In this document: positions 1 through 64,000 of the stretch, piece by piece
How the letters are laid out: every line of letters starts with the position of its first letter
Position numbering within the stretch: the first letter of the stretch is position 1
Assembly: GCA_030654175.1 (NCBI GenBank)
Contig: JAURXZ010000030.1
Coordinates: forward strand, 186,001 to 250,000
Source of the DNA: Bacteroidia bacterium
GTDB lineage: Bacteria > Bacteroidota > Bacteroidia > 2-12-FULL-35-15
Direction of reading: 5' to 3'
DNA length: 64,000 bases
Made by a program: the position numbers and the translations under genes
The notes under the pieces: generated by a model
Told to the model about the DNA's origin: nothing
Databases searched by the model: none
Seen by the model: the letters and a program-made list of their open reading frames with translations, nothing else

Positions 1-578
1 TTCATAAAAAAAATGAACACACACTCGCAGAAATTCTTTCACAAATAAAAACGGTTGTTCAACGATATATTATCGGATTATTTATTCAAATGGGAATTGT
101 TACTATATTAACAAGTGTAGGTCTGATGATATTGGGTGTTCAATATGCTGTATTGCTGGGAGTTATAACAGCCGTCCTAAATCTGGTGCCTTACATTGGT
201 ATTTTAGCTGCTGGTATTATTTCAATTTTAGCTACACTCGGTAATTCAACTGATATATCGCTTATGTTAGGAATTGTAATTCTTAATATGGTGGTTCAAC
301 TTATTGACAACAATATAGTAGCACCAAACATTGTAGGAAATAAGGTACGTATCAATGCACTGACAACAATGGTTGGTGTAATTATTGGTGGAGTATTATG
401 GGGAATCCCCGGAATGATCCTTTCTATCCCGGTAACAGCTATCATCAAAGTTATTTTTGATCATATTGAATCATTTAAACCCTATGGGTTTTTATTAGGA
501 AATGTTGCTCCTCCACCTTCAAAATTCACTTTTATTAAGAAAAAAAAAAACAATGATGATTCTTCAACTAAGCAATAA
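1..578 (+). CDS. AI-2E family transporter / UPF0118 permease, C-terminal part (5' end outside window)
   Basis: The reading frame is open from position 3 to the stop at 576-578, so only the last ~191 residues are present. The fragment has alternating hydrophobic segments with a NLVPYIG loop, a conserved DNNIVAPNIVG stretch and a GGVLWGIPGMILSIP segment. These are typical of the C-terminal half of AI-2E exporter-like permeases (PF01594), integral inner-membrane proteins whose substrates are mostly unknown. The tail after the last membrane segment is a short Lys/Asn-rich cytoplasmic end (KKKKNNDD). It lies 68 bp upstream of the lipid-transport operon on the same strand, but no functional link is visible. 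Family assignment is good; the substrate is not known. Confidence 0.85.
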   Translation, partial: HKKNEHTLAEILSQIKTVVQRYIIGLFIQMGIVTILTSVGLMILGVQYAVLLGVITAVLNLVPYIGILAAGIISILATLGNSTDISLMLGIVILNMVVQLIDNNIVAPNIVGNKVRINALTTMVGVIIGGVLWGIPGMILSIPVTAIIKVIFDHIESFKPYGFLLGNVAPPPSKFTFIKKKKNNDDSSTKQ

Positions 579-646
579 TTAAAGATTCAAAATAAGCAAT
601 GGGCATCGCTTTTCAAAGTATTTCAAAATTAATTCCATAGATCAGA

Positions 647-1474
647 ATGGTAGTCGATGAAAAAATAAAAAATAAAATTGTATCAGAAGAGATAACAGAA
701 TCTTCGGAAAATCCATATTTAAAAAAACTGAAAGACTTCTTTGAAGAAATCTCTTCGCTTACTTTGTTCGCTTTAAGATTTTTCAAAGAAGTTGTCAGGC
801 CTCCTTATGAATTTAAAGAATTTGTTAAGCAATCATATTTAATCGGATATAAATCATTTCCACTTGTTGCTATTACAGGTCTTATTATGGGTCTTGTTTT
901 AACAATACAATCCCGCCCAACACTTGCTCAATTTGGAGCCGAATCCTGGTTACCGGCAATGGTAGCCGTTTCTATCATCCGCGAAATTGGCCCTGTGATC
1001 ACAGCTTTAATTTTTGCAGGTAAGGTAGGATCAGGGATCGGAGCAGAATTAGCGTCCATGAAAGTAACCGAACAGATTGATGCAATGGAGGTTTCCGGAA
1101 CAAATCCTTTTAAATACTTAGTAGTTACAAGAATCCTTTCCGCAACAATTATGTTACCGGTATTAGTTGTAGCTGCCGATGCCATTTCATTATATGGTGC
1201 TTATATAGGAGTGAACCTGGAAGGTGACGTAAGTTTTCACCTCTTCTTTTTACAGGTTTTCGAAAAACTATCTTTTGCCGATGTTTTTCCTGCTATCATT
1301 AAAACATTCTTCTTTGGATTTATGATTGCACTGCTAAGCTGTTACAAAGGCTTTAATGCTAATAAGGGAACCGAAGGAGTTGGGCAAGCCGCCAATTCAG
1401 CTGTTGTTCTTGCATCCTTATCGATATTTATTATTGATATGATTGCCGTTCAATTAACCAATCTATTTATTTAA
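647..1474 (+). CDS. mlaE: MlaE-type ABC transporter permease
   Basis: 275 residues. This is the permease of an MCE/Mla-type ABC transporter that moves phospholipid between inner and outer membranes. A charged N-terminal stretch of ~50 residues precedes about five membrane segments. The MlaE signature is clear: a GLIMGLVLTIQ segment, REIGPVITALIFAGKVGSGIGAE (here split by description: REIGPVITAL then GKVGSGIGAE) and a MKVTEQIDAME cytoplasmic loop that contacts the ATPase. The ATG at 647 is the first start in frame, followed by an acidic N-terminus that is common in Bacteroidota homologues. The stop lies 6 bp before the ATPase gene, so the two are surely co-transcribed and translationally close. 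Confidence 0.92.
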   Translation: MVVDEKIKNKIVSEEITESSENPYLKKLKDFFEEISSLTLFALRFFKEVVRPPYEFKEFVKQSYLIGYKSFPLVAITGLIMGLVLTIQSRPTLAQFGAESWLPAMVAVSIIREIGPVITALIFAGKVGSGIGAELASMKVTEQIDAMEVSGTNPFKYLVVTRILSATIMLPVLVVAADAISLYGAYIGVNLEGDVSFHLFFLQVFEKLSFADVFPAIIKTFFFGFMIALLSCYKGFNANKGTEGVGQAANSAVVLASLSIFIIDMIAVQLTNLFI

Positions 1475-1480
1475 TTTAAA

Positions 1481-2209
1481 ATGGAAGCAGTAATAACAGA
1501 AATAGAACATTTAAAAAAATCTTTCGGCAACAACAATGTGCTGAAGGATATAAATTTAAAAATTGCAAAAGGTGAAAACCTTGTTGTGTTTGGCAAATCC
1601 GGAAGTGGTAAGTCTGTACTTATAAAATGCCTTGTTGGCCTTATTGAACCTGATGAAGGGAAGGTTATAGTACTCGGTAAAGATATATCCGAATTAAAGA
1701 ACGAAGAATTAAACATACTCAGAAAAAAAGTGGGCTTTTTGTTTCAAAGTGCAGCCCTATACGACTCAATGACTGTAAGAGAAAATCTTGAATTTCCACT
1801 TCGTGATTTAAAGTCAAAGCCAAAAGAAGAAATTGACGCCTTAGTTATAGAAGCTTTAAAAAATGTAGGATTGGAAGATGCAATCGATAAAATGCCATCT
1901 GAACTTTCAGGGGGAATGAGAAAGCGCGTGGGACTAGCCCGCACATTGATATTAAAACCTGAGATAATACTGTATGACGAACCAACTACGGGCCTAGACC
2001 CTATTACTTCCAAAGAGATTAGCAATTTGATCCTGGAGGTACAAAAAAAATACAATACAGCATCTATTATCATTACACATGATGTGGAATGTGCACGGAT
2101 TACAGCAAATCGAATTATTATACTTAAAGACGGAACATCTGCTGCCGAAGGAACTTTTGATGAATTATCGGAATCAACAGACGAATCTGTTCGCGCATTT
2201 TTTAAATAA
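1481..2209 (+). CDS. mlaF: MlaF-type ABC transporter ATP-binding protein
   Basis: 242 residues, the cytoplasmic ATPase of the Mla/MCE lipid transporter. Visible motifs are Walker A GKSGSGKS (residues 38-45), Q-loop FQ (88-89), signature LSGGM (142-146), Walker B IILYDE (162-167), D-loop GLDP and switch His200. The phrase LSGGMRKRVGLARTL is typical of MlaF rather than of other importers. It sits 6 bp after the permease gene and 71 bp before the MCE gene, the usual E-F-D order. No MlaB (STAS) gene is present, which is normal for Bacteroidota. Confidence 0.95.
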   Translation: MEAVITEIEHLKKSFGNNNVLKDINLKIAKGENLVVFGKSGSGKSVLIKCLVGLIEPDEGKVIVLGKDISELKNEELNILRKKVGFLFQSAALYDSMTVRENLEFPLRDLKSKPKEEIDALVIEALKNVGLEDAIDKMPSELSGGMRKRVGLARTLILKPEIILYDEPTTGLDPITSKEISNLILEVQKKYNTASIIITHDVECARITANRIIILKDGTSAAEGTFDELSESTDESVRAFFK

Positions 2210-2280
2210 ATATAAAAACAATATTCTACGTCAGTTCCGTCAAAGAACGAACACTGCCGATAGATTAAAAAAATAATATT

Positions 2281-2988
2281 ATGAAAAAATCAACAGGGAA
2301 TAAAATGAAACTTGGAATATTTGTTTCCATCAGTATTACACTATTTATCGTTGGGATATACTTTATTGGCGCACGACAACAGCTATTCAGCAGCACATTT
2401 CAAATAAGTGGTATATTCAGAGATATAAGCGGACTTCAGGTTGGAAATAACGTAAGGTTTTCAGGTATCAATATTGGAATCATTGAAAATATCGAACAAA
2501 TTACTGATTCAACTGTAAAAGTTGATATGGTTATTAATGAAGATACAAGAAAGTTTATTAAAAAAAATGCAAAAGCAATAATTGGTTCTGATGGATTGAT
2601 GGGAAACAAAATTATATTGATCATTCCGGGACCAGTGGGTAAAAAAGAACTGAATAATAACGATACTATTGAAACGGCTCAAGCGGTTAGTATGGATGAT
2701 ATATTAATAAAAATAAAAGTAACGGCCGACAATGCTGCCTCTATTACCAATGACCTTGCAATTATCATGCAAAGTATAAGTGAAGGGAAAGGGACAGTAG
2801 GTAAATTACTGATGGATAGTACCCTGGCTCACACTTTAGAGGGCGCCATTATCAACATTAAACAAGGTGCCGGAGGTTTCAAAAGCAATATGGATGCTGC
2901 AGGTAATAACGTACTTTTAAGAGGTTTTTTTAAGAAAAAAAACAAGGAAAAAGAGAAGGAAAAAGAAAAAGAAGCAGAAAAAAAATAG
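2281..2988 (+). CDS. mlaD: MlaD/MCE domain substrate-binding protein
   Basis: 235 residues. One N-terminal membrane anchor (about residues 10-28) is followed by a single MCE domain (about 37-120) with the typical FxDISGLQVGNNVRFSGI opening. The remainder is a helical periplasmic segment and a strongly charged tail of alternating Lys and Glu. The protein should form the periplasmic lipid-binding ring of the transporter encoded by the two upstream genes. It is shorter than many Bacteroidota MCE proteins, which often run past 300 residues, so the needle-like helical part is reduced. Start ATG at 2281 is unambiguous. A strong hairpin follows the stop codon immediately. Confidence 0.9.
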   Translation: MKKSTGNKMKLGIFVSISITLFIVGIYFIGARQQLFSSTFQISGIFRDISGLQVGNNVRFSGINIGIIENIEQITDSTVKVDMVINEDTRKFIKKNAKAIIGSDGLMGNKIILIIPGPVGKKELNNNDTIETAQAVSMDDILIKIKVTADNAASITNDLAIIMQSISEGKGTVGKLLMDSTLAHTLEGAIINIKQGAGGFKSNMDAAGNNVLLRGFFKKKNKEKEKEKEKEAEKK

Positions 2989-3047
2989 CACCTTGGTTAA
3001 CACAACAGCCTTCAGTAAAAGGCTTTGTAAGGTGCAGGCTATTTTTT
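2988..3047 (+). terminator. Nested-hairpin terminator after the mla operon
   Basis: An outer 7-bp stem (GCACCTT 2988-2994 with AAGGTGC 3029-3035) encloses an inner 6-bp hairpin (AGCCTT 3007-3012, loop of 6, AAGGCT 3019-3024), followed by a run of six T at 3042-3047. It begins on the last base of the mlaD stop codon. It probably ends the operon, although the T run is 6 bases beyond the outer stem. Confidence 0.6.
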
Positions 3048-3061
3048 GCCCGACACTATTG

Positions 3062-4342
3062 TTAAGGTTTTAATTTTTCTATTTTTTCCAAAAGATAAAC
3101 AATGCTCTGATAATTTTGGGGCTTAGCCCCAATTCGTTTAGCGGTTTCAAGGGCCTTAAGTGCCATTGAATTCGCTTCACTTTTTCTATTCAGCTCATAC
3201 AATACGTTTGCGTAAGTCTCGTAAACCAACCATCCTGGGTCATTTTCTGCCGCTGTCTTCATCATTTGTTCTGCTTTTTCCAGGGCAATTTTATCGTCCA
3301 TGTTTTCGTAAATAACTTTTGACACCTTTTCTTTATCTTCTGAAGAATGAATATATTTATCTCCGGATTCCATCACTAAACGCAAATATTCCGGCCAGTT
3401 CTGAGGGCCCCTTGCACGTTCCAAACAAAGCCAAAACAAAGCAGGCTCAGCTTCCGGTGAGTTTAGTTTTTTTACTTCATTAATATAGGCTGTTTCATTC
3501 GCTTCAGTGAGAGCTTTATTACCCAAAAACAGGCTTCTGCCTGTTAAAAAAACATTTTTAATTTTAGCATCAACAGAATCTTCTGTATATAATTTTTTAA
3601 ACGTTTCGGCATTTTTTAACAAATAAGAAAACTCTCTGCTACTGTAATCATAAGTATAATCGTGTATAACACCCCAATTTACCCTATTAACTAACATCTC
3701 CTCTGTTTGGAAAGCAAAGTATTCTTTTAATAAATTACTTCTCTTTGTAAAGCTTTCTATATCTTGTGCAATCGGCATAAAATTAACAAGAGGAAAACAA
3801 CTTCCTTTGTCCAGCAGACGTAAATAATTTAATATGAACTCCGGGTCCGATTTCTTTTTCGGATATTCTTCTTCGAAATACAAAAGTCTTTCCTTGGGAT
3901 TGGAAGCCGATTCTGCCAATTTTAAAAAATCTTCCTGGTTCATCCCTCCTACCCTTCTATGTACTATTTTCCCATCACCATCCATAAACAAAAAATTAGG
4001 GAAACAGTTTATCCCATAGATCTCAGAGATGCCATAGCCTTCTGTTCCGCTATAATCGTATGAACCGTTAATAAAGTTGGGATTATAATAATCAGCAACA
4101 CCATCATCCGTAAACACATCCTTTTCCATACTCTTACAAGGAATGCAACTTGTCAAATAAATATTAATAAAAATTAATTTATTTTCTTTTTTAGCCTTTG
4201 CCTTAAGCTCTTCAAAAGATAATTTCTCGAAATGGATCTCGTTTGTTTTAACACCCTTGAATGATGATGAAATTTCCTTGGTTTGTGCAAAACAATAAGT
4301 GGTCAAAAACATCATACATACAATAAAATTATTTGAGCCCAT
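3062..4342 (-). CDS. Secreted thioredoxin-like protein with C-terminal helical (TPR-like) region
   Basis: 426 residues. An N-terminal signal peptide ends near CFA-Q (about residue 19). A thioredoxin fold follows (about 38-150) with a CIPC active site (C66-C69) inside LIFINIYLTSCIPC and the cis-proline segment CFPNFLF (P115). The rest (about 155-426) is helical and ends in a tetratricopeptide-like stretch with AxxxLYELNRKSEA. It is most likely a periplasmic thiol-disulfide oxidoreductase of the DUF255/Thioredoxin_7 kind, fused to a protein-protein interaction scaffold. The redox partner is not evident from neighbours. It converges on the mla operon with 73 bp between. Confidence 0.75.
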   Translation of the reverse strand: MGSNNFIVCMMFLTTYCFAQTKEISSSFKGVKTNEIHFEKLSFEELKAKAKKENKLIFINIYLTSCIPCKSMEKDVFTDDGVADYYNPNFINGSYDYSGTEGYGISEIYGINCFPNFLFMDGDGKIVHRRVGGMNQEDFLKLAESASNPKERLLYFEEEYPKKKSDPEFILNYLRLLDKGSCFPLVNFMPIAQDIESFTKRSNLLKEYFAFQTEEMLVNRVNWGVIHDYTYDYSSREFSYLLKNAETFKKLYTEDSVDAKIKNVFLTGRSLFLGNKALTEANETAYINEVKKLNSPEAEPALFWLCLERARGPQNWPEYLRLVMESGDKYIHSSEDKEKVSKVIYENMDDKIALEKAEQMMKTAAENDPGWLVYETYANVLYELNRKSEANSMALKALETAKRIGAKPQNYQSIVYLLEKIEKLKP

Positions 4343-4448
4343 AGGTAGATGATTTTAGGTTATAAAAACAGTTTTATTTAAAATTTGTTTGTTACTAACA
4401 TTAGCTTTTACTGTTGCAAAGCATCTTTAACAAAGGGTGAAGATACAT

Positions 4449-6572
4449 TTAAACTCTAATACCTATTAAGCAAACATCATCAACTTGCTCCATATTCCCT
4501 TTCCAATTATCAAAAACAATACTTAATTTTTGTTTTTGTTCCTGCATAGGTAGCATTGAAATGATCATTAAATATTCTTTTAATTGCTTGGACATAAACT
4601 TTTTGCCTTGCGGACCACCAAATTGATCGGGAAAGCCATCGGTTAAGGTATATACTACATCATTTTTCTGTAATTGAAATTCATGTTGAGTAAATGGTGT
4701 TTGATCTCTATCATGTTTACCAACAGGCATCTTATCAGGTTTTAGCTCAATAAATTCATTTCCACGAATTACCCAAATTGGGTTATTCGCAGCTGCATAA
4801 GTGAATTTTTGCCTTGCAAAATCATAGCAGATTACACTTACATCCATACCATCTTTGCCACCATCCCGGCTGCCATCCTTTTTCAGACGTTCGATAATAG
4901 TTTTGCGTGTTTGTCCGAGTATTTCCGATGGATCAGACAAACCTTGTTCAATGGCTTTTTCGAGCGAAGAAATATTTAAAATACTCATGATTGCTCCAGG
5001 TACACCATGTCCTGTGCTATCAGCAGTTACCAAGAGAAAATTGCCATTGTCTAATTTGCTTGCCCAATAAAAATCACCGCTTACAACATCTTTGGGTTGA
5101 AATAAAACAAAATGTTCATTTAAATTTTCACTTAGCAATTCTTTTGAAGCCAAAAAACTACGCTGTATACGCTCAGCATAATTTATGCTATCAGTTATTT
5201 CTTTGTGTTTTTCTTCAACCAATACTTTTTGTTTTTCTACTTCTGCTTTTTGTTGTGTAATAATAATATTTGCTTTTTGTTTTTGTCTGTATCCTCTTAA
5301 AATAAAGAGTGCGAGCAATGCAACCAAAAACAACCCAAGACTTACTGAATATTTAATAATTTTTTGTCTTTGTTTTTCCTCTGCTGCGGCTGCATCTTTT
5401 TTATCCTGCTCGGCTTTGGTCGCAAGTTCCTTTTTATCAAATTCATACTTCATTTCTTTGCGAACCAATTGCTTTTTATTTTCCTGACTGAAAATTGTAT
5501 CCTTCAGTGCTATTGCTTTTTTGTAATGGATAAGCGCCTCTTTAAGCCGTCCGGTGGTATCATAAAGTTGAGAAAGATTTTCTTCTGTTTGCCATAAATG
5601 ATCCAAAGCACCAATGTTCTCATTTATAGCAATGGCTTTTTTAAGGTATTGTTCTGATTCTTTAAATTTTCCGGTTTTACTATAAAGCGAACCAATGTTA
5701 GCGAGAAAACTGGCGATTCCGCTTTTATCCCCGAGATCTTCTGCAATCTTCAATGCCCTGAAATAATATACTATTGCCTGGTGATGATCACCTTGCTGAA
5801 GATTGACATTTCCAATATTGCCGAGAGTGTTTGCTTGCACGGGTTTATCTCCAAGTTCTTCTACCATCTTCAATGCTTTGAAATAATAGTCCAGGGATTT
5901 AGGGTAATCCTTTTGGTCATAATAGACAGCTCCTACGTTGCCGAGCGTGCTTGCCTGCAATTGTTTATATCCAAAATCTTCTGTAATCTTCAGCGCCCTG
6001 AAATAATAGTCAAGGGCTTTGTGGAAATCTTCTTTTTCTAAATAATAAATATTTCCGATGTTGCTGAGATTAGTTGCAATGGCATTTTTATTCTCCAATT
6101 CTTCAGCCATCCTTAATGCTTTGAAATAATAATCAAAGGCTTTTGGGTAATCGGCTTGACCTAAATATACACCTCCAATACTCCCTAATGCCATTGCGAT
6201 ACCACTTTTATTTTTTAACTCTTCGTATATCTTTAACGCCTTCAACCAATAGTCTAATGTTTTTGAATAATCGCCTTTATACCAATAAACAATTCCGATA
6301 TTGTTGAAAGAACTAGCAATTCCCTTTTTAAAATTTAGTTCTTGTGCTAACTGCAAGGCGTAGTTACCATAATATATAGCAGTATCGTAAAGACCTATCG
6401 CTGTATATTGCGAGCATAATCTGTTTGAATGGATTACTTTTAAAGTATCAGCTTTATCCTTTTTAAGGAGGGTTAGAAGAGAATCAATATTTTTATTTTG
6501 GGCAAGTAAAGTTAAATGACAAAAGAAAAAAGCCATTCCTAAAAGAAGATATTTTATTGTTCTTGTCACCAT
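4449..6572 (-). CDS. TPR-repeat, membrane-anchored SpoIIE-type (PPM) serine phosphatase
   Basis: 707 residues. A signal/anchor at the N-terminus is followed by about eight 40-residue tetratricopeptide repeats (roughly 35-370) with the recurrent pattern YFKALKIAEELGDKSGIA and NIGxVY. A transmembrane segment lies at about 407-426, then a coiled coil of ~50 residues with the RIQRS motif, then a SpoIIE/PP2C-like domain (about 485-707). Metal-binding acidic residues appear in VSGDFYW, TADSTGHGVPGA, TDGFPDQFGG and QVDDV. The layout suggests periplasmic TPR sensing coupled to a cytoplasmic phosphatase that acts on anti-sigma antagonists or similar targets, a very common Bacteroidota architecture. 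No partner kinase is adjacent. Length and all catalytic motifs look intact. Confidence 0.88.
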   Translation of the reverse strand: MVTRTIKYLLLGMAFFFCHLTLLAQNKNIDSLLTLLKKDKADTLKVIHSNRLCSQYTAIGLYDTAIYYGNYALQLAQELNFKKGIASSFNNIGIVYWYKGDYSKTLDYWLKALKIYEELKNKSGIAMALGSIGGVYLGQADYPKAFDYYFKALRMAEELENKNAIATNLSNIGNIYYLEKEDFHKALDYYFRALKITEDFGYKQLQASTLGNVGAVYYDQKDYPKSLDYYFKALKMVEELGDKPVQANTLGNIGNVNLQQGDHHQAIVYYFRALKIAEDLGDKSGIASFLANIGSLYSKTGKFKESEQYLKKAIAINENIGALDHLWQTEENLSQLYDTTGRLKEALIHYKKAIALKDTIFSQENKKQLVRKEMKYEFDKKELATKAEQDKKDAAAAEEKQRQKIIKYSVSLGLFLVALLALFILRGYRQKQKANIIITQQKAEVEKQKVLVEEKHKEITDSINYAERIQRSFLASKELLSENLNEHFVLFQPKDVVSGDFYWASKLDNGNFLLVTADSTGHGVPGAIMSILNISSLEKAIEQGLSDPSEILGQTRKTIIERLKKDGSRDGGKDGMDVSVICYDFARQKFTYAAANNPIWVIRGNEFIELKPDKMPVGKHDRDQTPFTQHEFQLQKNDVVYTLTDGFPDQFGGPQGKKFMSKQLKEYLMIISMLPMQEQKQKLSIVFDNWKGNMEQVDDVCLIGIRV

Positions 6573-6669
6573 AGAAGTCGCAGAGTTTAAAAATACAACA
6601 GTTTAAAGATCTTATATAATAAATTCAAAATTCAGTCTGCCATCACTTTGGATTATCAATAGGCTAAAC

Positions 6670-6708
6670 AAAAAAAACCGTAAGCGGCTAAAAACTAGCT
6701 ATTTACGG
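6670..6708 (-). terminator. Terminator downstream of tRNA-Ser
   Basis: On the minus strand CCGTAA (6708-6703) pairs with TTACGG (6683-6678), followed by a run of eight T (complement of the A run 6670-6677). It lies 18 bases beyond the tRNA 3' end, as expected for a monocistronic tRNA unit. A shorter T run on the other side (6711-6716) means it might also work on the plus strand. Confidence 0.7.
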
Positions 6709-6725
6709 TCTTTTTTACTTTAAAG

Positions 6726-6812
6726 CGGAGAGAGAGGGATTCGAACCCTCGGTACCGTTTCCAGTACGACAGTTTAGCAAACTGTTCCTTTCGGCCACTC
6801 AGGCATCTCTCC
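6726..6812 (-). tRNA. tRNA-Ser (anticodon GCT)
   Basis: Read on the minus strand: the 7-bp acceptor stem is GGAGAGA (6812-6806) with TCTCTCC (6733-6727), discriminator G at 6726. The D arm is CCTGAGTGGCCGAAAGG, the anticodon stem-loop is ACAGT-TTGCTAA-ACTGT with anticodon GCT, there is a long class II variable arm (GTACTGGAAACGGTAC), and the T arm is GAGGG-TTCGAAT-CCCTC. The long variable arm and GCT anticodon make this the serine tRNA for AGC/AGU codons. No CCA is encoded. Length 87. Confidence 0.97.
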
Positions 6813-6831
6813 TATTACTTTTTAAGGAATG

Positions 6832-6861
6832 CGAAGGTAGAAAAAAAAATCCTATTGCAAA
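6832..6861 (-). promoter_or_regulatory. Bacteroidota-type promoter of tRNA-Ser
   Basis: On the minus strand a -33 TTTG (6861-6858) is separated by 18 bases from a -7 element TACCTTCG (6839-6832), one mismatch from TAnnTTTG. The tRNA begins about 20 bases downstream. Confidence 0.6.
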
Positions 6862-6923
6862 ACAAAAAACGGAAAAAAGACATATTACCATTATACCGAT
6901 TTTGTTGGTTTTATCGCTTTTAA

Positions 6924-6955
6924 ATTGTAATAATTGGGCCGGAATATTATATTTG
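6924..6955 (+). promoter_or_regulatory. Bacteroidota-type promoter of mpl
   Basis: ATTG (6924-6927), 20 bases, then a perfect -7 element TATATTTG (6948-6955). The ATG of mpl is at 7001, giving a leader of about 38 bases. Confidence 0.65.
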
Positions 6956-7000
6956 TTCTGATTCTATTCAATTTCCTGTCCAAATTAAATTTATTACCAA

Positions 7001-8368
7001 ATGAACGTACATCTAATAGCTATAGGCGGCAGTGCAATGCACAATATGGCCATTGCTATGCATAAAAAGGGTTTTATTGTTACGGGGTCCGATGATGAGA
7101 TACTTGAACCTTCAAAAAGCCGGTTGGCAAAACTAAATTTATTACCTGCCCGGGAAGGCTGGGATGTAAATAAGATCCACAAAGGATTAGATGCCGTTAT
7201 ACTCGGAATGCACGCCCGCATTGATAATCCCGAACTATTAAAAGCACAGGAATTAGGGTTGAAAATATATTCATACCCCGAATATATTTATGAGCAAACC
7301 AAAGATAAGATCCGCGTTGTTATTGGCGGAAGCCATGGTAAAACTACCATTACCGCCATGATCCTGCATGTTCTTAATTATCATAAAATAGATTGCGATT
7401 ATCTGGTTGGTGCCCAATTAGAAGGATTTGATACCATGGTAAAGCTTACCAAAGAAGCCAAAATTGCTGTAATTGAAGGCGATGAGTATTTGTCCTCTCC
7501 TATCGACCGCAGACCTAAATTTCATTTATATAAACCCAATATTGCTATTTTAAGTGGTATTGCCTGGGATCACATCAATGTATTCCCTACATACGCCAAT
7601 TATGTGGACCAATTCAATATTTTTGTTGACCTCATAGAACCAAACGGAAGCATCGTTTATTGCGAATTGGATAAAGAAGTGAAAGCTGTATGTGAAAAAG
7701 TTCGTTCAGATATTAAAAAATTCCCATACGCCATTCCCGAACACAAAATTGAAAATGGGATCACTGTTTTAACAAACTGCAAATTTGCCGATGGAAACTG
7801 CGAACTCCAGATCTTCGGAGAACACAATTTAATGAATTTGAATGGCGCCCGTTTGGTGTGCAATCAGATTGGAGTAAGTGATGAGCAATTTTATGAGGCC
7901 ATTCGATCATTTACAGGGGCTGCCAAACGTTTGGAAGTAATAAAAAAGAATGCTGCAACAGCAATGTATAAAGACTTTGCGCATTCTCCATCAAAATTAA
8001 AAGCAACAACTCAGGCTGTAAAAAAACAATTCCCCAACCGTAAACTTATTGCCTGTATGGAGTTGCACACCTTCAGTAGTTTGAATGAAGATTTTTTAAA
8101 AGAGTATAAAGATTCAATGGAATTGGCGGATGAAGCCTTTGTTTATTTTAATCCACATACTATTGAGCATAAAAAATTAAAACCAATTACTGAAGATCAG
8201 GTAAAACAGGCCTTTGGTGGTAACAATATAAAGGTGTACACCGATTCAAAAATATTGTTGAGTGATCTGTTGAAAATGAATTTTTCAACCAAAAATTTAT
8301 TAATGATGAGTTCAGGAAACTTTGATGGTATTGATTTTAAAGACTTAGGGGAGAAAGTTGTTCTTTAA
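7001..8368 (+). CDS. mpl: Mpl-type murein peptide ligase (UDP-MurNAc : L-Ala-gamma-D-Glu-mDAP ligase)
   Basis: 455 residues, cytoplasmic Mur ligase family. It attaches recycled tripeptide to UDP-MurNAc. The three Mur domains are visible: an N-terminal nucleotide-binding domain with AIGGSAMHNMA (residues 7-17), a central ATPase domain with P-loop GGSHGKTT (109-116) and the EGDEY segment (159-163), and a C-terminal domain with the DFAHSPSKLKAT motif. The loop GMHARIDNPEL replaces the MurC version (SSAV...NPE) and points to Mpl rather than MurC. Genes for de novo synthesis (murC etc.) are not in the window. Bacteroidota annotations often call this gene peptidoglycan synthetase. Start ATG at 7001, behind a well-formed promoter. 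Confidence 0.88.
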   Translation: MNVHLIAIGGSAMHNMAIAMHKKGFIVTGSDDEILEPSKSRLAKLNLLPAREGWDVNKIHKGLDAVILGMHARIDNPELLKAQELGLKIYSYPEYIYEQTKDKIRVVIGGSHGKTTITAMILHVLNYHKIDCDYLVGAQLEGFDTMVKLTKEAKIAVIEGDEYLSSPIDRRPKFHLYKPNIAILSGIAWDHINVFPTYANYVDQFNIFVDLIEPNGSIVYCELDKEVKAVCEKVRSDIKKFPYAIPEHKIENGITVLTNCKFADGNCELQIFGEHNLMNLNGARLVCNQIGVSDEQFYEAIRSFTGAAKRLEVIKKNAATAMYKDFAHSPSKLKATTQAVKKQFPNRKLIACMELHTFSSLNEDFLKEYKDSMELADEAFVYFNPHTIEHKKLKPITEDQVKQAFGGNNIKVYTDSKILLSDLLKMNFSTKNLLMMSSGNFDGIDFKDLGEKVVL

Positions 8369-8401
8369 AAAAATGTAAATTTTAAATTGGGCGGATTTAT
8401 T

Positions 8402-8409
8402 TATCTTTG
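8402..8409 (+). promoter_or_regulatory. -7 promoter element (TATCTTTG) of the LRR gene
   Basis: A perfect TAnnTTTG match 29 bases upstream of the ATG at 8439. No TTTG sits at the normal -33 spacing, so the call rests on the -7 box and position alone. Confidence 0.45.
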
Positions 8410-8438
8410 GTTTAATACTTTTTTAAAACAAATTGATC

Positions 8439-9140
8439 ATGAAAAAAATATTTTCATCTCTATCTATTCTTTTTTTAGCAATTAGCATTAGCTACGGACA
8501 AAAAGATAAAACATACTATTCCCTCGCTGAAGCACTAAAAACGCCACTAAAGGTGTATAGTCTTAATTTAAACCACAGTCAATTAACTACCCTTCCTGAA
8601 ACGATCAGTAAATTCACTAATCTTACAAAGTTGTCGTTAAGTAACAACGAATTAATGACCCTTCCGGAAAGCATTACTCAACTTACCCAACTTACAAGAC
8701 TGGAATTGGACCACAACAAATTAACAACACTCCCCGAAAGCTTTGGTAAACTTGTTAATCTGGAACATCTTTCTTTATATTTCAACAAGTTGACGGCACT
8801 TCCCATGAGTATGGTTAAACTTACCAAACTTCAATATCTTTCTTTAGCAAATAACAAATTTACCACGCTCCCCGAAAGTTTAGGTAAACTCAGAAAGCTT
8901 ACTACGATTGACTTGAAGAACAATCAACTGACCGTTTTACCTGAAATTGTTGCTCAACTTAGTAATCTAACAGAACTAAATTTAAATCATAACAAATTAA
9001 CCGCGCTTCCAAAAAGTATTACCCGATTGAGGAAGCTGTTAAAGCTGGATGTGGCTGAAAATAAAAATTTAGTTCTAACACCGGAACAAGAGAAGTTTCT
9101 AAAGAAAGTAGCTGCTAATGCAGCCGCGCTTTCTGAATAA
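8439..9140 (+). CDS. Secreted leucine-rich repeat protein
   Basis: 233 residues from the ATG at 8439 (an in-frame TTG lies 6 bp upstream but would only add two residues before the signal peptide). A signal peptide MKKIFSSLSILFLAISISYG is followed by about seven 23-residue leucine-rich repeats with the consensus LxxLxLxxNxLTTLPESIxxL, roughly residues 40-215, and a short helical cap. The repeats are of the LPxxI class seen in plant intracellular Ras-group and bacterial LRR proteins. This is a binding scaffold with no catalytic domain. The ligand is unknown. It is alone behind its own likely promoter and converges on a DUF4199 gene. Confidence 0.85.
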   Translation: MKKIFSSLSILFLAISISYGQKDKTYYSLAEALKTPLKVYSLNLNHSQLTTLPETISKFTNLTKLSLSNNELMTLPESITQLTQLTRLELDHNKLTTLPESFGKLVNLEHLSLYFNKLTALPMSMVKLTKLQYLSLANNKFTTLPESLGKLRKLTTIDLKNNQLTVLPEIVAQLSNLTELNLNHNKLTALPKSITRLRKLLKLDVAENKNLVLTPEQEKFLKKVAANAAALSE

Positions 9141-9160
9141 GAAAATCAAAATCTGAGGAT

Positions 9161-9670
9161 TTAATTTGCACTAAATGGCTGTGGATTTTTTTTGCGGAGT
9201 ATTGCTCCTGCAATAAGAGATAATATCACACCCATAATTAAGGTTGACATCAGCATACGAAAGAAACCGAAATAGTTAATTACTGTTTCTATGCTCTTGG
9301 CAATATTTTCTTCTGTTACTTTTGCTTCAATCATTGATTTTCTTGCTTCACTTACAAAATAATCAACAGCATCAGGAATTATAAATTTATAATAAACAGA
9401 ACTGAACGCGGCTAAGATCAAAGAGAGGGCAATACTGTAAAGAACACCGCTTTTGGCTGCATCCTTAAAATCAATAAAACCTCCTTTATTTTTACGCTCC
9501 AGATAAATAGAAATTGTAATGCCAAATAATAAAAGCAGTAAGGTTGCGTAATAGCGGTATTGCTCTACGGCAAAGGAGTAATAACCTAGTGAATTGGCAA
9601 TAACATACCAGGCGATACAATTAATTATTCCCGCAACTATCCCTAATTTAATACCTAAATTTATTTTCAT
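9161..9670 (-). CDS. DUF4199 membrane protein
   Basis: 169 residues with four membrane segments (about 7-28, 38-55, 72-95 and 133-158) and a polar loop between the last two. The segment GFIDFKDAAKSGVLYS is typical of DUF4199, a Bacteroidota inner-membrane family of unknown function, often found near glycosyltransferase or dihydroorotase genes. None of those is adjacent here. Start ATG at 9670 is clear. The C-terminus ends in a short Lys-rich tail. Confidence 0.8.
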   Translation of the reverse strand: MKINLGIKLGIVAGIINCIAWYVIANSLGYYSFAVEQYRYYATLLLLLFGITISIYLERKNKGGFIDFKDAAKSGVLYSIALSLILAAFSSVYYKFIIPDAVDYFVSEARKSMIEAKVTEENIAKSIETVINYFGFFRMLMSTLIMGVILSLIAGAILRKKNPQPFSAN

Positions 9671-9779
9671 AATAATATTACCACGAATTTGTGGTTGTTA
9701 AAAATTGAAGACTACAAATTTCAAATTAACACCTCAACAATTTGTTTATTTGTCAAACTAAACAAGTCAATACATCAAC

Positions 9780-9951
9780 AATTGCCTACTGCAAAATTGT
9801 CAAATTAAGTAAATCAGCACATCAACTCATTAGCACATCAGCACATTACTTAATTGCCTATGCAAAATTGTCAAATTAAGTGCATCAGCACATTAGCACA
9901 TCATCACATCACCTACTTGCCTACTGCAAAATTGACAAATTGTCAAATTGA
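9780..9951. repeat. Imperfect tandem repeat, ~65-72 bp units, between rho and the DUF4199 gene
   Basis: Two and a half units start near 9780, 9852 and 9915. Each begins with TTGCCTA(c)TGCAAAATTG and continues into runs of AGCACATCA/AGCACATTA. The same AGCACATCAGCACAT core recurs at 18093-18213 between mreB and purH. The rest of 9671-9954 is AT-rich and holds no gene. Confidence 0.75.
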
Positions 9952-9954
9952 AAA

Positions 9955-11610
<1,656 letters not shown>

Positions 11611-12114
11611 GTTTTTTTTGTTTTGTTAATATTTATCAATGGGCCCGAAGGCTATCGGAATGATAATTTAGGATAGACTAATAAATAAATAAGATGTTTT
11701 GATTATAATATTTTGATAGAATACTGTGGTTTGATTTGTTACAAGAATGTGTAACAGCGGAAACGCAATACAATAGTACAAAATATTTTTAACATACAAA
11801 TAAATATTTTTTTAATTTACACAGGCGATAATTGACCCTCCCCCCTGTTCAATGCGGTTCTATGGCAAATTATTCACAAAAATGATCCTTATCATACCTG
11901 ATCTTTATAAACAATCAGGCCTGTAATTTAGTTGGGATAACCATTAAGATGACCTCTGAATTTATTTCTTTTGTCTATGAGTATCCTTGGGATCTGTGTT
12001 CTATTTATTTTTCATTTGAAGATTCAATAAACATCATTATTATTAATCATAAACAACCTGCGTTATCTGCGTTCTATTCAATTATCATGAATTTGCCAAG
12101 ATACCAATGGATTT
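11611..12114. other. Gene-free 504 bp upstream of rho, with likely rho leader
   Basis: No credible gene. It holds the probable rho promoter (11771-11800), a CCGAAGGCTATCGG near-palindrome in the rho leader (11645-11658), a TGAT-N4-ATCA palindrome (11883-11894), a CCTGAT/ATCAGG hairpin at about 11898-11920 and two copies of an ATCTGnGTTCTAT sequence (about 11993 and 12067) related to the inverted repeat at 21368-21472. A 68-codon frame here (11949-12155) runs into rodA antisense and has no protein-like features. Confidence 0.6.
11771..11800 (-). promoter_or_regulatory. Candidate rho promoter
   Basis: On the minus strand TTTG (11800-11797), an 18-base spacer, then TACTATTG (11778-11771), one mismatch from TAnnTTTG. 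It would give a leader of about 155 bases before the rho ATG, consistent with autoregulated rho genes. Confidence 0.4.
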
Positions 12115-13386
12115 CTATCTCAGGATCTGTAATCGATGCGAATCTAATTTTATAAAAATAAACAACAGTATGGTAAATGACCAGAGCGAGGAGCCGCCAT
12201 AACTGAAAAAAGGCAATGGAATTCCAATTACAGGAGCAAGCCCTATCGTCATTCCAATATTTATGGTGAGGTGGAAAAACAAAACGGATGCAACGCCATA
12301 ACCATAAATACGACTAAAAGGAGAACGCTGCCGTTCCGACATAAATATGATCCGCAAGATCAAAGTTATTTGCAAAATAATAACAAAGGCACTGCCCACA
12401 AACCCCCATTCTTCACCTACAGTACAAAAAATGAAATCAGTATCCTGTTCAGGCACAAAATCATATTTTGTTTGTGTACCTTCTAAATATCCCTTACCCA
12501 AAAACCCGCCTGAACCAATCGCTATTTTTGCCTGGTTCACATTATACCCTTCTTTTTTCAGATCTACGGTGCCACGGCCCAATAATACATCAATACGTAC
12601 CTTTTGATGCGGTTCCATGTGTTCGTAAACGGTACTGGTACCTTTCACCATGCTACAGGCAACTAATCCTATTGCCGCAACTATAAACAGATTTTTACGG
12701 TTACGTTTTATAAATAACAGCGCTATGGTACACAACGAAATAATAAAAATGAATAAATAGATGTTGTTGATCAATAATGCCAGGATAAACAATATGATAG
12801 CCAGAAAGCCCAATAGTAAATAGTTTACAGATAATCCTTCGCGGTACAGCGTAAAAATAAAAGCCACAAATACAATGGCCAAACCTGTTTCATCTTGCAG
12901 TCCCTTGATAATTAGTAAAGGAACGCCAATGAGCAATAATGTTATAAAGGTGTTTTTATAGTCGGCTATTTTTATATTTTGATTACTTAAAAACTTCGCC
13001 AGGGCAATATTGGTAGCAAATTTCATAAATTCTGCCGGTTGAATACCAAAATCTCCAAACCTGAACCACGAACGACTGCCTTTTATTTCCCTTCCGAGGA
13101 AGGGAACAGCTATGTTGGCCAGCAGAAATGCACCAAAAATGAAATAAGCGAAAGCGGTATAAAAATTTTCGTCAATGATCAGGATGATGAATGCCAGCAT
13201 TAAGGCCGTTATGATCCAGATCATCTGTTTACCATATTTTTGGGATGTATCAGTGATAATATAATGTTCCTCATTATACACCGCGGCATAAATATTCATC
13301 CACCCTGCCACCACCAGCACAAGATAGATCAATACCGTTATCCAATCGATATTATGAAAAATACTAGGGGCGTTTTTTTGTCTCAA
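12115..13386 (-). CDS. rodA: RodA, SEDS peptidoglycan glycosyltransferase
   Basis: 423 residues, about ten membrane segments. The protein polymerises glycan strands in the elongasome together with PBP2. SEDS hallmarks are visible: FLGREIKGSRSWFRFGDFGIQPAEFMKFA in the first half (shown here in parts as GSRSWF and QPAEFMK), a large loop with YNVNQAKIAIGSGGFLGKGY, the FIFCTVGEEWGF segment and the C-terminal PLPFFSYGGSS. The start codon appears to be TTG at 13386, which overlaps the mrdA reading frame by 23 bp; no ATG lies near. Overlap implies translational coupling, which fits the 1:1 RodA-PBP2 pair. Confidence 0.95.
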   Translation of the reverse strand: MRQKNAPSIFHNIDWITVLIYLVLVVAGWMNIYAAVYNEEHYIITDTSQKYGKQMIWIITALMLAFIILIIDENFYTAFAYFIFGAFLLANIAVPFLGREIKGSRSWFRFGDFGIQPAEFMKFATNIALAKFLSNQNIKIADYKNTFITLLLIGVPLLIIKGLQDETGLAIVFVAFIFTLYREGLSVNYLLLGFLAIILFILALLINNIYLFIFIISLCTIALLFIKRNRKNLFIVAAIGLVACSMVKGTSTVYEHMEPHQKVRIDVLLGRGTVDLKKEGYNVNQAKIAIGSGGFLGKGYLEGTQTKYDFVPEQDTDFIFCTVGEEWGFVGSAFVIILQITLILRIIFMSERQRSPFSRIYGYGVASVLFFHLTINIGMTIGLAPVIGIPLPFFSYGGSSLWSFTILLFIFIKLDSHRLQILR

Positions 13387-15229
13387 CTGGTTTTGGTTTT
13401 GCTTTATGGATCAAATCACCTTCTATCATGCGTTTTTCCAGATCAGGCCGTGTGATCTTGCCTTTTAAATACTTCTCCATCATTAATCGTGCAATGGGGC
13501 CGGCCCAGGTAGAACCAAATCCGGCATTTTCAATCAGGATACCAACGGCAATTTTAGGGTTTTCAAGTGGTGCAAAGCATACAAATACAGAGTGGTCCTT
13601 TCCGTGCGGGTTTTGCGCTGTTCCTGTTTTTGCACCGTAAGGTATCCCTTCTATTTTTAGTGCTCCCGCTGTTCCACCTTCTACTGCTCTCGCCATACCT
13701 TTTATTACTTCATTGTAAATATTGGTATCAGTGATCATGGTATTGTGTTTTACTTTGAACCTATCCAGTAAAGTATCGTTCGGATTACCGCCTATTGCTT
13801 TTACAATATGAGGGGTGTAATACCATCCTTTATTGGCAATGATTGCAACCAAATTGGCATTCTGAAGTGGAGTGATCCCCATTTCGGCCTGACCAATACC
13901 CAAAGAGATCACCGTGCTTGCTTTCCAGGAACCTTTACCAAATACCTTATCGTAATATTTTATACTCGGCACATTTCCTCTTAATTCATTTGCCAGATCG
14001 GATCCTGTTTTTGTACCCAAACAAAAACTTGTAGCTATATCACGCCAATTTGCATAAGCTTTATAGGTATCGTGATATTTTTTATCGTCAATTACACTTT
14101 TAAAAACAAACGAAAAATAAGAGTTACAAGATGTTCCAATTGCACCAACCAGATCCTGTGGCGAAGGATGCGGGTGGCATTTAGGACGTCCTCCAAGTGG
14201 CGGATACCCCCTTGCACACGGATAACGGGTATTGGGTGTTAATACACCCTCGTGCAAACCAATCAGCGCCATGATCAATTTAAATGTGGAGCCCGGAGGG
14301 TAGGATGCCATTGTGGAACGGTTAAACAATGGTTTACCAATGCTATCCTGCGATAACAGACCGTAATTTTTGTTGCGGGCACGCCCTACAAATAAGTTGG
14401 GATCATATGTAGGACTTGTAACAATAGATAGTATTTCACCGGTGCTCGGATCAATTGCTACCACACTGCCTATTTTATTTTGCATCAACAATTCGGCATA
14501 CTCCTGCAGGTCTCCATCAATTGTGGAAGTAAGCGGTTTCCCCGGAATTGCCATTGTATCATACAATCCGTTCATGTAACTGCCTTTCTCCCTATTATGC
14601 ACATCCACCATCATAATGTGCATCCCTTTTTTTCCACGCAGCGCTTTTTCGTATGTTTTTTCAATTCCGCTTATTCCAAGGTAATCGCCCTCGTTGTAAT
14701 ATGGATCTTTTTCAGTTGTTTCTTTACTGGCTTCTCCTATATAACCCAACATGTGTGCTGCAATTCGCTTTGGGTATTTTCTGAGGGTACGCGATTGCAC
14801 ATAAAATCCTGGAAAGCGATAAAGCCGTTCCTGTAAAGACGCATATTCCTTAGGAGATAATTGCTTTTCAAAAATGGATTGTTTGCGAGGCGAGTTAGGC
14901 GCCTGCACTGCCTTTTTCATTTTTCTAATAAACACATCTTTTGTGATCCCAACAAGATTACAAAAATCCATTGTATCCAGATTTTTGATCTTTTTTGGTA
15001 AAACCATCAGATCATACGCTGCTTCATTATATACAAGCAATTTATTATTCCGATCGTAAATATAACCACGTACCGGAAATTCAGTATTGTAGCGAAACGC
15101 CTGATTCCGGGCATCCAATTTATAACTATCATCAATTACCTGGATGTAAAAAAGACGGAAAATATAGATCAATCCAATAAGTATAATAACACCCGCTATT
15201 ATATATTTCCGTTCAGAAAGCTGGTTCAT
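13364..15229 (-). CDS. mrdA: Penicillin-binding protein 2 (elongasome transpeptidase)
   Basis: 621 residues, one N-terminal membrane anchor (about 9-29), then the pedestal/dimerisation region and the transpeptidase domain. Active-site motifs are intact: S314-x-x-K317 within PPGSTFK, S367-x-N369 (SCN) and K534-T-G (KTGTA). A Cys/His-rich loop (C338, C351, H352, H354) precedes the SxN motif, like the region that binds zinc in some PBP2 enzymes; metal binding here is inference. It is the fourth gene of the mre operon, and its ATG overlaps the mreD TGA (ATGA). It cross-links the strands made by RodA. Confidence 0.96.
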   Translation of the reverse strand: MNQLSERKYIIAGVIILIGLIYIFRLFYIQVIDDSYKLDARNQAFRYNTEFPVRGYIYDRNNKLLVYNEAAYDLMVLPKKIKNLDTMDFCNLVGITKDVFIRKMKKAVQAPNSPRKQSIFEKQLSPKEYASLQERLYRFPGFYVQSRTLRKYPKRIAAHMLGYIGEASKETTEKDPYYNEGDYLGISGIEKTYEKALRGKKGMHIMMVDVHNREKGSYMNGLYDTMAIPGKPLTSTIDGDLQEYAELLMQNKIGSVVAIDPSTGEILSIVTSPTYDPNLFVGRARNKNYGLLSQDSIGKPLFNRSTMASYPPGSTFKLIMALIGLHEGVLTPNTRYPCARGYPPLGGRPKCHPHPSPQDLVGAIGTSCNSYFSFVFKSVIDDKKYHDTYKAYANWRDIATSFCLGTKTGSDLANELRGNVPSIKYYDKVFGKGSWKASTVISLGIGQAEMGITPLQNANLVAIIANKGWYYTPHIVKAIGGNPNDTLLDRFKVKHNTMITDTNIYNEVIKGMARAVEGGTAGALKIEGIPYGAKTGTAQNPHGKDHSVFVCFAPLENPKIAVGILIENAGFGSTWAGPIARLMMEKYLKGKITRPDLEKRMIEGDLIHKAKPKPVETKKRP

Positions 15230-15744
15230 TCTTGTGCTTTTTTACGGTGAAAGAGATACTGGCTGATCACAACCAGGAGTACTGTAAATACAGAGCTAAC
15301 AATAACCCTGAAGAAAGTGGAGAAAAATTCGGAGAACCGGAATACCTCAATATAAAACAAAATAAGATGGTGCAAAAGAATTAAAATTCCTGAATAGGAA
15401 AGAAACCATGGTATTCCCAAATACTGTATGGTTGGCTGAGTTCCGAATTCATACCCATCACGGGGAGAAAATAATTTTAACAATCCAGGTCTTAAATACG
15501 CTATAAAAACACATGCAGCAGCATGCATACCGGCAGTATCATAAAACAGATCAATGGTAATACCCATTGCAAATCCGCTGAATAACAATAACCATTTTGG
15601 TGTTTCAAAAGGTAAGCCAATTATAAACAATACGTAAATAAAAGGATTGATAAATCGTCCCAATTCAATATTCTTGATCACAAGTACTTGTATTCCTACG
15701 AGTATAGCAAACCGAACAATATTTCTGATAATTTCGTTTAACAC
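15226..15744 (-). CDS. mreD: MreD, rod-shape determining membrane protein
   Basis: 172 residues with about five membrane segments and little soluble sequence, as expected for MreD, the elongasome membrane component between MreC and PBP2. The starting codon is GTG at 15744; no ATG is available nearby. Sequence conservation of the family is weak, so the call leans on length, topology and the mreB-mreC-mreD-mrdA-rodA order. The 3' end overlaps the mrdA start by 4 bp. The 208 bp between mreC and mreD hold a structured repeat element, which would lie inside the operon transcript. Confidence 0.88.
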   Translation of the reverse strand: MLNEIIRNIVRFAILVGIQVLVIKNIELGRFINPFIYVLFIIGLPFETPKWLLLFSGFAMGITIDLFYDTAGMHAAACVFIAYLRPGLLKLFSPRDGYEFGTQPTIQYLGIPWFLSYSGILILLHHLILFYIEVFRFSEFFSTFFRVIVSSVFTVLLVVISQYLFHRKKAQE

Positions 15745-15763
15745 GCTGTTGTTTGTTTTAATT

Positions 15764-15870
15764 CATTTGGGCGTTCTCCTTCTTGAAAAAGAAGGAGCGG
15801 GCTTTACACTTCAATCTTCCCTACCGCCTATTGGCGGCAGGGAAGGATTTCCGTTGCAATCCCTAACGCA
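15764..15870 (+). repeat. Structured intergenic element, copy A (between mreD and mreC)
   Basis: Opening block CATTTGGGCGT; hairpin 1 CTCCTTCTT/AAGAAGGAG; middle block CGGGCTTTACACTTCAATC; hairpin 2 CTTCCCT-ACCGCC/GGCGGC-AGGGAAG; closing block GGATTTCCGTTGCAATCCC then TAACGCA. Terminal GCGT and ACGC can pair. Three more copies lie in this window (36750-36839, 40965-41064, 45749-45848). It is oriented opposite to the mre genes around it. Confidence 0.9.
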
Positions 15871-15952
15871 GCATTATCGAATAAATGAGCTTCTTTCCTA
15901 ATTTGTCATTTCAATTTGCACATTCTCAAATTTGTACATTCTCAAATTGACA

Positions 15953-16786
15953 TTACTTATCGGTTTCTGATCTATTCTCTAATTCTTCCTGCTCTTTTTT
16001 CATCATATTGGTCACCACATAAACATGACTTAATTTTTTAAACTCAGTTGATAATTTCACTTTAACAGTATAAAAATATTCTCCTGATTTCCGTTCAAAA
16101 CTTTCAACAGTTCCTATCAAAATATTTTCCGGGAATGTCAATGAATAAGCACTGGTTACAATGGTATCACCTTTGGTTAACTTTACGTGCGTTGGAATAT
16201 CATGAAGGGTTGCAAAGGCAAAATTTTCGCCTTCCCACGTAAGTGGCCCATAGGAGCCATCTTTTTTTATTTTTGAACTGATCGTTGTTTTACTATTCAA
16301 TAACGACATAACAGTACAAAAATTTTCTGATACATCTTTTATTTGTCCTACCACTCCGGTACTTGTAATAACCGCCATGTTATTTTTTATTCCCTGCTTC
16401 GAACCTTTATCAAGCGTAAGGTAATTGTTTCTTCTGTTGGTTGAATTGTTTACTACCTTGGAGTTGATGTATGAGTATTTTTGACGAAAAGCGGTATCAT
16501 TAACAAAATATTGGTTGTTCTCTAATAATGAAAAGGATACCAACGACCGTGAACGAAGTTCTGCATTTTCTTTTGCCAGTTTTTCATTTTCACTTTTTAA
16601 GAAAAAATATTCTTCCACATCAGCAGATGTTTTTAAAATGTTTGCCGATACCTTGTTTGAAGAGTTAACAAAACTTGCTTTTTGAAAATAATTATTTTGA
16701 ACAATTAAATAAATGCACAGCACTTCAATTGAAAGAAACAGAAAAAAAAAGTAATGTTTCCAAATAAATGTAATAAGGTTACGCAT
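15953..16786 (-). CDS. mreC: MreC, rod-shape determining protein
   Basis: 277 residues. A short cytoplasmic start is followed by a membrane anchor (about 10-28), a coiled coil (about 58-85, FLKSENEKLAKENAELRS pattern), and the periplasmic double beta-barrel domain with TLDKGSKQGIKNNMAVIT and GVVGQIKDVSENF motifs typical of MreC. The C-terminal tail is charged. It bridges MreB inside the cell to PBP2 outside. ATG start at 16786. The mreB stop lies 279 bp upstream, so an internal promoter is possible, although none is obvious in 16787-17065. Confidence 0.95.
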   Translation of the reverse strand: MRNLITFIWKHYFFFLFLSIEVLCIYLIVQNNYFQKASFVNSSNKVSANILKTSADVEEYFFLKSENEKLAKENAELRSRSLVSFSLLENNQYFVNDTAFRQKYSYINSKVVNNSTNRRNNYLTLDKGSKQGIKNNMAVITSTGVVGQIKDVSENFCTVMSLLNSKTTISSKIKKDGSYGPLTWEGENFAFATLHDIPTHVKLTKGDTIVTSAYSLTFPENILIGTVESFERKSGEYFYTVKVKLSTEFKKLSHVYVVTNMMKKEQEELENRSETDK

Positions 16787-17065
16787 CTACTTAAAATAGA
16801 AAATTAGAGAGTTAAAGTATTGGAGAGCCGGCAATTTAATGAATTGGTGATTTTAAAACTATTTAAGAATCAAGGGTTGGATAAGCTAACGCATTGTTGT
16901 CACCCTAAAGCCTGCACAAACAATAACTGCTTCAGCCCCTGATCCTCTTTATTAATTGGATTTATCAATTATTTATATTATTCCCTTCTGCACTTCAACA
17001 AATCGCAACCTCCACTTCCCACTCTCCAACAACACACTATCTGCCAACTCACTCGCATCAACTCC

Positions 17066-18088
17066 CTATTTCATCAAGAAAGGGAATTTTTCTACATTTT
17101 TAAGTGCAATACCGGTACCACGTATAACAGCACGCAATGGATCTTCTGCAATGTGAACCGGCAGTTTTGTTTTCAAGGAGATACGTTTATCCAATCCGCG
17201 CAACATGGAACCACCTCCAGCTAAATAAATACCGGTTCTGAAAATATCAGCAGAAAGTTCCGGTGGCGTCATTTCCAACGCATTCATGATCGCCTCTTCT
17301 ATTTTAGCGATTGATTTATCCAACGCATGTGCTATCTCCACACAGGATACATAAATTTCTTTAGGAACACCTGTCATCAAATCCCGTCCGTGTACAGCAT
17401 AATCAGGTGGAGGATTATCTATTTCTGTCATAGCAGCACCTACCTCAATTTTAATACGTTCAGCGGAACGTTCACCAATTAATATATTATGTTGCCTGCG
17501 CATATACTCTTCAATGTTAGACGTGAACTCATCCCCTGCAATACGTATCGATTTATCACATACAATACCGCCCAATGCAATAACAGCAATTTCGCTGGTA
17601 CCACCACCAATATCAATGATCATATTCCCTACCGGTTCTTCGACATCAATACCGATACCAATTGCGGCTGCCATAGGCTCATGGATCAAATAAACCTCTT
17701 TACCCCCAGCGTGTTCTGCACTATCGCGTACAGCTCGTTTTTCAACCTCTGTAATACCGGATGGTATACAAATAACCATTTTCAAGGAAGGCGTAAACAA
17801 GCGTTTCTCCGGATTGATCATCTTGATCATTCCACGGATCATTAACTCAGCAGCATAGAAATCTGCAATTACACCATCTCTTAACGGACGAATGGTTTTA
17901 ATATTTTCGTGTGTTTTACCGTGCATTAACATCGCACGTTTTCCCACCGCTATCAATCGGCCTGTAATACGATCAACGGCAACAATGGACGGCTCGTCAA
18001 CAACCACTTTATCATTATGAATGATCAGCGTGTTGGCCGTTCCCAAGTCAATCGCAATTTCTTGTGTTAAAAAACTAAATAAACCCAT
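17066..18088 (-). CDS. mreB: MreB, actin-like cell-shape protein
   Basis: 340 residues, close to the usual 335-347. Actin-fold nucleotide motifs are clear: phosphate 1 DLGTANTLI (near residue 14), connect and phosphate 2 IDIGGGTSEIAVI, adenosine motif LAGGGSMLRGLD. The protein forms membrane-bound filaments that organise the RodA-PBP2 elongasome encoded downstream. A weak promoter-like pair (TTG, 16 bases, TATATTTA, minus strand, 18158-18132) lies ahead. A rod-shaped or at least elongating cell is implied. Confidence 0.98.
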   Translation of the reverse strand: MGLFSFLTQEIAIDLGTANTLIIHNDKVVVDEPSIVAVDRITGRLIAVGKRAMLMHGKTHENIKTIRPLRDGVIADFYAAELMIRGMIKMINPEKRLFTPSLKMVICIPSGITEVEKRAVRDSAEHAGGKEVYLIHEPMAAAIGIGIDVEEPVGNMIIDIGGGTSEIAVIALGGIVCDKSIRIAGDEFTSNIEEYMRRQHNILIGERSAERIKIEVGAAMTEIDNPPPDYAVHGRDLMTGVPKEIYVSCVEIAHALDKSIAKIEEAIMNALEMTPPELSADIFRTGIYLAGGGSMLRGLDKRISLKTKLPVHIAEDPLRAVIRGTGIALKNVEKFPFLMK

Positions 18089-18092
18089 AGTG

Positions 18093-18213
18093 ATGATGTG
18101 CTGATTAATTAATGTGCTAATTAGTTAATGATAAATATAATTAAATTTTATTATTCAATTGCTAAGTGGAAACATACTGAATTAGCACATCAGCACATCT
18201 CCACATCAGCAAA
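18093..18213. repeat. AGCACATCA-type repeats between mreB and purH
   Basis: AGCACATCAGCACATCTCCACATCAGC at the purH side (18184-18210, described in two parts) and the reverse-oriented ATGATGTGCTGATT/AATGTGCTAATT on the mreB side (18093-18118) form imperfect inverted copies of the core found in 9780-9951. About 60 AT-rich bases separate them. Confidence 0.6.
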
Positions 18214-18216
18214 TTG

Positions 18217-19740
18217 TTAATGTTTAAAATGTCGTGTACCGGTCATTACCATTGATATTCCGTTGGCATCGCAATACGCAACCGACTCTTTGTCTTTGAT
18301 TGAACCTCCAGGTTGAATTACTGCTGTGATACCTGCATTACCGGCTATTTCAACGCAATCAGGGAAGGGAAAAAACGCATCAGATGCCATTACAGCACCT
18401 TCCAGGCTAAAACCAAAATTATCGGCCTTTAAAATTGCCTGCTTTAAAGCATCAACGCGTGATGTTTGCCCAACGCCACTTGCTAACAACTGGTTATTTT
18501 TTGCCAATACTATTGTATTTGACTTGGTATGTTTTACAATTTTATTCGCAAACTCCAGATCACTCAACTCGCTGGCTGTTGGAGCAATTTTGGTGATGGT
18601 TTGCATATCATTCTGTGTCTCTGTTTTTAAATCTTTATCCTGTGCAATCACGCCATTTAATAAGGTGCGGAATGATTTAGAACTACGTTTTACGTCTTTT
18701 TGTTGAAGAATAATTCTCTTTGATTTTAATTTCAACAGGTCCATCGCTTCCGTTTGGTATGCCGGAGCAATGATCACTTCAAAAAATAATTTATTAATTT
18801 CTTCAGCTGTTGCAAGGTCAATGGTGGCATTGGTGATCAACACACCGCCAAATGCGCTTGTAGGATCTCCTGCCAATGCATCTTTCCAGGCATCAACTAA
18901 AACCGGACGAGATGCCAGACCACATGCATTGTTATGTTTTAAAATAGCAAAAGTTGTATCTTTAAATTCTGCCATCAAATTAACAGCTGCATCAACATCC
19001 AAGAGGTTATTATAAGATAATTCTTTACCGCCAAATTGTGTAAATATCTCTTCTAAATTGCCATAAAAAACACCTTTTTGATGAGGGTTTTCGCCATAAC
19101 GCAACACTTGAGCATGTTGTATGCTTTGCTTGAAAACGGTATCATTATCGCCATTAAAAAAATTGAATATGGCAGTATCGTAATGGGATGAAATGTTAAA
19201 AGCCGCACCGGCCAATGTTTTGCGCTGAGCAAGAGTGGATGCCCCTTTACCTTCAGTTAAAATGCTTAGCAGGTATTCGTATTCCTTTTTTGAAGGAATG
19301 ATGACCACATCTTGGAAATTTTTCGCAGCCGCGCGAATTAAAGAAATGCCACCAATATCAATTTTTTCAATAATAGCATGCTCTTCAGCACCTGATGCGA
19401 TGGTTTCTTCGAAAGGATATAGATCAACGATAACAAGATCAATTTCAGGGATCTCATATTCTTCCAATTGATCAATGTCGCTTTGCAGGTCGCGTCTACT
19501 CAATATCCCACCGAAAATTTTCGGATGTAACGTTTTTACACGCCCACCCAAAATAGATGGATAAGATGTTAATGATTCTACAGGAGTTACTTCAACACCA
19601 AGCTTTTCAATAAATTCTTGAGTACCACCGGTACTGTATATTTTTACTCCAAGTGCATTTAATTGATGAATAATAGGTTCTAAATTATCCTTGTAATATA
19701 CCGAAATAAGTGCTTTTTTAATCTTTTTTAATCCGCTCAT
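18217..19740 (-). CDS. purH: Bifunctional AICAR transformylase / IMP cyclohydrolase
   Basis: 507 residues, the usual length. It catalyses the last two steps of IMP synthesis. The N-terminal MGS-like IMP cyclohydrolase domain (about 1-150) has IYSTGGTQEFIEKLG, GRVKTLHPKIFGGIL and IVDLYPFEE. The transformylase domain (about 200-507) has RYGENPHQKG, the LKHNNACGLA segment and a C-terminal NAGITAVIQPGGSIKDKE, MVMTGTRHFKH end. ATG start at 19740. The purH-mreB neighbourhood is common in Bacteroidota; the 128 bp spacer with repeats suggests separate transcription. Confidence 0.98.
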   Translation of the reverse strand: MSGLKKIKKALISVYYKDNLEPIIHQLNALGVKIYSTGGTQEFIEKLGVEVTPVESLTSYPSILGGRVKTLHPKIFGGILSRRDLQSDIDQLEEYEIPEIDLVIVDLYPFEETIASGAEEHAIIEKIDIGGISLIRAAAKNFQDVVIIPSKKEYEYLLSILTEGKGASTLAQRKTLAGAAFNISSHYDTAIFNFFNGDNDTVFKQSIQHAQVLRYGENPHQKGVFYGNLEEIFTQFGGKELSYNNLLDVDAAVNLMAEFKDTTFAILKHNNACGLASRPVLVDAWKDALAGDPTSAFGGVLITNATIDLATAEEINKLFFEVIIAPAYQTEAMDLLKLKSKRIILQQKDVKRSSKSFRTLLNGVIAQDKDLKTETQNDMQTITKIAPTASELSDLEFANKIVKHTKSNTIVLAKNNQLLASGVGQTSRVDALKQAILKADNFGFSLEGAVMASDAFFPFPDCVEIAGNAGITAVIQPGGSIKDKESVAYCDANGISMVMTGTRHFKH

Positions 19741-19847
19741 GATCCATTTTAATCTCTTCTACAAAGTTAATGAATTTTTATTGTCTATCACAGCAAAACT
19801 AATTTGTTATTAAATGTTTTTCACAATGGGATAAGCAGTGTATTTTC

Positions 19848-19978
19848 AACACAGAGATACTGAGAATACTGAGTTGCACGGAGTTTTTTCTTCAGATAGT
19901 GTATTTGTAACGCAGAGGAAGGGAAATCCTCAGCACTTTTCCCCGCGTTCAATTGTGTCCTCGGTATCTCCGTGGTTG
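19848..19978. repeat. Imperfect inverted repeat (CAAC-CACAGAGATACTGAG type)
   Basis: The left arm 19848-19870 (CAACACAGAGATACTGAG) and the right arm 19955-19978, read in reverse complement (CAACCACGGAGATACCGAG), match with few differences. About 85 bases with a CCTC/GAGG-containing centre lie between. It fills the gap between purH and the pseudouridine synthase gene. Confidence 0.6.
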
Positions 19979-19993
19979 TTTTTTTTGGTATCG

Positions 19994-20578
19994 TTAACCA
20001 GCAATATGCAGTTTTTTATAGACGGCATCACGCTTAAGTTCTCTAACATCACCCGGCTGCATGCTTTCTAACCGAATCTCCTCAATGGCAATTCGAATTA
20101 ATCGTATGCAAGGAAAACCCGCACCTGCAGTCATTTTACGTACCTGGTGATATTTCCCTTCGGTTAAAGTGAGTTCGATCCATGATGTGGGAAGTAGGTC
20201 ACTTATAGGATGCCCCCGAGGCGGGAGATTTTCCGGTTTCTTAACCTGTTTTACTTTACAAGGTTTTGTGGTATATGGGCCCGCATCCAAGGCGATAGTG
20301 ATTCCTATTTCAATTTGTTTTATTGCTTCAGGAGTAATGATGCCTTGTAATTGAACAAGATAAATGCGTTTATGTTCAAATTCAGGGTTTAGTAATTTAA
20401 AATTTAGACTTTTATCATTGGTCAAAATCAAAAGCCCCTCACTGTTTTCATCTAATCTTCCCAATGGATAAACATCTTTTGGAAAAGTAAAATCCAATAG
20501 ATCCAAACACTTCTTTTTGTGTGAAGAAGTGAATTGGGAGATCATTTTGTAAGGCTTGTAGATGATGTAATAATTCAT
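19994..20578 (-). CDS. rluE: RluE/RsuA-family rRNA pseudouridine synthase
   Basis: 194 residues from the ATG at 20578. A start 21 bp upstream is also in frame, but it lies inside the adjacent 8-bp microsatellite and its extra residues precede the conserved MNYYIIYKPYKM opening, so the inner ATG is preferred. The catalytic aspartate sits in YPLGRLDENSEGLLILTND. Later motifs KRIYLVQLQG and LTEGKYHQVRKM fit the family. There is no S4 domain, which matches RluE (U2457 of 23S rRNA) better than RsuA. Which uridine is modified cannot be proven from sequence alone. Confidence 0.85.
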   Translation of the reverse strand: MNYYIIYKPYKMISQFTSSHKKKCLDLLDFTFPKDVYPLGRLDENSEGLLILTNDKSLNFKLLNPEFEHKRIYLVQLQGIITPEAIKQIEIGITIALDAGPYTTKPCKVKQVKKPENLPPRGHPISDLLPTSWIELTLTEGKYHQVRKMTAGAGFPCIRLIRIAIEEIRLESMQPGDVRELKRDAVYKKLHIAG

Positions 20579-20587
20579 AATTATTAG

Positions 20588-20654
20588 TTTAAAGTTCAAA
20601 GTTAGAAAGTTTAAAGTTCAAAGTTTGAAAGTTTGAAAGTTTGAAAGTTTAAAC
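20588..20654. repeat. 8-bp microsatellite (TTTGAAAG and variants) between lipB and rluE
   Basis: About eight degenerate units of an 8-base motif, including three consecutive perfect copies of TTTGAAAG at 20623-20646 and TTCAAAGT variants before them. It occupies nearly the whole 75-bp gap between lipB stop and rluE start, directly in the rluE 5' leader. Confidence 0.8.
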
Positions 20655-21358
20655 TAATTGAATTCACACTCAAATAGGTCAGCAAAATGTTTTTTTAATT
20701 TCTGTTTTACCTCTTCTTCGTTTACTTTTCTTCCTAGTTCTTTATCTAAAGAAGTTACTGCTTTGTCCACAATACCGCAAGGTACAATGTTTCCGAAGTA
20801 CCCTAAATCTGTGTTTATATTAAAAGCAAATCCATGCATGGTAACCCATCGGCTGGCACGTACACCCATAGCGCATATTTTTCTGGCTTTTAATGGATTT
20901 TCAGCATCCAGCCAAACGCCAGTTTCTCCTTTGCTCCTACCGGATTCGATTCCATACTCCGCCAATGTCCGAATTACTATTTCTTCTAAAAAACGAAGGT
21001 ATTTATGTATATCCGTAAAAAAATTATCGAGATCTAGGATCGGGTAACCTACAATTTGTCCGGGACCATGGTAGGTAATGTCTCCACCGCGATTTATTTT
21101 ATAATAGGTCGCATTTTTCTGAATTAATTGTTGTTCAGTAATTAACAAATGCTCCTTATTACCGCTGTTACCAAGAGTATATACATGAGGATGCTCACAA
21201 AAAAGTAAATAGCTTGGAGTGGCTTGTGGTTGAGTGTCAGGAGAAAGCTTACGATTACTGATTTTGATTTGAACTACTTCATCAAATAGTTTTTCCTGAT
21301 AGTCCCAGGCTTGTTTGAAGTCTATCAGCCCTAAATCAATAAATTTCACTTGTTGCAT
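20654..21358 (-). CDS. lipB: Octanoyl-[ACP]:protein N-octanoyltransferase LipB
   Basis: 234 residues. The protein transfers octanoate from acyl carrier protein to lipoyl domains, the first step of lipoate synthesis. Family motifs are in order: EHPHVYTLGNSG, RGGDITYHGPGQIVGYPI, the lysine of ARKICAMGVRASRWVTMHG and the catalytic cysteine in NIVPCGI. Length is normal. ATG at 21358. lipA is not in the window. A user of lipoate, the 2-oxoacid dehydrogenase complex, is represented by its E1 gene at 38782-40866. Confidence 0.96.
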   Translation of the reverse strand: MQQVKFIDLGLIDFKQAWDYQEKLFDEVVQIKISNRKLSPDTQPQATPSYLLFCEHPHVYTLGNSGNKEHLLITEQQLIQKNATYYKINRGGDITYHGPGQIVGYPILDLDNFFTDIHKYLRFLEEIVIRTLAEYGIESGRSKGETGVWLDAENPLKARKICAMGVRASRWVTMHGFAFNINTDLGYFGNIVPCGIVDKAVTSLDKELGRKVNEEEVKQKLKKHFADLFECEFN

Positions 21359-21367
21359 TTGTAAGGA

Positions 21368-21472
21368 TAGAACGCTGATGTCGCAGATAGGTTATGATCA
21401 AATAAGATTTCTAAATAATTCTGTTAATTTTTATCAATGATAATCATAGTTATCTGAGTCATCAGCGTTCTA
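21368..21472. repeat. Long imperfect inverted repeat (AGAACGCTGATG type)
   Basis: TAGAACGCTGATG at 21368-21380 is perfectly repeated in reverse at 21460-21472, and pairing continues inward through GCAGATA/TATCTG and TATGATCA/TGATnATCATA with mismatches. The spacer is AT-rich. It would form a long hairpin between lipB and the PGI/PMI gene. Related half-copies are near 11993 and 12067. Confidence 0.7.
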
Positions 21473-21488
21473 TTAACTCAATCTCAAA

Positions 21489-22472
21489 TTATATCTTGGA
21501 GAGTGCTGATTTCAAATGATTGATGACATTTACTTCCATTAGATCGGCCCCACGCATTTCACCAAGTATAACAGAAACCCAATCACCTAAATGTATAAAA
21601 TAAATTGCTTTTTCAATTTCAGAATTACCTTTTGAGTAAACTTCAGTGATATGTGAAGCATATTTTTTTATTACTTCTTTGTTTATTTCAACCCTTGCAA
21701 GATTACGGGAATATTCATCTTTATCAATAAAAATCACCACAGAAAGTGCATCATTTTTTTCAGTCCAGCCAACTAATTCATTGTGATTCATTTCAGGAAT
21801 GATGTGATGCCAGCATAAAATTTTTGCATTTTCGTTTAATTGCTGACGAAAACGAATTGCTATACCCTCGAAATAAGTTGTTGCATAAATAACAGGGATT
21901 TTGCCATTTAATTTTTCAGCAATACTGGTTGCTTCTGCAATAATATTAGCCTCTTCTGCTTCAATTAATTTTATGGCTGCTTCAAGTTCAGTTTTATATT
22001 TGTTGTTGATGATCCCGAAAAAACCTAAAACAAAAAACAATTGAGTTAGAGAGTAACCTAAGCAAGAGCGCGGAGGCATCCCTCCCGGAACAATAATGTG
22101 ATCATAATTTTTTGATAAGGAAATCTCCAATACTTTTCCTCCGGAAGTAATGCTAACGATCTTTGCATTTTTTGCAATGGCCAACTCCAAACAATTCAAC
22201 GTTTCCTCTGTATTTCCTGAGTAAGAAGAAATAATTATTAACGTATTTTCATTAACATAAGAAGGAATAAAGTAGCCTTTGGTAACATTAACAGGAACAT
22301 TTGCGTTGCCAACAACAAGTTCGCTTACAATACTTCCACCAATACCTGAACCACCTAGTCCACATATTAAAACGTTGGAGATCTTATTTTTCGATTCCGT
22401 TAGTTTTGCATTATTACCTATACTAATTGCTTCGGATAATTGCTTCGAAAAGTTTGCTACTAATGATTTCAT
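21489..22472 (-). CDS. Bifunctional phosphoglucose/phosphomannose isomerase
   Basis: 327 residues, a two-SIS-domain sugar isomerase that interconverts glucose-6-P or mannose-6-P with fructose-6-P. The first SIS domain has LICGLGGSGIGGSIVSE and IIISSYSGNTEETLN; the segment GGMPPRSCLGYSL is characteristic of the PGI/PMI family. The second SIS domain has IPVIYATTYFEGIAIRFRQQLNENAK, then MNHNELVGW. Enzymes of this kind are typical of archaea and Bacteroidota, where a classical Pgi may be absent. ATG at 22472. It is divergent from lysS with 224 bp between. Confidence 0.93.
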   Translation of the reverse strand: MKSLVANFSKQLSEAISIGNNAKLTESKNKISNVLICGLGGSGIGGSIVSELVVGNANVPVNVTKGYFIPSYVNENTLIIISSYSGNTEETLNCLELAIAKNAKIVSITSGGKVLEISLSKNYDHIIVPGGMPPRSCLGYSLTQLFFVLGFFGIINNKYKTELEAAIKLIEAEEANIIAEATSIAEKLNGKIPVIYATTYFEGIAIRFRQQLNENAKILCWHHIIPEMNHNELVGWTEKNDALSVVIFIDKDEYSRNLARVEINKEVIKKYASHITEVYSKGNSEIEKAIYFIHLGDWVSVILGEMRGADLMEVNVINHLKSALSKI

Positions 22473-22666
22473 TATTATTGTTTTTATAAAAAAATTATTT
22501 TGTAAAAATAGTGTTTTTGAATCAATACCTACTCTATAAGGCGGTTTTAATTATACTATAACCAAAAATAAGGTTTAAACCCTATTTTAGGGCGGTACTC
22601 CTGCCTTTTTTTAATAAATTTACCCTCCCTAAATATGATTGCGTAATCATAAATCCTTTATTACCT

Positions 22667-22674
22667 TATATTTG
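22667..22674 (+). promoter_or_regulatory. -7 promoter element (TATATTTG) of lysS
   Basis: A perfect TAnnTTTG 22 bases upstream of the lysS ATG. The nearest -33-like TTG (22639-22641) is 25 bases upstream, a little too far. Leader about 15 bases. Confidence 0.55.
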
Positions 22675-22696
22675 CAAAAAATAATATCAAAACAAG

Positions 22697-24406
22697 ATGA
22701 GTATCGAATTAAACGAACAGGAAATATTAAGACGTAATAAACTGGAAGAAATTACCAAAAGTGGTATTGATGCCTATCCGGCAGAATTGTTTGATGTAAA
22801 TGCAACGGCAAAAAACATATTAGAAAATTTTAGTCCCGAAAGAGCGGAAGAGTATAAAAACATTTGCATTGCAGGCCGTATCATGAGCGTACGTGATATG
22901 GGGAAAGCTTGTTTTGTGAGTTTGCAGGATTCAACAGGCCGTATTCAGCTATATATTCGTAGAGATGATATTTGTCCGGGAGAAGATAAAACTGCTTTTG
23001 ATCTGTTGTTTAAAAAACATACCGATATTGGTGATATTGTTGGTATAACAGGTTATGTATTTTTAACCAAGGTCGGTGAAATATCAATTCATGCTGTTTC
23101 ATTTAAAATGCTGAGTAAATCATTACGCCCTTTGCCAATGGTAAAGATTGATGAACAAGGCGTTGCACATGATGAAGTAACTGATCCTGAATTTCGTTAC
23201 CGTCAGCGTTATGTTGATCTGATCATAAATCCAACAGTGAAAGATACTTTTGTAAAACGCACAAAAATGGTAAATACCATTCGTGATTTTTATAATTCAA
23301 AAGGCTATTTAGAGGTGGATACGCCTGTATTACAGGCTATTCCAGGAGGTGCCACTGCCCGCCCATTTACAACGCATCACAACACGTTAGATATGCCAAT
23401 GTATTTGCGTATCGCTAATGAGTTATACCTGAAACGTCTTATTGTTGGCGGATTTGATGGAGTATATGAATTCTCCCGTAACTTCCGCAATGAAGGAATG
23501 GATCGCACTCACAATCCCGAATTTACAGTAATGGAGCTGTATGTAGCCTACAAAGACTATAATTGGATGATGGATGTTACCGAAGAGTTAATTGAGAAAA
23601 TTGCATTGGATTTAAACGGAACAACCCAGGTTCCGGCCGGAGACAAGATCATTGATTTCAAACGCCCTTTCAAGCGTGTAACCATGTTTGAATCAATAAA
23701 GGAATTTACCGGTATTGATATCAGTGAAATGGATGAGAACCAATTACGTGATGTATGCAAAGAATTGAATATTGAATTGGCTCCAAGTATGGGCAAAGGT
23801 AAATTGATCGATGAAATTTTCGGAGCAAAATGTGAGGGCAATTATATTCAACCAACTTTTATTACGGATTATCCTATAGAAATGAGTCCGCTTACAAAAA
23901 AGCACCGCAGCAAACCGGGATTGGTGGAGCGTTTTGAGTTAATGGTGAATGGCAAAGAACTTGCAAATGCGTATTCCGAGCTAAATGATCCCATTGATCA
24001 ACGTGAACGTTTTGAAGATCAAATAAAATTGATGGAGCGCGGTGATGATGAGGCCATGTTCATAGATCAGGATTTTTTACGTGCATTGGAATATGGAATG
24101 CCACCAACAGCAGGTATTGGCATTGGCATTGACCGTTTGGCAATGATCATGACCAACTCTCATTCGATACAAGATGTGCTGTTTTTCCCACAAATGCGAC
24201 CGGAAATAATTAAAAAAGCGGTTGTGGAATTAAAAGCGGAGGAAATTAAAATTTTGGATGAGGTAAAAAAGCAAAATCCAGCTACTTTGGTTACTATTAG
24301 TGAAGGTTTGGGTATCTCAAAAAACCAGTTACAAAAATTACTTAATTCGTTAGAAGAAAGAAATTTGGTAAAAAGAGAAGGCCCACTTTATCAGGTAACT
24401 AATTAA
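22697..24406 (+). CDS. lysS: Lysyl-tRNA synthetase, class II, with C-terminal extension
   Basis: 569 residues versus about 505 in E. coli. The OB-fold tRNA-binding domain (about 55-150) includes [19 protein letters not shown]. The catalytic core has motif 1 around the [16 protein letters not shown] segment, motif 2 [14 protein letters not shown] and motif 3 [12 protein letters not shown]. An extra ~65 residues (about 503-569) after the core contain [20 protein letters not shown] followed by [11 protein letters not shown], which looks like a small winged-helix fold. Similar tails occur in other Bacteroidota LysRS. The charging target tRNA-Lys(TTT) is at 47110-47182. Confidence 0.97.
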
Positions 24407-24749
24407 TTTGTATGGTTGTCATTATTTAATATTTAAATTGAAGAAACCCTTGATTCTTTATAGAGGCTTTAGGAAATATGAAGGCGATTGTATTCAATAA
24501 TACAAAGGCTGATTAAATAAATAGCTGTTGGTTCCTTGGCCCATTTGTTTTTAAACTCTTCATATAATTGAGGAGGATTTGTTTGAAAGAAGTCATCCGG
24601 GAATTGTCAAAAAATGCATGTTAAAATTCATTGAACTTTAACTATACCAATCACCCAATTCCGTTTTAATCATAAAAGGGGGAAAGTCCTCTTTAGCGTT
24701 TATTAAAATAAAAAAAATGGATTTTTTTAATTTTTTTGTAATTTAACCT
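24407..24749. other. Gene-free 343 bp between lysS and the YfhO gene; possible gene remnant
   Basis: No intact gene. On the minus strand a frame from about 24606 to a stop at 24469 encodes ~45 residues with plausible protein composition (DDFFQTNPPQLYEEF, then KWAKEPTAIYLISLC) but has no start codon and is preceded by a stop, so it may be the 3' remnant of a lost gene. The last 60 bases are extremely A/T rich and probably hold the promoter of the downstream gene (TAATTTTTTTG just before the ATG). Confidence 0.4.
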
Positions 24750-26999
24750 ATGTCGTTCAAAACAGGAAAATTAAGTCATTCGCATTTTATTTATCTTTTT
24801 TTGTTGCTCTTACTTTCTGTTTTCGCTTATTGGCAGATCTCTTTTTTAAAGTACTCTGTTACACACGATATGATAAACTGCTGGATTCCTTGGCGGTACT
24901 ATATTTCAGAATGTTTTCAAAATCACATATTCCCTTTTTGGAATCCATACCAGCAGTTAGGCTACCCTATACATGCCGATTTACAGGGACCATCGTGGTA
25001 CCTCGAATCTATTCTATTGAGTATTACTACGGGCCAAACTAATTACACGCTGCATTTTTTATTTGTTTTTTATGTTTTTATAGCGGGCATGGGGATGTAT
25101 TTTCTTTCCTTGTGTTTTCACAACAATAAAATGGTTGCCTTTTTAATAGGGGCCTCTTATATGCTAGGCGGTTTTTTTGTCGGGCATGTCCAGCATTTTT
25201 ATGCAATAATCGGTGCGGCCTGGCTGCCTTACATCATTTTGAATTATTACAAAATGTTTGTAGAAAAAAGTTATTTACGTGCTTTATATGCTGCTATTTT
25301 TGTGTTTTTTAACCTTACAGGAGGCAATCACACCTTTACAATAATCCTTATTTATTTGTTCATTACAATTTTTGGATATTTTATTTTTTCAGCGATTCGG
25401 GAAAAGAACAAAAAGGATATTATTCAGTTCTTAAAACTTAACCTTTTATTTGGATTTGTAACCTTGGTCTTTGCATCTGTAGTGTTGGTGGCTTTTTACC
25501 AAACGACTCCATATATAGCTCGGTTAAGCGGTATGATCTATAAACACGCTGCAGTCTGCCCTTTATCGCCTCAGTCATTATTATCACTTTTACTTCCTTT
25601 TTCCACCATTAACAGTGTCGACTTTTTCAACACCGACCAATCCATGTGCAATGTTTACGTTGGAATTATTACACTGGTCTTTATACTACTAGCGTTTATA
25701 AATAAAAAACAGCCTTTTGAAAAAGTACTTTTTGCTTTTGCAATTATTTGTTTAGTAGCTTCCTTTGGGGCATATACTCCGGTTCATAAATTCCTTTTCC
25801 ACTATTTCCCCTTAATCAATCGATTTCGCTTTCCAAGCTACTTCAGTTTATTTTCAATACTCATTTTTTTATTATTGGGCGGAAAACAGTTGGCATTAAT
25901 GCTTTCTGAAACAGAAATTAATTTTAAAAAATTACTCCGGATTGCATTCATCATTGCCTTATCATTATTAACACTGGTAATCATAGCATTTGTAAAAAAT
26001 CAGGGCCAACCGTTTTTCTTTTTTAATAAATTCAATACTATTTTTGATTTTTTAAGATCTGCATCGCTCTACCAGAATATAATATTTCAAGGCACTATCC
26101 AACTTTTATTATTGGGATTGTTTATTGCTACTTTAACAACCTCATTAAAAAAACACTGGATCAACATTACAAGTATTCTTATTGTGCTGGATCTATTTAT
26201 AGCACTTCAGTTAAACATTGCCTATGTTGGATTCTCGCCAAATTCACCGAAAGAACTGCATGATTATATTTTAACGTTGCCAAAACATTTCCCCATTCCT
26301 CCGAACAATAACATTATTGAAAACACTGAAGAAATAGGCCAAAAACATGGTTTATACCGAAACACAAGTATTTTCCATAAACGCATTTCTGCCGGTGTAT
26401 TTAATTCGTATGCATTTAAAAACTATGCGATGCTGGTGGATTCATTTCCTCACTTATTCATTGTAATGCAAAACAATCCATTACTTTATTTTTCTGACCA
26501 TATTTATAGCAATTCTGAAATTTCAAAACTTGACTCGGCCACAACAACAAACAAAACGATTATTTTATCCGATCATGATTATAAAACTATTGCTCCGCAA
26601 ATTGAGAAAAACAATCCTGAACCATTAAAGGGAAATATAACTATAATCTCTTTTACTCCAAATGAAATAAAGATAAAAGCGAATGCGTCCCAAAATCAAC
26701 TATTAACGATCTTACAAAGTTATTATGATGGATGGCAAGTATATATCGACAACCAACCGGCAAAAATTTCAGTTTCCAATTATTTGACAATGTCGGTTTT
26801 GTTTCCAAAAGGAGAACATGAAGTTCGGTTCCTTTATAAAAATTCCGCAATTATTAAGGCTGCAAATATTTCTTATGTCTCGTTCTTTGCTGTTTTAATA
26901 CTTCTATCTTATGTCTGGATCAAAAAAAATAAAAACTATTGGGCTCCTGCTGTAATTTGGGTTATATTAATTGGCAGTACCTTGTATTATTTTATGTGA
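24750..26999 (+). CDS. YfhO-family polytopic membrane protein
   Basis: 749 residues. About twelve membrane segments make up residues 10-500 and one or two more lie at the C-terminus. The first extracytoplasmic loop carries THDMINCWIPW and FWNPYQQLGYP, characteristic of YfhO (PF09586), a GT-C-like family implicated in decorating teichoic or lipoteichoic acids in Firmicutes. A soluble domain near 630-710 has SYYDGWQVYIDNQPA, the usual YfhO C-terminal beta domain. In Bacteroidota the acceptor is unknown. The gene is 72 bp from gpsA and near a GT39 gene, so a role in cell-envelope glycan transfer is a reasonable inference. Confidence 0.82.
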   Translation: MSFKTGKLSHSHFIYLFLLLLLSVFAYWQISFLKYSVTHDMINCWIPWRYYISECFQNHIFPFWNPYQQLGYPIHADLQGPSWYLESILLSITTGQTNYTLHFLFVFYVFIAGMGMYFLSLCFHNNKMVAFLIGASYMLGGFFVGHVQHFYAIIGAAWLPYIILNYYKMFVEKSYLRALYAAIFVFFNLTGGNHTFTIILIYLFITIFGYFIFSAIREKNKKDIIQFLKLNLLFGFVTLVFASVVLVAFYQTTPYIARLSGMIYKHAAVCPLSPQSLLSLLLPFSTINSVDFFNTDQSMCNVYVGIITLVFILLAFINKKQPFEKVLFAFAIICLVASFGAYTPVHKFLFHYFPLINRFRFPSYFSLFSILIFLLLGGKQLALMLSETEINFKKLLRIAFIIALSLLTLVIIAFVKNQGQPFFFFNKFNTIFDFLRSASLYQNIIFQGTIQLLLLGLFIATLTTSLKKHWINITSILIVLDLFIALQLNIAYVGFSPNSPKELHDYILTLPKHFPIPPNNNIIENTEEIGQKHGLYRNTSIFHKRISAGVFNSYAFKNYAMLVDSFPHLFIVMQNNPLLYFSDHIYSNSEISKLDSATTTNKTIILSDHDYKTIAPQIEKNNPEPLKGNITIISFTPNEIKIKANASQNQLLTILQSYYDGWQVYIDNQPAKISVSNYLTMSVLFPKGEHEVRFLYKNSAIIKAANISYVSFFAVLILLSYVWIKKNKNYWAPAVIWVILIGSTLYYFM

Positions 27000-27070
27000 T
27001 CCCAGAAATTGAGTAGATACCGAAAAATAGTAATTTAGTTAAAAAAAATCTGATTGGAATTCAAATTAAA

Positions 27071-28069
27071 ATGAATAAAACACAACAAATAGCAGTAATA
27101 GGGGGAGGTAGCTGGGCTACGGCCATTGTGAAAATGTTATGCAACAATGTCCCAAAAATACATTGGTGGATCCGTAATCCGCTTGCTGTTGAACATATTA
27201 TTAAATACAAGCATAATCCTAATTATTTAACTTCTGTACAATTCGACACAGACAAATTACTCTTGAATACAAATTTAAAAGAGATCGTTTCTAAGGCGGA
27301 TGTTTTAATAATGGCCGTGCCTTCAGCATTTTTAAAAGATGCACTTTCAGGATTAACAGCTGAAGATTTTAAAAACAAACAAGTGTTCTCCGCAATAAAA
27401 GGGATTGTTCCCGAGCACAATTTAATTGTTGGAGATTTTTTTAATAAAGAATATAAAATACCTGTGGAAAATATTGGTGTTATCACCGGTCCTTGCCATG
27501 CAGAAGAAGTTGCAATGGAAAAACTATCCTACTTAACGGTTGCTTCTCAGAACCCCAACAATTCAGCATTTGTAGCTTCTCAATTAAAATGCAGATATAT
27601 TAAAACCACGGTATCTGATGATATTTATGGAACTGAATATTCTGCAGTATTAAAAAATGTATTTGCCATTGCAAGTGGTATTTGTCATGGATTGGGCTAT
27701 GGCGATAACTTTCAGGCCGTATTGATCTCAAATGCTATTCAAGAAATAAAAAGATTTGTTGACGAAGTACATCCTATTGACAGAGATATAAAAAGTTCGG
27801 CATACCTTGGAGATTTGTTGGTTACAGCCTATTCACAGTTCAGTCGCAACCGCACTTTTGGCGGTATGATCGGTAAAGGCTACTCAGTTAAATCAGCGCA
27901 ATTAGAAATGAATATGATCGCAGAAGGCTATTACGGAACTAAATGCGTGTATGAGATCAACAAGAAATATAATGTCGATATGCCTATTACAAAGGCAGTC
28001 TACAACATTTTGTATGGAAAGAAATCTCCCGCAATTGAAATGGAATTGTTAACCGACAAATTGTCTTAA
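27071..28069 (+). CDS. gpsA: Glycerol-3-phosphate dehydrogenase [NAD(P)+]
   Basis: 332 residues, standard length. It reduces dihydroxyacetone phosphate to sn-glycerol-3-phosphate for phospholipid synthesis. The N-terminal Rossmann domain has AVIGGGSWATAIVKML and the VLIMAVPSAFL strand; the C-terminal helical domain has GPCHAEEVA, the active-site lysine in GTEYSAVLKNVFAIASG and GLGYGDNFQA. Bacteroidota-type differences from E. coli GpsA (such as SCHAEEVA-like rather than GPTFAKE) are present. ATG at 27071. It lies between the two large membrane glycosyltransferase-like genes on the same strand. Confidence 0.96.
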   Translation: MNKTQQIAVIGGGSWATAIVKMLCNNVPKIHWWIRNPLAVEHIIKYKHNPNYLTSVQFDTDKLLLNTNLKEIVSKADVLIMAVPSAFLKDALSGLTAEDFKNKQVFSAIKGIVPEHNLIVGDFFNKEYKIPVENIGVITGPCHAEEVAMEKLSYLTVASQNPNNSAFVASQLKCRYIKTTVSDDIYGTEYSAVLKNVFAIASGICHGLGYGDNFQAVLISNAIQEIKRFVDEVHPIDRDIKSSAYLGDLLVTAYSQFSRNRTFGGMIGKGYSVKSAQLEMNMIAEGYYGTKCVYEINKKYNVDMPITKAVYNILYGKKSPAIEMELLTDKLS

Positions 28070-28203
28070 GCAAATGTTATGATACGAAAAGTACAATACA
28101 AAGCTGTAATTAATTTCCATCTTACTGTTTTATAATTAGTAGGGAATTCGCCTTTATCTTCAAATAAAATAACGAGATTAGAACATAAATACTCTTTTAA
28201 TAA

Positions 28204-30258
28204 ATGTTAGATAAATTAAATATAAACAAACTAAATATTAAAAATAAAAATGTAATTGTTTATGTATTGTTTGCGGCCTATTTTTTAACTGGAATTCTAA
28301 TTTTTCACAATTATGGTTTATCATGGGATGAAAACTCACAATGGAAAAACAATGGACACGCGAATTACAATTTTATATTTCATGGCGATGAACAAACTCT
28401 TTTAGAAGGCATTGACAAATATCACGGACCTGCATTTGAACTCATTCTTGTATTCGTTGAAAAAGCATTCTCACTAACCGATTCAAGAGATATCTTTTTC
28501 TTAAGGCATCTGATTACATTTTTTGTTTTTTTTATTTCCACTATCTTTTTTTACCTGTTAGCCTTAGAAATATTTAAAAAAAAATCCCTGGCAATTATTG
28601 CTTTTTTAATTTACATTTTAAGTCCTCATATCTTTGCTCATTCATTTTACAATTCAAAAGACACCATTTTTCTCTCATTTTTCGTAATAAGTATTTATAC
28701 CCTTGTTTCATTTTACAAAAGACAAACATATCTAAAGGCACTTGGTTTTGCGCTTATTACGGCCTTTACAATCGATATAAGAATAATCGGAATACTAATT
28801 CCTGCCATCCTGGTCTTGCTTCTTGCTATAGAATACGTATATGCTATAATAAATAAAAACAGACCGGAAACCTCCTTTAAAACCTGTATAGCGTACTTTA
28901 TATTTCTTGGCCCGTTAATTATTTTATTTTGGCCGGTTCTATGGTTAGACCCTGTCTATCATTTCATTGAAGCACTTAAGGAAAATAGCAATTATCCATG
29001 GGATGGTAATGTGTTGTATTGGGGCGAATATTATTCTGCTTCTAAACTTCCATGGCACTATCTACTTTTTTGGATATTTATATCAAAACCAATTATTTAT
29101 TCGGTCCTGTTTTTAACAGGAATATTGGCTTTACTAAAACATTTCTTTTCAGAACCATATTATTTTTTAAAAAAAAAGCCTGAAGTGTCAATCATACTAA
29201 TTTGGTTCTTTTTACCACTTTTGGCTATAATTGTTTTTAAAAGCACCACTTTTGATACCGGCAGACATGTGTACTTTATGCATGGTGCATTTGTATTAAT
29301 TGCCGTTTACGGAATTGAAGAATTATTAAAATTTAAAAACAGAACATTTCAAATAGCCGCAACTACTATTCTATTATTTAGTTTCCTGAATGTAATAGTT
29401 AACATGGTTCATATTCATCCATATCAAAACATCTATTTCAATGAGTGTTTAAGAAACATGCAAAAAAACAAAAACAATTTTGAACTTGATTATTGGGGAC
29501 TTTCATCAAGAAAAGTATTGGAAAGTATTTTAAAAAAAGATAAGAGTAAACAAATAAAAATATATGCTGAAAACTATCCAGCCAAGTTAAATGTCAAAAT
29601 TCTAACGCAAGCAGAACAAAAAAGAATACGAATTACTGACACCATTGAAAATGCCGATTATTTTATAGCTGATTATCGGTGGAGCAGGAATGCTGACTAT
29701 CCCTACCAAAAAGAATTTTACTCAGTTATCATTGATGGAGCAAAAATTTGCACCGCCTTCAAAATAAGGAATACAGATGAATTGTATAATGCCGCAGGGG
29801 TAAAATTAATTGTCAATAAAAATAATTTCGAAACTAAAAAAGCACATTGGACCAACAATACAATTACTTCAGAAAAGGCACATTCTGGAACATTCGCATT
29901 AAAAGTAGATAGCACAATAGAATATAGCGATAACTTAACAATTCACGACCTGAATAAAATTTCAAAAAAGACAGGTCTTATTTTAAAAACATCGTTTTGG
30001 TGTTCAAGCAGTAATAATAATGCAAATGCAAAATTAATTATTTCAGTTGCTACCTCAGGAGGAAAGGATTACATCTGGAGAAGTGTAGCAGAAATAAAAG
30101 GAGAAAATACAGATGGCTGGAATCAAATTTCCGGGGCAGTTGAATTACCCGTCATAGATTCTAACAGCGATATAATTAAAATATACTTGTGGAATATCAA
30201 TAAAACAGAACTCTTTATTGATGATATTGAAATTGAGCTACTACAAGAAAAAGACTAA
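28204..30258 (+). CDS. GT39/ArnT-like polyprenol-dependent glycosyltransferase with C-terminal beta domain
   Basis: 684 residues. About ten to eleven membrane segments span 15-410. The first external loop holds SWDENSQW, the acidic GT-C motif expected to bind the lipid-phosphate sugar donor, and a second loop has FWPVLWLDP. Residues 420-525 are soluble. Residues ~530-684 look like a carbohydrate-binding or jelly-roll module (alternating strands, SGTFALKVDS, WNQISGAVELP, LFIDDIEIE). The protein probably transfers a sugar to protein or lipid at the outer face of the inner membrane. Acceptor unknown. 134 bp downstream of gpsA with no clear promoter between. Confidence 0.78.
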   Translation: MLDKLNINKLNIKNKNVIVYVLFAAYFLTGILIFHNYGLSWDENSQWKNNGHANYNFIFHGDEQTLLEGIDKYHGPAFELILVFVEKAFSLTDSRDIFFLRHLITFFVFFISTIFFYLLALEIFKKKSLAIIAFLIYILSPHIFAHSFYNSKDTIFLSFFVISIYTLVSFYKRQTYLKALGFALITAFTIDIRIIGILIPAILVLLLAIEYVYAIINKNRPETSFKTCIAYFIFLGPLIILFWPVLWLDPVYHFIEALKENSNYPWDGNVLYWGEYYSASKLPWHYLLFWIFISKPIIYSVLFLTGILALLKHFFSEPYYFLKKKPEVSIILIWFFLPLLAIIVFKSTTFDTGRHVYFMHGAFVLIAVYGIEELLKFKNRTFQIAATTILLFSFLNVIVNMVHIHPYQNIYFNECLRNMQKNKNNFELDYWGLSSRKVLESILKKDKSKQIKIYAENYPAKLNVKILTQAEQKRIRITDTIENADYFIADYRWSRNADYPYQKEFYSVIIDGAKICTAFKIRNTDELYNAAGVKLIVNKNNFETKKAHWTNNTITSEKAHSGTFALKVDSTIEYSDNLTIHDLNKISKKTGLILKTSFWCSSSNNNANAKLIISVATSGGKDYIWRSVAEIKGENTDGWNQISGAVELPVIDSNSDIIKIYLWNINKTELFIDDIEIELLQEKD

Positions 30259-30308
30259 AAGAATACCGAAATCGCATGAAGTATAATAAATACTAGTATT
30301 AAAAAGGT

Positions 30309-32117
30309 TCAAACAATTGTCTGGTTATTGAAATAATCAAAAACTATTTTCGCCTTTGATTTCCCAATAATTTCAACCATTTCTGCTTCATCGGCTTCCT
30401 TAATATTTTTGACAGATTTAAAATGTGACAATAGTTTTTGAGCTGTTGTAGTACTTATTCCTTTTATTTCAGTGAGCTCTGTTTTTAATGTCCCTTTATC
30501 CCTTTTGCTTCTGTGGTGGGTAATTCCAAAGCGATGTGCCTCATCACGTATCTGCTGAATTATTTTTAATGTTTCGCTGCGTTTATCCAAATACATTGGG
30601 ATAGAATCGTTCGGAAAATATATTTCTTCCAGCTTTTTTGCGATCCCGATAATCCCCACTTTTCCTCTAAGTCCTAATTTTTCAAGACTTTCAATCGCAG
30701 AACTTAATTGCCCTTTACCTCCATCAACTACAATTAATTGAGGTAATGGTTGGTTTTCTTCCAACACACGCTTATATCGCCTGTAAATAACTTCCTCCAT
30801 TGATGCAAAGTCATCAGGACCTTCAACGGTTTTTATATTAAAGTGGCGATAATCCTTTTTACTTGGTTTAGCATCTTTAAAAACCGTCATTGCGGCTACA
30901 GGATAAGCACCCTGAAAATTGGAGTTGTCGAAACATTCAATATGACGTGGTTCTTCACTAAGATGCAAATCTTTTTTCATTTGCTCCAGTATGCGTTTGG
31001 TATGCCGTTCAGGATCAACAAGACTTTCCTGCTTCATTTTTTCCCTTTTGTAATATTCAACATTGCGTTCAGATAACTCCAGTAAATGTTTTTTATCCCC
31101 ACGCTGTGGAATAGTAAATTCTATATTTGGAAATTCTGTATCAATTGCAAATGGAACAATAATTTCCTTAGAATCGCTATTAAAACGATCACGAAGTTCA
31201 GCAATGGCTAGCGTTAGCAGCTCTTCATCACTTTCATCGAGTTTCTTTTTCAATTCAATAGTATGTCCTTGAATAATTGCACCGTTCATTACTTTTAAAA
31301 AATTTACATATCCGGATTTTTCATCAGAAACAATTGAGAACACATCCACATTATTAATAGTAGGGCTTACAACTGTTGATTTACTTTGAAACTTCTCCAA
31401 CAGATCAATTTTTTCTTTAATAATTTGTGCATTTTCAAATTCCATTTTTTCAATGTACTGTTGTAATAGAATTTTCAAGTGGCGGGAAACGGTATTTATA
31501 TTTCCTTTAATAATTTCTCTTATTTCTGAAATAGTTTGATCGTAATCTTCCTCCGTTTCCTTTCCAACACAAGGCGCTTTGCAATTTCCTATATGATATT
31601 CCAAACAGACCTTAAATTTATTGGCAGCAATGCTTTTATCGTCTAATTTTAAATTGCAATTACGCAGTTTATACAATTGTTTGATCAGATCCAGCACCAT
31701 GTGCATCACTCTGCCCGAAGCATAAGGACCAAAGTAGGTTGAACCATCTTTAACAACTATACGGGTTGTAAACACCCGCGGAAAGGGTTCTTTTTTTATG
31801 CAGATCCAGGGATAGGTTTTATCATCTTTCAATAAAACATTATAGCGTGGCTGGTATTTTTTGATGAGATTATTCTCTAAAAGAAGTGCATCTATTTCGG
31901 TATCAACAATGATGTATTTGATGTCAACGATCTTTTTTACAAGTACCATTGTTTTGCCGCTGTCGTGCTGGTCTTTGAAATAAGACAGCACCCTTTTCTT
32001 TAAATTCTTTGCTTTACCAACATAAATGATCTTGCCTTCTGCATCATAATACTGATACACACCAGGATTATCAGGAAGTGTACGCAGAATATTTTGTATG
32101 AGTTCGGATCTTTCCAA
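30309..32117 (-). CDS. uvrC: UvrABC system protein C
   Basis: 602 residues from TTG at 32117 (616 if the ATG at 32159 is used). UvrC makes both incisions in nucleotide excision repair. The GIY-YIG nuclease domain is at the N-terminus (NPGVYQYYDAEGKIIYVGKAKN), a YxxxxCxxPC-like region has EYHIGNCKAPC, the UvrB-binding UVR motif is near IEKMEFENAQIIKEKI, then the RNase H-like domain with CFDNSNFQG and VVDGGKGQL, and C-terminal helix-hairpin-helix motifs (EIKGISTTTAQKLL). I prefer the TTG start because the ATG at 32159 lies within the secA terminator hairpin and the TTG start fits the family N-terminus (xERSELIQN). This is inference. Confidence 0.95.
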   Translation of the reverse strand: MERSELIQNILRTLPDNPGVYQYYDAEGKIIYVGKAKNLKKRVLSYFKDQHDSGKTMVLVKKIVDIKYIIVDTEIDALLLENNLIKKYQPRYNVLLKDDKTYPWICIKKEPFPRVFTTRIVVKDGSTYFGPYASGRVMHMVLDLIKQLYKLRNCNLKLDDKSIAANKFKVCLEYHIGNCKAPCVGKETEEDYDQTISEIREIIKGNINTVSRHLKILLQQYIEKMEFENAQIIKEKIDLLEKFQSKSTVVSPTINNVDVFSIVSDEKSGYVNFLKVMNGAIIQGHTIELKKKLDESDEELLTLAIAELRDRFNSDSKEIIVPFAIDTEFPNIEFTIPQRGDKKHLLELSERNVEYYKREKMKQESLVDPERHTKRILEQMKKDLHLSEEPRHIECFDNSNFQGAYPVAAMTVFKDAKPSKKDYRHFNIKTVEGPDDFASMEEVIYRRYKRVLEENQPLPQLIVVDGGKGQLSSAIESLEKLGLRGKVGIIGIAKKLEEIYFPNDSIPMYLDKRSETLKIIQQIRDEAHRFGITHHRSKRDKGTLKTELTEIKGISTTTAQKLLSHFKSVKNIKEADEAEMVEIIGKSKAKIVFDYFNNQTIV

Positions 32118-32144
32118 TTTAACAACCTGTTTTTTTTTATTTAT

Positions 32145-32180
32145 AAAAAAACGCCTCATTCTTTTTTTAAGAACAAGGCG
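32145..32180 (-). terminator. secA terminator overlapping the upstream uvrC ATG
   Basis: On the minus strand CGCCTTGTTCTT (32180-32169) pairs over 12 positions (two G-T wobbles) with AAGAATGAGGCG (32163-32152), loop of five A, followed by seven T (complement of 32145-32151). It starts 21 bases after the secA stop. The apparent uvrC ATG (32159-32157) is part of the descending stem arm. Confidence 0.85.
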
Positions 32181-32201
32181 GATTAATAAAAAAATTATTA
32201 A

Positions 32202-35200
32202 TTATTGTCCGTGACAATTTTTATACTTTTTACCGCTTCCGCAAGGGCATACATCGTTACGCCCTATTTTCTGCTCTACTCTCACAGGTTGTGGTTTCGG
32301 CTTAGGCTGCTCCTCGTCAGAAACTTCACTTCTACTGGTTTGTACCAGCTCTTTTTTGGGTGCTTGCACACGCGCTTGCTGAACAGCATTCTGAGTTTCA
32401 TTCGGTAAATTTGCACGCATCAAAAAGGACACTACTTCTTTGTTTACATCCGTAACCATGCGTTTAAACAATTCAAACGATTCAAATTTATAAACCAACA
32501 AAGGATCTTTTTGTTCGTAAACTGCGTTCTGAACTGATTGTTTCAATTCATCCATTTCGCGTAAATGCTCTTTCCAGGCATCATCGATCATTGAAAGTGA
32601 CGTACCTTTTTCTAAACCCAATACCAGTTCACGGCCATGAGTTTCGTAAGCATGTTTTAAATTAACCACTACCTGTAATGTTTTTATTCCATCAGATAAA
32701 GGCGTTACTATATTTTCGAATGAATTAGTTTTATCTTCATAAACATTCTTAATTATAGGGAATGCTTTATTTGCAATATATTCGTTCTTATGAATATAAT
32801 TTGCTTCTGCTTTTTGATATAATCGCTCAATAACTTTCTGCGAATTTAAACTTGTAAATTCATTTTGAGTTAAAGGACTTTCAGTTGCTAATACACGAAG
32901 TACTTCAATAGTAAAGTTCTCAAAATCTTTAGTATCATGATATTCATTTACAATTGATTCGCAGGTATCATAAATAGAGTTAGCGATATCCACCGCAAGA
33001 CGCTCACCAAATAATGCATGTCGTCTTTTTTTGTAGATCACTTCACGCTGAGAATTCATTACATCATCATACTCGATCAAACGTTTACGTGTACCAAAAT
33101 TATTTTCTTCTACTTTCTTTTGTGCTCGCTCAATTGATTTGGTTATCATTGAATGTTGAATTACTTCACCTTCTTCAATTCCCATTCTGTCCATCAACTT
33201 AGCAATACGCTCAGAACCGAACAAACGCATCAGATCATCTTCAAGCGAAGAGAAAAACTGTGATGATCCCGGATCTCCCTGACGACCGGCACGACCACGT
33301 AACTGACGGTCAACACGTCTCGACTCGTGACGCTCTGTACCAATGATCGCTAAACCACCTACCTCTTTTACACCTGGCCCAAGCTTAATATCAGTACCAC
33401 GTCCTGCCATATTGGTAGCAATAGTTACAGTACCTGATAAACCTGCTTCCTGAATGATCTCTGCTTCACGCTGGTGCATCTTCGCATTTAATACATTGTG
33501 TTTGATACCACGCAATTTCAACATCCGGCTCAACAATTCTGAGATCTCAACCGATGTAGTACCAACAAGCACAGGTCTTCCGGCCTCTACGCATTTTACT
33601 ATTTCTTCAATAGATGCATTGTATTTTTCACGCTTGGTTTTATAAACCAGATCCTCATAATCTTTACGTTGAATAGGTCGGTTGGTAGGAATCGAAACCA
33701 CATCTAACTTATATATATCCCATAACTCTCCCGCTTCCGTTTCTGCAGTACCTGTCATACCTGCCAATTTGTTGTACATACGGAAGTAATTCTGCAAAGT
33801 AACTGTTGCATACGTTTGTGTTGCAGCTTCTACTTTCACATTTTCTTTTGCTTCAATCGCCTGATGTAAACCATCGGAATACCTACGGCCTTCCATTATA
33901 CGGCCAGTCTGCTCATCCACAATTTTCACCTTACCATCCATAATTACATATTCCACGTCTTTTTCAAATAACGTATATGCTTTTAATAATTGAGTGATGG
34001 TATGTACACGTTCCGATTTTATTGAATAATCACGGATCAGTTCATCTTTCACTTTCAGTTTTTCTTCCGTTGAAAGATTAGACTTTTCTATTACGGCAAT
34101 TTCAGAACCTACATCAGGCAATACAAAAAAGCCTGCATCTTCAGATGAATTTGAAATCAATTCAATTCCTTTTTCGGTAAGTTCAATGGTGTTGTGCTTT
34201 TCATCAATTACAAAAAACAATTCTTCATCTACTTTATGCATTTCGCGGGATTGATCCTGCATATAAAAGTTCTCTGTTTTCTGCAATAAGGCTCTGATAC
34301 CTGTTTCACTTAAATATTTAATGGTAGCTTTATTTTTAGGCAAACCTCTGTAAGCCCTTAATATCGCCATTCCGCCTTCTTTCTCTTTCCCCTCGGCCAA
34401 CATCTTTTTTGCTTCCGATAAAGCACTGTTAACATAAGCTCTTTGAGCATTCACAATCTTTTCGATACGGGGTTTAAGCGGAGCAAATTCCTGGTTATCT
34501 CCCTTAGGAGTAGGGCCCGAAATAATTAATGGAGTACGTGCATCATCGATCAATACACTATCCACCTCATCCACAATTGCAAAATTATGTTTACGCTGTA
34601 CGAGATCTTCCGGACTACGTGCCATGTTATCACGCAGGTAATCAAATCCAAATTCATTGTTAGTACCAAATGTAACGTCAGCTAAATATGCTTGTCTGCG
34701 CTCTTCAGAATTAGGCTCATGTTTATCGATACAATCAACCGTTAAACCATGAAATTCAAATAAAGGACCGTTCCATTCAGAGTCACGTTTTGCAAGATAA
34801 TTATTTACCGTTACCACGTGAACACCTCGTCCTGAAAGAGCATTAAGATATACCGGCAAAGTACCTACAAGTGTTTTTCCTTCTCCCGTACCCATCTCAG
34901 AAATTTTCCCCTGATGCAATACGATCCCTCCGATCAACTGCACATCATAATGCACCATATCCCACGTAACAGAATTACCCGCTGCCATCCATGAATTACT
35001 CCATAATGCTTTGTCAGCTTTTATTTCAATGGACCCGCGTTTAGCGGCAAGGTCGCGATCTAATTGAGTTGCTGTTACTTCAATAGAAGTATTTTCTTTA
35101 AATCGTTTTGCCGTTTCCTTCATTACAGCAAAGGCCTCCGGCAATATCTCATCAATGATCTCTTTATTTTTTTCGGTGATCAACTTTTCCAATTCATCGA

Positions 35201-35477
35201 TCTCTTCATAAAGCGCTTCTTTTGCCTCCACAGCTAAGGTCAGGTCGGTTTCAATTTTTTTACGAATATCATTTACCTGGCCTTGTTCTTTGGAAGAAAA
35301 TTCCGAAATACGTTTTTTGAAATCAAGTGTTTTTCCGCGAAGCGCATCATTACTTATGTTTGCAAGCTTCGGAAACTCGGTTAGAATATTGTCAAGAATA
35401 GGTTGTATCTCTTTTAAATCTCTATCGGATTTGGTTCCAAATATCTTGGAAATTTTTTTTGTAATAAAATCTAACAT
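32202..35477 (-). CDS. secA: Protein translocase ATPase SecA
   Basis: 1091 residues against ~900 in E. coli. SecA drives preproteins through SecYEG. Motor motifs are present: MGTGEGKT (Walker A), [29 protein letters not shown] and the [13 protein letters not shown] arginine fingers. The C-terminal zinc-binding tail ends [15 protein letters not shown], so SecB or ribosome contact is likely kept. The extra length is mostly an insertion of ~140 residues in the preprotein-binding region (about 330-470: [19 protein letters not shown]), a Bacteroidota trait, plus a basic/polar linker before the zinc tail. ATG at 35477 behind a TAAATTTG promoter box; ended by a strong hairpin. Confidence 0.98.
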
Positions 35478-35514
35478 TATATAAAATCGTTTGTGAATAC
35501 TATTAAAAGGGTAA

Positions 35515-35522
35515 CAAATTTA
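35515..35522 (-). promoter_or_regulatory. -7 promoter element (TAAATTTG) of secA
   Basis: A perfect TAnnTTTG on the minus strand 37 bases from the secA ATG. No TTTG is found at the normal -33 position. Confidence 0.5.
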
Positions 35523-35754
35523 CTTAAATTTTGGCTTTGTAATGGGGATTTTTTTTAACTACCTATAGACCCTGCCAGTATTGAGAAAATCAATGATATT
35601 AGTCAAAAGTTGTTCCGTTTTTTTTTATTCTGCCAAATTAGCAGGATAACGGCATTTCGGGGAGGCAAAAAGAATAAAAAAATTATTCATTAAAAAAGAG
35701 ACATTCCTACAAACAAAAAATTCATAATAATGGGATAAATCGGTATTAAACTGC

Positions 35755-35784
35755 AAAAAAAAACCTCCTGAAAAATTCAGGAGG
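35755..35784 (-). terminator. Terminator of the DUF2795 gene
   Basis: A 9-bp perfect stem CCTCCTGAA (35764-35772) / TTCAGGAGG (35776-35784) with a 3-base loop, extended by A-T pairs on both sides. T runs flank it on both strands (nine on the minus strand), so it may act in both directions. It lies 17 bases after the stop of the DUF2795 gene. Confidence 0.88.
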
Positions 35785-35800
35785 TTTTTTTTAAGAAATA

Positions 35801-36022
35801 CTAATATTCATCTTCGTTAAAAAAGAAATCGTCTTTGGTAGGGTAATCCGGCCAAATCTCCTCGATAGTTTCATACATCTCGCCTTCATCTTCAATTTCC
35901 TGAAGATTTTCGATAACTTCCATTGGTGCTCCCGAACGAATTGCAAAGTCAATTAATTCATCCTTTGTTGCCGGCCAAGGAGCGTCTTCTAAATTTTTTG
36001 CTAATTCAAGTGTCCAGTACAT
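35801..36022 (-). CDS. Small acidic DUF2795 protein
   Basis: 73 residues, strongly acidic at the C-terminus (DDFFFNEDEY). The segment WPATKDELIDFAIRSGAPMEVIENL matches the DUF2795 helical fold, and the LQEIEDEGEMYETIEEIWPDYP part is a conserved second half in Bacteroidota members. Function is unknown; similar short proteins are conserved across the phylum and sit alone, as here. ATG at 36022; a strong terminator follows, so it is probably a monocistronic, well-expressed gene. Confidence 0.85.
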   Translation of the reverse strand: MYWTLELAKNLEDAPWPATKDELIDFAIRSGAPMEVIENLQEIEDEGEMYETIEEIWPDYPTKDDFFFNEDEY

Positions 36023-36157
36023 TGCTTCTATGTTTAAAATAAGAACTTAAAAATTGTGCCAATTCTTAGTTTCTAAGATGTAAATTTTATAAAACTGTTG
36101 ATTTTTCTGCAAAAGTAAAAATTAATTCCATTAATCAAAATGATAAAGGACATTAAT

Positions 36158-36712
36158 TTACATTCGCGGCTTCCATGGCATTTCCTGAGCATGTAAATCC
36201 TGTGTAAGTTGGCGAGAAAGCATAAAAAGATAATCGCTTAGCCGATTGAGATATTTAACCACCAGATCAGATACAAAGCTGTTTTCGGAAAGATGGATCG
36301 TTAAGCGTTCGGCTCTGCGGCATACACAGCGTGCAATATGGCAAAACGACACAGTAGTGTGACCGCCCGGCAATACAAATGATCTCATTTCGGGCAATGT
36401 TTCATTCATTTTATCCATTTCCTTTTCCAACAAAGCAATGTCTTCTTCTTTTAGATCAGGGATCTTCATCTTTGATTTTTCAGGGTCTGACGCCAAAGAT
36501 GAACCAATTGTAAATAAACGGTCCTGTATTTCTATTAAGATCTGTTTATGATGGTCATCGATATTTTGGTCACGAATCAGCCCAATGTGAGAATTAAGTT
36601 CATCAACTGTTCCATAAGCCTCAATACGAATGTGATGCTTCGGAACACGTGTACCGCCAATTAAAGAAGTCTGGCCTTTGTCACCTGTTTTTGTATATAT
36701 TTTAAATGCCAT
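36158..36712 (-). CDS. Cob(I)alamin adenosyltransferase, PduO/MMAB type
   Basis: 184 residues, the normal length. It transfers adenosyl from ATP to cob(I)alamin to make coenzyme B12. The N-terminal ATP loop KIYTKTGDKGQTSLIGGTRVPKHH, the YGTVDELNSHIG helix and the RCVCRRAERLTI motif with its active-site arginines are all present. The cofactor user (probably methylmalonyl-CoA mutase or ribonucleotide reductase) is not in the window, nor is a cobalamin riboswitch visible upstream. The 169 bp upstream of the ATG hold structured element copy B. Confidence 0.93.
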   Translation of the reverse strand: MAFKIYTKTGDKGQTSLIGGTRVPKHHIRIEAYGTVDELNSHIGLIRDQNIDDHHKQILIEIQDRLFTIGSSLASDPEKSKMKIPDLKEEDIALLEKEMDKMNETLPEMRSFVLPGGHTTVSFCHIARCVCRRAERLTIHLSENSFVSDLVVKYLNRLSDYLFMLSRQLTQDLHAQEMPWKPRM

Positions 36713-36749
36713 AATATTAATTTTGGTTCTGTTGGTGATAACATATTTT

Positions 36750-36839
36750 CATTTGGGCGTGCCCTATGGGCCGGGCTTTCCACTTCAATCTTCTCCGATA
36801 AAGGATCGGAGAAGGATTTCCGTTGCAATCCCTCACGCA
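36750..36839 (+). repeat. Structured intergenic element, copy B (upstream of the adenosyltransferase gene)
   Basis: Opening CATTTGGGCGT; short hairpin 1 GCCC-TAT-GGGC; middle CGGGCTTTCCACTTCAATC; hairpin 2 CTTCTCCGAT-AAAGG-ATCGGAGAAG; closing GGATTTCCGTTGCAATCCC then TCACGCA. Same architecture as copies A, C and D but with different stem sequences. It lies opposite to the flanking minus-strand genes. Confidence 0.9.
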
Positions 36840-36881
36840 AACAAAAAAAACAAGGTTCTACCCTGTTAATTCATCAAAAAA

Positions 36882-37595
36882 TTAAAGACGACTGAGAACA
36901 GTTGTTATTTGTTCGTTTTTAGTATCACGCTCCACAATACCATCTTTTAAACGGACAATACGATGCGCGTGTTGTGCAATATCTTCCTCGTGTGTTACTA
37001 AAACTATTGTATTTCCATTTTTGTGTATCTCCTCCAATAACCCCATGATCTCAATGGATGTTTTTGAATCCAGATTCCCTGTAGGTTCATCGGCTAAAAT
37101 AATGGCTGGTCTGTTTACCAATGCTCTTGCAATAGCAACACGCTGGCGCTGTCCACCGGATAGCTCATTAGGCTTGTGCATGATACGATCACCCAATCCA
37201 ACCTGCTCCAATACTTCCTTACCTCGTTTTAACCTGTCGGCTTTGCTATATCCAGCATAAACCAGCGGAAGCATCACATTATCAAGTGCTGTAGACCGTG
37301 GTAATAAATTAAACGATTGAAAAACAAAACCAATTTCCTTATTTCTCACTTCGGCCAATTCATTATCCAGCATTTGTGCTACAGAAATACCATTTAAAAT
37401 ATATTTACCTCCTGTAGGACTATCCAGACAGCCTAAAACATTCATCAATGTGGATTTGCCGCTGCCGGATGGCCCCATTAAAGCAACATATTCATTCTTA
37501 TAAATATCAAGCGATACCGAACGTAATGCATGAATTACCTCGGTGCCTATTTTATAGGCTTTTGCAATATTGGATAACTGAATGATTGATTCCAT
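36882..37595 (-). CDS. ABC transporter ATP-binding protein, LolD/MacB type
   Basis: 237 residues. Walker [11 protein letters not shown]-loop [11 protein letters not shown], signature [15 protein letters not shown], Walker [16 protein letters not shown] and switch His in LVTHEED are complete. The combination [21 protein letters not shown] and [12 protein letters not shown] is typical of the MacB/LolD branch, which powers type VII mechanotransmission ABC systems for lipoprotein release, antimicrobial peptide export or cell division. No permease gene is adjacent, so the partner must be elsewhere and the precise role is open. Confidence 0.9.
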
Positions 37596-37669
37596 TGTGA
37601 GGATAACGTATTTTCAAGCGAATTTACGAAATATACTGTGAATTATATAAAAACAAATTTTTCCACCCC

Positions 37670-37736
37670 TTAGTGTCATTTCAAGCATAAAATTTCTCGA
37701 AGTCATGCTAAACTTGCCTGTCCCGATGGCTATCGG
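37670..37736. repeat. Degenerate dispersed repeat: GTCATTTC...TTTCTCGA and CCGATGGCTATCGG
   Basis: GTGTCATTTCAAGC and TTTCTCGAAGTCATGC resemble the GTCATTTCGAGC...TTTCTCGA repeat found at 38711-38733, 49889-49930, 52646-52694 and 54804-55045. The near-palindrome CCGATGGCTATCGG (37723-37736) is 13/14 identical to 11645-11658 in the rho leader. Confidence 0.5.
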
Positions 37737-37772
37737 TGGTTTCAGCATCCATGAGATCTAATTTGTAGTTTC

Positions 37773-38507
37773 CTAAAATTTAATCACAAAATGTTGCTTC
37801 ATTTGCGTTTTCCGGAAAAACACAAGGCCCATAAAAAACAGGTCAAGAGTAACGGTTACCCTGTTATCGTTTTTTATTTCATTCCAGGCTTCCTTCAACT
37901 CAGCTGATAAATACATGTTTTCAAACACAAAAACACTTTCATCGGTTACTTTATCTATGCAGAGGTAAAAGTAATTTAATACATCTTGTTTGCAATGATG
38001 GCCATCAAAACATACAAATACTAAATTTTGATTGTTAGCTACTATTGCCTTTAAGATGTCATCAACATGTCCGGTTTTTTGTTCAATGTTCTTTATTTTT
38101 AATTGCTTGAAATTTTGTTTGGCAATTTCAGCTATCTCCTGATCTTTTTCAATTGTGATAATACTGTTGTTTGAATTGGCGGAAGCCATGTAAGCTGTAT
38201 TGATCCCATAAGAGGTGCCGATTTCAATGGTTTTCGGAGGCATGAAGTGATTTACCAAACGAAACAATAACCGGGAATATTTGGAGGGTAAGGTATACGG
38301 TTTTGCGCTCCCGGATATTTTAATTATTTTTTTCGAACTCAAAAGTTCTTCTCTTACTTTTTCAATTTTTTGGAAGGAATAATATTCGTTTTTGTTGTAT
38401 ATAACATTGGTCAACAAACTGAAAACAAATGGAGAATGCACCCCATGCTCATTTACAGCTTTTAATCTGTAAATAAAATAATTATATATAAAAAATATTT
38501 TTTTCAA
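37773..38507 (-). CDS. Class I SAM-dependent O-methyltransferase-like protein
   Basis: 244 residues. A Rossmann methyltransferase core is visible: motif I EIGTSYGINTAYMA, motif II IITIEKDQEIAEIAKQNF, and LVFVCFDGHHC where catechol-type O-methyltransferases have a metal-binding aspartate. The N-terminus has NEHGVHSPFVFSLL, conserved in Bacteroidota orthologues and not in classical COMT. The starting codon appears to be TTG at 38507; no ATG or GTG lies close and the reading MKKIFFIYNYFIYRLK fits the family. Substrate unknown. The neighbouring ABC ATPase is co-directional but 177 bp away. Confidence 0.75.
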   Translation of the reverse strand: MKKIFFIYNYFIYRLKAVNEHGVHSPFVFSLLTNVIYNKNEYYSFQKIEKVREELLSSKKIIKISGSAKPYTLPSKYSRLLFRLVNHFMPPKTIEIGTSYGINTAYMASANSNNSIITIEKDQEIAEIAKQNFKQLKIKNIEQKTGHVDDILKAIVANNQNLVFVCFDGHHCKQDVLNYFYLCIDKVTDESVFVFENMYLSAELKEAWNEIKNDNRVTVTLDLFFMGLVFFRKTQMKQHFVIKF

Positions 38508-38781
38508 TGATTAAATAAGCATCTAAATAGGTTCGCTCAAAAAGTGCTACTTCAATTAAAACCGCATAGATTCATAGTTAAAAAAAAGAACAGTTAAAAA
38601 AAGAAGAGATAGTTTTTTCTTCGCCTTTGGCAAAGAAAACTATGAAAAGCTATCGCACTTTCGCTCCTGTTTTAATTCTTATGTCTCTATGTTGTTAATT
38701 TTGCTTTCTAATTCTCGACTCCGCTCGAAATGACAAGGCACAAACCGCTTTCAAAGAGTTGAGAAACTTTTACAATAAAGT
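38508..38781. repeat. Repeat-rich gap with TTCTCGACTCCGCTCGAAAT element
   Basis: No gene. 38711-38733 is a perfect copy of the dispersed TTCTCGACTCCGCTCGAAATGACA-type repeat (written here without its last bases), and AAGAAGAGATAGTTTTTTCT...AGAAAACTAT forms an imperfect inverted repeat at about 38600-38642. Confidence 0.55.
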
Positions 38782-40866
38782 TTAGTAATTTAACAGATCA
38801 CTTATCACTTTTGCAACCTTTACTGCATTGGGCAGCATAGTGGCTTCAAGCACAGAGTTCAGAGGTATCGCAGGTAAATTTTCAGAACCTACTACTTCAA
38901 CAGGTGCATCCAAAAACTCAAAACATTTTTTAGATATTCTTCCGGCTAAAGCCTGTGCGAAACTATTGTTATAAGGCTCTTCAGTTAATACAATACACTT
39001 CCCGTGTTTTTTTACAGAAGCAAAAATTGTTTCCTCATCTATTGGATTTATGGTGCGCAGATCCACAATTTCAATTTGACCGGCAAACTCTTTTGCTGCA
39101 TTTTTTGCCCAGTATACGCCCATCCCATAAGTGATGATAGTTAATGTCGGTTTAACAGAAGCTTCTGCTACCTGCACCATACGCGCTTTTCCAAGAGGTA
39201 TAATATAATCTTCGTCCGGCTCAATGGTTCTGGCATCCTCTGTTCCTTTTATTTTGCTCCAGTATAAACCTTTGTGCTCAAGCATTATTACAGGATTCGG
39301 ATCATAATAAGCGGCTTTCATTAATCCTTTCAGATCGGCACCTGTGGACGGATAACAAATTTTTATTCCTCGGATATTCGACAATACACTTTCTACACTT
39401 GACGAATGATAAGGTCCACCGCTGCCGTATGCTCCAATAGGTACACGTATGATACAACCCACCGGCCATTTACCGTTTGATAAATAACAAGACCGGCTCA
39501 CTTCAGTAAACAATTGATTTAAACCCGGCCAGATATAATCTGCAAATTGAACTTCAACAATTGGTTTGCATCCAACGGCACTCATGCCCACTGTACTGCC
39601 TATAATAAAAGCTTCCTGAATTGGAGTATTAAATACTCTGTGATCTCCGAATGTTTGTGCCAATGTTGCTGCTTCACGAAAAACCCCTCCCAGCCTTGCT
39701 CCTACATCTTGTCCGTAAAGTAAACATTCGGGATGTTTTGCCATTAATTCACGAATAGCAAATAAAGCAGAATCAACCATCACCGTTTTTTCTTTACCCT
39801 TGGGTTCACGTTCTCCTTTTTCTTCCGTCACCGGAGTCGGAGCAAATTCATGGTCAAATAGATCTTCAGCACGCGGGTCTTCAGCTGCTAAAGCTCTTTG
39901 ATAATGTTCCTGAACTTTTACTGCAGCATTTTTTTCAATTTCATTTAATTCAGAGCTGTCAAAACCAGCAACTATCAATTGGTTCCTGAATCGAGGAAAT
40001 GGATCACGTTGCTGAGCTTCTTCCAGATCATCGCGATACCATTCCTTACGAACACCCGATGTATGGTGGTTCAACAAAGGAACTTTCGCGTGAATTAAAA
40101 ACGGCCTGCGCTCTTTGCGTATAATGGCAATTACTTCCTGTATGGTGTTATACGATTTGATGAAATCGGTTCCGTCAATGGTGCGGGTTTCCAAACCTTT
40201 GAAACCTTTTGCATATTCGGTTGCATCTTGTGCACGAATTTCTTTTGCGCTTGCAGAAATATCCCATTCATTGTCCTGCACCAAATAAAGTATGGGCATT
40301 TTTTTTAAAACCGCCATCTGAAATGCTTCCGACACTTCTCCTTCTGTTATACAAGCATCCCCTAATGAGCAAACCGCTATTGGTTTATCATCACCATGAT
40401 CAGCTAATAAATTTTGTTTTTCTAAATATTGAATTCCCATTGCAACACCTGTAGTTGGTATTGCCTGCATACCTGTTGCCGAGGACTGCATAGGAATTTT
40501 AGGCATATCATCTCTTCTCAAACTTGGATGGCAGTAATACGTTCTGCCTCCTGAAAATGGATCCTCGCGTTTTGCCAATAGTTGTAACATCAGATCATAA
40601 GGCTGCATCCCTATTCCAAGCAACATACTATCATCCCGATAATAGGCCGACAGAAAATCCTGCGCCTTTAATTGCAAGCCAAGTGCAAGCTGTATGGCCT
40701 CGTGTCCGCGGGAAGTGGCATGAACGTATTTAGCTGTAACTTCTTTGTTTGCTTCGTATAATTCACTCATTGCTTTAGCCGTACATATCAGCTCAAAAGC
40801 TTTTAGTAAGGTTTCTTCAGCAATAGTGGAATCTATTTTTCGTTTATCAGTCATTGTTGGTTGCAT
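38782..40866 (-). CDS. 2-oxoacid dehydrogenase E1, fused alpha and beta subunits
   Basis: 694 residues. The thiamine-diphosphate E1 component of a branched-chain or pyruvate-type dehydrogenase complex. The alpha half (about 15-330) has AYYRDDSMLLGIG and the ThDP site GDACITEGE ... LVQDNEWDIS; the usual GDG is GDA here. An acidic linker (about 340-362, EEKGEREPKGKEK) joins it to the beta half (about 363-694) with LYGQDVGARLGGVFREA, TPIQEAFIIG, FADYIWPG and the C-terminal TEEPYNNSFAQAL. Fusion in one chain is a common Bacteroidota form. E2 and E3 are not adjacent. ATG at 40866; Met5 (40854) is an alternative. Confidence 0.9.
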   Translation of the reverse strand: MQPTMTDKRKIDSTIAEETLLKAFELICTAKAMSELYEANKEVTAKYVHATSRGHEAIQLALGLQLKAQDFLSAYYRDDSMLLGIGMQPYDLMLQLLAKREDPFSGGRTYYCHPSLRRDDMPKIPMQSSATGMQAIPTTGVAMGIQYLEKQNLLADHGDDKPIAVCSLGDACITEGEVSEAFQMAVLKKMPILYLVQDNEWDISASAKEIRAQDATEYAKGFKGLETRTIDGTDFIKSYNTIQEVIAIIRKERRPFLIHAKVPLLNHHTSGVRKEWYRDDLEEAQQRDPFPRFRNQLIVAGFDSSELNEIEKNAAVKVQEHYQRALAAEDPRAEDLFDHEFAPTPVTEEKGEREPKGKEKTVMVDSALFAIRELMAKHPECLLYGQDVGARLGGVFREAATLAQTFGDHRVFNTPIQEAFIIGSTVGMSAVGCKPIVEVQFADYIWPGLNQLFTEVSRSCYLSNGKWPVGCIIRVPIGAYGSGGPYHSSSVESVLSNIRGIKICYPSTGADLKGLMKAAYYDPNPVIMLEHKGLYWSKIKGTEDARTIEPDEDYIIPLGKARMVQVAEASVKPTLTIITYGMGVYWAKNAAKEFAGQIEIVDLRTINPIDEETIFASVKKHGKCIVLTEEPYNNSFAQALAGRISKKCFEFLDAPVEVVGSENLPAIPLNSVLEATMLPNAVKVAKVISDLLNY

Positions 40867-40964
40867 ACTGTAAGTCTCAAAATTAAGCTTTAATTTTTAT
40901 TTACCATAATTGTGATATACTGTGGAGTTTTTGTCTCGTTTCTGTGATTAACAATTTTAAAAAT

Positions 40965-41064
40965 CATTTGGGCGTTCCTCTTTCTTGAAAAAGAAAGAGG
41001 TCGGGCTTTTCACTGCAATCTTTTCTTAAACAAGAAAAGGATTTACGTTTCAATCCCTAACGCA
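40965..41064 (+). repeat. Structured intergenic element, copy C (upstream of the E1 gene)
   Basis: Opening CATTTGGGCGT; hairpin 1 CCTCTTTCTT/AAGAAAGAGG; middle CGGGCTTTTCACTGCAATC; hairpin 2 CTTTTCTT-AAAC-AAGAAAAG; closing GGATTTACGTTTCAATCCC then TAACGCA. An 8-bp perfect hairpin ATTCCGAA-ACAAC-TTCGGAAT (41076-41096) follows at once. Opposite in orientation to the flanking minus-strand genes. Confidence 0.9.
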
Positions 41065-41134
41065 GCATCCGTGGGATTCCGAAACAACTTCGGAATGATC
41101 CTTACTACTTACAAAATTACAGTAGTATTTAAAA

Positions 41135-42403
41135 CTATTTCAGCGTTGTATATTTTCCAAATCCATTCATCAATGCCTGGTAAAATAGATCGCCTTGAAT
41201 TTTATAACCTTTTCCATTAAAATGAACCCGGTCCTTTGCCGAAAGTTGAGCTACAAACCATTTCCCCATGGAACCATAACCTCCCATTATTTCATACAGG
41301 TCCCAATAGGGAAGATTATTTTGCAAACAATAATTAATAATGGCGATCCTGGCCTGTTGCATATCCGGATTCTTCACTCTTCCCTTCCGTGTTTTACGGA
41401 AGGAGTCGGCCGGAGTTGTCAGTAAAATAGATGCATTGGGACTGGCTAATTTTATTTTGGTAATAAGTGTATCGATATTACGGGTGAATAAAACTTTATC
41501 AAATCCCACAGAAAATGCTTCGTTAGTGCCTAAAGAAACGATCACCAGATCGGCATTCAAATACGATAACTGCTCCGTAAAATATTTCGACTTTACATAA
41601 TGTCTGTATTCTGCTCCATTTACACCTATCATATTGTATAACACACCTGCGGAATCGTTCTCAAGCAGCATTCCATATATACGTGTTGCTTTTTGATTAA
41701 GTGTATCCGTATTTTTATTTCGCAAAACAATTTGAGAAATCGGTTTATCAAATTTCAATTCAGAAACAAAGGTGCTATTTGAAACATCACTTGATCTGAA
41801 AACACCGCGCTCACAATTTATTTCATCACAAATAGTAATATCATAATTGCGAAGCCCTTTTTCCTGGAACAACGTAAATTTTGTAAAACTATAACCAAGA
41901 CCGGGCTGATCTTTCACCGTTAAATTTATTTCGGCAAAAGGATTTGTTGTTTCAATAGTAAAGCCACTAATGCCGATGGGTAAAGGCTTTTCATGAAACA
42001 CATTTCGTTTTGAATCCCAAACGATATTCGTTGTTGTTCTATAAGAGGCCGGTTCATTGCTTTTTGCAACATGGTATGGAAACAATAATCCCCTGCCGGC
42101 ATTACCAAATTTTAATTGTAATTTCTGACGCACGGTTCCCGAAAAAAGATCGGCCTGGAGATGGGAATCACCAATGTGTACGATATCTACGCGCCCCTTT
42201 TTTGTTTCCTGCAATTCATATAATTTTTTATAAAAAAAATGTAATGAATTGCTGTCATTTTCAATTTTATTCAGGTCTTCCCTGATAAAACTAAATTGTT
42301 TGTACGAAATAGAATCGGGTGTTTGTGCAAAAGAATTACAGCCCCCGCCCTGCATTAAAGGAAGATTAAGTATAATAAGAAGGATGAGAATTATTTTTTT
42401 CAT
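41135..42403 (-). CDS. Secreted SGNH/GDSL hydrolase-like protein (1)
   Basis: 422 residues with an N-terminal signal sequence (about 1-26, ending near SFAQ). Block I of the SGNH fold is VDIVHIGDSHLQAD, with the catalytic serine followed by His rather than the classical GDSL. Block III/V equivalents are LVIVSLGTNEAF and, near the C-terminus, AKDRVHFNGKGY with the Asp-x-x-His pair. The ~150 residues between the first blocks and the GTNEAF segment form a beta-rich inserted domain. Such proteins in Bacteroidota usually act with an MBOAT acyltransferase in O-acetylation of exported glycans, but no MBOAT gene is nearby. A related gene lies upstream. Confidence 0.8.
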   Translation of the reverse strand: MKKIILILLIILNLPLMQGGGCNSFAQTPDSISYKQFSFIREDLNKIENDSNSLHFFYKKLYELQETKKGRVDIVHIGDSHLQADLFSGTVRQKLQLKFGNAGRGLLFPYHVAKSNEPASYRTTTNIVWDSKRNVFHEKPLPIGISGFTIETTNPFAEINLTVKDQPGLGYSFTKFTLFQEKGLRNYDITICDEINCERGVFRSSDVSNSTFVSELKFDKPISQIVLRNKNTDTLNQKATRIYGMLLENDSAGVLYNMIGVNGAEYRHYVKSKYFTEQLSYLNADLVIVSLGTNEAFSVGFDKVLFTRNIDTLITKIKLASPNASILLTTPADSFRKTRKGRVKNPDMQQARIAIINYCLQNNLPYWDLYEIMGGYGSMGKWFVAQLSAKDRVHFNGKGYKIQGDLFYQALMNGFGKYTTLK

Positions 42404-42480
42404 TTAAAATTTGAATCTTTTTTTGTTCAAGCCGCGCAATGTCAATAATTTAAGAGTTTTTCTAACCGAAATGCCTGCCC

Positions 42481-42541
42481 ACAGTCTTCGACAAGCTCAG
42501 ACTGACTGCGCGCGCTGGTCATATTGAGCCTGTCGAAATAT
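42481..42541. repeat. Dispersed repeat containing CTTCGACAAGCTCAG and TTGAGCCTGTCGAAAT
   Basis: A copy of the widespread CTTCGACAAGCTCAGnCTGAC repeat and its partial reverse complement (GAGCCTGTCGAA), with GCGCGC between, in the gap between the two SGNH genes. Confidence 0.6.
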
Positions 42542-42599
42542 GTGTGAAAGCTTTGAATATGGATATTTTTATTCATTTCTATAAAATTTAAACAGGCTC

Positions 42600-44033
42600 T
42601 TATTGTTTTTCTTTCCCCGGCATCGACAAAACTGATAACGCATTTTTGTCATTAAATTGATTGTATTCATTCATTAATTTAGTGAACAATAATTTACCGG
42701 CTTTGTGAGCTCCTCTAAAGTTGAAGTGTGTATAGTCTTTGTTAGCAAGGATTGTATCGCCTTCCACCCATTTCACCATCGATCCGTTTCCGCCCATGGC
42801 ATCGTATAAACTCCAGAATGCGATCTTATTATTTTTTGCCATTCTTTTTTGTGCTTCTACTAAAATTGGTACGCTTGGATCAGTTTCATACACTCCATTT
42901 TTGCGGTAACTTTTATCGCCAACACTTATCAGTAAGATACTTGTATTCGGGAAGCTTGCCTGAATATGTTTAATAACATTATTCATACCACGCTCATACC
43001 ACGAATAGTCAGTAACCTTTGAATTTACTGCATTTAACCCATATTCTAAAATGATCAGATCATACTCCAGGCAATTATTTGTTCCCGAGTAAACGCTTTG
43101 TGGCACTTTAGTTATTGGCATTCCGGAGTTTCCCCTGAACGAAAAATTATCAACAAACACACCACTGTCGCTTTCCATACTAAATCCAAAAATATCAAGA
43201 GGAGTTTTACACTGGAAAGTGGCTTTAATAGATTGTGAAGCATTTTGGTCAGCGATCACCAGTTGATTAACGGTTTTTTCGCCCTTAAGTGAATAGCGGG
43301 AACCATTAATTATTACATTGTTTTCGTCACCACTTTTGCCATAAAGTAATTTCGTTTCATAAAATTTATTGATGTGTTTTTTATTGACAGTAGTGTATTT
43401 TACCCAACTTTCGCTAACCGTGTTTGATGTATCAGCAGGATCTATAATATTGGGCACAAATCCATACCCCGATATTCCTAATACATGGTTTGCAGGAGGG
43501 TTTTCAATCAGATTATAGGTTGTCCAGCCGTTAAAAGAATGAATGACAGAACTTCTGAAACCTGCAACAATAGAGGTGATTGGAACAAAACCAACACCAT
43601 ACCCCCCGAAATTATCCTGCATAGCGCTTCTCAGATCCTGGGTGATCAGATCACCTTCTATCATTGAATCGCCAAAGTAGGCGATCCGGGTTTTCTTTTT
43701 TTGCTTTTTTGTTGCATTTAACGACTGAAAAAAATACGATAAAGAAGATGTTGTGTCCGTTTTAAAATCAATAATATTGGACTGACCTTTTAATAAAGCA
43801 ATTGCATTAAATTTAACGCTATCCTTAGATGCGATCGAATCATTTGCAAGCTGCTCAATTAATGAATCGTTTAGTATATCTTTTTTTTGAATCAGATCAG
43901 AGAGCAGATCGGTCTTTTTTGTTTCGAAACCAAATATATTTATTTCGGTATCGAACCGGGATGCAACAAGTAACACAATGGTAATGATAAGTACCATTAT
44001 AAAGGGTTGTGAATGCCTGTTTGTCTCGTTCAT
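42600..44033 (-). CDS. Membrane-anchored SGNH/GDSL hydrolase-like protein (2)
   Basis: 477 residues. One N-terminal membrane anchor (about 9-25) then a low-complexity stretch and an SGNH fold: block I RIAYFGDSMIEGD (serine after GD), LIILEYGLNAVNSK in place of the GxND block, and C-terminal KDYTHFNFRGA with Asp-x-x-His. A beta-rich inserted domain of ~180 residues separates them, as in the neighbouring protein, so the two look like distant paralogues. Pairs of this kind are usually next to an AlgI-like MBOAT gene in this phylum; here it is missing. Probably periplasmic, acting on O-acetylated glycan. Substrate not known. Confidence 0.78.
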   Translation of the reverse strand: MNETNRHSQPFIMVLIITIVLLVASRFDTEINIFGFETKKTDLLSDLIQKKDILNDSLIEQLANDSIASKDSVKFNAIALLKGQSNIIDFKTDTTSSLSYFFQSLNATKKQKKKTRIAYFGDSMIEGDLITQDLRSAMQDNFGGYGVGFVPITSIVAGFRSSVIHSFNGWTTYNLIENPPANHVLGISGYGFVPNIIDPADTSNTVSESWVKYTTVNKKHINKFYETKLLYGKSGDENNVIINGSRYSLKGEKTVNQLVIADQNASQSIKATFQCKTPLDIFGFSMESDSGVFVDNFSFRGNSGMPITKVPQSVYSGTNNCLEYDLIILEYGLNAVNSKVTDYSWYERGMNNVIKHIQASFPNTSILLISVGDKSYRKNGVYETDPSVPILVEAQKRMAKNNKIAFWSLYDAMGGNGSMVKWVEGDTILANKDYTHFNFRGAHKAGKLLFTKLMNEYNQFNDKNALSVLSMPGKEKQ

Positions 44034-44133
44034 TGAAAGCTAGTGGAATTGGCTATAAAGATAACAATTGCTTCGAGAAATCTGGGTATTGAACTAATTT
44101 AAAAGCAAATGCTTGATCCGTAAAAAATTCAAT

Positions 44134-44162
44134 TTTGAAAAAAAACATTAAATTTACTTTTT
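44134..44162 (+). promoter_or_regulatory. Candidate promoter of the DUF4907 gene
   Basis: TTTG (44134-44137), 17 bases, then TACTTTTT (44155-44162), one mismatch from TAnnTTTG. The ATG follows 15 bases later. Confidence 0.4.
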
Positions 44163-44177
44163 ACTAAATCTAAAACG

Positions 44178-44579
44178 ATGACATTTTACAGACCGTTTTT
44201 TTTGAGCTTCAATTTTGCTCTGTTCTTTTTTGCATTTCTGTTGTTCTCTTCTTGCGAAGGCCCAAAACACAAAAATGGAGAGAGTCCTCAATCAAACACA
44301 GACAGTAGCACTTCTGCGCCTTCAAATGGTATGGAGGTGAAAACATTTGAGGTAAAAGACAGTGTGGGTAGATCCCAAGGTTGGGGATATGATATTTATG
44401 TAAATGGTAAAAAAACGATTCATCAACCGATAATTCCGGCCGTACCCGGTAATAATCCTTTCAAAACTGAAAGTGATGCTCAAAAAGTGGGACTGTTTGC
44501 AATGGATAAAATGTTAAAACAAGGCTCCTTACCTACCATTTTAATTAAGGAATTAGACAGTTTGGGGTTATTAAAATAA
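44178..44579 (+). CDS. DUF4907 lipoprotein
   Basis: 133 residues. Signal peptide with a lipobox LFSSC (cysteine near residue 28), a Ser/Thr/Asn-rich spacer, then the compact DUF4907 domain with GWGYDIYVNGKKTIHQPI, PAVPGNNPFKTESDAQKV. The family is Bacteroidota-specific and has no assigned function; members are predicted surface or periplasmic lipoproteins. It is 10 bp from the next gene, a kinase-fold protein, so the two may share a transcript. ATG at 44178. Confidence 0.82.
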   Translation: MTFYRPFFLSFNFALFFFAFLLFSSCEGPKHKNGESPQSNTDSSTSAPSNGMEVKTFEVKDSVGRSQGWGYDIYVNGKKTIHQPIIPAVPGNNPFKTESDAQKVGLFAMDKMLKQGSLPTILIKELDSLGLLK

Positions 44580-44589
44580 AATTTCTGAC

Positions 44590-45618
44590 ATGCAGTTTTT
44601 CCCTGTTGAATATTCATCTCTTTCTGCAAAAGCCTTATTGGAATCAGTTATAATCAATTATGATATTGATAGCAATTCGTCCATTACTTTTTTAAAACGA
44701 GGTTTCAATGATACGTATTTAATTTCCGGAAATGAGCTCCTAAACAATGCAGAATACGGTTTGAATGAAAAAGAAGGACCAAACAGTGGAGCAAAAAAAT
44801 ATATTCTCCGGGTATATAAATACAACTGGAGAAGTTTTGAAAGTATTGAAACGGAGCTTAAATTATTAAACCACTTAAAAGACAATAGTGTTTCTGTTTC
44901 CTACCCGATAAAAGATAAGGAGGCAAAATTTATTCAAACGATACAGGCCCCTGAAGGCATCAGATATGCTGTATTGTTTTCGTTCGCGGAAGGTATACCA
45001 CTCAGAAAATTATCAGCGGAGCAATCCTTTTTACTGGGTGCCGAAACAGGCAAAATACATTCATTAACAAAAAACAGATCGTTTGGAGCAACTGCGCATA
45101 ATTACGATATTGAAACACAATTTGAAAACACGTTAAGCATTTTAAAACCGGTACTGATCAACCATACGGAGCAATACAACTACCTGGTTCAGCTTAAAGC
45201 TGATTTTATAACTACGTTCAGCAGTATTGATAAAACGGAATTAAGAACCGGTATTTGCCACGGGGACCTGCAAGCGGAAAACTTTCACATTACTTTAGAT
45301 GATCAATTTACATTTTTTGATTTTGATTTTTTCGGAACAGGCTATCTGGCCTACGATATAGGCGTTTTTATGTGGTACGATCACAAGAACAAAACACCTG
45401 AAATTATCACTGCTTTTTTGAAAGGATATCAAACCCGGGGAAAATTATCTCCCACAGAAATAAAACTTATCCCCTATTTCAGCACACTCCGTGCTTTATT
45501 TCAAATGACCTTATTTTGTAAAACACATGACGGCAAACAATTGCCTTTATGGCCAGCACAGCAGGTTGCCGACTTTGTGAAAAAAGTAAATAACTGGCAG
45601 AATGACCATAAAAAGTAA
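44590..45618 (+). CDS. Aminoglycoside phosphotransferase-fold kinase (APH family)
   Basis: 342 residues. Kinase-like fold: an N-lobe with GFNDTYLI and a YILRVYK lysine, a hinge with YAVLFSFAEG, the Brenner catalytic loop ICHGDLQAENFHI and the metal aspartate in FFDFDFFGTGYLAYDIG. Length and layout resemble homoserine kinase II / SrkA-type small-molecule or protein kinases rather than resistance enzymes. Substrate cannot be told from sequence. Likely co-transcribed with the DUF4907 lipoprotein 10 bp upstream. Confidence 0.85.
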   Translation: MQFFPVEYSSLSAKALLESVIINYDIDSNSSITFLKRGFNDTYLISGNELLNNAEYGLNEKEGPNSGAKKYILRVYKYNWRSFESIETELKLLNHLKDNSVSVSYPIKDKEAKFIQTIQAPEGIRYAVLFSFAEGIPLRKLSAEQSFLLGAETGKIHSLTKNRSFGATAHNYDIETQFENTLSILKPVLINHTEQYNYLVQLKADFITTFSSIDKTELRTGICHGDLQAENFHITLDDQFTFFDFDFFGTGYLAYDIGVFMWYDHKNKTPEIITAFLKGYQTRGKLSPTEIKLIPYFSTLRALFQMTLFCKTHDGKQLPLWPAQQVADFVKKVNNWQNDHKK

Positions 45619-45748
45619 AACATAACAAGTTTTTCACCACTAAGGCACTAAGAATCACTAAGATTTCACTAAAATTATTTTTATAGAACGGTTAGAATTT
45701 ACGATACAGACTTTTTTGATTCCAATGTTGTTTCGCTTAAGGATTGTT

Positions 45749-45848
45749 TGCGTGAGGGATTGCAACGTAAATCCTTCTCCGATTTTTATCGGAGAAGATT
45801 GAAGTGGAAAGCCCGACCCGCAGCGCAGCGAAGGGACACGCCCAAATA
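45749..45848 (-). repeat. Structured intergenic element, copy D (between the APH-family gene and aroK)
   Basis: Read on the minus strand: opening TATTTGGGCGT; hairpin 1 TCCCTTCGC-TGCGC-TGCGGGT region; middle CGGGCTTTCCACTTCAATC; hairpin 2 CTTCTCCGAT-AAAA-ATCGGAGAAG; closing GGATTTACGTTGCAATCCC then TCACGCA. Only copy on the minus strand. A repeat of the CACTAAGGCACTAAG type (45638-45663) lies beside it. Confidence 0.88.
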
Positions 45849-45894
45849 ACATGAATAATAAAGAATATGAATCTTATATTATAGTAATCCCTAA

Positions 45895-46410
45895 TTAAAC
45901 ACCTACCTGCTCCTTAACAAATAAAGCCAGTTCATCCACATTTAAGTCTTTGCCTTTAACCGTATACTGCGCCTTATGATAGATATCCTCCCGCTTTTCC
46001 AATTGCCTTTTAATGAATGAGCGTAACTCAGGAGCTGTTTTATTTTCGATCAAAGGACGTTTTTCTTTCGCATTTGTTAACCGGTCTACGAGCGCATCCA
46101 CACTCATTTTTATGTAAACGGTAACCCCGTTGTTGCTCATGAGCTCCATGTTATCGTAATAACAAGGGGTTCCGCCACCGCAGGCCACCACTACATTGTT
46201 TTTTTCGATCACTCTTTTCAACGTGTTGTGTTCCATTGCTCTGAATTCCTTTTCGCCTTTGGTAGCGAATATCTCCGGAATACTTTGTTTGTAGTCGCTT
46301 TCGATGAGCTTATCCAGATCGATAAAATCATACTTTAATTTTGCAGCCAGTTTTTCACCAACGGTGGATTTGCCGCTTCCCATGTAACCTGTTAAAAAAA
46401 ATTTTGCCAT
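45895..46410 (-). CDS. aroK: Shikimate kinase
   Basis: 171 residues. P-loop GYMGSGKST at residues 8-16, shikimate-binding DLDKLIES and KGEKEFRAME, the VVACGGGTPC glycine motif, and the lid KRPLIENK. It phosphorylates shikimate in aromatic amino-acid synthesis. ATG at 46410 overlaps the stop of the upstream gene by one base (TAATG), so the two are translationally coupled. Confidence 0.96.
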   Translation of the reverse strand: MAKFFLTGYMGSGKSTVGEKLAAKLKYDFIDLDKLIESDYKQSIPEIFATKGEKEFRAMEHNTLKRVIEKNNVVVACGGGTPCYYDNMELMSNNGVTVYIKMSVDALVDRLTNAKEKRPLIENKTAPELRSFIKRQLEKREDIYHKAQYTVKGKDLNVDELALFVKEQVGV

Positions 46411-46868
46411 TAGTTCTGAAGTATTAGTGATAGTGGGTCGTTGATTGGTTTACAGTAATTTATAGAGATCAGTTTATTTTGTTTGAAATAAAAATCAATG
46501 TTGGCTTCATCAAAGCTTAATCTTTTTTCACCCCAATTGTGCTGTTCGGTTTCGAATTGAATAAATCCTTTGCTTTTAAATAATTCTATGATCTGTTTCT
46601 CTTTAAGATCAAAAATAGTTTGCCCCCATAATTGTGTTTCAATGTTATCAATTTCAACACAATTGAACAATTGATGGTTTTGTTCGTCAAAAAACAGGGT
46701 AAAGCCATTTTCCCAATAATGCCAGACCGTTGTTTTGAAATTTTCAAGTTCATCGATCAATTGGACCTCTTCGGTTTCGCCAAATATTTTTTCGGCATCT
46801 GCCATAGATGAGCCAAACAAAAGGGTTGAGAGCCCTATACCGGGTATTATTTCCAAACGAATATTCAT
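46410..46868 (-). CDS. Uncharacterised 152-residue protein upstream of aroK
   Basis: 152 residues, no signal peptide or membrane segment. The opening has IIPGIGLSTLLFGSSMADAEKIFGE, a pattern (GxGxxxFGxxxxxxxxxLGE) seen in small single-domain proteins including some immunity-like families, followed by beta-strand rich sequence with WHYWENGFTLFFDE and a Trp-containing middle. I do not recognise a named family with certainty. Coupled to aroK by a TAATG overlap, which suggests co-expression; a functional link to shikimate kinase is not shown. ATG at 46868. Confidence 0.6.
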   Translation of the reverse strand: MNIRLEIIPGIGLSTLLFGSSMADAEKIFGETEEVQLIDELENFKTTVWHYWENGFTLFFDEQNHQLFNCVEIDNIETQLWGQTIFDLKEKQIIELFKSKGFIQFETEQHNWGEKRLSFDEANIDFYFKQNKLISINYCKPINDPLSLILQN

Positions 46869-47034
46869 TTAAATAATTGGATTCATCTACAATTATAATA
46901 TTTTTTTTTGAGATTATCAATCAATAAGAGGATATTTGGAAATGGTATCTCAAATTTATTACCCACGAAAACGCCAGCAGAATATGCTGAAAATCAAGCA
47001 AGAAGAAAATATTTTAGATTATTTTTAAAAAGAC

Positions 47035-47065
47035 TTTGTAAAAGCGAATATTGCTTCTATATTTG
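47035..47065 (+). promoter_or_regulatory. Consensus Bacteroidota promoter of tRNA-Lys
   Basis: TTTG (47035-47038), exactly 19 bases, then TATATTTG (47058-47065). This is the textbook -33/-7 pair for the phylum. Predicted transcription start near 47072, 38 bases before the tRNA 5' end. Confidence 0.85.
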
Positions 47066-47109
47066 CACTCCCAAAATAAGCATTGGGGCTACAATAAAAG
47101 TGTAGATTA

Positions 47110-47182
47110 GATTCCGTAGCTCAGCTGGTAGAGCATTACACTTTTAATGTAGGGGTCCTGGGTTCGAATCCCAGCGGGATCA
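47110..47182 (+). tRNA. tRNA-Lys (anticodon TTT)
   Basis: 7-bp acceptor GATTCCG (47110-47116) with CGGGATC (47175-47181, one G-T), discriminator A 47182. D arm GCTCAGCTGGTAGAGC, anticodon arm TTACA-CTTTTAA-TGTAG with anticodon TTT, T arm CTGGG-TTCGAAT-CCCAG. 73 bases, no encoded CCA. Serves lysine AAA/AAG codons; the cognate synthetase is lysS at 22697-24406. Confidence 0.98.
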
Positions 47183-47186
47183 CAAG

Positions 47187-47251
47187 AAGATAGTTTAAGA
47201 ACTATCTTAAAATTTCAAAAACCTGTAAAGCACGCCTTTACAGGTTTTTTT
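47187..47251 (+). terminator. Two hairpins after tRNA-Lys, the second a strong terminator
   Basis: A 9-bp perfect stem AAGATAGTT (47187-47195) / AACTATCTT (47200-47208), loop TAAG, begins 5 bases after the tRNA. A second 10-bp perfect stem ACCTGTAAAG (47221-47230) / CTTTACAGGT (47236-47245) with loop CACGC and a run of seven T (47245-47251) ends the unit. The stem may also end the convergent acyl-CoA ligase gene. Confidence 0.9.
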
Positions 47252-47269
47252 ATAAATACACTTTCCAAT

Positions 47270-48898
47270 TTATTTTAATTTCCCAAGAGCATAAAGCCTT
47301 CTCATTTCTTTTTTATCAAATTTACCGACACTTGTTTTGGGAATTTCTTTTAATATCACCATACTATCTGGTAATTGATAATTTGCAAAATCAGCAGATA
47401 AAAATTTCCGGAGTTCTTCAATGGATAACGATTGCCCCTCCGCTAAAACGATACATGCCATAGGACGTTCTAACCATTTTTTGTCAGGTATGGCAATTAC
47501 CGCAGCTTCTTTTACTTTTGGGAGTGCTATAATTGCTGTTTCTAATGCCATACTGGAGATCCATTCCCCTCCGCTTTTAATAAGATCTTTCAATCTATCA
47601 GTAACTTTCATAAATCCATACTTATCAATCGTGCCAACATCACCTGTTTTAAACCAGCCATCTTTGGAAAAATGAGTTTCATTTCCTTTCAGTTTATAAT
47701 AGCTTTCAATTACCCAGGCACCTCTGATCTCAAATTCACCAACCGTTGAATCATCTCTCGGAGCAATTTTTCCATCTTCTTTAACACTGCGCAATTCAAT
47801 ACCCGGCAACTCTATGCCCTGCTTGGCTCTTATTTTTAGCTGGTCGTCAAACGACAGATCATCATGTACAGGCTGTAACCGGGCAACAGTGCAAATGGGC
47901 GAAGTCTCGGTCATACCCCATACTTGCACGCCTTTCAGTCCAAAATCTTTTTCGAGCGCCTTAATTAAACTGGGTGCTAATGCGGAGCCACCCGCAATGT
48001 ATTCTCTCAACGTAAGTTTTTCTGTTGTGGTCTTTTTCTTCAATGTGTCATAAACACCTGTCCAGATAGTAGGAACACCATTAGCAAAAGTTACTTTTTC
48101 GCTTTGTATAATATCAATAAGTGTTTCGGGCTGCAAATGTGAACTTGACAAAACTATTTTAGCCCCTGCAAGTATGCATAAAAAAGGAAATCCCCAGGCC
48201 ATCACATGAAATTGAGGAACAATAATTAATACAGTATCCCGTGAAGAAATATTTGATGCATTGGGTATCATATTGGTTAATGCATGCAGGTAAGTAGAGC
48301 GATGAGAATACAAAGCCCCTTTGGGTTGGCCCGTTGTTCCACTGGTATAGCACATGCCGCAAGCATCATTCTCATCCAAACTGATCCATTCAAATTCTGA
48401 AGATCCGTTAGAAAGAAGATCTTCATAAATTAACACATTGGGCAAGGTAGTTTTAAATCCCGGCTGAGCATTTATTAAAACATAGTTGAGTACCCCCGGT
48501 GTTTTAGAGGCGACATTCTCCAGTAAATGAGCAAGTGTGGCATCCAAAAAAATTATTTTGTCGTCTGCATGATTTATGATAAATGCAATTTGATCGGTCG
48601 ACAACCTTATATTTAATGTGTGGCAAACCGCAGCAACACCAGGAATTGCATAATAAAGTTCTAAATGCTGATAATGATTCCACGCAAACGTGGCTATCCT
48701 GTCACCTTTTTTTACACCTAATTTATTTATTAATGCGCTGGCCAGCTTCTTTGTTCTTTTATACATATCTGCGTATGTATATCTATGCCAGCTACCATCA
48801 GGCATTTTCGAAACAATTTCTTTATATGGAAAAGCACGGTTGCCGTAATCAATGATCGTATTGGTTGTTAGCGGGTAGTGCATCATTTGACCTTTCAT
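47270..48898 (-). CDS. Fatty acid--CoA ligase (AMP-forming)
   Basis: 542 residues of the ANL superfamily. Core motifs: phosphate loop CYTSGTTGQPKGALYSHRS, PQFHVMAWGFP, adenine-binding WGMTETSP, the aspartate of GWFKTGDVGTID, the hinge VTDRLKDLIKSGGEWIS and the C-terminal catalytic lysine in TSVGKFDKK. The close match to the AlkK/medium-to-long-chain branch suggests activation of medium or long-chain fatty acids for beta-oxidation. Substrate length is inference. ATG at 48898. Single gene between tRNA-Lys and thpR. Confidence 0.92.
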   Translation of the reverse strand: MKGQMMHYPLTTNTIIDYGNRAFPYKEIVSKMPDGSWHRYTYADMYKRTKKLASALINKLGVKKGDRIATFAWNHYQHLELYYAIPGVAAVCHTLNIRLSTDQIAFIINHADDKIIFLDATLAHLLENVASKTPGVLNYVLINAQPGFKTTLPNVLIYEDLLSNGSSEFEWISLDENDACGMCYTSGTTGQPKGALYSHRSTYLHALTNMIPNASNISSRDTVLIIVPQFHVMAWGFPFLCILAGAKIVLSSSHLQPETLIDIIQSEKVTFANGVPTIWTGVYDTLKKKTTTEKLTLREYIAGGSALAPSLIKALEKDFGLKGVQVWGMTETSPICTVARLQPVHDDLSFDDQLKIRAKQGIELPGIELRSVKEDGKIAPRDDSTVGEFEIRGAWVIESYYKLKGNETHFSKDGWFKTGDVGTIDKYGFMKVTDRLKDLIKSGGEWISSMALETAIIALPKVKEAAVIAIPDKKWLERPMACIVLAEGQSLSIEELRKFLSADFANYQLPDSMVILKEIPKTSVGKFDKKEMRRLYALGKLK

Positions 48899-48942
48899 GA
48901 TTCTGTTTATAGTTTACTTGGTGATGCTTTTGCTGCGAAATT

Positions 48943-49497
48943 TTATTTGTTAAAACAAATTGTTGGAGCAACTTTTTTATAGATCACCCCCTCCATAGAA
49001 GGAACTGATTCCATGAGTTCACAGGTAATGATCTCTAGTTGCGAAAGATCTAAAGTCCTTTCAATATTAATTTTTTCGCTTTGTTTTACTGCATGAAACC
49101 TTGCCAATGTAATATGCGGGATGGGGTCTTTACAAGAAAAATCATATTCGGGAAAATTTGAATTTAATCCTTCGTAAATGGAATCCACCAGATGCGTAAA
49201 AGAAATGTTTTTGTAAAACCTTGCCCAAATCATTTTTTGATTTTTAGCGGGAGCCAAAGAAATATTTTCAAAATTCAGAACAATTATTTTATGAGAATTA
49301 ATGATCCCTTTTATTATGCTTAGTATCTTTTCAAAATCGTTTGCATTGATGTTGCCAATAAAAAAAACTGTTAAATGCAGATTAAAAAATTTCACCCACT
49401 TTATTCCTGTAACCGATAGATTATCCTCTTTGAGCTTTTCCAGATAGGGCGGAACTTCAGGTGGAACGGGAATGGCTATAAATATTCTTCGTTTCAC
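48943..49497 (-). CDS. thpR: RNA 2',3'-cyclic phosphodiesterase (LigT/ThpR family)
   Basis: 184 residues of the 2H phosphoesterase family. The two HxT/S motifs are HLTVFF (near residue 42) and HITLARF (near residue 127), which together form the catalytic site that opens 2',3'-cyclic phosphates or ligates tRNA halves. The opening MKRRIFIAIPVPPEV is typical. The starting codon is GTG at 49497. Its physiological substrate in Bacteroidota is not known. Confidence 0.92.
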   Translation of the reverse strand: MKRRIFIAIPVPPEVPPYLEKLKEDNLSVTGIKWVKFFNLHLTVFFIGNINANDFEKILSIIKGIINSHKIIVLNFENISLAPAKNQKMIWARFYKNISFTHLVDSIYEGLNSNFPEYDFSCKDPIPHITLARFHAVKQSEKINIERTLDLSQLEIITCELMESVPSMEGVIYKKVAPTICFNK

Positions 49498-50175
49498 AAT
49501 TGTGATTTTTTTGTTTAAAAAATATCTGAAATAAAAAAAATTAAATGATACAGTTTAATCGTAATAATTTGAATAAAAAGAATCTGAAACTTTTGCCCAT
49601 ACAATAATTCTTGTATCCAATATGAACCCGTTCTATTCACGCGGATATTACAAATCAAAAGTACAACCGTAAAAAATCAATAAAATGGTATTGATCCATA
49701 ATTAGGATGATCTTTATCACTGATAATGGTACAGGCAAAGAATACAATATCCAAAGAAAAATCGCCAACAAGGGCAAACCGGATTATTATTATTAGAGTT
49801 TATACAGGTTTAAATACATCCTAATGTTTACAGCAAAAATTGGAGCCCAAAATGTTTACACACAATTTTCCCGATAAGCCCATAATGGCCGCGCGTTCGG
49901 TCATTTCGAGCTTATCGAGAAAGTGCGGCTGACCACAATAACGAATTAAGTTATATCAAGTCGATTATTAAGATTCTGATTCAACAAAGTAACAATTCAA
50001 TTTTTTTGTGCCATTATTTTGATACTTGTTTGAACTATTACAGGACGTAATGTAAAAACAAAAACCCTCTAACGTATTACCGTTAAAGGGTTTTGTATTT
50101 ATTTGAAAATATCAGATGAAGGTGAAGAAGTGTAAAATTTATGTAACGTAAGTATTTGAAAAAAGCAGGATCTTG
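49498..50175. other. Gene-free 678 bp between thpR and the unknown gene
   Basis: No credible gene in six frames; the longest frames are short and unlike protein. It holds a TGAT-N4-ATCA palindrome (about 49708-49719), a GTCATTTCGAGC...TTTCTCGA type dispersed repeat (49889-49930) with GCGCG, and the terminator hairpin at 50061-50094. The rest is AT-rich and unremarkable. Confidence 0.6.
50061..50094 (-). terminator. Terminator of the 105-residue unknown gene
   Basis: AAAACCCTCTAACG (50061-50074) and CGTTAAAGGGTTTT (50081-50094) pair over 14 positions with one mismatch, loop of six. T-rich flanks on both strands. It lies 82 bases after the stop of the minus-strand gene 50176-50493. Confidence 0.75.
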
Positions 50176-50493
50176 TTATGCACCTACCTGTTTAGCAATA
50201 ATGGTAAGTGTTTCACCCTTACAATGGTAAAATTTAGTAAGATCATCAGAACCTCCATTCAAATAAAAATCCAATTCATCAGCATATTCCCTGATCCTGG
50301 TTCCAGCGTCTTTATCTGATAATTTAATTAATTGGCCTGCTTCGTGTAGAAGTTGTTGAAGAAACCCGCTGTTTGCAGAATCGGAATGTAAATTTTGAAT
50401 TTTCTTTTGAATACCAACAAGGATAAGTTTTTGATTAGCAGCTAAAAGCTTTACACTGTTTTCGTTTGTTGGTTGAAAATTTTTTTCGGTCAT
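50176..50493 (-). CDS. Uncharacterised 105-residue helical protein
   Basis: 105 residues, predicted soluble and helical (LLAANQKLILVGIQKKIQNL, LLHEAGQLIKLSDKDAGTRI), no signal peptide, no membrane segment, no recognised motif. Codon use resembles the neighbours and a strong hairpin follows, so I take it as a real gene, but no function can be assigned. ATG at 50493. Confidence 0.6.
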   Translation of the reverse strand: MTEKNFQPTNENSVKLLAANQKLILVGIQKKIQNLHSDSANSGFLQQLLHEAGQLIKLSDKDAGTRIREYADELDFYLNGGSDDLTKFYHCKGETLTIIAKQVGA

Positions 50494-50777
50494 TATTTAT
50501 TTCTTTTATGACTGCGAATTTAGTATTAAAAAATTGTTTCCTATTACAAAACTTAAGAACATTTATAACTTTTTATTGACATTTTTTATCTGAATATTGA
50601 AATACCTAACTAAAATTAAATTAATATCTAAAAGCTTTTTATTTATTTTAAATGTTCTTTTTAAAATTTATTGTAAATTAGATGCATAAGAGCCTGATTT
50701 TGATAAACCTGTTTTGGTAAAAAACCATTGATCAGATAAAAAAGGGCTGTATAAATAATATTTAAAAAATTGGTACT

Positions 50778-52607
50778 ATGCAAAATAATGAAGAAAAGAA
50801 CCCGGTAGTAAATGAAGATCTTACACAGATGGCAATTCCGGTGATCTCTGCTGATGAATCAGAATCTGAAAATGTTGATGTACTAATTTCTGAAGACGAA
50901 ATAGAAGGTTTGAGTAAAACTCAACTTATTGATAAGCTTACTGAATATCTTGCACTGGATGAGGTTCATTCCATATTTCCGGCTGCTGTGATCATCAAAA
51001 AAAAATTAGATGAACTTGCTAAAGAAGAGTATGACCGCAAACTCCAGATCTTTACAGAAGACGGAAGTCTTGCTGAAGATTTTGAACCCAAGGCCGATCT
51101 TTTGGATGAAAAAGCAGAGCAGATCTGGAAAAGTTTAAACGCTAAAAAAGTGCTTCAGCGAAAGCAAAAGGAAAAATCTGCGCAGGAGAATCTTTCCACA
51201 AAAAAGCTGATCATTGAAGAATTAAAAGAACTGTTAAAAGGCAATGAGAACTTCTCGGCCTCTTACCACAAGTTTCAGGCACTTCAAACTAAATGGCGCG
51301 TTACAGGCAATGTCCCTATACAGGATACGCACACGTTAAGAGAAAATTATTTTTTCCTTACCGGTAAGTTCTATGATATGGTGAAGATCAACAATGAACT
51401 GAATGTACTGGATAAGAAAAAAAATATTGAGCATAAGATCCAACTTTGTGAAAAGGCTGAGCAGTTGAATTCAGAACCTTCGTTAAAGAAAGCAGTGGAG
51501 GCCCTTACTTTGCTTCAGGATGAATGGAGTGAGATCCGAAATTCTTCACGGGAATTAAAAGATAATTTATGGCTGCGTTTTAAAGCTGCAGGTGATAAAA
51601 TAATTGAGCGTAAAAAAGAACACACCCTTCAGATTCAAACTCAGCAAAAAAGTAACCTTGCTGCCAAAACAGCTTTGTGCGAGCAGATAGAACTGCTTGG
51701 CCAGACTGAATTTGTTTCTCATAAAGGCTGTCGTGAAGCAACTGAAAAAGAAAATGCAATATGGGAGGCGTGGCAAAAAATAAGTTTTGTTCCAAAAAGC
51801 GATAATGGAAAATGCTGGACGCGTTTTAAAACAGCCCGTTTGAATTTACATCAATCCCTGGATCAGTTTTATGCGAAGCAGCGCAGCGAATTCTCAGGCA
51901 ACCTGGAAAAGAAAATAGCGCTTTGCTTAAAAGCAGAAGCATTGCAGGAAAGTTCCGAATGGGTTGCTACTGCTGAAGTATTAAAAAAACTGCAAGTGGA
52001 ATGGAAAACGATCGGACAAGTTGCAACCAAAGACTCTGATGCTGTTTGGATGAGATTCCGTAAAGCGTGCGATCATTTTTTTGAAAGCAAGACCAACCAG
52101 GTTGCAGCAAAGGAAAACACACTCAAAGTAAACATTCAGGCAAAGGAAGCACTCATCACCAAAACCGATCAGTTCCTGCCCTCTGAAGATATTCATCAAA
52201 GTATTGAAGAACTGAAAAAATTGCAGGAAGAGTGGGCTCTTGCCGGTGAAACACCTTTGAAGGACAGCGACAGGCTTAACAACGCTTTTGGTAAGGCAAT
52301 TGAAAACCTGCTTGAAAGAATGAAAGTGAAATCAAATGTGGATGATAAAATGTTCTATCGCTTAAAATATGAGCAGATGCTGAAATCCCCGCAAGGCATG
52401 GAGCAGATAAGAAAAGAGCGTTCGGTGATCCAGGATAAAATTAAAAAGCTCCAAACAGAAGTGGACCAATTGGAAAACAACCTGAGCTTTTTTGGAAAAT
52501 CAAAAAGTACAAATCCATTAATTCTGGAATACCAGGAAAATGTGGAAAAAACCAAGTTGGAAGTAAAAGAACTTAGTGCGAAATTAAAATTAATTCCAAA
52601 GCCTTAG
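50778..52607 (+). CDS. DUF349 multi-domain coiled-coil protein
   Basis: 609 residues. An acidic, low-complexity N-terminus (about 1-60) is followed by about five DUF349 helical repeats of ~70 residues each, with the recurrent pattern LQxEWxxIGxVPxKDSDxLWxRFxxAxDxFFE and a last coiled coil (about 540-609). Related proteins are found across Bacteroidota and Gammaproteobacteria; function is unknown, with suggestions of RNA or ribosome association. Cytoplasmic, no membrane segment. ATG at 50778. It stands alone after a 284 bp gap with AT-rich sequence and no confident promoter. Confidence 0.85.
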   Translation: MQNNEEKNPVVNEDLTQMAIPVISADESESENVDVLISEDEIEGLSKTQLIDKLTEYLALDEVHSIFPAAVIIKKKLDELAKEEYDRKLQIFTEDGSLAEDFEPKADLLDEKAEQIWKSLNAKKVLQRKQKEKSAQENLSTKKLIIEELKELLKGNENFSASYHKFQALQTKWRVTGNVPIQDTHTLRENYFFLTGKFYDMVKINNELNVLDKKKNIEHKIQLCEKAEQLNSEPSLKKAVEALTLLQDEWSEIRNSSRELKDNLWLRFKAAGDKIIERKKEHTLQIQTQQKSNLAAKTALCEQIELLGQTEFVSHKGCREATEKENAIWEAWQKISFVPKSDNGKCWTRFKTARLNLHQSLDQFYAKQRSEFSGNLEKKIALCLKAEALQESSEWVATAEVLKKLQVEWKTIGQVATKDSDAVWMRFRKACDHFFESKTNQVAAKENTLKVNIQAKEALITKTDQFLPSEDIHQSIEELKKLQEEWALAGETPLKDSDRLNNAFGKAIENLLERMKVKSNVDDKMFYRLKYEQMLKSPQGMEQIRKERSVIQDKIKKLQTEVDQLENNLSFFGKSKSTNPLILEYQENVEKTKLEVKELSAKLKLIPKP

Positions 52608-52645
52608 TGGCTTGTTAATTTTATACAAAAGAACAATAAATTGCT

Positions 52646-52694
52646 TGTGAAGGCTAACGCACTTTCTCGAAAGGCTCGAAATGACAACGCACAC
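52646..52694. repeat. Dispersed repeat (GAAGGCTAACGCACTTTCTCGA type)
   Basis: GTGAAGGCTAACGCACTTTC, then TCGAAAGGCTCGAAATGACA and an ACGCAC end. It matches the three units of 54804-55045 and lies in the gap between the DUF349 and CDGSH genes. Confidence 0.7.
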
Positions 52695-52740
52695 AGGGAT
52701 TCTCAGAAAACAGTAAAAACGAAATTTAAAAATAATTAAG

Positions 52741-52962
52741 ATGTCTAAAACAAAAATAACAGTAAACAACAATGGTTCTATCCGCTTAGAAGGTGATTTC
52801 GAAATTGTAGATAAAAATGGAAATGCTTATGATCTGGCAGGAAGAGAAGTTGTTTCGATATGTCGTTGCGGGCTTTCAAAAAACAAACCTTTTTGTGATG
52901 GTTCACATAATGGACATTTTGAGCATGAAGCAATTGCTTTTGCTTTACCTCCTAAGAAATAA
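52741..52962 (+). CDS. CDGSH iron-sulfur protein
   Basis: 73 residues. A single CDGSH motif ligates a [2Fe-2S] cluster through three cysteines and one histidine: C41, C43, C52 and H56 in ICRCGLSKNKPFCDGSH. The N-terminal strand segment (ITVNNNGSIRLEGDF) matches small bacterial family members. Likely a cytosolic cluster-transfer or redox-sensor protein; the partner is not known. ATG at 52741 follows AAGATG without a strong Shine-Dalgarno. Confidence 0.93.
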   Translation: MSKTKITVNNNGSIRLEGDFEIVDKNGNAYDLAGREVVSICRCGLSKNKPFCDGSHNGHFEHEAIAFALPPKK

Positions 52963-52968
52963 TTATTT

Positions 52969-53076
52969 AACCACATAGAAAAACAGAAAAAAATTAAAAG
53001 GAAACTAAATAGGATCATATAATTTTTCATTTCTGCTTTACACCCTTTACCTTCTTTTCTATGTTTCTATGTGGTT
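52969..53076. repeat. Inverted repeat AACCACATAGAAA ... TTTCTATGTGGTT
   Basis: A perfect 13-bp pair at 52969-52981 and 53064-53076, extended imperfectly inward (AACAGAAAA/TTTTCTATG). The ~80-base spacer is AT-rich. It is a well-known kind of low-complexity inverted repeat in Bacteroidota gaps. Confidence 0.75.
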
Positions 53077-53122
53077 TTAATGATCGTTTCTCAACCATTA
53101 ACATTTTGTAATTCAATAACAA

Positions 53123-53155
53123 GATCCCTCGCGAAAAAGCTCGGGATGACAGGGG
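53123..53155. repeat. Dispersed repeat (ATCCCTCGCGAAAAAGCTCGGGAT type)
   Basis: ATCCCTCGCG / AGCTCGGGAT and a TGACAGGGG tail form a short palindromic copy between the CDGSH gene and the phospholipase-D-like gene. Confidence 0.5.
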
Positions 53156-53198
53156 GTGCTGAATAGTAGGTAATAAAAGCTAATTCAAAAATACCCAT

Positions 53199-54725
53199 TT
53201 ATAAAATGTCTTTGGGAATAATTTTCATTGGCATTAATTTTATATTTTTTTTCAAGCTCGCTTTTGAATCCGGATTAAAACGTACTGTTGTTTCCCAGCA
53301 GTTTTCCGGCTTCAATTCTTCTTCCATTCCGGCTAAAACTTCCTTGGTAATAGTGGAAGAATAAATAACCGTTACACATTCGGTATTCAAATTTGCACTA
53401 CGTGGATCAAGGTTGAATGTACCAATTACAGTTATTGTTCCATCAATTACCATCGACTTTGCATGCAAACCAAAAACAGGAGTAAAATTTATTTCTTTTT
53501 GTAATGCCCCTGTCATTATTTTATAGCGAACTACAGCATCCGGTTTGTATTCGAATACCCTTACCCCTGTTACTAAAAGCCTATCTCTATCGCGCTGATA
53601 GCCGCTAAAGGCTTCTAAGTTATCTGTTGATGCAAGGCTGTTGGTCATTATCTTAACCTCCACACCACGTGCTACCGCTTCTCTAAAAAGGGTCTTCCCT
53701 AATTGGGTGGTGATCAAATAAGGTGTTTGAATCACGATCGATCTTTTTGCATGCTTCACCAAATTGATCAAAGCAGTGGTGCTTATCCCTCCCCCATCCA
53801 ACCCGTGAGTCCCATCATTTTTACCGGGCCTGTCGCTCACAAAATCAACACTATCCACCCACTGAAGCTTTCCGGATCTTTGTATCTCCTCAAAAACGAT
53901 AGGAATATTTTTTATTTTTTCCCGAACCTGGGGCCAAAAATTATTTGAATCACATGCATATTGATGCAACTGTTCAAACCTGTTTGGGTCATTAAAATTA
54001 AATTTCGATGCATCTACCAGCTCTTCTACCGGCTTGCTAATAGGGCTGTTCCAGAAATCGTTAAAAGATCCTTGCACTTTATTTACCACCCCTCCTATCA
54101 ATAGAACATCTCTGTCGCGGAAATTATATTCGTGGTCATAATCAAAATACTCATCCGCTATATTACGGCCTCCTGTAATTACTACTTTACCATCCACAGT
54201 AAACGTTTTGTTGTGCATCCGTTGATTGGCCCCAACGAAATTATTGGTAAGGCTGTTCACTTTTTCGAATATATTTTTACCAACATTTGTGGAAGGATTA
54301 TATATTCTGATCGAAATATTTTTATGTGAATTTATAGTCAGCAGTTTATTTTCATCTGCCTCCACCATGATATCATCCACAAGTATCCTGACCTTCACGC
54401 CTCTATCGGCAGCGCGAACGAGATAATCAGCGGCAATTAAACCTACGTTATCAGCAGAAAAAATAAAATATTGAATGTCGATGGTTTTCTCCGCGTTCTC
54501 GCACAGCCATGCCCTCGCCACCATTGAACCATCGCCATCCTCCAGGGTGTAAACACCAGTTTTATGCTGCATCATGCCCGATAGAGGATCGAGTTTTTTT
54601 GAAAGTCCGGGTGCGGTTTCACAATGAATGGAAGAACAAAAATCAGTGACTATACTCTCCTCATTTTTAGTTTCCGTTGAACACGAGTAAAGTAGAATTG
54701 TATAAAGGAAAACAATTTTTTTCAT
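53199..54725 (-). CDS. Phospholipase D / cardiolipin synthase-like lipoprotein
   Basis: 508 residues. A lipoprotein signal sequence (MKKIVFLYTILLYSC, cysteine near residue 15) leads into a two-domain PLD fold. HKD motif 1 is HNKTFTVDGKVVITGGRN (about residue 163) and HKD motif 2 is HAKSMVIDGTITVIGTFN (about 426). Both carry the His-x-Lys-x4-Asp needed for transesterification. The lipid anchor would place it on the periplasmic face of the inner or outer membrane, unlike canonical cardiolipin synthases with transmembrane segments. Cardiolipin-like or phosphodiester substrate is inference. ATG at 54725. Confidence 0.88.
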   Translation of the reverse strand: MKKIVFLYTILLYSCSTETKNEESIVTDFCSSIHCETAPGLSKKLDPLSGMMQHKTGVYTLEDGDGSMVARAWLCENAEKTIDIQYFIFSADNVGLIAADYLVRAADRGVKVRILVDDIMVEADENKLLTINSHKNISIRIYNPSTNVGKNIFEKVNSLTNNFVGANQRMHNKTFTVDGKVVITGGRNIADEYFDYDHEYNFRDRDVLLIGGVVNKVQGSFNDFWNSPISKPVEELVDASKFNFNDPNRFEQLHQYACDSNNFWPQVREKIKNIPIVFEEIQRSGKLQWVDSVDFVSDRPGKNDGTHGLDGGGISTTALINLVKHAKRSIVIQTPYLITTQLGKTLFREAVARGVEVKIMTNSLASTDNLEAFSGYQRDRDRLLVTGVRVFEYKPDAVVRYKIMTGALQKEINFTPVFGLHAKSMVIDGTITVIGTFNLDPRSANLNTECVTVIYSSTITKEVLAGMEEELKPENCWETTVRFNPDSKASLKKNIKLMPMKIIPKDIL

Positions 54726-54803
54726 GTGGATTTTATCTAATAGTAAAAATAATAAAATTCTCAGGAGGGTGTTTAAATTATATTTAACTATATAAATTTT
54801 CTT

Positions 54804-55045
54804 GTGAAAGCTAACGCACGTTTCTCCACTGAGCCTGTCCTGAGCGGAGTCGAAGGGCTCGAAATAACAGCGCGCATGAACTTTGCAGCTATTATAACAA
54901 TATCACCATTGAAAGCTAACACACGTTTCTCGACTCCGCTCGAAATGACAGCGCGCGTGGACTTTGGAGTAATTATTACAATTTGCCATTGAAAGCTTAG
55001 GCACTTTTCTCGACAAGCTCGAAATGACAGCGCGCGTTGCCTTTT
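54804..55045. repeat. Three-unit tandem array of a dispersed GAAAGCTAACGCAC repeat
   Basis: Units begin near 54804, 54911 and 54991. Each has GAAAGCTAAC(G)CAC, a TTTCTCGA...GCTCGAAATGACA block (with the CTCCGC or CAAGC variants of the widespread repeat) and a GCGCGC tail; unit 1 has a longer insertion (GCCTGTCCTGAGCGGAGTC). Related single copies are at 38711-38733, 49889-49930, 52646-52694 and 42481-42541. The gap 54726-55127 has no gene. Confidence 0.85.
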
Positions 55046-55100
55046 CAAGCGGTTTGGAGAAGCTAATGATCAATTACAAATAACTGACCGAAAATAATCT

Positions 55101-55108
55101 TAATTTTG
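55101..55108 (+). promoter_or_regulatory. -7 promoter element (TAATTTTG) of rlmF
   Basis: A perfect TAnnTTTG, 26 bases ahead of the likely GTG start. No -33 TTTG at normal spacing. Confidence 0.45.
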
Positions 55109-55133
55109 TATAGCGTTCAGATCGTGTTTGAAT

Positions 55134-56144
55134 GTGGTAAAAAGAAAAAACAAAAACAATAGTAGCCAATTTATTTTGTCAGAAAAATCAAAAATATTTC
55201 CTTTAGAAAAGAGTGACCTGCATCCAAGGAACAAGCATCGCTTTCGATACGATTTCGACCAGCTTAGTCTTTGTTGTCCTGAACTTAAAGCATTTGTTTC
55301 CCTTAATAAATATAATAATCAATCCATCGATTTTAGCGATCCTGTTGCAGTAAAAACACTGAATAAGGCTTTGTTAAAATATTTCTATACTATCTCCAAC
55401 TGGGACATACCGGCAAATTATCTTTGTCCTCCAATACCCGGAAGGGCCGATTATATCCATTACATGGCCGATCTGTTAAATTCGTGCAACAATGGAACGC
55501 TCCCTCAAGGAAAGTCAATTAAGGTGCTTGATATTGGGGTGGGTGCTAATTGTGTTTATCCTCTTATTGGAAATAGTGAATACGGCTGGCATTTTGTTGG
55601 TTCGGATATTGATACTGTAGCAATTAATTCTGCCAAACAAATTATAGCTGCAAACGGATCTTTAAATGAAGCTATTGAATGCCGGTTACAAAAATCTCCA
55701 TCATCCATTTTCAGGGACATTATAAAACCAGGTGAAGTTTTTGATATGACAATTTGTAATCCTCCTTTCCATGCATCCTTAGCAGAAGCGGAAGCTGGTA
55801 CCGAGCGAAAATGGAAAAACCTGGGCATAAAAAAAAACAGCAAAACCGATCTGAATTTTGGCGGACAAAATACTGAATTATGGTGTCAGGGAGGCGAAGA
55901 ATCATTTGTTAGTAAAATGATAGAACAAAGCGCTCAATTGCCAAAAACCTGTTTTTGGTATTCAACGCTCATCTCCAAAAAATCTAATCTTCCTGCTGTT
56001 TACAGATCACTTCAAAAAGTACAAGCGGTAGATGTAAAAACTATTGAGATGGCTCAAGGGCAAAAAGTAAGCCGCATTGTGGCATGGACCTTTTTAAATA
56101 AAAATGAGCAAAACGATTGGAGAAGTAAACGCTGGAAGCCTTAA
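55134..56144 (+). CDS. rlmF: 23S rRNA (adenine1618-N6)-methyltransferase
   Basis: 336 residues from GTG at 55134; a TTG at 55128 in the same frame would add two. No ATG is near, and the Lys/Asn-rich opening matches the family. Rossmann fold motif I is [16 protein letters not shown], the adenine-methyltransferase catalytic motif is CNPPFHASL (NPPF), followed by the [14 protein letters not shown] segment typical of RlmF. It makes m6A1618 in 23S rRNA. It converges on the giant kinase gene with 52 bp between. Confidence 0.95.
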
Positions 56145-56179
56145 ATAAATGATCCTTAAAGCGCTTCTTCATTTTTCAT

Positions 56180-56211
56180 AAAAACCCTGAATAATTCTAT
56201 AATTCCGGGTT
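56180..56211 (-). terminator. Weak terminator overlapping the kinase stop codon
   Basis: On the minus strand AACCCGGAAT (56211-56202) pairs with ATTCAGGGTT (56192-56183), 10 positions with one mismatch, loop of nine, followed by only five T. The kinase TAG (56199-56197) lies in the loop. A weak terminator, possibly Rho-assisted. Confidence 0.45.
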
Positions 56212-59200
56212 AGCATTTTTAATACTATTATACTCTGCTTCCAGTTCATTACATGCCTGTGTGCAAACATTCTCAAGCTGCAAAACCAAGTGAGGAATTT
56301 CTTCTGTATGTTGTTTTGCTCCTGCATACTCCTGAACTCTTTTTGCCGTAGTTTCAATATCCGCACTCATACCCATTATTGAGAAAGATGGTATCATTTT
56401 ATGCACTGCTGCGTAAACAGATTCCCAATCCTTGTCCTGCACACTTTTTTTCATTGTGTCAATTAATGGAGGAGTTTGCACCAGATAAAGCGAGATCATT
56501 TCCATAATTAATTTCGGATTATTTTTTGTGCGCTTAATTAAATATTGCAGATCAATGCTTTTTAACTCTTCACCCTGGTGATTATCATTCACGGCAATTC
56601 CTTTTGCCTTCAGAGGCATCGGCTTTTTGACAAAACTAATTATCTTACTATACAGTACCCTTTCGTCAACTGGTTTTGCAATGTAATCGTTCATTCCCAC
56701 GGCTTTGCATTTTGCAAGATCTACAGTGGTTACATCGGCCGTTAAGGCAATAATGGGAATCTTAGAATTCATTGTTTTACGAATATATTCTGTTGCTTCA
56801 AACCCGTTCATTTCAGGCATCTGCAAGTCCATCAAAATAATATCGTAGGATTTAGCTTGTAGTTTCTCGATGGCAATTTTTCCATTTGAAGCAATGTCTC
56901 TCTCAAATCCAAAATCATCCAATAGCGTTTTCATCAGTAATTGATTGAGTGCAATATCTTCCACCACCAATACTTTTATGTTTTTAATTTCGGGATCCAC
57001 TTCCAAAATTTCCGGTTCTAATTGTGCCTCGGCTTTTGTTTTTTGAAAACTTAATACAAAACTAAATGTTGAGCCTTCACCAATTTTACTTTTCACTTTA
57101 ATACTTCCACCCTGAGGTTCTATTAGTTGTTTTACAATAGCCAGCCCTAAACCTGTCCCACCAAAAAGTCGTGAAGTGCTGCTGGAAGCCTGCTGAAAGT
57201 TTTCAAAAACATGTTCAATTTTATTTTCATCTATTCCTATCCCGGTATCGGATACTTCAAATTCAAGAGTTGCTTTATCTTCATCTTCATTCAATAAAAG
57301 AACACTAACGGTAATTTTTCCTTTTGATGTAAATTTAACTGCATTGCTCACCAAATTCAAAATGATCTGATGTAAACGCACCGGGTCACCAATCAACACC
57401 TCCGGAATTTTACGATCGTATTTTTTAACTAATTCTAAATTCTTTTCCTGAATTTTTGTCTCAAACAAATGGAGCATGGCTGTAATGGAGGACTCCATTT
57501 TGAAAGGTGTTTTTTCAAAAGTCATTTTCCCTGCATCTACCTTTGCCAGATCAAGTATGTCGTTTATGAGCACAATCAAAGCATCACCACTCGTTTTTAT
57601 TGCCGAAAGATATTCTTTTTGTTTTGAAGTTAAATCTGTTTTCAACACCACCTTAGTAAACCCAATGATCGCATTCATAGGGGTACGAATTTCATGGCTC
57701 ATGTTTGATAAAAACTGCTGTTTCGCTTTCACGGCATCTTGTGCCACTAACGTGGCACTTTCAGCCTTACTTAGGGCTTCTTCAGCAATACCGGTTGCTT
57801 TCTCAGCAAAAGTTTTTGCTTCCATCAACTCCGTTTCAATTCTTTTTTGATCGGTAATATCGGTTCTTACCGCAACATACTGGTATGGCTTTCCTTGTCC
57901 ATTCAGGAAAGGAACAATAGTAGTAGTAACCCAATAAATGGTACCATCCTTTGCCCTATTCTTTAATTCACCTCTCCAAATTTTCCCATTGGCAATAGTT
58001 GACCATAAACCGCTGATAAATTCTTTGGGATGATGCCCGGAATTAATGATACGATGATCCGCCCCGATCAATTCTTCACGAGTGTATTTTGAAACTTTAC
58101 AAAAGTTGTCGTTAGCATGTTTGATAATCCCTTTCTGATCGGTGATGGCAACAATAGAAAACTCATCAAGCGCAAATTTATAATCTGAAATTTCTTTCGC
58201 ACTTTTGCTCAAATCCTCCTCAATCCTTCTTTGCTCAGTAATATCACGTGCTGCTGCAAATACTCCCAGAACATTTCCTTTCTCATCTTTATAAACAGAA
58301 GCATTATACATTACATCTGTTAAAGTCCCATTTTTATGTTTTATTGTTAAAGGGTAATCTGAAACAGATCCTTTCTCAAAAACCTGCTTATAGCCTTCCT
58401 GTGCCATTACAGGCTCAGTAAAATAACTTGAAAAGTCGGTACCGATCAGCTTTTCGCGTGAAACTCCGGTAACTTTTATTGATGCATTATTTACATCTAA
58501 TATCTTCCCCTGCGCACTGATAGTAACAAGGGGGTCTAAACTTGCTTCGATCAAACTACGGGCATATTGAGATGCTAATTTTGTAGCATTACTGAATGCT
58601 TCAAGTTCTTTATTTGCAATTTCACGTTTTTCCTTCTCTTTATTTTGATAGTCGAGTTCTATGTCAGCAATAACTAATTCAGCTGCCCGTTTTTCTTTTT
58701 CTCTTGTTTGAAATAAAAGTTCTTTATTAGCAATAACTAACTCCGCAGCACGCTTTTCTTTTACTTCATTTTGAAAGGCAAGTTCCTTGTTTGCAATGAC
58801 AAGCTCCGCAGCACGTTTTTCTTTCTCTTCGTTTTGAAAAGCAAGCTCTTTGTTAGCAATAATTAACTCACCGGCTCTTTTTTCTTTCTCAGCATTTTGA
58901 AAAGCAAGCTCTTGGTTTGCAATGATCAATTCATTTGCTCTTTTTTCTTTCTCAGCATTTTGAAAGGCCAGTTCTTTGTTAGCAATGATCAATTCGTTTG
59001 CTCTTTTGCCTTTTTCACTATTCTGAAACGCAAGTTCTTTATTGGCAATAACAAGCTCTGCAGCTCGTTTTTCTTTTTCTTCGTTCTGTATTACTTTAGT
59101 TTCTTTCTCCTGGAGTTCTACACTCAATCTCCTTAATTCGGAAACATCAGCAATAGCAAGTAAAATTAATTGCTCTCTGTTCTCTTTTTGAAGAATATGA

Positions 59201-61716
59201 TGAGCATTAAGCAACATTATTTTTTCGCCTATTCGTGGAAATACACGTGTTACTTCAAAATTTTCAAAACTCTTGCTTTTTGAAAGAATATCATTAAGCA
59301 TCACACGAAGTTTCGGGATATTCCATTGTTTATCACCTAGTTCAAAAAACGATCTCTTTTCTGTTTCATCTTTTTTAACTAGAAATTTTTTATAATATGA
59401 TTTGTTAGCAGATTGTATAATAAAGTCTTTGTTCAGCACAAGCATAGGCTCATGGATGGTAGCAATGATGGCTTCTGAATATTCATGTGATTCGGTCAAA
59501 AGATCGTTACGCATTTGTAATTCCTGATTGATAGAAATAAGCTCTTCATTGGTTGTCTCAATTTCTTCTTTGGATGTTTCAAGCTCCTCATTTAAGGTTT
59601 GAAATTCTTCATTACTTGAAAAAATCTCTTCATTAGCAGCTTGTAATTCCTCAAAAGTAGTTTCCTGCGATTCGATAATAGAATTTATTTCCAACCGTGT
59701 ATTATTCAACTCCTCGGTAAGTTTTTTTATCTTTAGGGCCTCATGTATTGAATTGCTTTTCCCGCTATTACCAATTTCAATAAATTTTTCTACCTGTTCG
59801 TGTAAGGTAAAAACAATAAGTAACAATGGTTCATCCCAATCAATTTTAAGGAGAGAAACCTCCAAAGACATCATACGAAAAACCGATTCGACCTTTATTT
59901 CGATGCCTGTTTTTTGTACTGATTCTTTTGTTTTTATTACTTTTTGAATAGCATTGCGAAGTTCAAAAGCAAACTCAGGCCTTGTCATTTTTAAAATATT
60001 AAGACTTGCTTTGCCCGAAGGGTGCGCGAGAAATAAAGAGATCGGTCCTCGGAACTGAAGAATTTCCATATCCTTGTTTATCACTGCACATGCCGGCATA
60101 TACCTCGATAGAATAGCAGAATCAATAGCATTCTCAATACCGGTTAAATTTACGCTTAAACTTTTAGTGGGTGTGTTTATCTTTTTACTGTAAAAATTTG
60201 TTCGTGGAAAATGAGGTGTCAACTCAAGTATCTTTCTCACACCGGTACTCTTTTTACGGGAATAAATCTTAAATTTGGTACTTGTAGTAATAAAAAGCTG
60301 AGAAGCTGCGCCTACAGTTTCTGCACTGCCAAGCATCAGACTACCCTGGTTATTCAAAGCAAAATGTAGTGTTGAAAAAACTCTTTTCTGGGCAGAAGAA
60401 TCAAAATAAATGAGAAGATTACGACAACTGATAAAATCCATACGTGAAAAAGGAGGATCGCGCAGAATATTATGTGGTGCAAATACACAAATTTCGCGAA
60501 GTTCTTTAACAATACGGTAGTTGTCGCCAATTTTTGTAAAGTAACGATCTTTGTATTTCTTTGAAACTGGTAAAATTTCACTGGCAGAATATTCAGCTTT
60601 GCGTGCAGTACTGATCGCCTGCTCGCTAAGGTCTGTAGCAAAGATCTGGAAAGGTATTTTCGTTTTTTTATTTTCCTGCATTTCAGTTAACATCATGGCA
60701 ATGGAATAAGCCTCCTCGCCAGTAGAGCAGGCCGGAACCCATATTCGAATTGTTTCGTCAGGTGTTTTACTCTCCAGAAGCTTTGGAAATAAAGTTGTTT
60801 TTAAATACTGAAAAGCGTCCTTATCTCTGTAAAAACTTGTTACGTTAATAAGCAGATCCTTGTAAAGCAGATCTACCTCGCTGCTTTTTTTGAGCAATAA
60901 TTTTACATATTCTTTTATTGTTTTTATTCCGCATTGAAGCATTTTATTGTTCAATCGCCTTTTAATGGTGGACATTTTATAATGATTGAAATCCACCCCG
61001 GTTTTCTTAAATAAAATTTCAAAAATAGTTTTCAGATCATGATTGCTACTTTCGCTCAGTCCTGCTTCCTGTTTACTTTCAATATCATGTTGCAAAAAAC
61101 CATTTTTGCTAAATACCGTTAATTGTGCAGCAATTTCTTTTGGGGACAAAACAAAATCAACAATATCAGAGGCTATTGCCGAATCAGGCATACTGCTCGC
61201 TTGTGCGGTATCATCTTGTGCAATTGTTATCCCTCCTGCATTTTTGATCGCTATTAATCCGTTGGTGCCATCTGTGCCACTCCCGGAAAGGATCACACCA
61301 ATAACATTCTCTTTATGAGTTTCAGCAAGTGAAGAGAATAGAACATCAATGGAAATCGCAGAACTGTTTTTGGGACGGGGAAGCAATTGAATATGGCCGT
61401 CAATTACTTTAATTATTTTATTGTGAGGGATCACATACACATTGTCAGGAGCCATATGCTCCATGTCCTCAATCTCCTGAACTTTCATTTTAGTTATCTT
61501 GGAAACAATTGAACTGAGAAAACTTTTATGGTCAGGACTCAGGTGTTGTACATAAATATATGCCATTCCGGTATCGGAAGGTAAATTTTTCAACAAAGAC
61601 GTCAGCGCTTCCAAACCGCCTAATGAAGCACCAATGGCCACAACAGGAAAAGAATGACCTTCCGCTTTTTTTTTGATTGATGATTTCTTCTTTTTAGTTA
61701 CAGCAATGGATCTCAT
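56197..61716 (-). CDS. Giant CheB-CheR-PAS-hybrid histidine kinase-REC-HPT signalling protein
   Basis: 1839 residues from ATG at 61716 (an upstream in-frame TTG at 61758 would add 14 and is unlikely). Domains in order: CheB methylesterase (about 19-202; GASLGGLEAL, SGSGTDGTNG), CheR methyltransferase (229-495; PACSTGEEAYSIAM, CRNLLIYF), a PAS-like region (515-650), a long coiled coil (665-739), PAS (745-869), seven 21-residue helical repeats (876-1022), two PAS domains (about 1052-1165 and 1175-1292), HisKA with NMSHEIRTPMN (His near 1342), HATPase with DTGIG and GGTGLGL, a receiver with DLQMP, and HPT (VHKMIPSFSIMG). It couples methylation chemistry to a phosphorelay; no Che operon or chemoreceptor is nearby. 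Confidence 0.9.
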   Translation of the reverse strand: MRSIAVTKKKKSSIKKKAEGHSFPVVAIGASLGGLEALTSLLKNLPSDTGMAYIYVQHLSPDHKSFLSSIVSKITKMKVQEIEDMEHMAPDNVYVIPHNKIIKVIDGHIQLLPRPKNSSAISIDVLFSSLAETHKENVIGVILSGSGTDGTNGLIAIKNAGGITIAQDDTAQASSMPDSAIASDIVDFVLSPKEIAAQLTVFSKNGFLQHDIESKQEAGLSESSNHDLKTIFEILFKKTGVDFNHYKMSTIKRRLNNKMLQCGIKTIKEYVKLLLKKSSEVDLLYKDLLINVTSFYRDKDAFQYLKTTLFPKLLESKTPDETIRIWVPACSTGEEAYSIAMMLTEMQENKKTKIPFQIFATDLSEQAISTARKAEYSASEILPVSKKYKDRYFTKIGDNYRIVKELREICVFAPHNILRDPPFSRMDFISCRNLLIYFDSSAQKRVFSTLHFALNNQGSLMLGSAETVGAASQLFITTSTKFKIYSRKKSTGVRKILELTPHFPRTNFYSKKINTPTKSLSVNLTGIENAIDSAILSRYMPACAVINKDMEILQFRGPISLFLAHPSGKASLNILKMTRPEFAFELRNAIQKVIKTKESVQKTGIEIKVESVFRMMSLEVSLLKIDWDEPLLLIVFTLHEQVEKFIEIGNSGKSNSIHEALKIKKLTEELNNTRLEINSIIESQETTFEELQAANEEIFSSNEEFQTLNEELETSKEEIETTNEELISINQELQMRNDLLTESHEYSEAIIATIHEPMLVLNKDFIIQSANKSYYKKFLVKKDETEKRSFFELGDKQWNIPKLRVMLNDILSKSKSFENFEVTRVFPRIGEKIMLLNAHHILQKENREQLILLAIADVSELRRLSVELQEKETKVIQNEEKEKRAAELVIANKELAFQNSEKGKRANELIIANKELAFQNAEKEKRANELIIANQELAFQNAEKEKRAGELIIANKELAFQNEEKEKRAAELVIANKELAFQNEVKEKRAAELVIANKELLFQTREKEKRAAELVIADIELDYQNKEKEKREIANKELEAFSNATKLASQYARSLIEASLDPLVTISAQGKILDVNNASIKVTGVSREKLIGTDFSSYFTEPVMAQEGYKQVFEKGSVSDYPLTIKHKNGTLTDVMYNASVYKDEKGNVLGVFAAARDITEQRRIEEDLSKSAKEISDYKFALDEFSIVAITDQKGIIKHANDNFCKVSKYTREELIGADHRIINSGHHPKEFISGLWSTIANGKIWRGELKNRAKDGTIYWVTTTIVPFLNGQGKPYQYVAVRTDITDQKRIETELMEAKTFAEKATGIAEEALSKAESATLVAQDAVKAKQQFLSNMSHEIRTPMNAIIGFTKVVLKTDLTSKQKEYLSAIKTSGDALIVLINDILDLAKVDAGKMTFEKTPFKMESSITAMLHLFETKIQEKNLELVKKYDRKIPEVLIGDPVRLHQIILNLVSNAVKFTSKGKITVSVLLLNEDEDKATLEFEVSDTGIGIDENKIEHVFENFQQASSSTSRLFGGTGLGLAIVKQLIEPQGGSIKVKSKIGEGSTFSFVLSFQKTKAEAQLEPEILEVDPEIKNIKVLVVEDIALNQLLMKTLLDDFGFERDIASNGKIAIEKLQAKSYDIILMDLQMPEMNGFEATEYIRKTMNSKIPIIALTADVTTVDLAKCKAVGMNDYIAKPVDERVLYSKIISFVKKPMPLKAKGIAVNDNHQGEELKSIDLQYLIKRTKNNPKLIMEMISLYLVQTPPLIDTMKKSVQDKDWESVYAAVHKMIPSFSIMGMSADIETTAKRVQEYAGAKQHTEEIPHLVLQLENVCTQACNELEAEYNSIKNANPEL
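58645..59085 (-). repeat. Seven tandem 63-bp in-frame repeats coding 21-residue (three-heptad) units
   Basis: Each unit reads roughly NEEKEKRAAELVIANKELA plus FQ. The first begins at 59085 and seven follow without indels to 58645, then an eighth shortened unit. The exact 21-residue period equals three heptads and would make one continuous coiled coil between PAS domains. Units 2-4 share the variants RANELII or RAGELII and units 1, 5 and 6 share RAAELV, suggesting past recombination. Confidence 0.92.
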
Positions 61717-62066
61717 TATAATCTGGTATTGAAAATGAATTTTGTACTCATTGATCAAGGAATCGAGAATGGATCCTAAAAAAAATGTACTAAACGAAGA
61801 TACAAAAATAAAGCGTTCAACTAACGTTGATTCAAGGCAATTATATTACAATTTCAAATCTACAAATTAGCTGATTTCTTCACTAAAATTTCGCTTTTTA
61901 TAAGCCATCTATTTTTGTATAAATAAAAAAAGAGCCTTGCTTTATTAGCAACGCTCCTATTTAATGTTTGCCACACATTTAAGTGGTAAAACAAAGTCCA
62001 ATTTTATTCGAACCCACTATTATCAATACTTTCCACTAATTGTATTTATGAATTTAATACAAGTAA
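61717..62066. other. Gap between the two signalling operons
   Basis: Holds the terminator of the receiver gene (61925-61956) and a possible -7 box TAGATTTG of the giant kinase (minus strand 61862-61855, no -33 at normal distance). No gene. Confidence 0.5.
61925..61956 (-). terminator. Terminator of the kinase-receiver operon
   Basis: On the minus strand GAGC-G-TTGCT / AGCAA-G-GCTC, with a G-G mismatch, loop of five, followed by a run of seven T (complement of 61925-61931). It lies 110 bases beyond the receiver-gene stop. Confidence 0.8.
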
Positions 62067-62501
62067 TTACATTCTATCCATATACCAACTTAATTCTTTC
62101 TCCATTTTTTTGTAACGAAAAATAGTGGTGATGATCTTTTGTAAACGCATGAAGGCGGTTTCACTTTTAACAACATAATCGAATGCTCTGTGATGCATAC
62201 AATTTATGGCAACATCAATTTTATCCTGAGAAGATAACATTACAACCGGAATATCAGGATTCACATTTTTTATCTTATCCAATGTTTCCATTCCATTCAT
62301 CGCATTCTTATCAATGCCATCAAGATGATAATCCAAAATGATCACATCGGGGCTATGAGATAAATTTTTAAGGCAAAGCTCTCCGGTTGAATATGTTTCA
62401 ATTATAAAATCTGCGTGCTCAAGAAATTCAATTTCCAGGGATTTTAAAAACAATGCATCGTCATCTACGAGGAAAAGTTTTATTTTGTTTTCGTTTTTCA
62501 T
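62067..62501 (-). CDS. Stand-alone response regulator receiver protein
   Basis: 144 residues, a single REC domain. Acidic pocket DDD (13-15), phospho-acceptor D57 in IILDYHLDG, S90 and K112 (VVKSE) complete the active site. An insertion of about six residues (IDKNAM) follows D57 compared with CheY. The C-terminal helix extends past the domain (RYKKMEKELSWYMDRM). No output domain, so it probably acts through phosphorelay with the neighbouring kinases or by protein binding. Its ATG overlaps the TAA of the upstream kinase by one base (TAATG), so the two are translationally coupled. Confidence 0.92.
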   Translation of the reverse strand: MKNENKIKLFLVDDDALFLKSLEIEFLEHADFIIETYSTGELCLKNLSHSPDVIILDYHLDGIDKNAMNGMETLDKIKNVNPDIPVVMLSSQDKIDVAINCMHHRAFDYVVKSETAFMRLQKIITTIFRYKKMEKELSWYMDRM

Positions 62502-64000
62502 TATTTCGTATTTTTAATCGTATTAAATTCTTCTTCTAATTCTATACATGCTTGTAAACAAACGCTTTCAAGCTGCATCACTAAATCATGTATTTCATGG
62601 GTCTGTTCCTGGATACTTGAATACTCCTGCACCTTTTTTGCCATATTTTCAAAATCGGTACTAATACCCATAATTGAAAAAGAGGGGATCATTTTATGCA
62701 CTGCCGCACGCAATGAACTCCAATCCTGATCCAATAAACTTTGTTTCATTGTGTTTAATAATGGAGGAGTTTGTTCCAGATAAAGTGAAATCATTTCCAT
62801 CATTATTGCCGGATTGGATTTTGTACGCTGGTTCAAATATTTAAGATCAATGCATTTTAACTTCTCAACTACAACGGTCTTTATTTCTTTCGGGAGATTA
62901 ACAGGTACAGGCTTCTTCACTAAACCCACTATTTTACTATACAATACTCTTTCATCAACAGGCTTTGCAATGTAATCATTCATACCCACCGCTTTGCATT
63001 TTGCTAAATCAACTGTTGTTACATCGGCAGTTAAAGCAATGATCGGGATCTTAGAGTTCATTGTGTTGCGGATATATTCAGTGGCTTCAAATCCATTCAT
63101 TACAGGCATTTGCAAATCCATCAAAATAATATCATATGATCTGGCTTGTAATTTTTCGATGGCTATTTGTCCGTTACCGGCAATATCCCGTTCAAATCCA
63201 AAATCGTCCAATAGTGTTTTCATCAATAATTGATTAAGTGCAATATCTTCCACCACCAATACTTTTATATTTTTTATTTCCGAATCCAACTCCATCACTT
63301 CAGCTTCCAATTCGGCTTCAGCTTTCGTTTTTTGAAAACTTAATATAAAACTAAAAGTAGAGCCTTCATTAATTACACTTTTTACACTAATACTTCCACC
63401 CTGAGGTTCCACAAGCTGTTTAACAATTGCAAGTCCTAAGCCTGTTCCTCCATACAATCTGGAAGTACCACTGGTGGCTTGTTGAAAATCATCAAAAATA
63501 TTTTTTATTTTATTTTCTGCAATTCCAATTCCTGTATCGATAACTGCAAATTCAATTGTTGCTTTTTCTTCGTTTTCATTTAATAAATTTACACTAACAG
63601 TAATTTTTCCATGAGTAGTAAACTTCACAGCATTACTTACCAGATTTAATATGATCTGATGCAAACGCACAGGATCGCCAATCAAGACATCAGGAATTTT
63701 ATTGTCATATTCCTTCACCAGGGCTAAGTTCTTTTCCTGAATTTTTGTCTCAAACAAATGAAGCATCGATGAAATGGAAGCTCTTAATTTGAATGGTGTT
63801 CTTTCAAATGTCATTTTCCCTGCATCAACTTTTGCAAGATCGAGAATATCATTAATAAGAACTATCAATGCATCACCACTTATTTTTATGGCCGATAAAT
63901 ATTCTCTTTGTTTAACCGACAGATCAGTTTTTAACACCACTTTTGTAAAACCGATGATCGCATTCATTGGTGTACGAATTTCATGACTCATGTTTGACAA
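62501..64000 (-). CDS. Hybrid histidine kinase (REC-HPT), 5' part outside window
   Basis: Only the last 499 residues are present; the frame is open to the window edge and the first codon shown is an internal Leu, not a start. HisKA with NMSHEIRTPMN, HATPase with DTGIG and GGTGLGL, a receiver with ILMDLQMPVMNGFEA, and a C-terminal HPT with AAVHKMIPSFSIMG. It is a close paralogue of the C-terminal part of the giant kinase at 56197-61716: the receiver segment of 116 residues differs at only 5 positions, the kinase core at more. It is co-transcribed with the stand-alone receiver downstream. Confidence 0.93.
   Translation of the reverse strand: MSNMSHEIRTPMNAIIGFTKVVLKTDLSVKQREYLSAIKISGDALIVLINDILDLAKVDAGKMTFERTPFKLRASISSMLHLFETKIQEKNLALVKEYDNKIPDVLIGDPVRLHQIILNLVSNAVKFTTHGKITVSVNLLNENEEKATIEFAVIDTGIGIAENKIKNIFDDFQQATSGTSRLYGGTGLGLAIVKQLVEPQGGSISVKSVINEGSTFSFILSFQKTKAEAELEAEVMELDSEIKNIKVLVVEDIALNQLLMKTLLDDFGFERDIAGNGQIAIEKLQARSYDIILMDLQMPVMNGFEATEYIRNTMNSKIPIIALTADVTTVDLAKCKAVGMNDYIAKPVDERVLYSKIVGLVKKPVPVNLPKEIKTVVVEKLKCIDLKYLNQRTKSNPAIMMEMISLYLEQTPPLLNTMKQSLLDQDWSSLRAAVHKMIPSFSIMGISTDFENMAKKVQEYSSIQEQTHEIHDLVMQLESVCLQACIELEEEFNTIKNTK

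Follow-up and report, generated by a model that had tools for sequence, protein, structure and literature searches.

Four copies of a structured intergenic element lie in this 64,000-nucleotide stretch of DNA (hereafter the window), which raises the question of what they are and whether their conserved folding serves an RNA or a DNA. A sequence check recovered all four at the coordinates, and with the conserved blocks, that an earlier note had described. That note knew no named family for them, naming Flavo-1 for comparison; we found with cmscan that all four are Flavo-1 (Rfam RF01705), at 54.1-65.1 bits against a gathering threshold of 42 bits (E 6e-9 to 6e-12 for the window), and that the strand had been given in reverse: copies 1-3 have Flavo-1 on the minus strand, and copy 4 has it on the plus strand. 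A full-element model, R2, which replaced an RNAalifold model (R1) that captured only 8 pairs, matched exactly these four copies in the window at 70.7-77.8 bits; it was trained on 41 full elements, namely window copies 2 and 4 and 39 loci from the exact pattern scan described below. The copies are as follows.

15764..15870, minus strand: copy 1, full element; RF01705 54.1 bits, R2 71.5 bits, DNA fold z -6.75
36750..36839, minus strand: copy 2, full element; RF01705 65.1 bits, R2 77.8 bits (in the R2 training set)
40965..41064, minus strand: copy 3, full element; RF01705 54.8 bits, R2 70.7 bits
45749..45848, plus strand: copy 4, full element; RF01705 60.6 bits, R2 71.9 bits (in the training set)

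Copy 4 is inverted relative to copy 3, with about 4.7 kb between them. Flavo-1 was described in 2010 as a computational RNA candidate (Weinberg et al., PMC2864571) and its function is not known; the conserved base pairs that define membership are present here and covary. A literature search by sequence string returned no match. The four copies are thus members of a known family without known function, in an extended form, and what is new is the full architecture, a frame family that crosses phyla, support for a DNA element that folds on one specific strand, and a rule governing the orientation of neighbours.

The Rfam model describes part of a larger element, a three-way junction with a CCCAAAT tail that is made up of the Flavo-1 arm, a second hairpin and an outer stem (GCGTT/AACGC). 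On the Flavo-1 strand the window copies read TGCGT(T/G)AGGGATTGcA[A/G]CGnAAATCC - hairpin A - GATTGaAG[T/C]GnAAAGCCCG - hairpin B - [A/C]ACGCCCAAAT. The arm pair and hairpin A are common to both descriptions, and every window copy exceeds the gathering score; the pairs of RF01705, however, cover only the one junction arm that carries hairpin A, whereas the outer stem, hairpin B and the tail belong to the element here too. Copy 2 illustrates the layout.

36834..36838, minus strand: GCGTG, the outer stem's 5' arm; its partner is CACGC at 36757-36761, in a stem that covaries across copies
36814..36832, minus strand: first arm, GGGATTGCAACGGAAATCC; a conserved block whose R and Y change in step with the second arm
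36791..36813, minus strand: variable hairpin A (TTCTCCGAT...ATCGGAGAA), from the fold; pairing is kept though the sequence varies by copy
36773..36790, minus strand: second arm, GATTGAAGTGGAAAGCCC; carries the motif TTGNARYGNAAA as the first arm does and pairs via two GNA/GNA internal loops
36762..36771, minus strand: variable hairpin B (GCCC TAT GGGC), from the fold; outside the pairs of the Rfam model
36757..36761, minus strand: 3' arm of the outer stem, CACGC, from the fold and covariation
36751..36756, minus strand: unpaired 3' tail, CCAAAT; the CCCAAA edge is conserved in a cross-species profile

DNA folding of each copy bore out the three-way layout that had been proposed, including the outer GCGT/ACGC pairing and the AATC/GATT extension of the second hairpin. 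Fold z-scores on the Flavo-1 strand ranged from -3.4 to -6.8 as DNA, with none of 200 shuffles equalling any copy, and for every copy that strand folded more stably than the complementary one; z-scores for folding as RNA were -2.1 to -7.0. In elements from many genera one motif recurs in both arms, which pair with each other, R with Y, flanked by two symmetrical GNA/GNA internal loops.

That folding is selected, as the earlier note had argued from compensatory changes in four copies, holds across genomes. An alignment of 41 sequences had 73 double changes, a number reached by none of 500 shuffles, which gave 19.6; in it 96.1% of cells were paired and 8 pairs changed on both sides; sliding the partner by one base dropped pairing below 48%. 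Among 153 elements the first R/Y arm pair was GC in 112, AT in 38, GT in 3 and AC in none, and the second CG in 99, TA in 49, TG in 4 and CA in 1. Outer stem pairs, which occur as CG, AT, TA and GC, were Watson-Crick in 192 of 204 elements at pair 2 (shuffle maximum 172) and in 200 of 204 at pair 5 (shuffle maximum 190). Because the pattern used to collect sequences fixed GTTAGGGATTG and AAAGCCCG, pairs within those blocks are uninformative. Orthologues of copy 3 in this genome and in a relative, G017, differ by a compensatory AT-to-GC change. Hairpin B can also be enlarged: at one locus (L428 10380-10526) it carries another common palindrome, of the CCTCACCCC...GGGGTGAGG type, and several elements of the relative G022 carry the same enlargement.

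How widely is the element dispersed? Four copies is correct for the window, yet the whole genome holds at least 134 Flavo-1 matches in 5.1 Mb, with 150 of 1322 candidates scored. Copies are up to 96.8% identical and their flanks are no more alike than chance. Loci from other genera, 79 in all, have sharp edges on either side (TGCGTTAGGGATTG ... AACGCCCAAA). Many copies in this genome are preceded by a weak extension at the 5' side, about 16 bases long (TTTCATTG..AATGCT). Presence is patchy between related species: copy number within the genus is reported from 0 to more than 80, and many related genomes lack any copy. Copies 2, 3 and 4 are kept in G017, which is 86-92% identical; copies 2 and 4 are absent from G339, and G022 lacks copy 2 and has one element where the other genomes have none. 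No flanking direct repeat that would mark a target-site duplication was enriched in 165 elements. A clean empty site at base resolution was not found among comparison genomes, which were too diverged; in one such comparison, a Flavobacterium pair (G123/G328), 11 kb was collinear in the stretches compared.

The elements themselves also change in place. In G017, the first arm of six elements (L477-L482) is interrupted at one common position by a nested palindrome of 43 bases, an insertion absent from this genome (G000) and from G022; two of the six sit where G000 has a plain element. At one site shared by two Algibacter genomes (L254 6270-6361, L255 2406-2499) the frame and flanks are identical and the inner hairpins differ, which points to exchange between copies.

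To ask which nucleic acid folds, we considered the mismatches tolerated within stems and the placement of copies relative to genes. Summed over paired positions on the Flavo-1 strand, G-T outnumbers A-C by 23 to 6 (exact two-sided binomial about 0.002, with related copies not independent), an excess that indicates folding of a single strand, whether DNA or RNA, and that is not expected if both strands of a cruciform mattered equally; it is equally expected of an RNA. Gene context, counted in 21 stretches of this genome with genes called by a simple ORF rule, showed no preferred direction: 47 intergenic elements were tandem-sense in 16 cases, tandem-antisense in 17, convergent in 8 and divergent in 6, and one further element lay within an ORF. 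The sense placement of all four window copies, which had suggested an mRNA 3' end or terminator, is therefore chance given the genome-wide 16 sense and 17 antisense, and the 47 copies rule that candidate out; with no fixed direction and no conserved T-run past the 3' edge, the features of an intrinsic terminator are absent. A replication-strand bias is at most hinted at in one complete genome of Flavobacterium type, with 26 of 41 copies on the same replication strand if the origin is assumed at position 1. The absence of a fixed gene direction, together with one-strand folding, makes a dispersed element of single-stranded DNA likelier than an mRNA element, so that of the earlier alternative, RNA or single-stranded DNA, the selected folding stands and the choice narrows toward DNA.

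We lean, by little more than an even chance, to reading the four copies as members of a family of dispersed DNA elements without coding sequence, each about 90-110 bp long, which resembles REPs and MITEs in behaviour and includes Flavo-1, and whose folded strand would be copied as single-stranded DNA by an enzyme supplied in trans. The folded strand may be exposed as single-stranded DNA at replication forks or in transfer; an enzyme acting in trans, probably a single-strand-handling nuclease or transposase, would recognise the three-way junction, presumably through the two GNA/GNA purine loops and the unpaired CCCAAA tail, and would copy the element into AT-rich intergenic DNA without target duplication, after which recombination between copies could swap the inner hairpins. 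Since no cognate enzyme was found, this mobilisation route is one that we infer beyond the dispersal pattern itself. Rfam types Flavo-1 as an sRNA gene, and a structured RNA acting in trans or in cis would account for covariation that includes G-U-type pairs on one strand, for the RNA fold scores and for the original listing as a candidate ncRNA (PMC2864571). We consider it improbable: orientation relative to genes shows no preference, more than 100 copies have no conserved promoter region, sequence conservation ends at the edges, and a conserved U-run after the hairpins is absent. In the F. psychrophilum transcriptome, moreover, Flavo-1 hits lie indistinctly sense or antisense, without a consistent strand, and frequently outside transcripts (PMC9723704). 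The element would, from its sequence and placement, behave as a copied DNA that folds single-stranded into a three-way shape rather than as a regulatory RNA. Were the enzyme a REP-associated tyrosine transposase (TnpA_REP, RAYT), the copies would be its REP sequences, in keeping with their high number, extragenic position and hairpins with internal loops; the GT[AG]G foot is absent at the hairpin, the element edge being TGCGTTAGGG, and Bacteroidetes subclass 2.6 is likewise reported to have atypical, non-GTAG repeats without the foot (PMC6006769). The two RAYT-like genes of this genome, however, each have repeats of their own on both sides, which differ from Flavo-1, and no Flavo-1 copy lies beside either, and we reject the link for this genome; nor do Y1 transposases track copy number, one genome (G033) having 27 copies and no Y1_Tnp match. 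A RAYT origin is accordingly very unlikely. The repeats at both genes (L034 1230-1306 and 1965-2041, G000:C16 near 685 kb; L035 1117-1248 and 1812-1897, G000:C27 near 97 kb) are atypical palindromes and themselves fit the Bacteroidetes subclass described with non-GTAG repeats.

The copies resemble REP and BIME sequences served by TnpA_REP in being short, extragenic and high-copy, with a mismatched hairpin and alternating orientation; they differ in having a three-way junction, no GTAG foot and no flanking RAYT, and their inverted mates lie 1.5-5 kb apart, not tens of bases. With MITEs they share dispersal, a lack of coding sequence and a short terminal inverted repeat (here GCGTT/AACGC); unlike MITEs, they show no detected target-site duplication and no parent transposon among the loci read.

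Flavo-1 was first described as restricted to Bacteroidetes; the frame reaches further. An exact pattern scan matched at least 118 stretches, with loci listed in Bacteroidota and in Spirochaetota, including Treponema and Leptospirales, where one contig scored 42.0 bits with RF01705. Model R2, trained on elements of Bacteroidota and Spirochaetota, detected the frame twice on a plasmid of Paraclostridium (63.5 and 58.6 bits; RF01705 56.7 and 49.1 bits) and four times on an IncN2-type plasmid of E. coli (35.5-43.4 bits, E 3e-7 to 2e-5), and gave weak scores or none for Pseudomonas- and Burkholderia-type relatives found by BLAST. Matches in E. coli were on plasmids only, in 68 of 5,426 genomes; in a plasmid collection, 604 of 702 matching records were conjugative. 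The four copies on the IncN2-type plasmid (L179, NZ_CP116912.1; 2571-2657, 32835-32922, 33950-34037 and 34573-34660) all point in the same direction and lie in or near the leading region of this conjugative plasmid. That region is of the type that carries the CUP repeats of IncN plasmids (PMC5371602), a likeness in position, the four frame copies being in or adjoining it; CUP repeats are described as bearing promoters and standing at operon 5' ends; the element here is about 90 bp. Between related plasmids, homology stops exactly at element edges (L177 near 4034, with similar Pseudomonas plasmids; L179 32835-32922 in E. coli), and we discarded such breakpoints on IncN2 and P. syringae plasmids as evidence of insertion, recombination between repeats explaining them. 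Rfam's sRNA-Xcc1 was considered as a name for the proteobacterial form and rejected, since it did not appear in a cmscan of those loci and adjoins symE in Xanthomonas. Viral contigs contributed 41 matching stretches, located, for instance, behind a terminase gene or between genes for structural proteins; three Bacteroidota phage contigs (L315, L317, L324) have one element each in such positions, and relatives without it. One phage group includes both relatives with an element at the site and relatives without it, their intergenic DNA being too diverged for base-level comparison.

How copies are arranged relative to each other proved less easily explained. Of the 32 cases in this genome where neighbouring copies have less than 5 kb between them, 28 show opposite orientations (p 2e-5), whereas neighbours at least 10 kb apart are inverted in 35 of 70. 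Random placement would give 16.3 close pairs, and 31 were counted, about twice that number. The same tendency was found elsewhere, in 10 of 12 close neighbours from four other genomes, 8 of 9 from diverse genera and 1 of 3 in a Flavobacterium-type genome, that is 19 of 24 combined (two-sided p about 0.007) and 47 of 56 under 5 kb across all genomes tested. Inverted mates are no more similar than random pairs, which rules out local duplication as their origin. The genes between mates are core genes, such as those for aspartate carbamoyltransferase, a succinyl-CoA-ligase-type protein and an EngA-type GTPase; close inverted elements flank single core genes at L428, L429, L431, L434 and L439 and at window copies 3 and 4. 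This rule is the main unexplained regularity and is not predicted by plain transposition; counter-selection against nearby direct repeats could explain a lack of direct pairs, not the inverted excess.

One account of the pairs is that the host maintains them, BIME-like, with inverted copies flanking a core gene or operon as protein-binding, topological or fork-related sites, their structure selected for that role and not for mobility. The distance-dependent inversion, the surplus of close pairs, the dissimilarity of mates and the core genes between them all speak for it, and we still think it unlikely, given the many related genomes without any copy, the occurrence of both +- and -+ arrangements, the uniform direction of all elements on the two E. 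coli plasmids examined, and the part of the bias that deletion purging nearby direct repeats would give. Mates 1.5-5 kb apart, and plasmid homology that breaks at element edges, might instead suggest the ends of gene cassettes or attC-like recombination sites that bound a movable segment; here the segments between three checked pairs are syntenic and element-free in G339, with the same genes together, and the plasmid breakpoints are an outcome of homologous recombination between repeats. An attC site has the order RYYYAAC ... GTTRRRY on one strand, the reverse of the element's GTT before AAC; that order is absent from the element, which reads GTT ... AAC on both strands. With G339 synteny and the core genes, the cargo-cassette reading is largely refuted, and attC-like function of any kind has very little probability left. 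Tentatively, the elements could be a cross-phylum class of DNAs that fold as one strand into a three-way junction and that are inserted, or retained, in inverted pairs about core genes; the inverted-neighbour rule would then reflect fork-coupled insertion or a so far undescribed paired function in the chromosome. Long retention at orthologous sites, and presence in phages, could also indicate a host or phage function.

Flavo-1 ranks by copy number with the more abundant of the bacterial 'small RNA' families in the catalogues, and it is annotated as sRNA, a type against which the evidence here favours a DNA element. If it is one, many sRNA annotations in Bacteroidota would be wrong, and a cross-phylum family of repeats structured as single-stranded DNA, found also on plasmid backbones of the antibiotic-resistance type, would stand without a known enzyme. 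The inverted-neighbour rule is a simple and testable regularity that bears on how the repeat spreads or on what it does in the chromosome.
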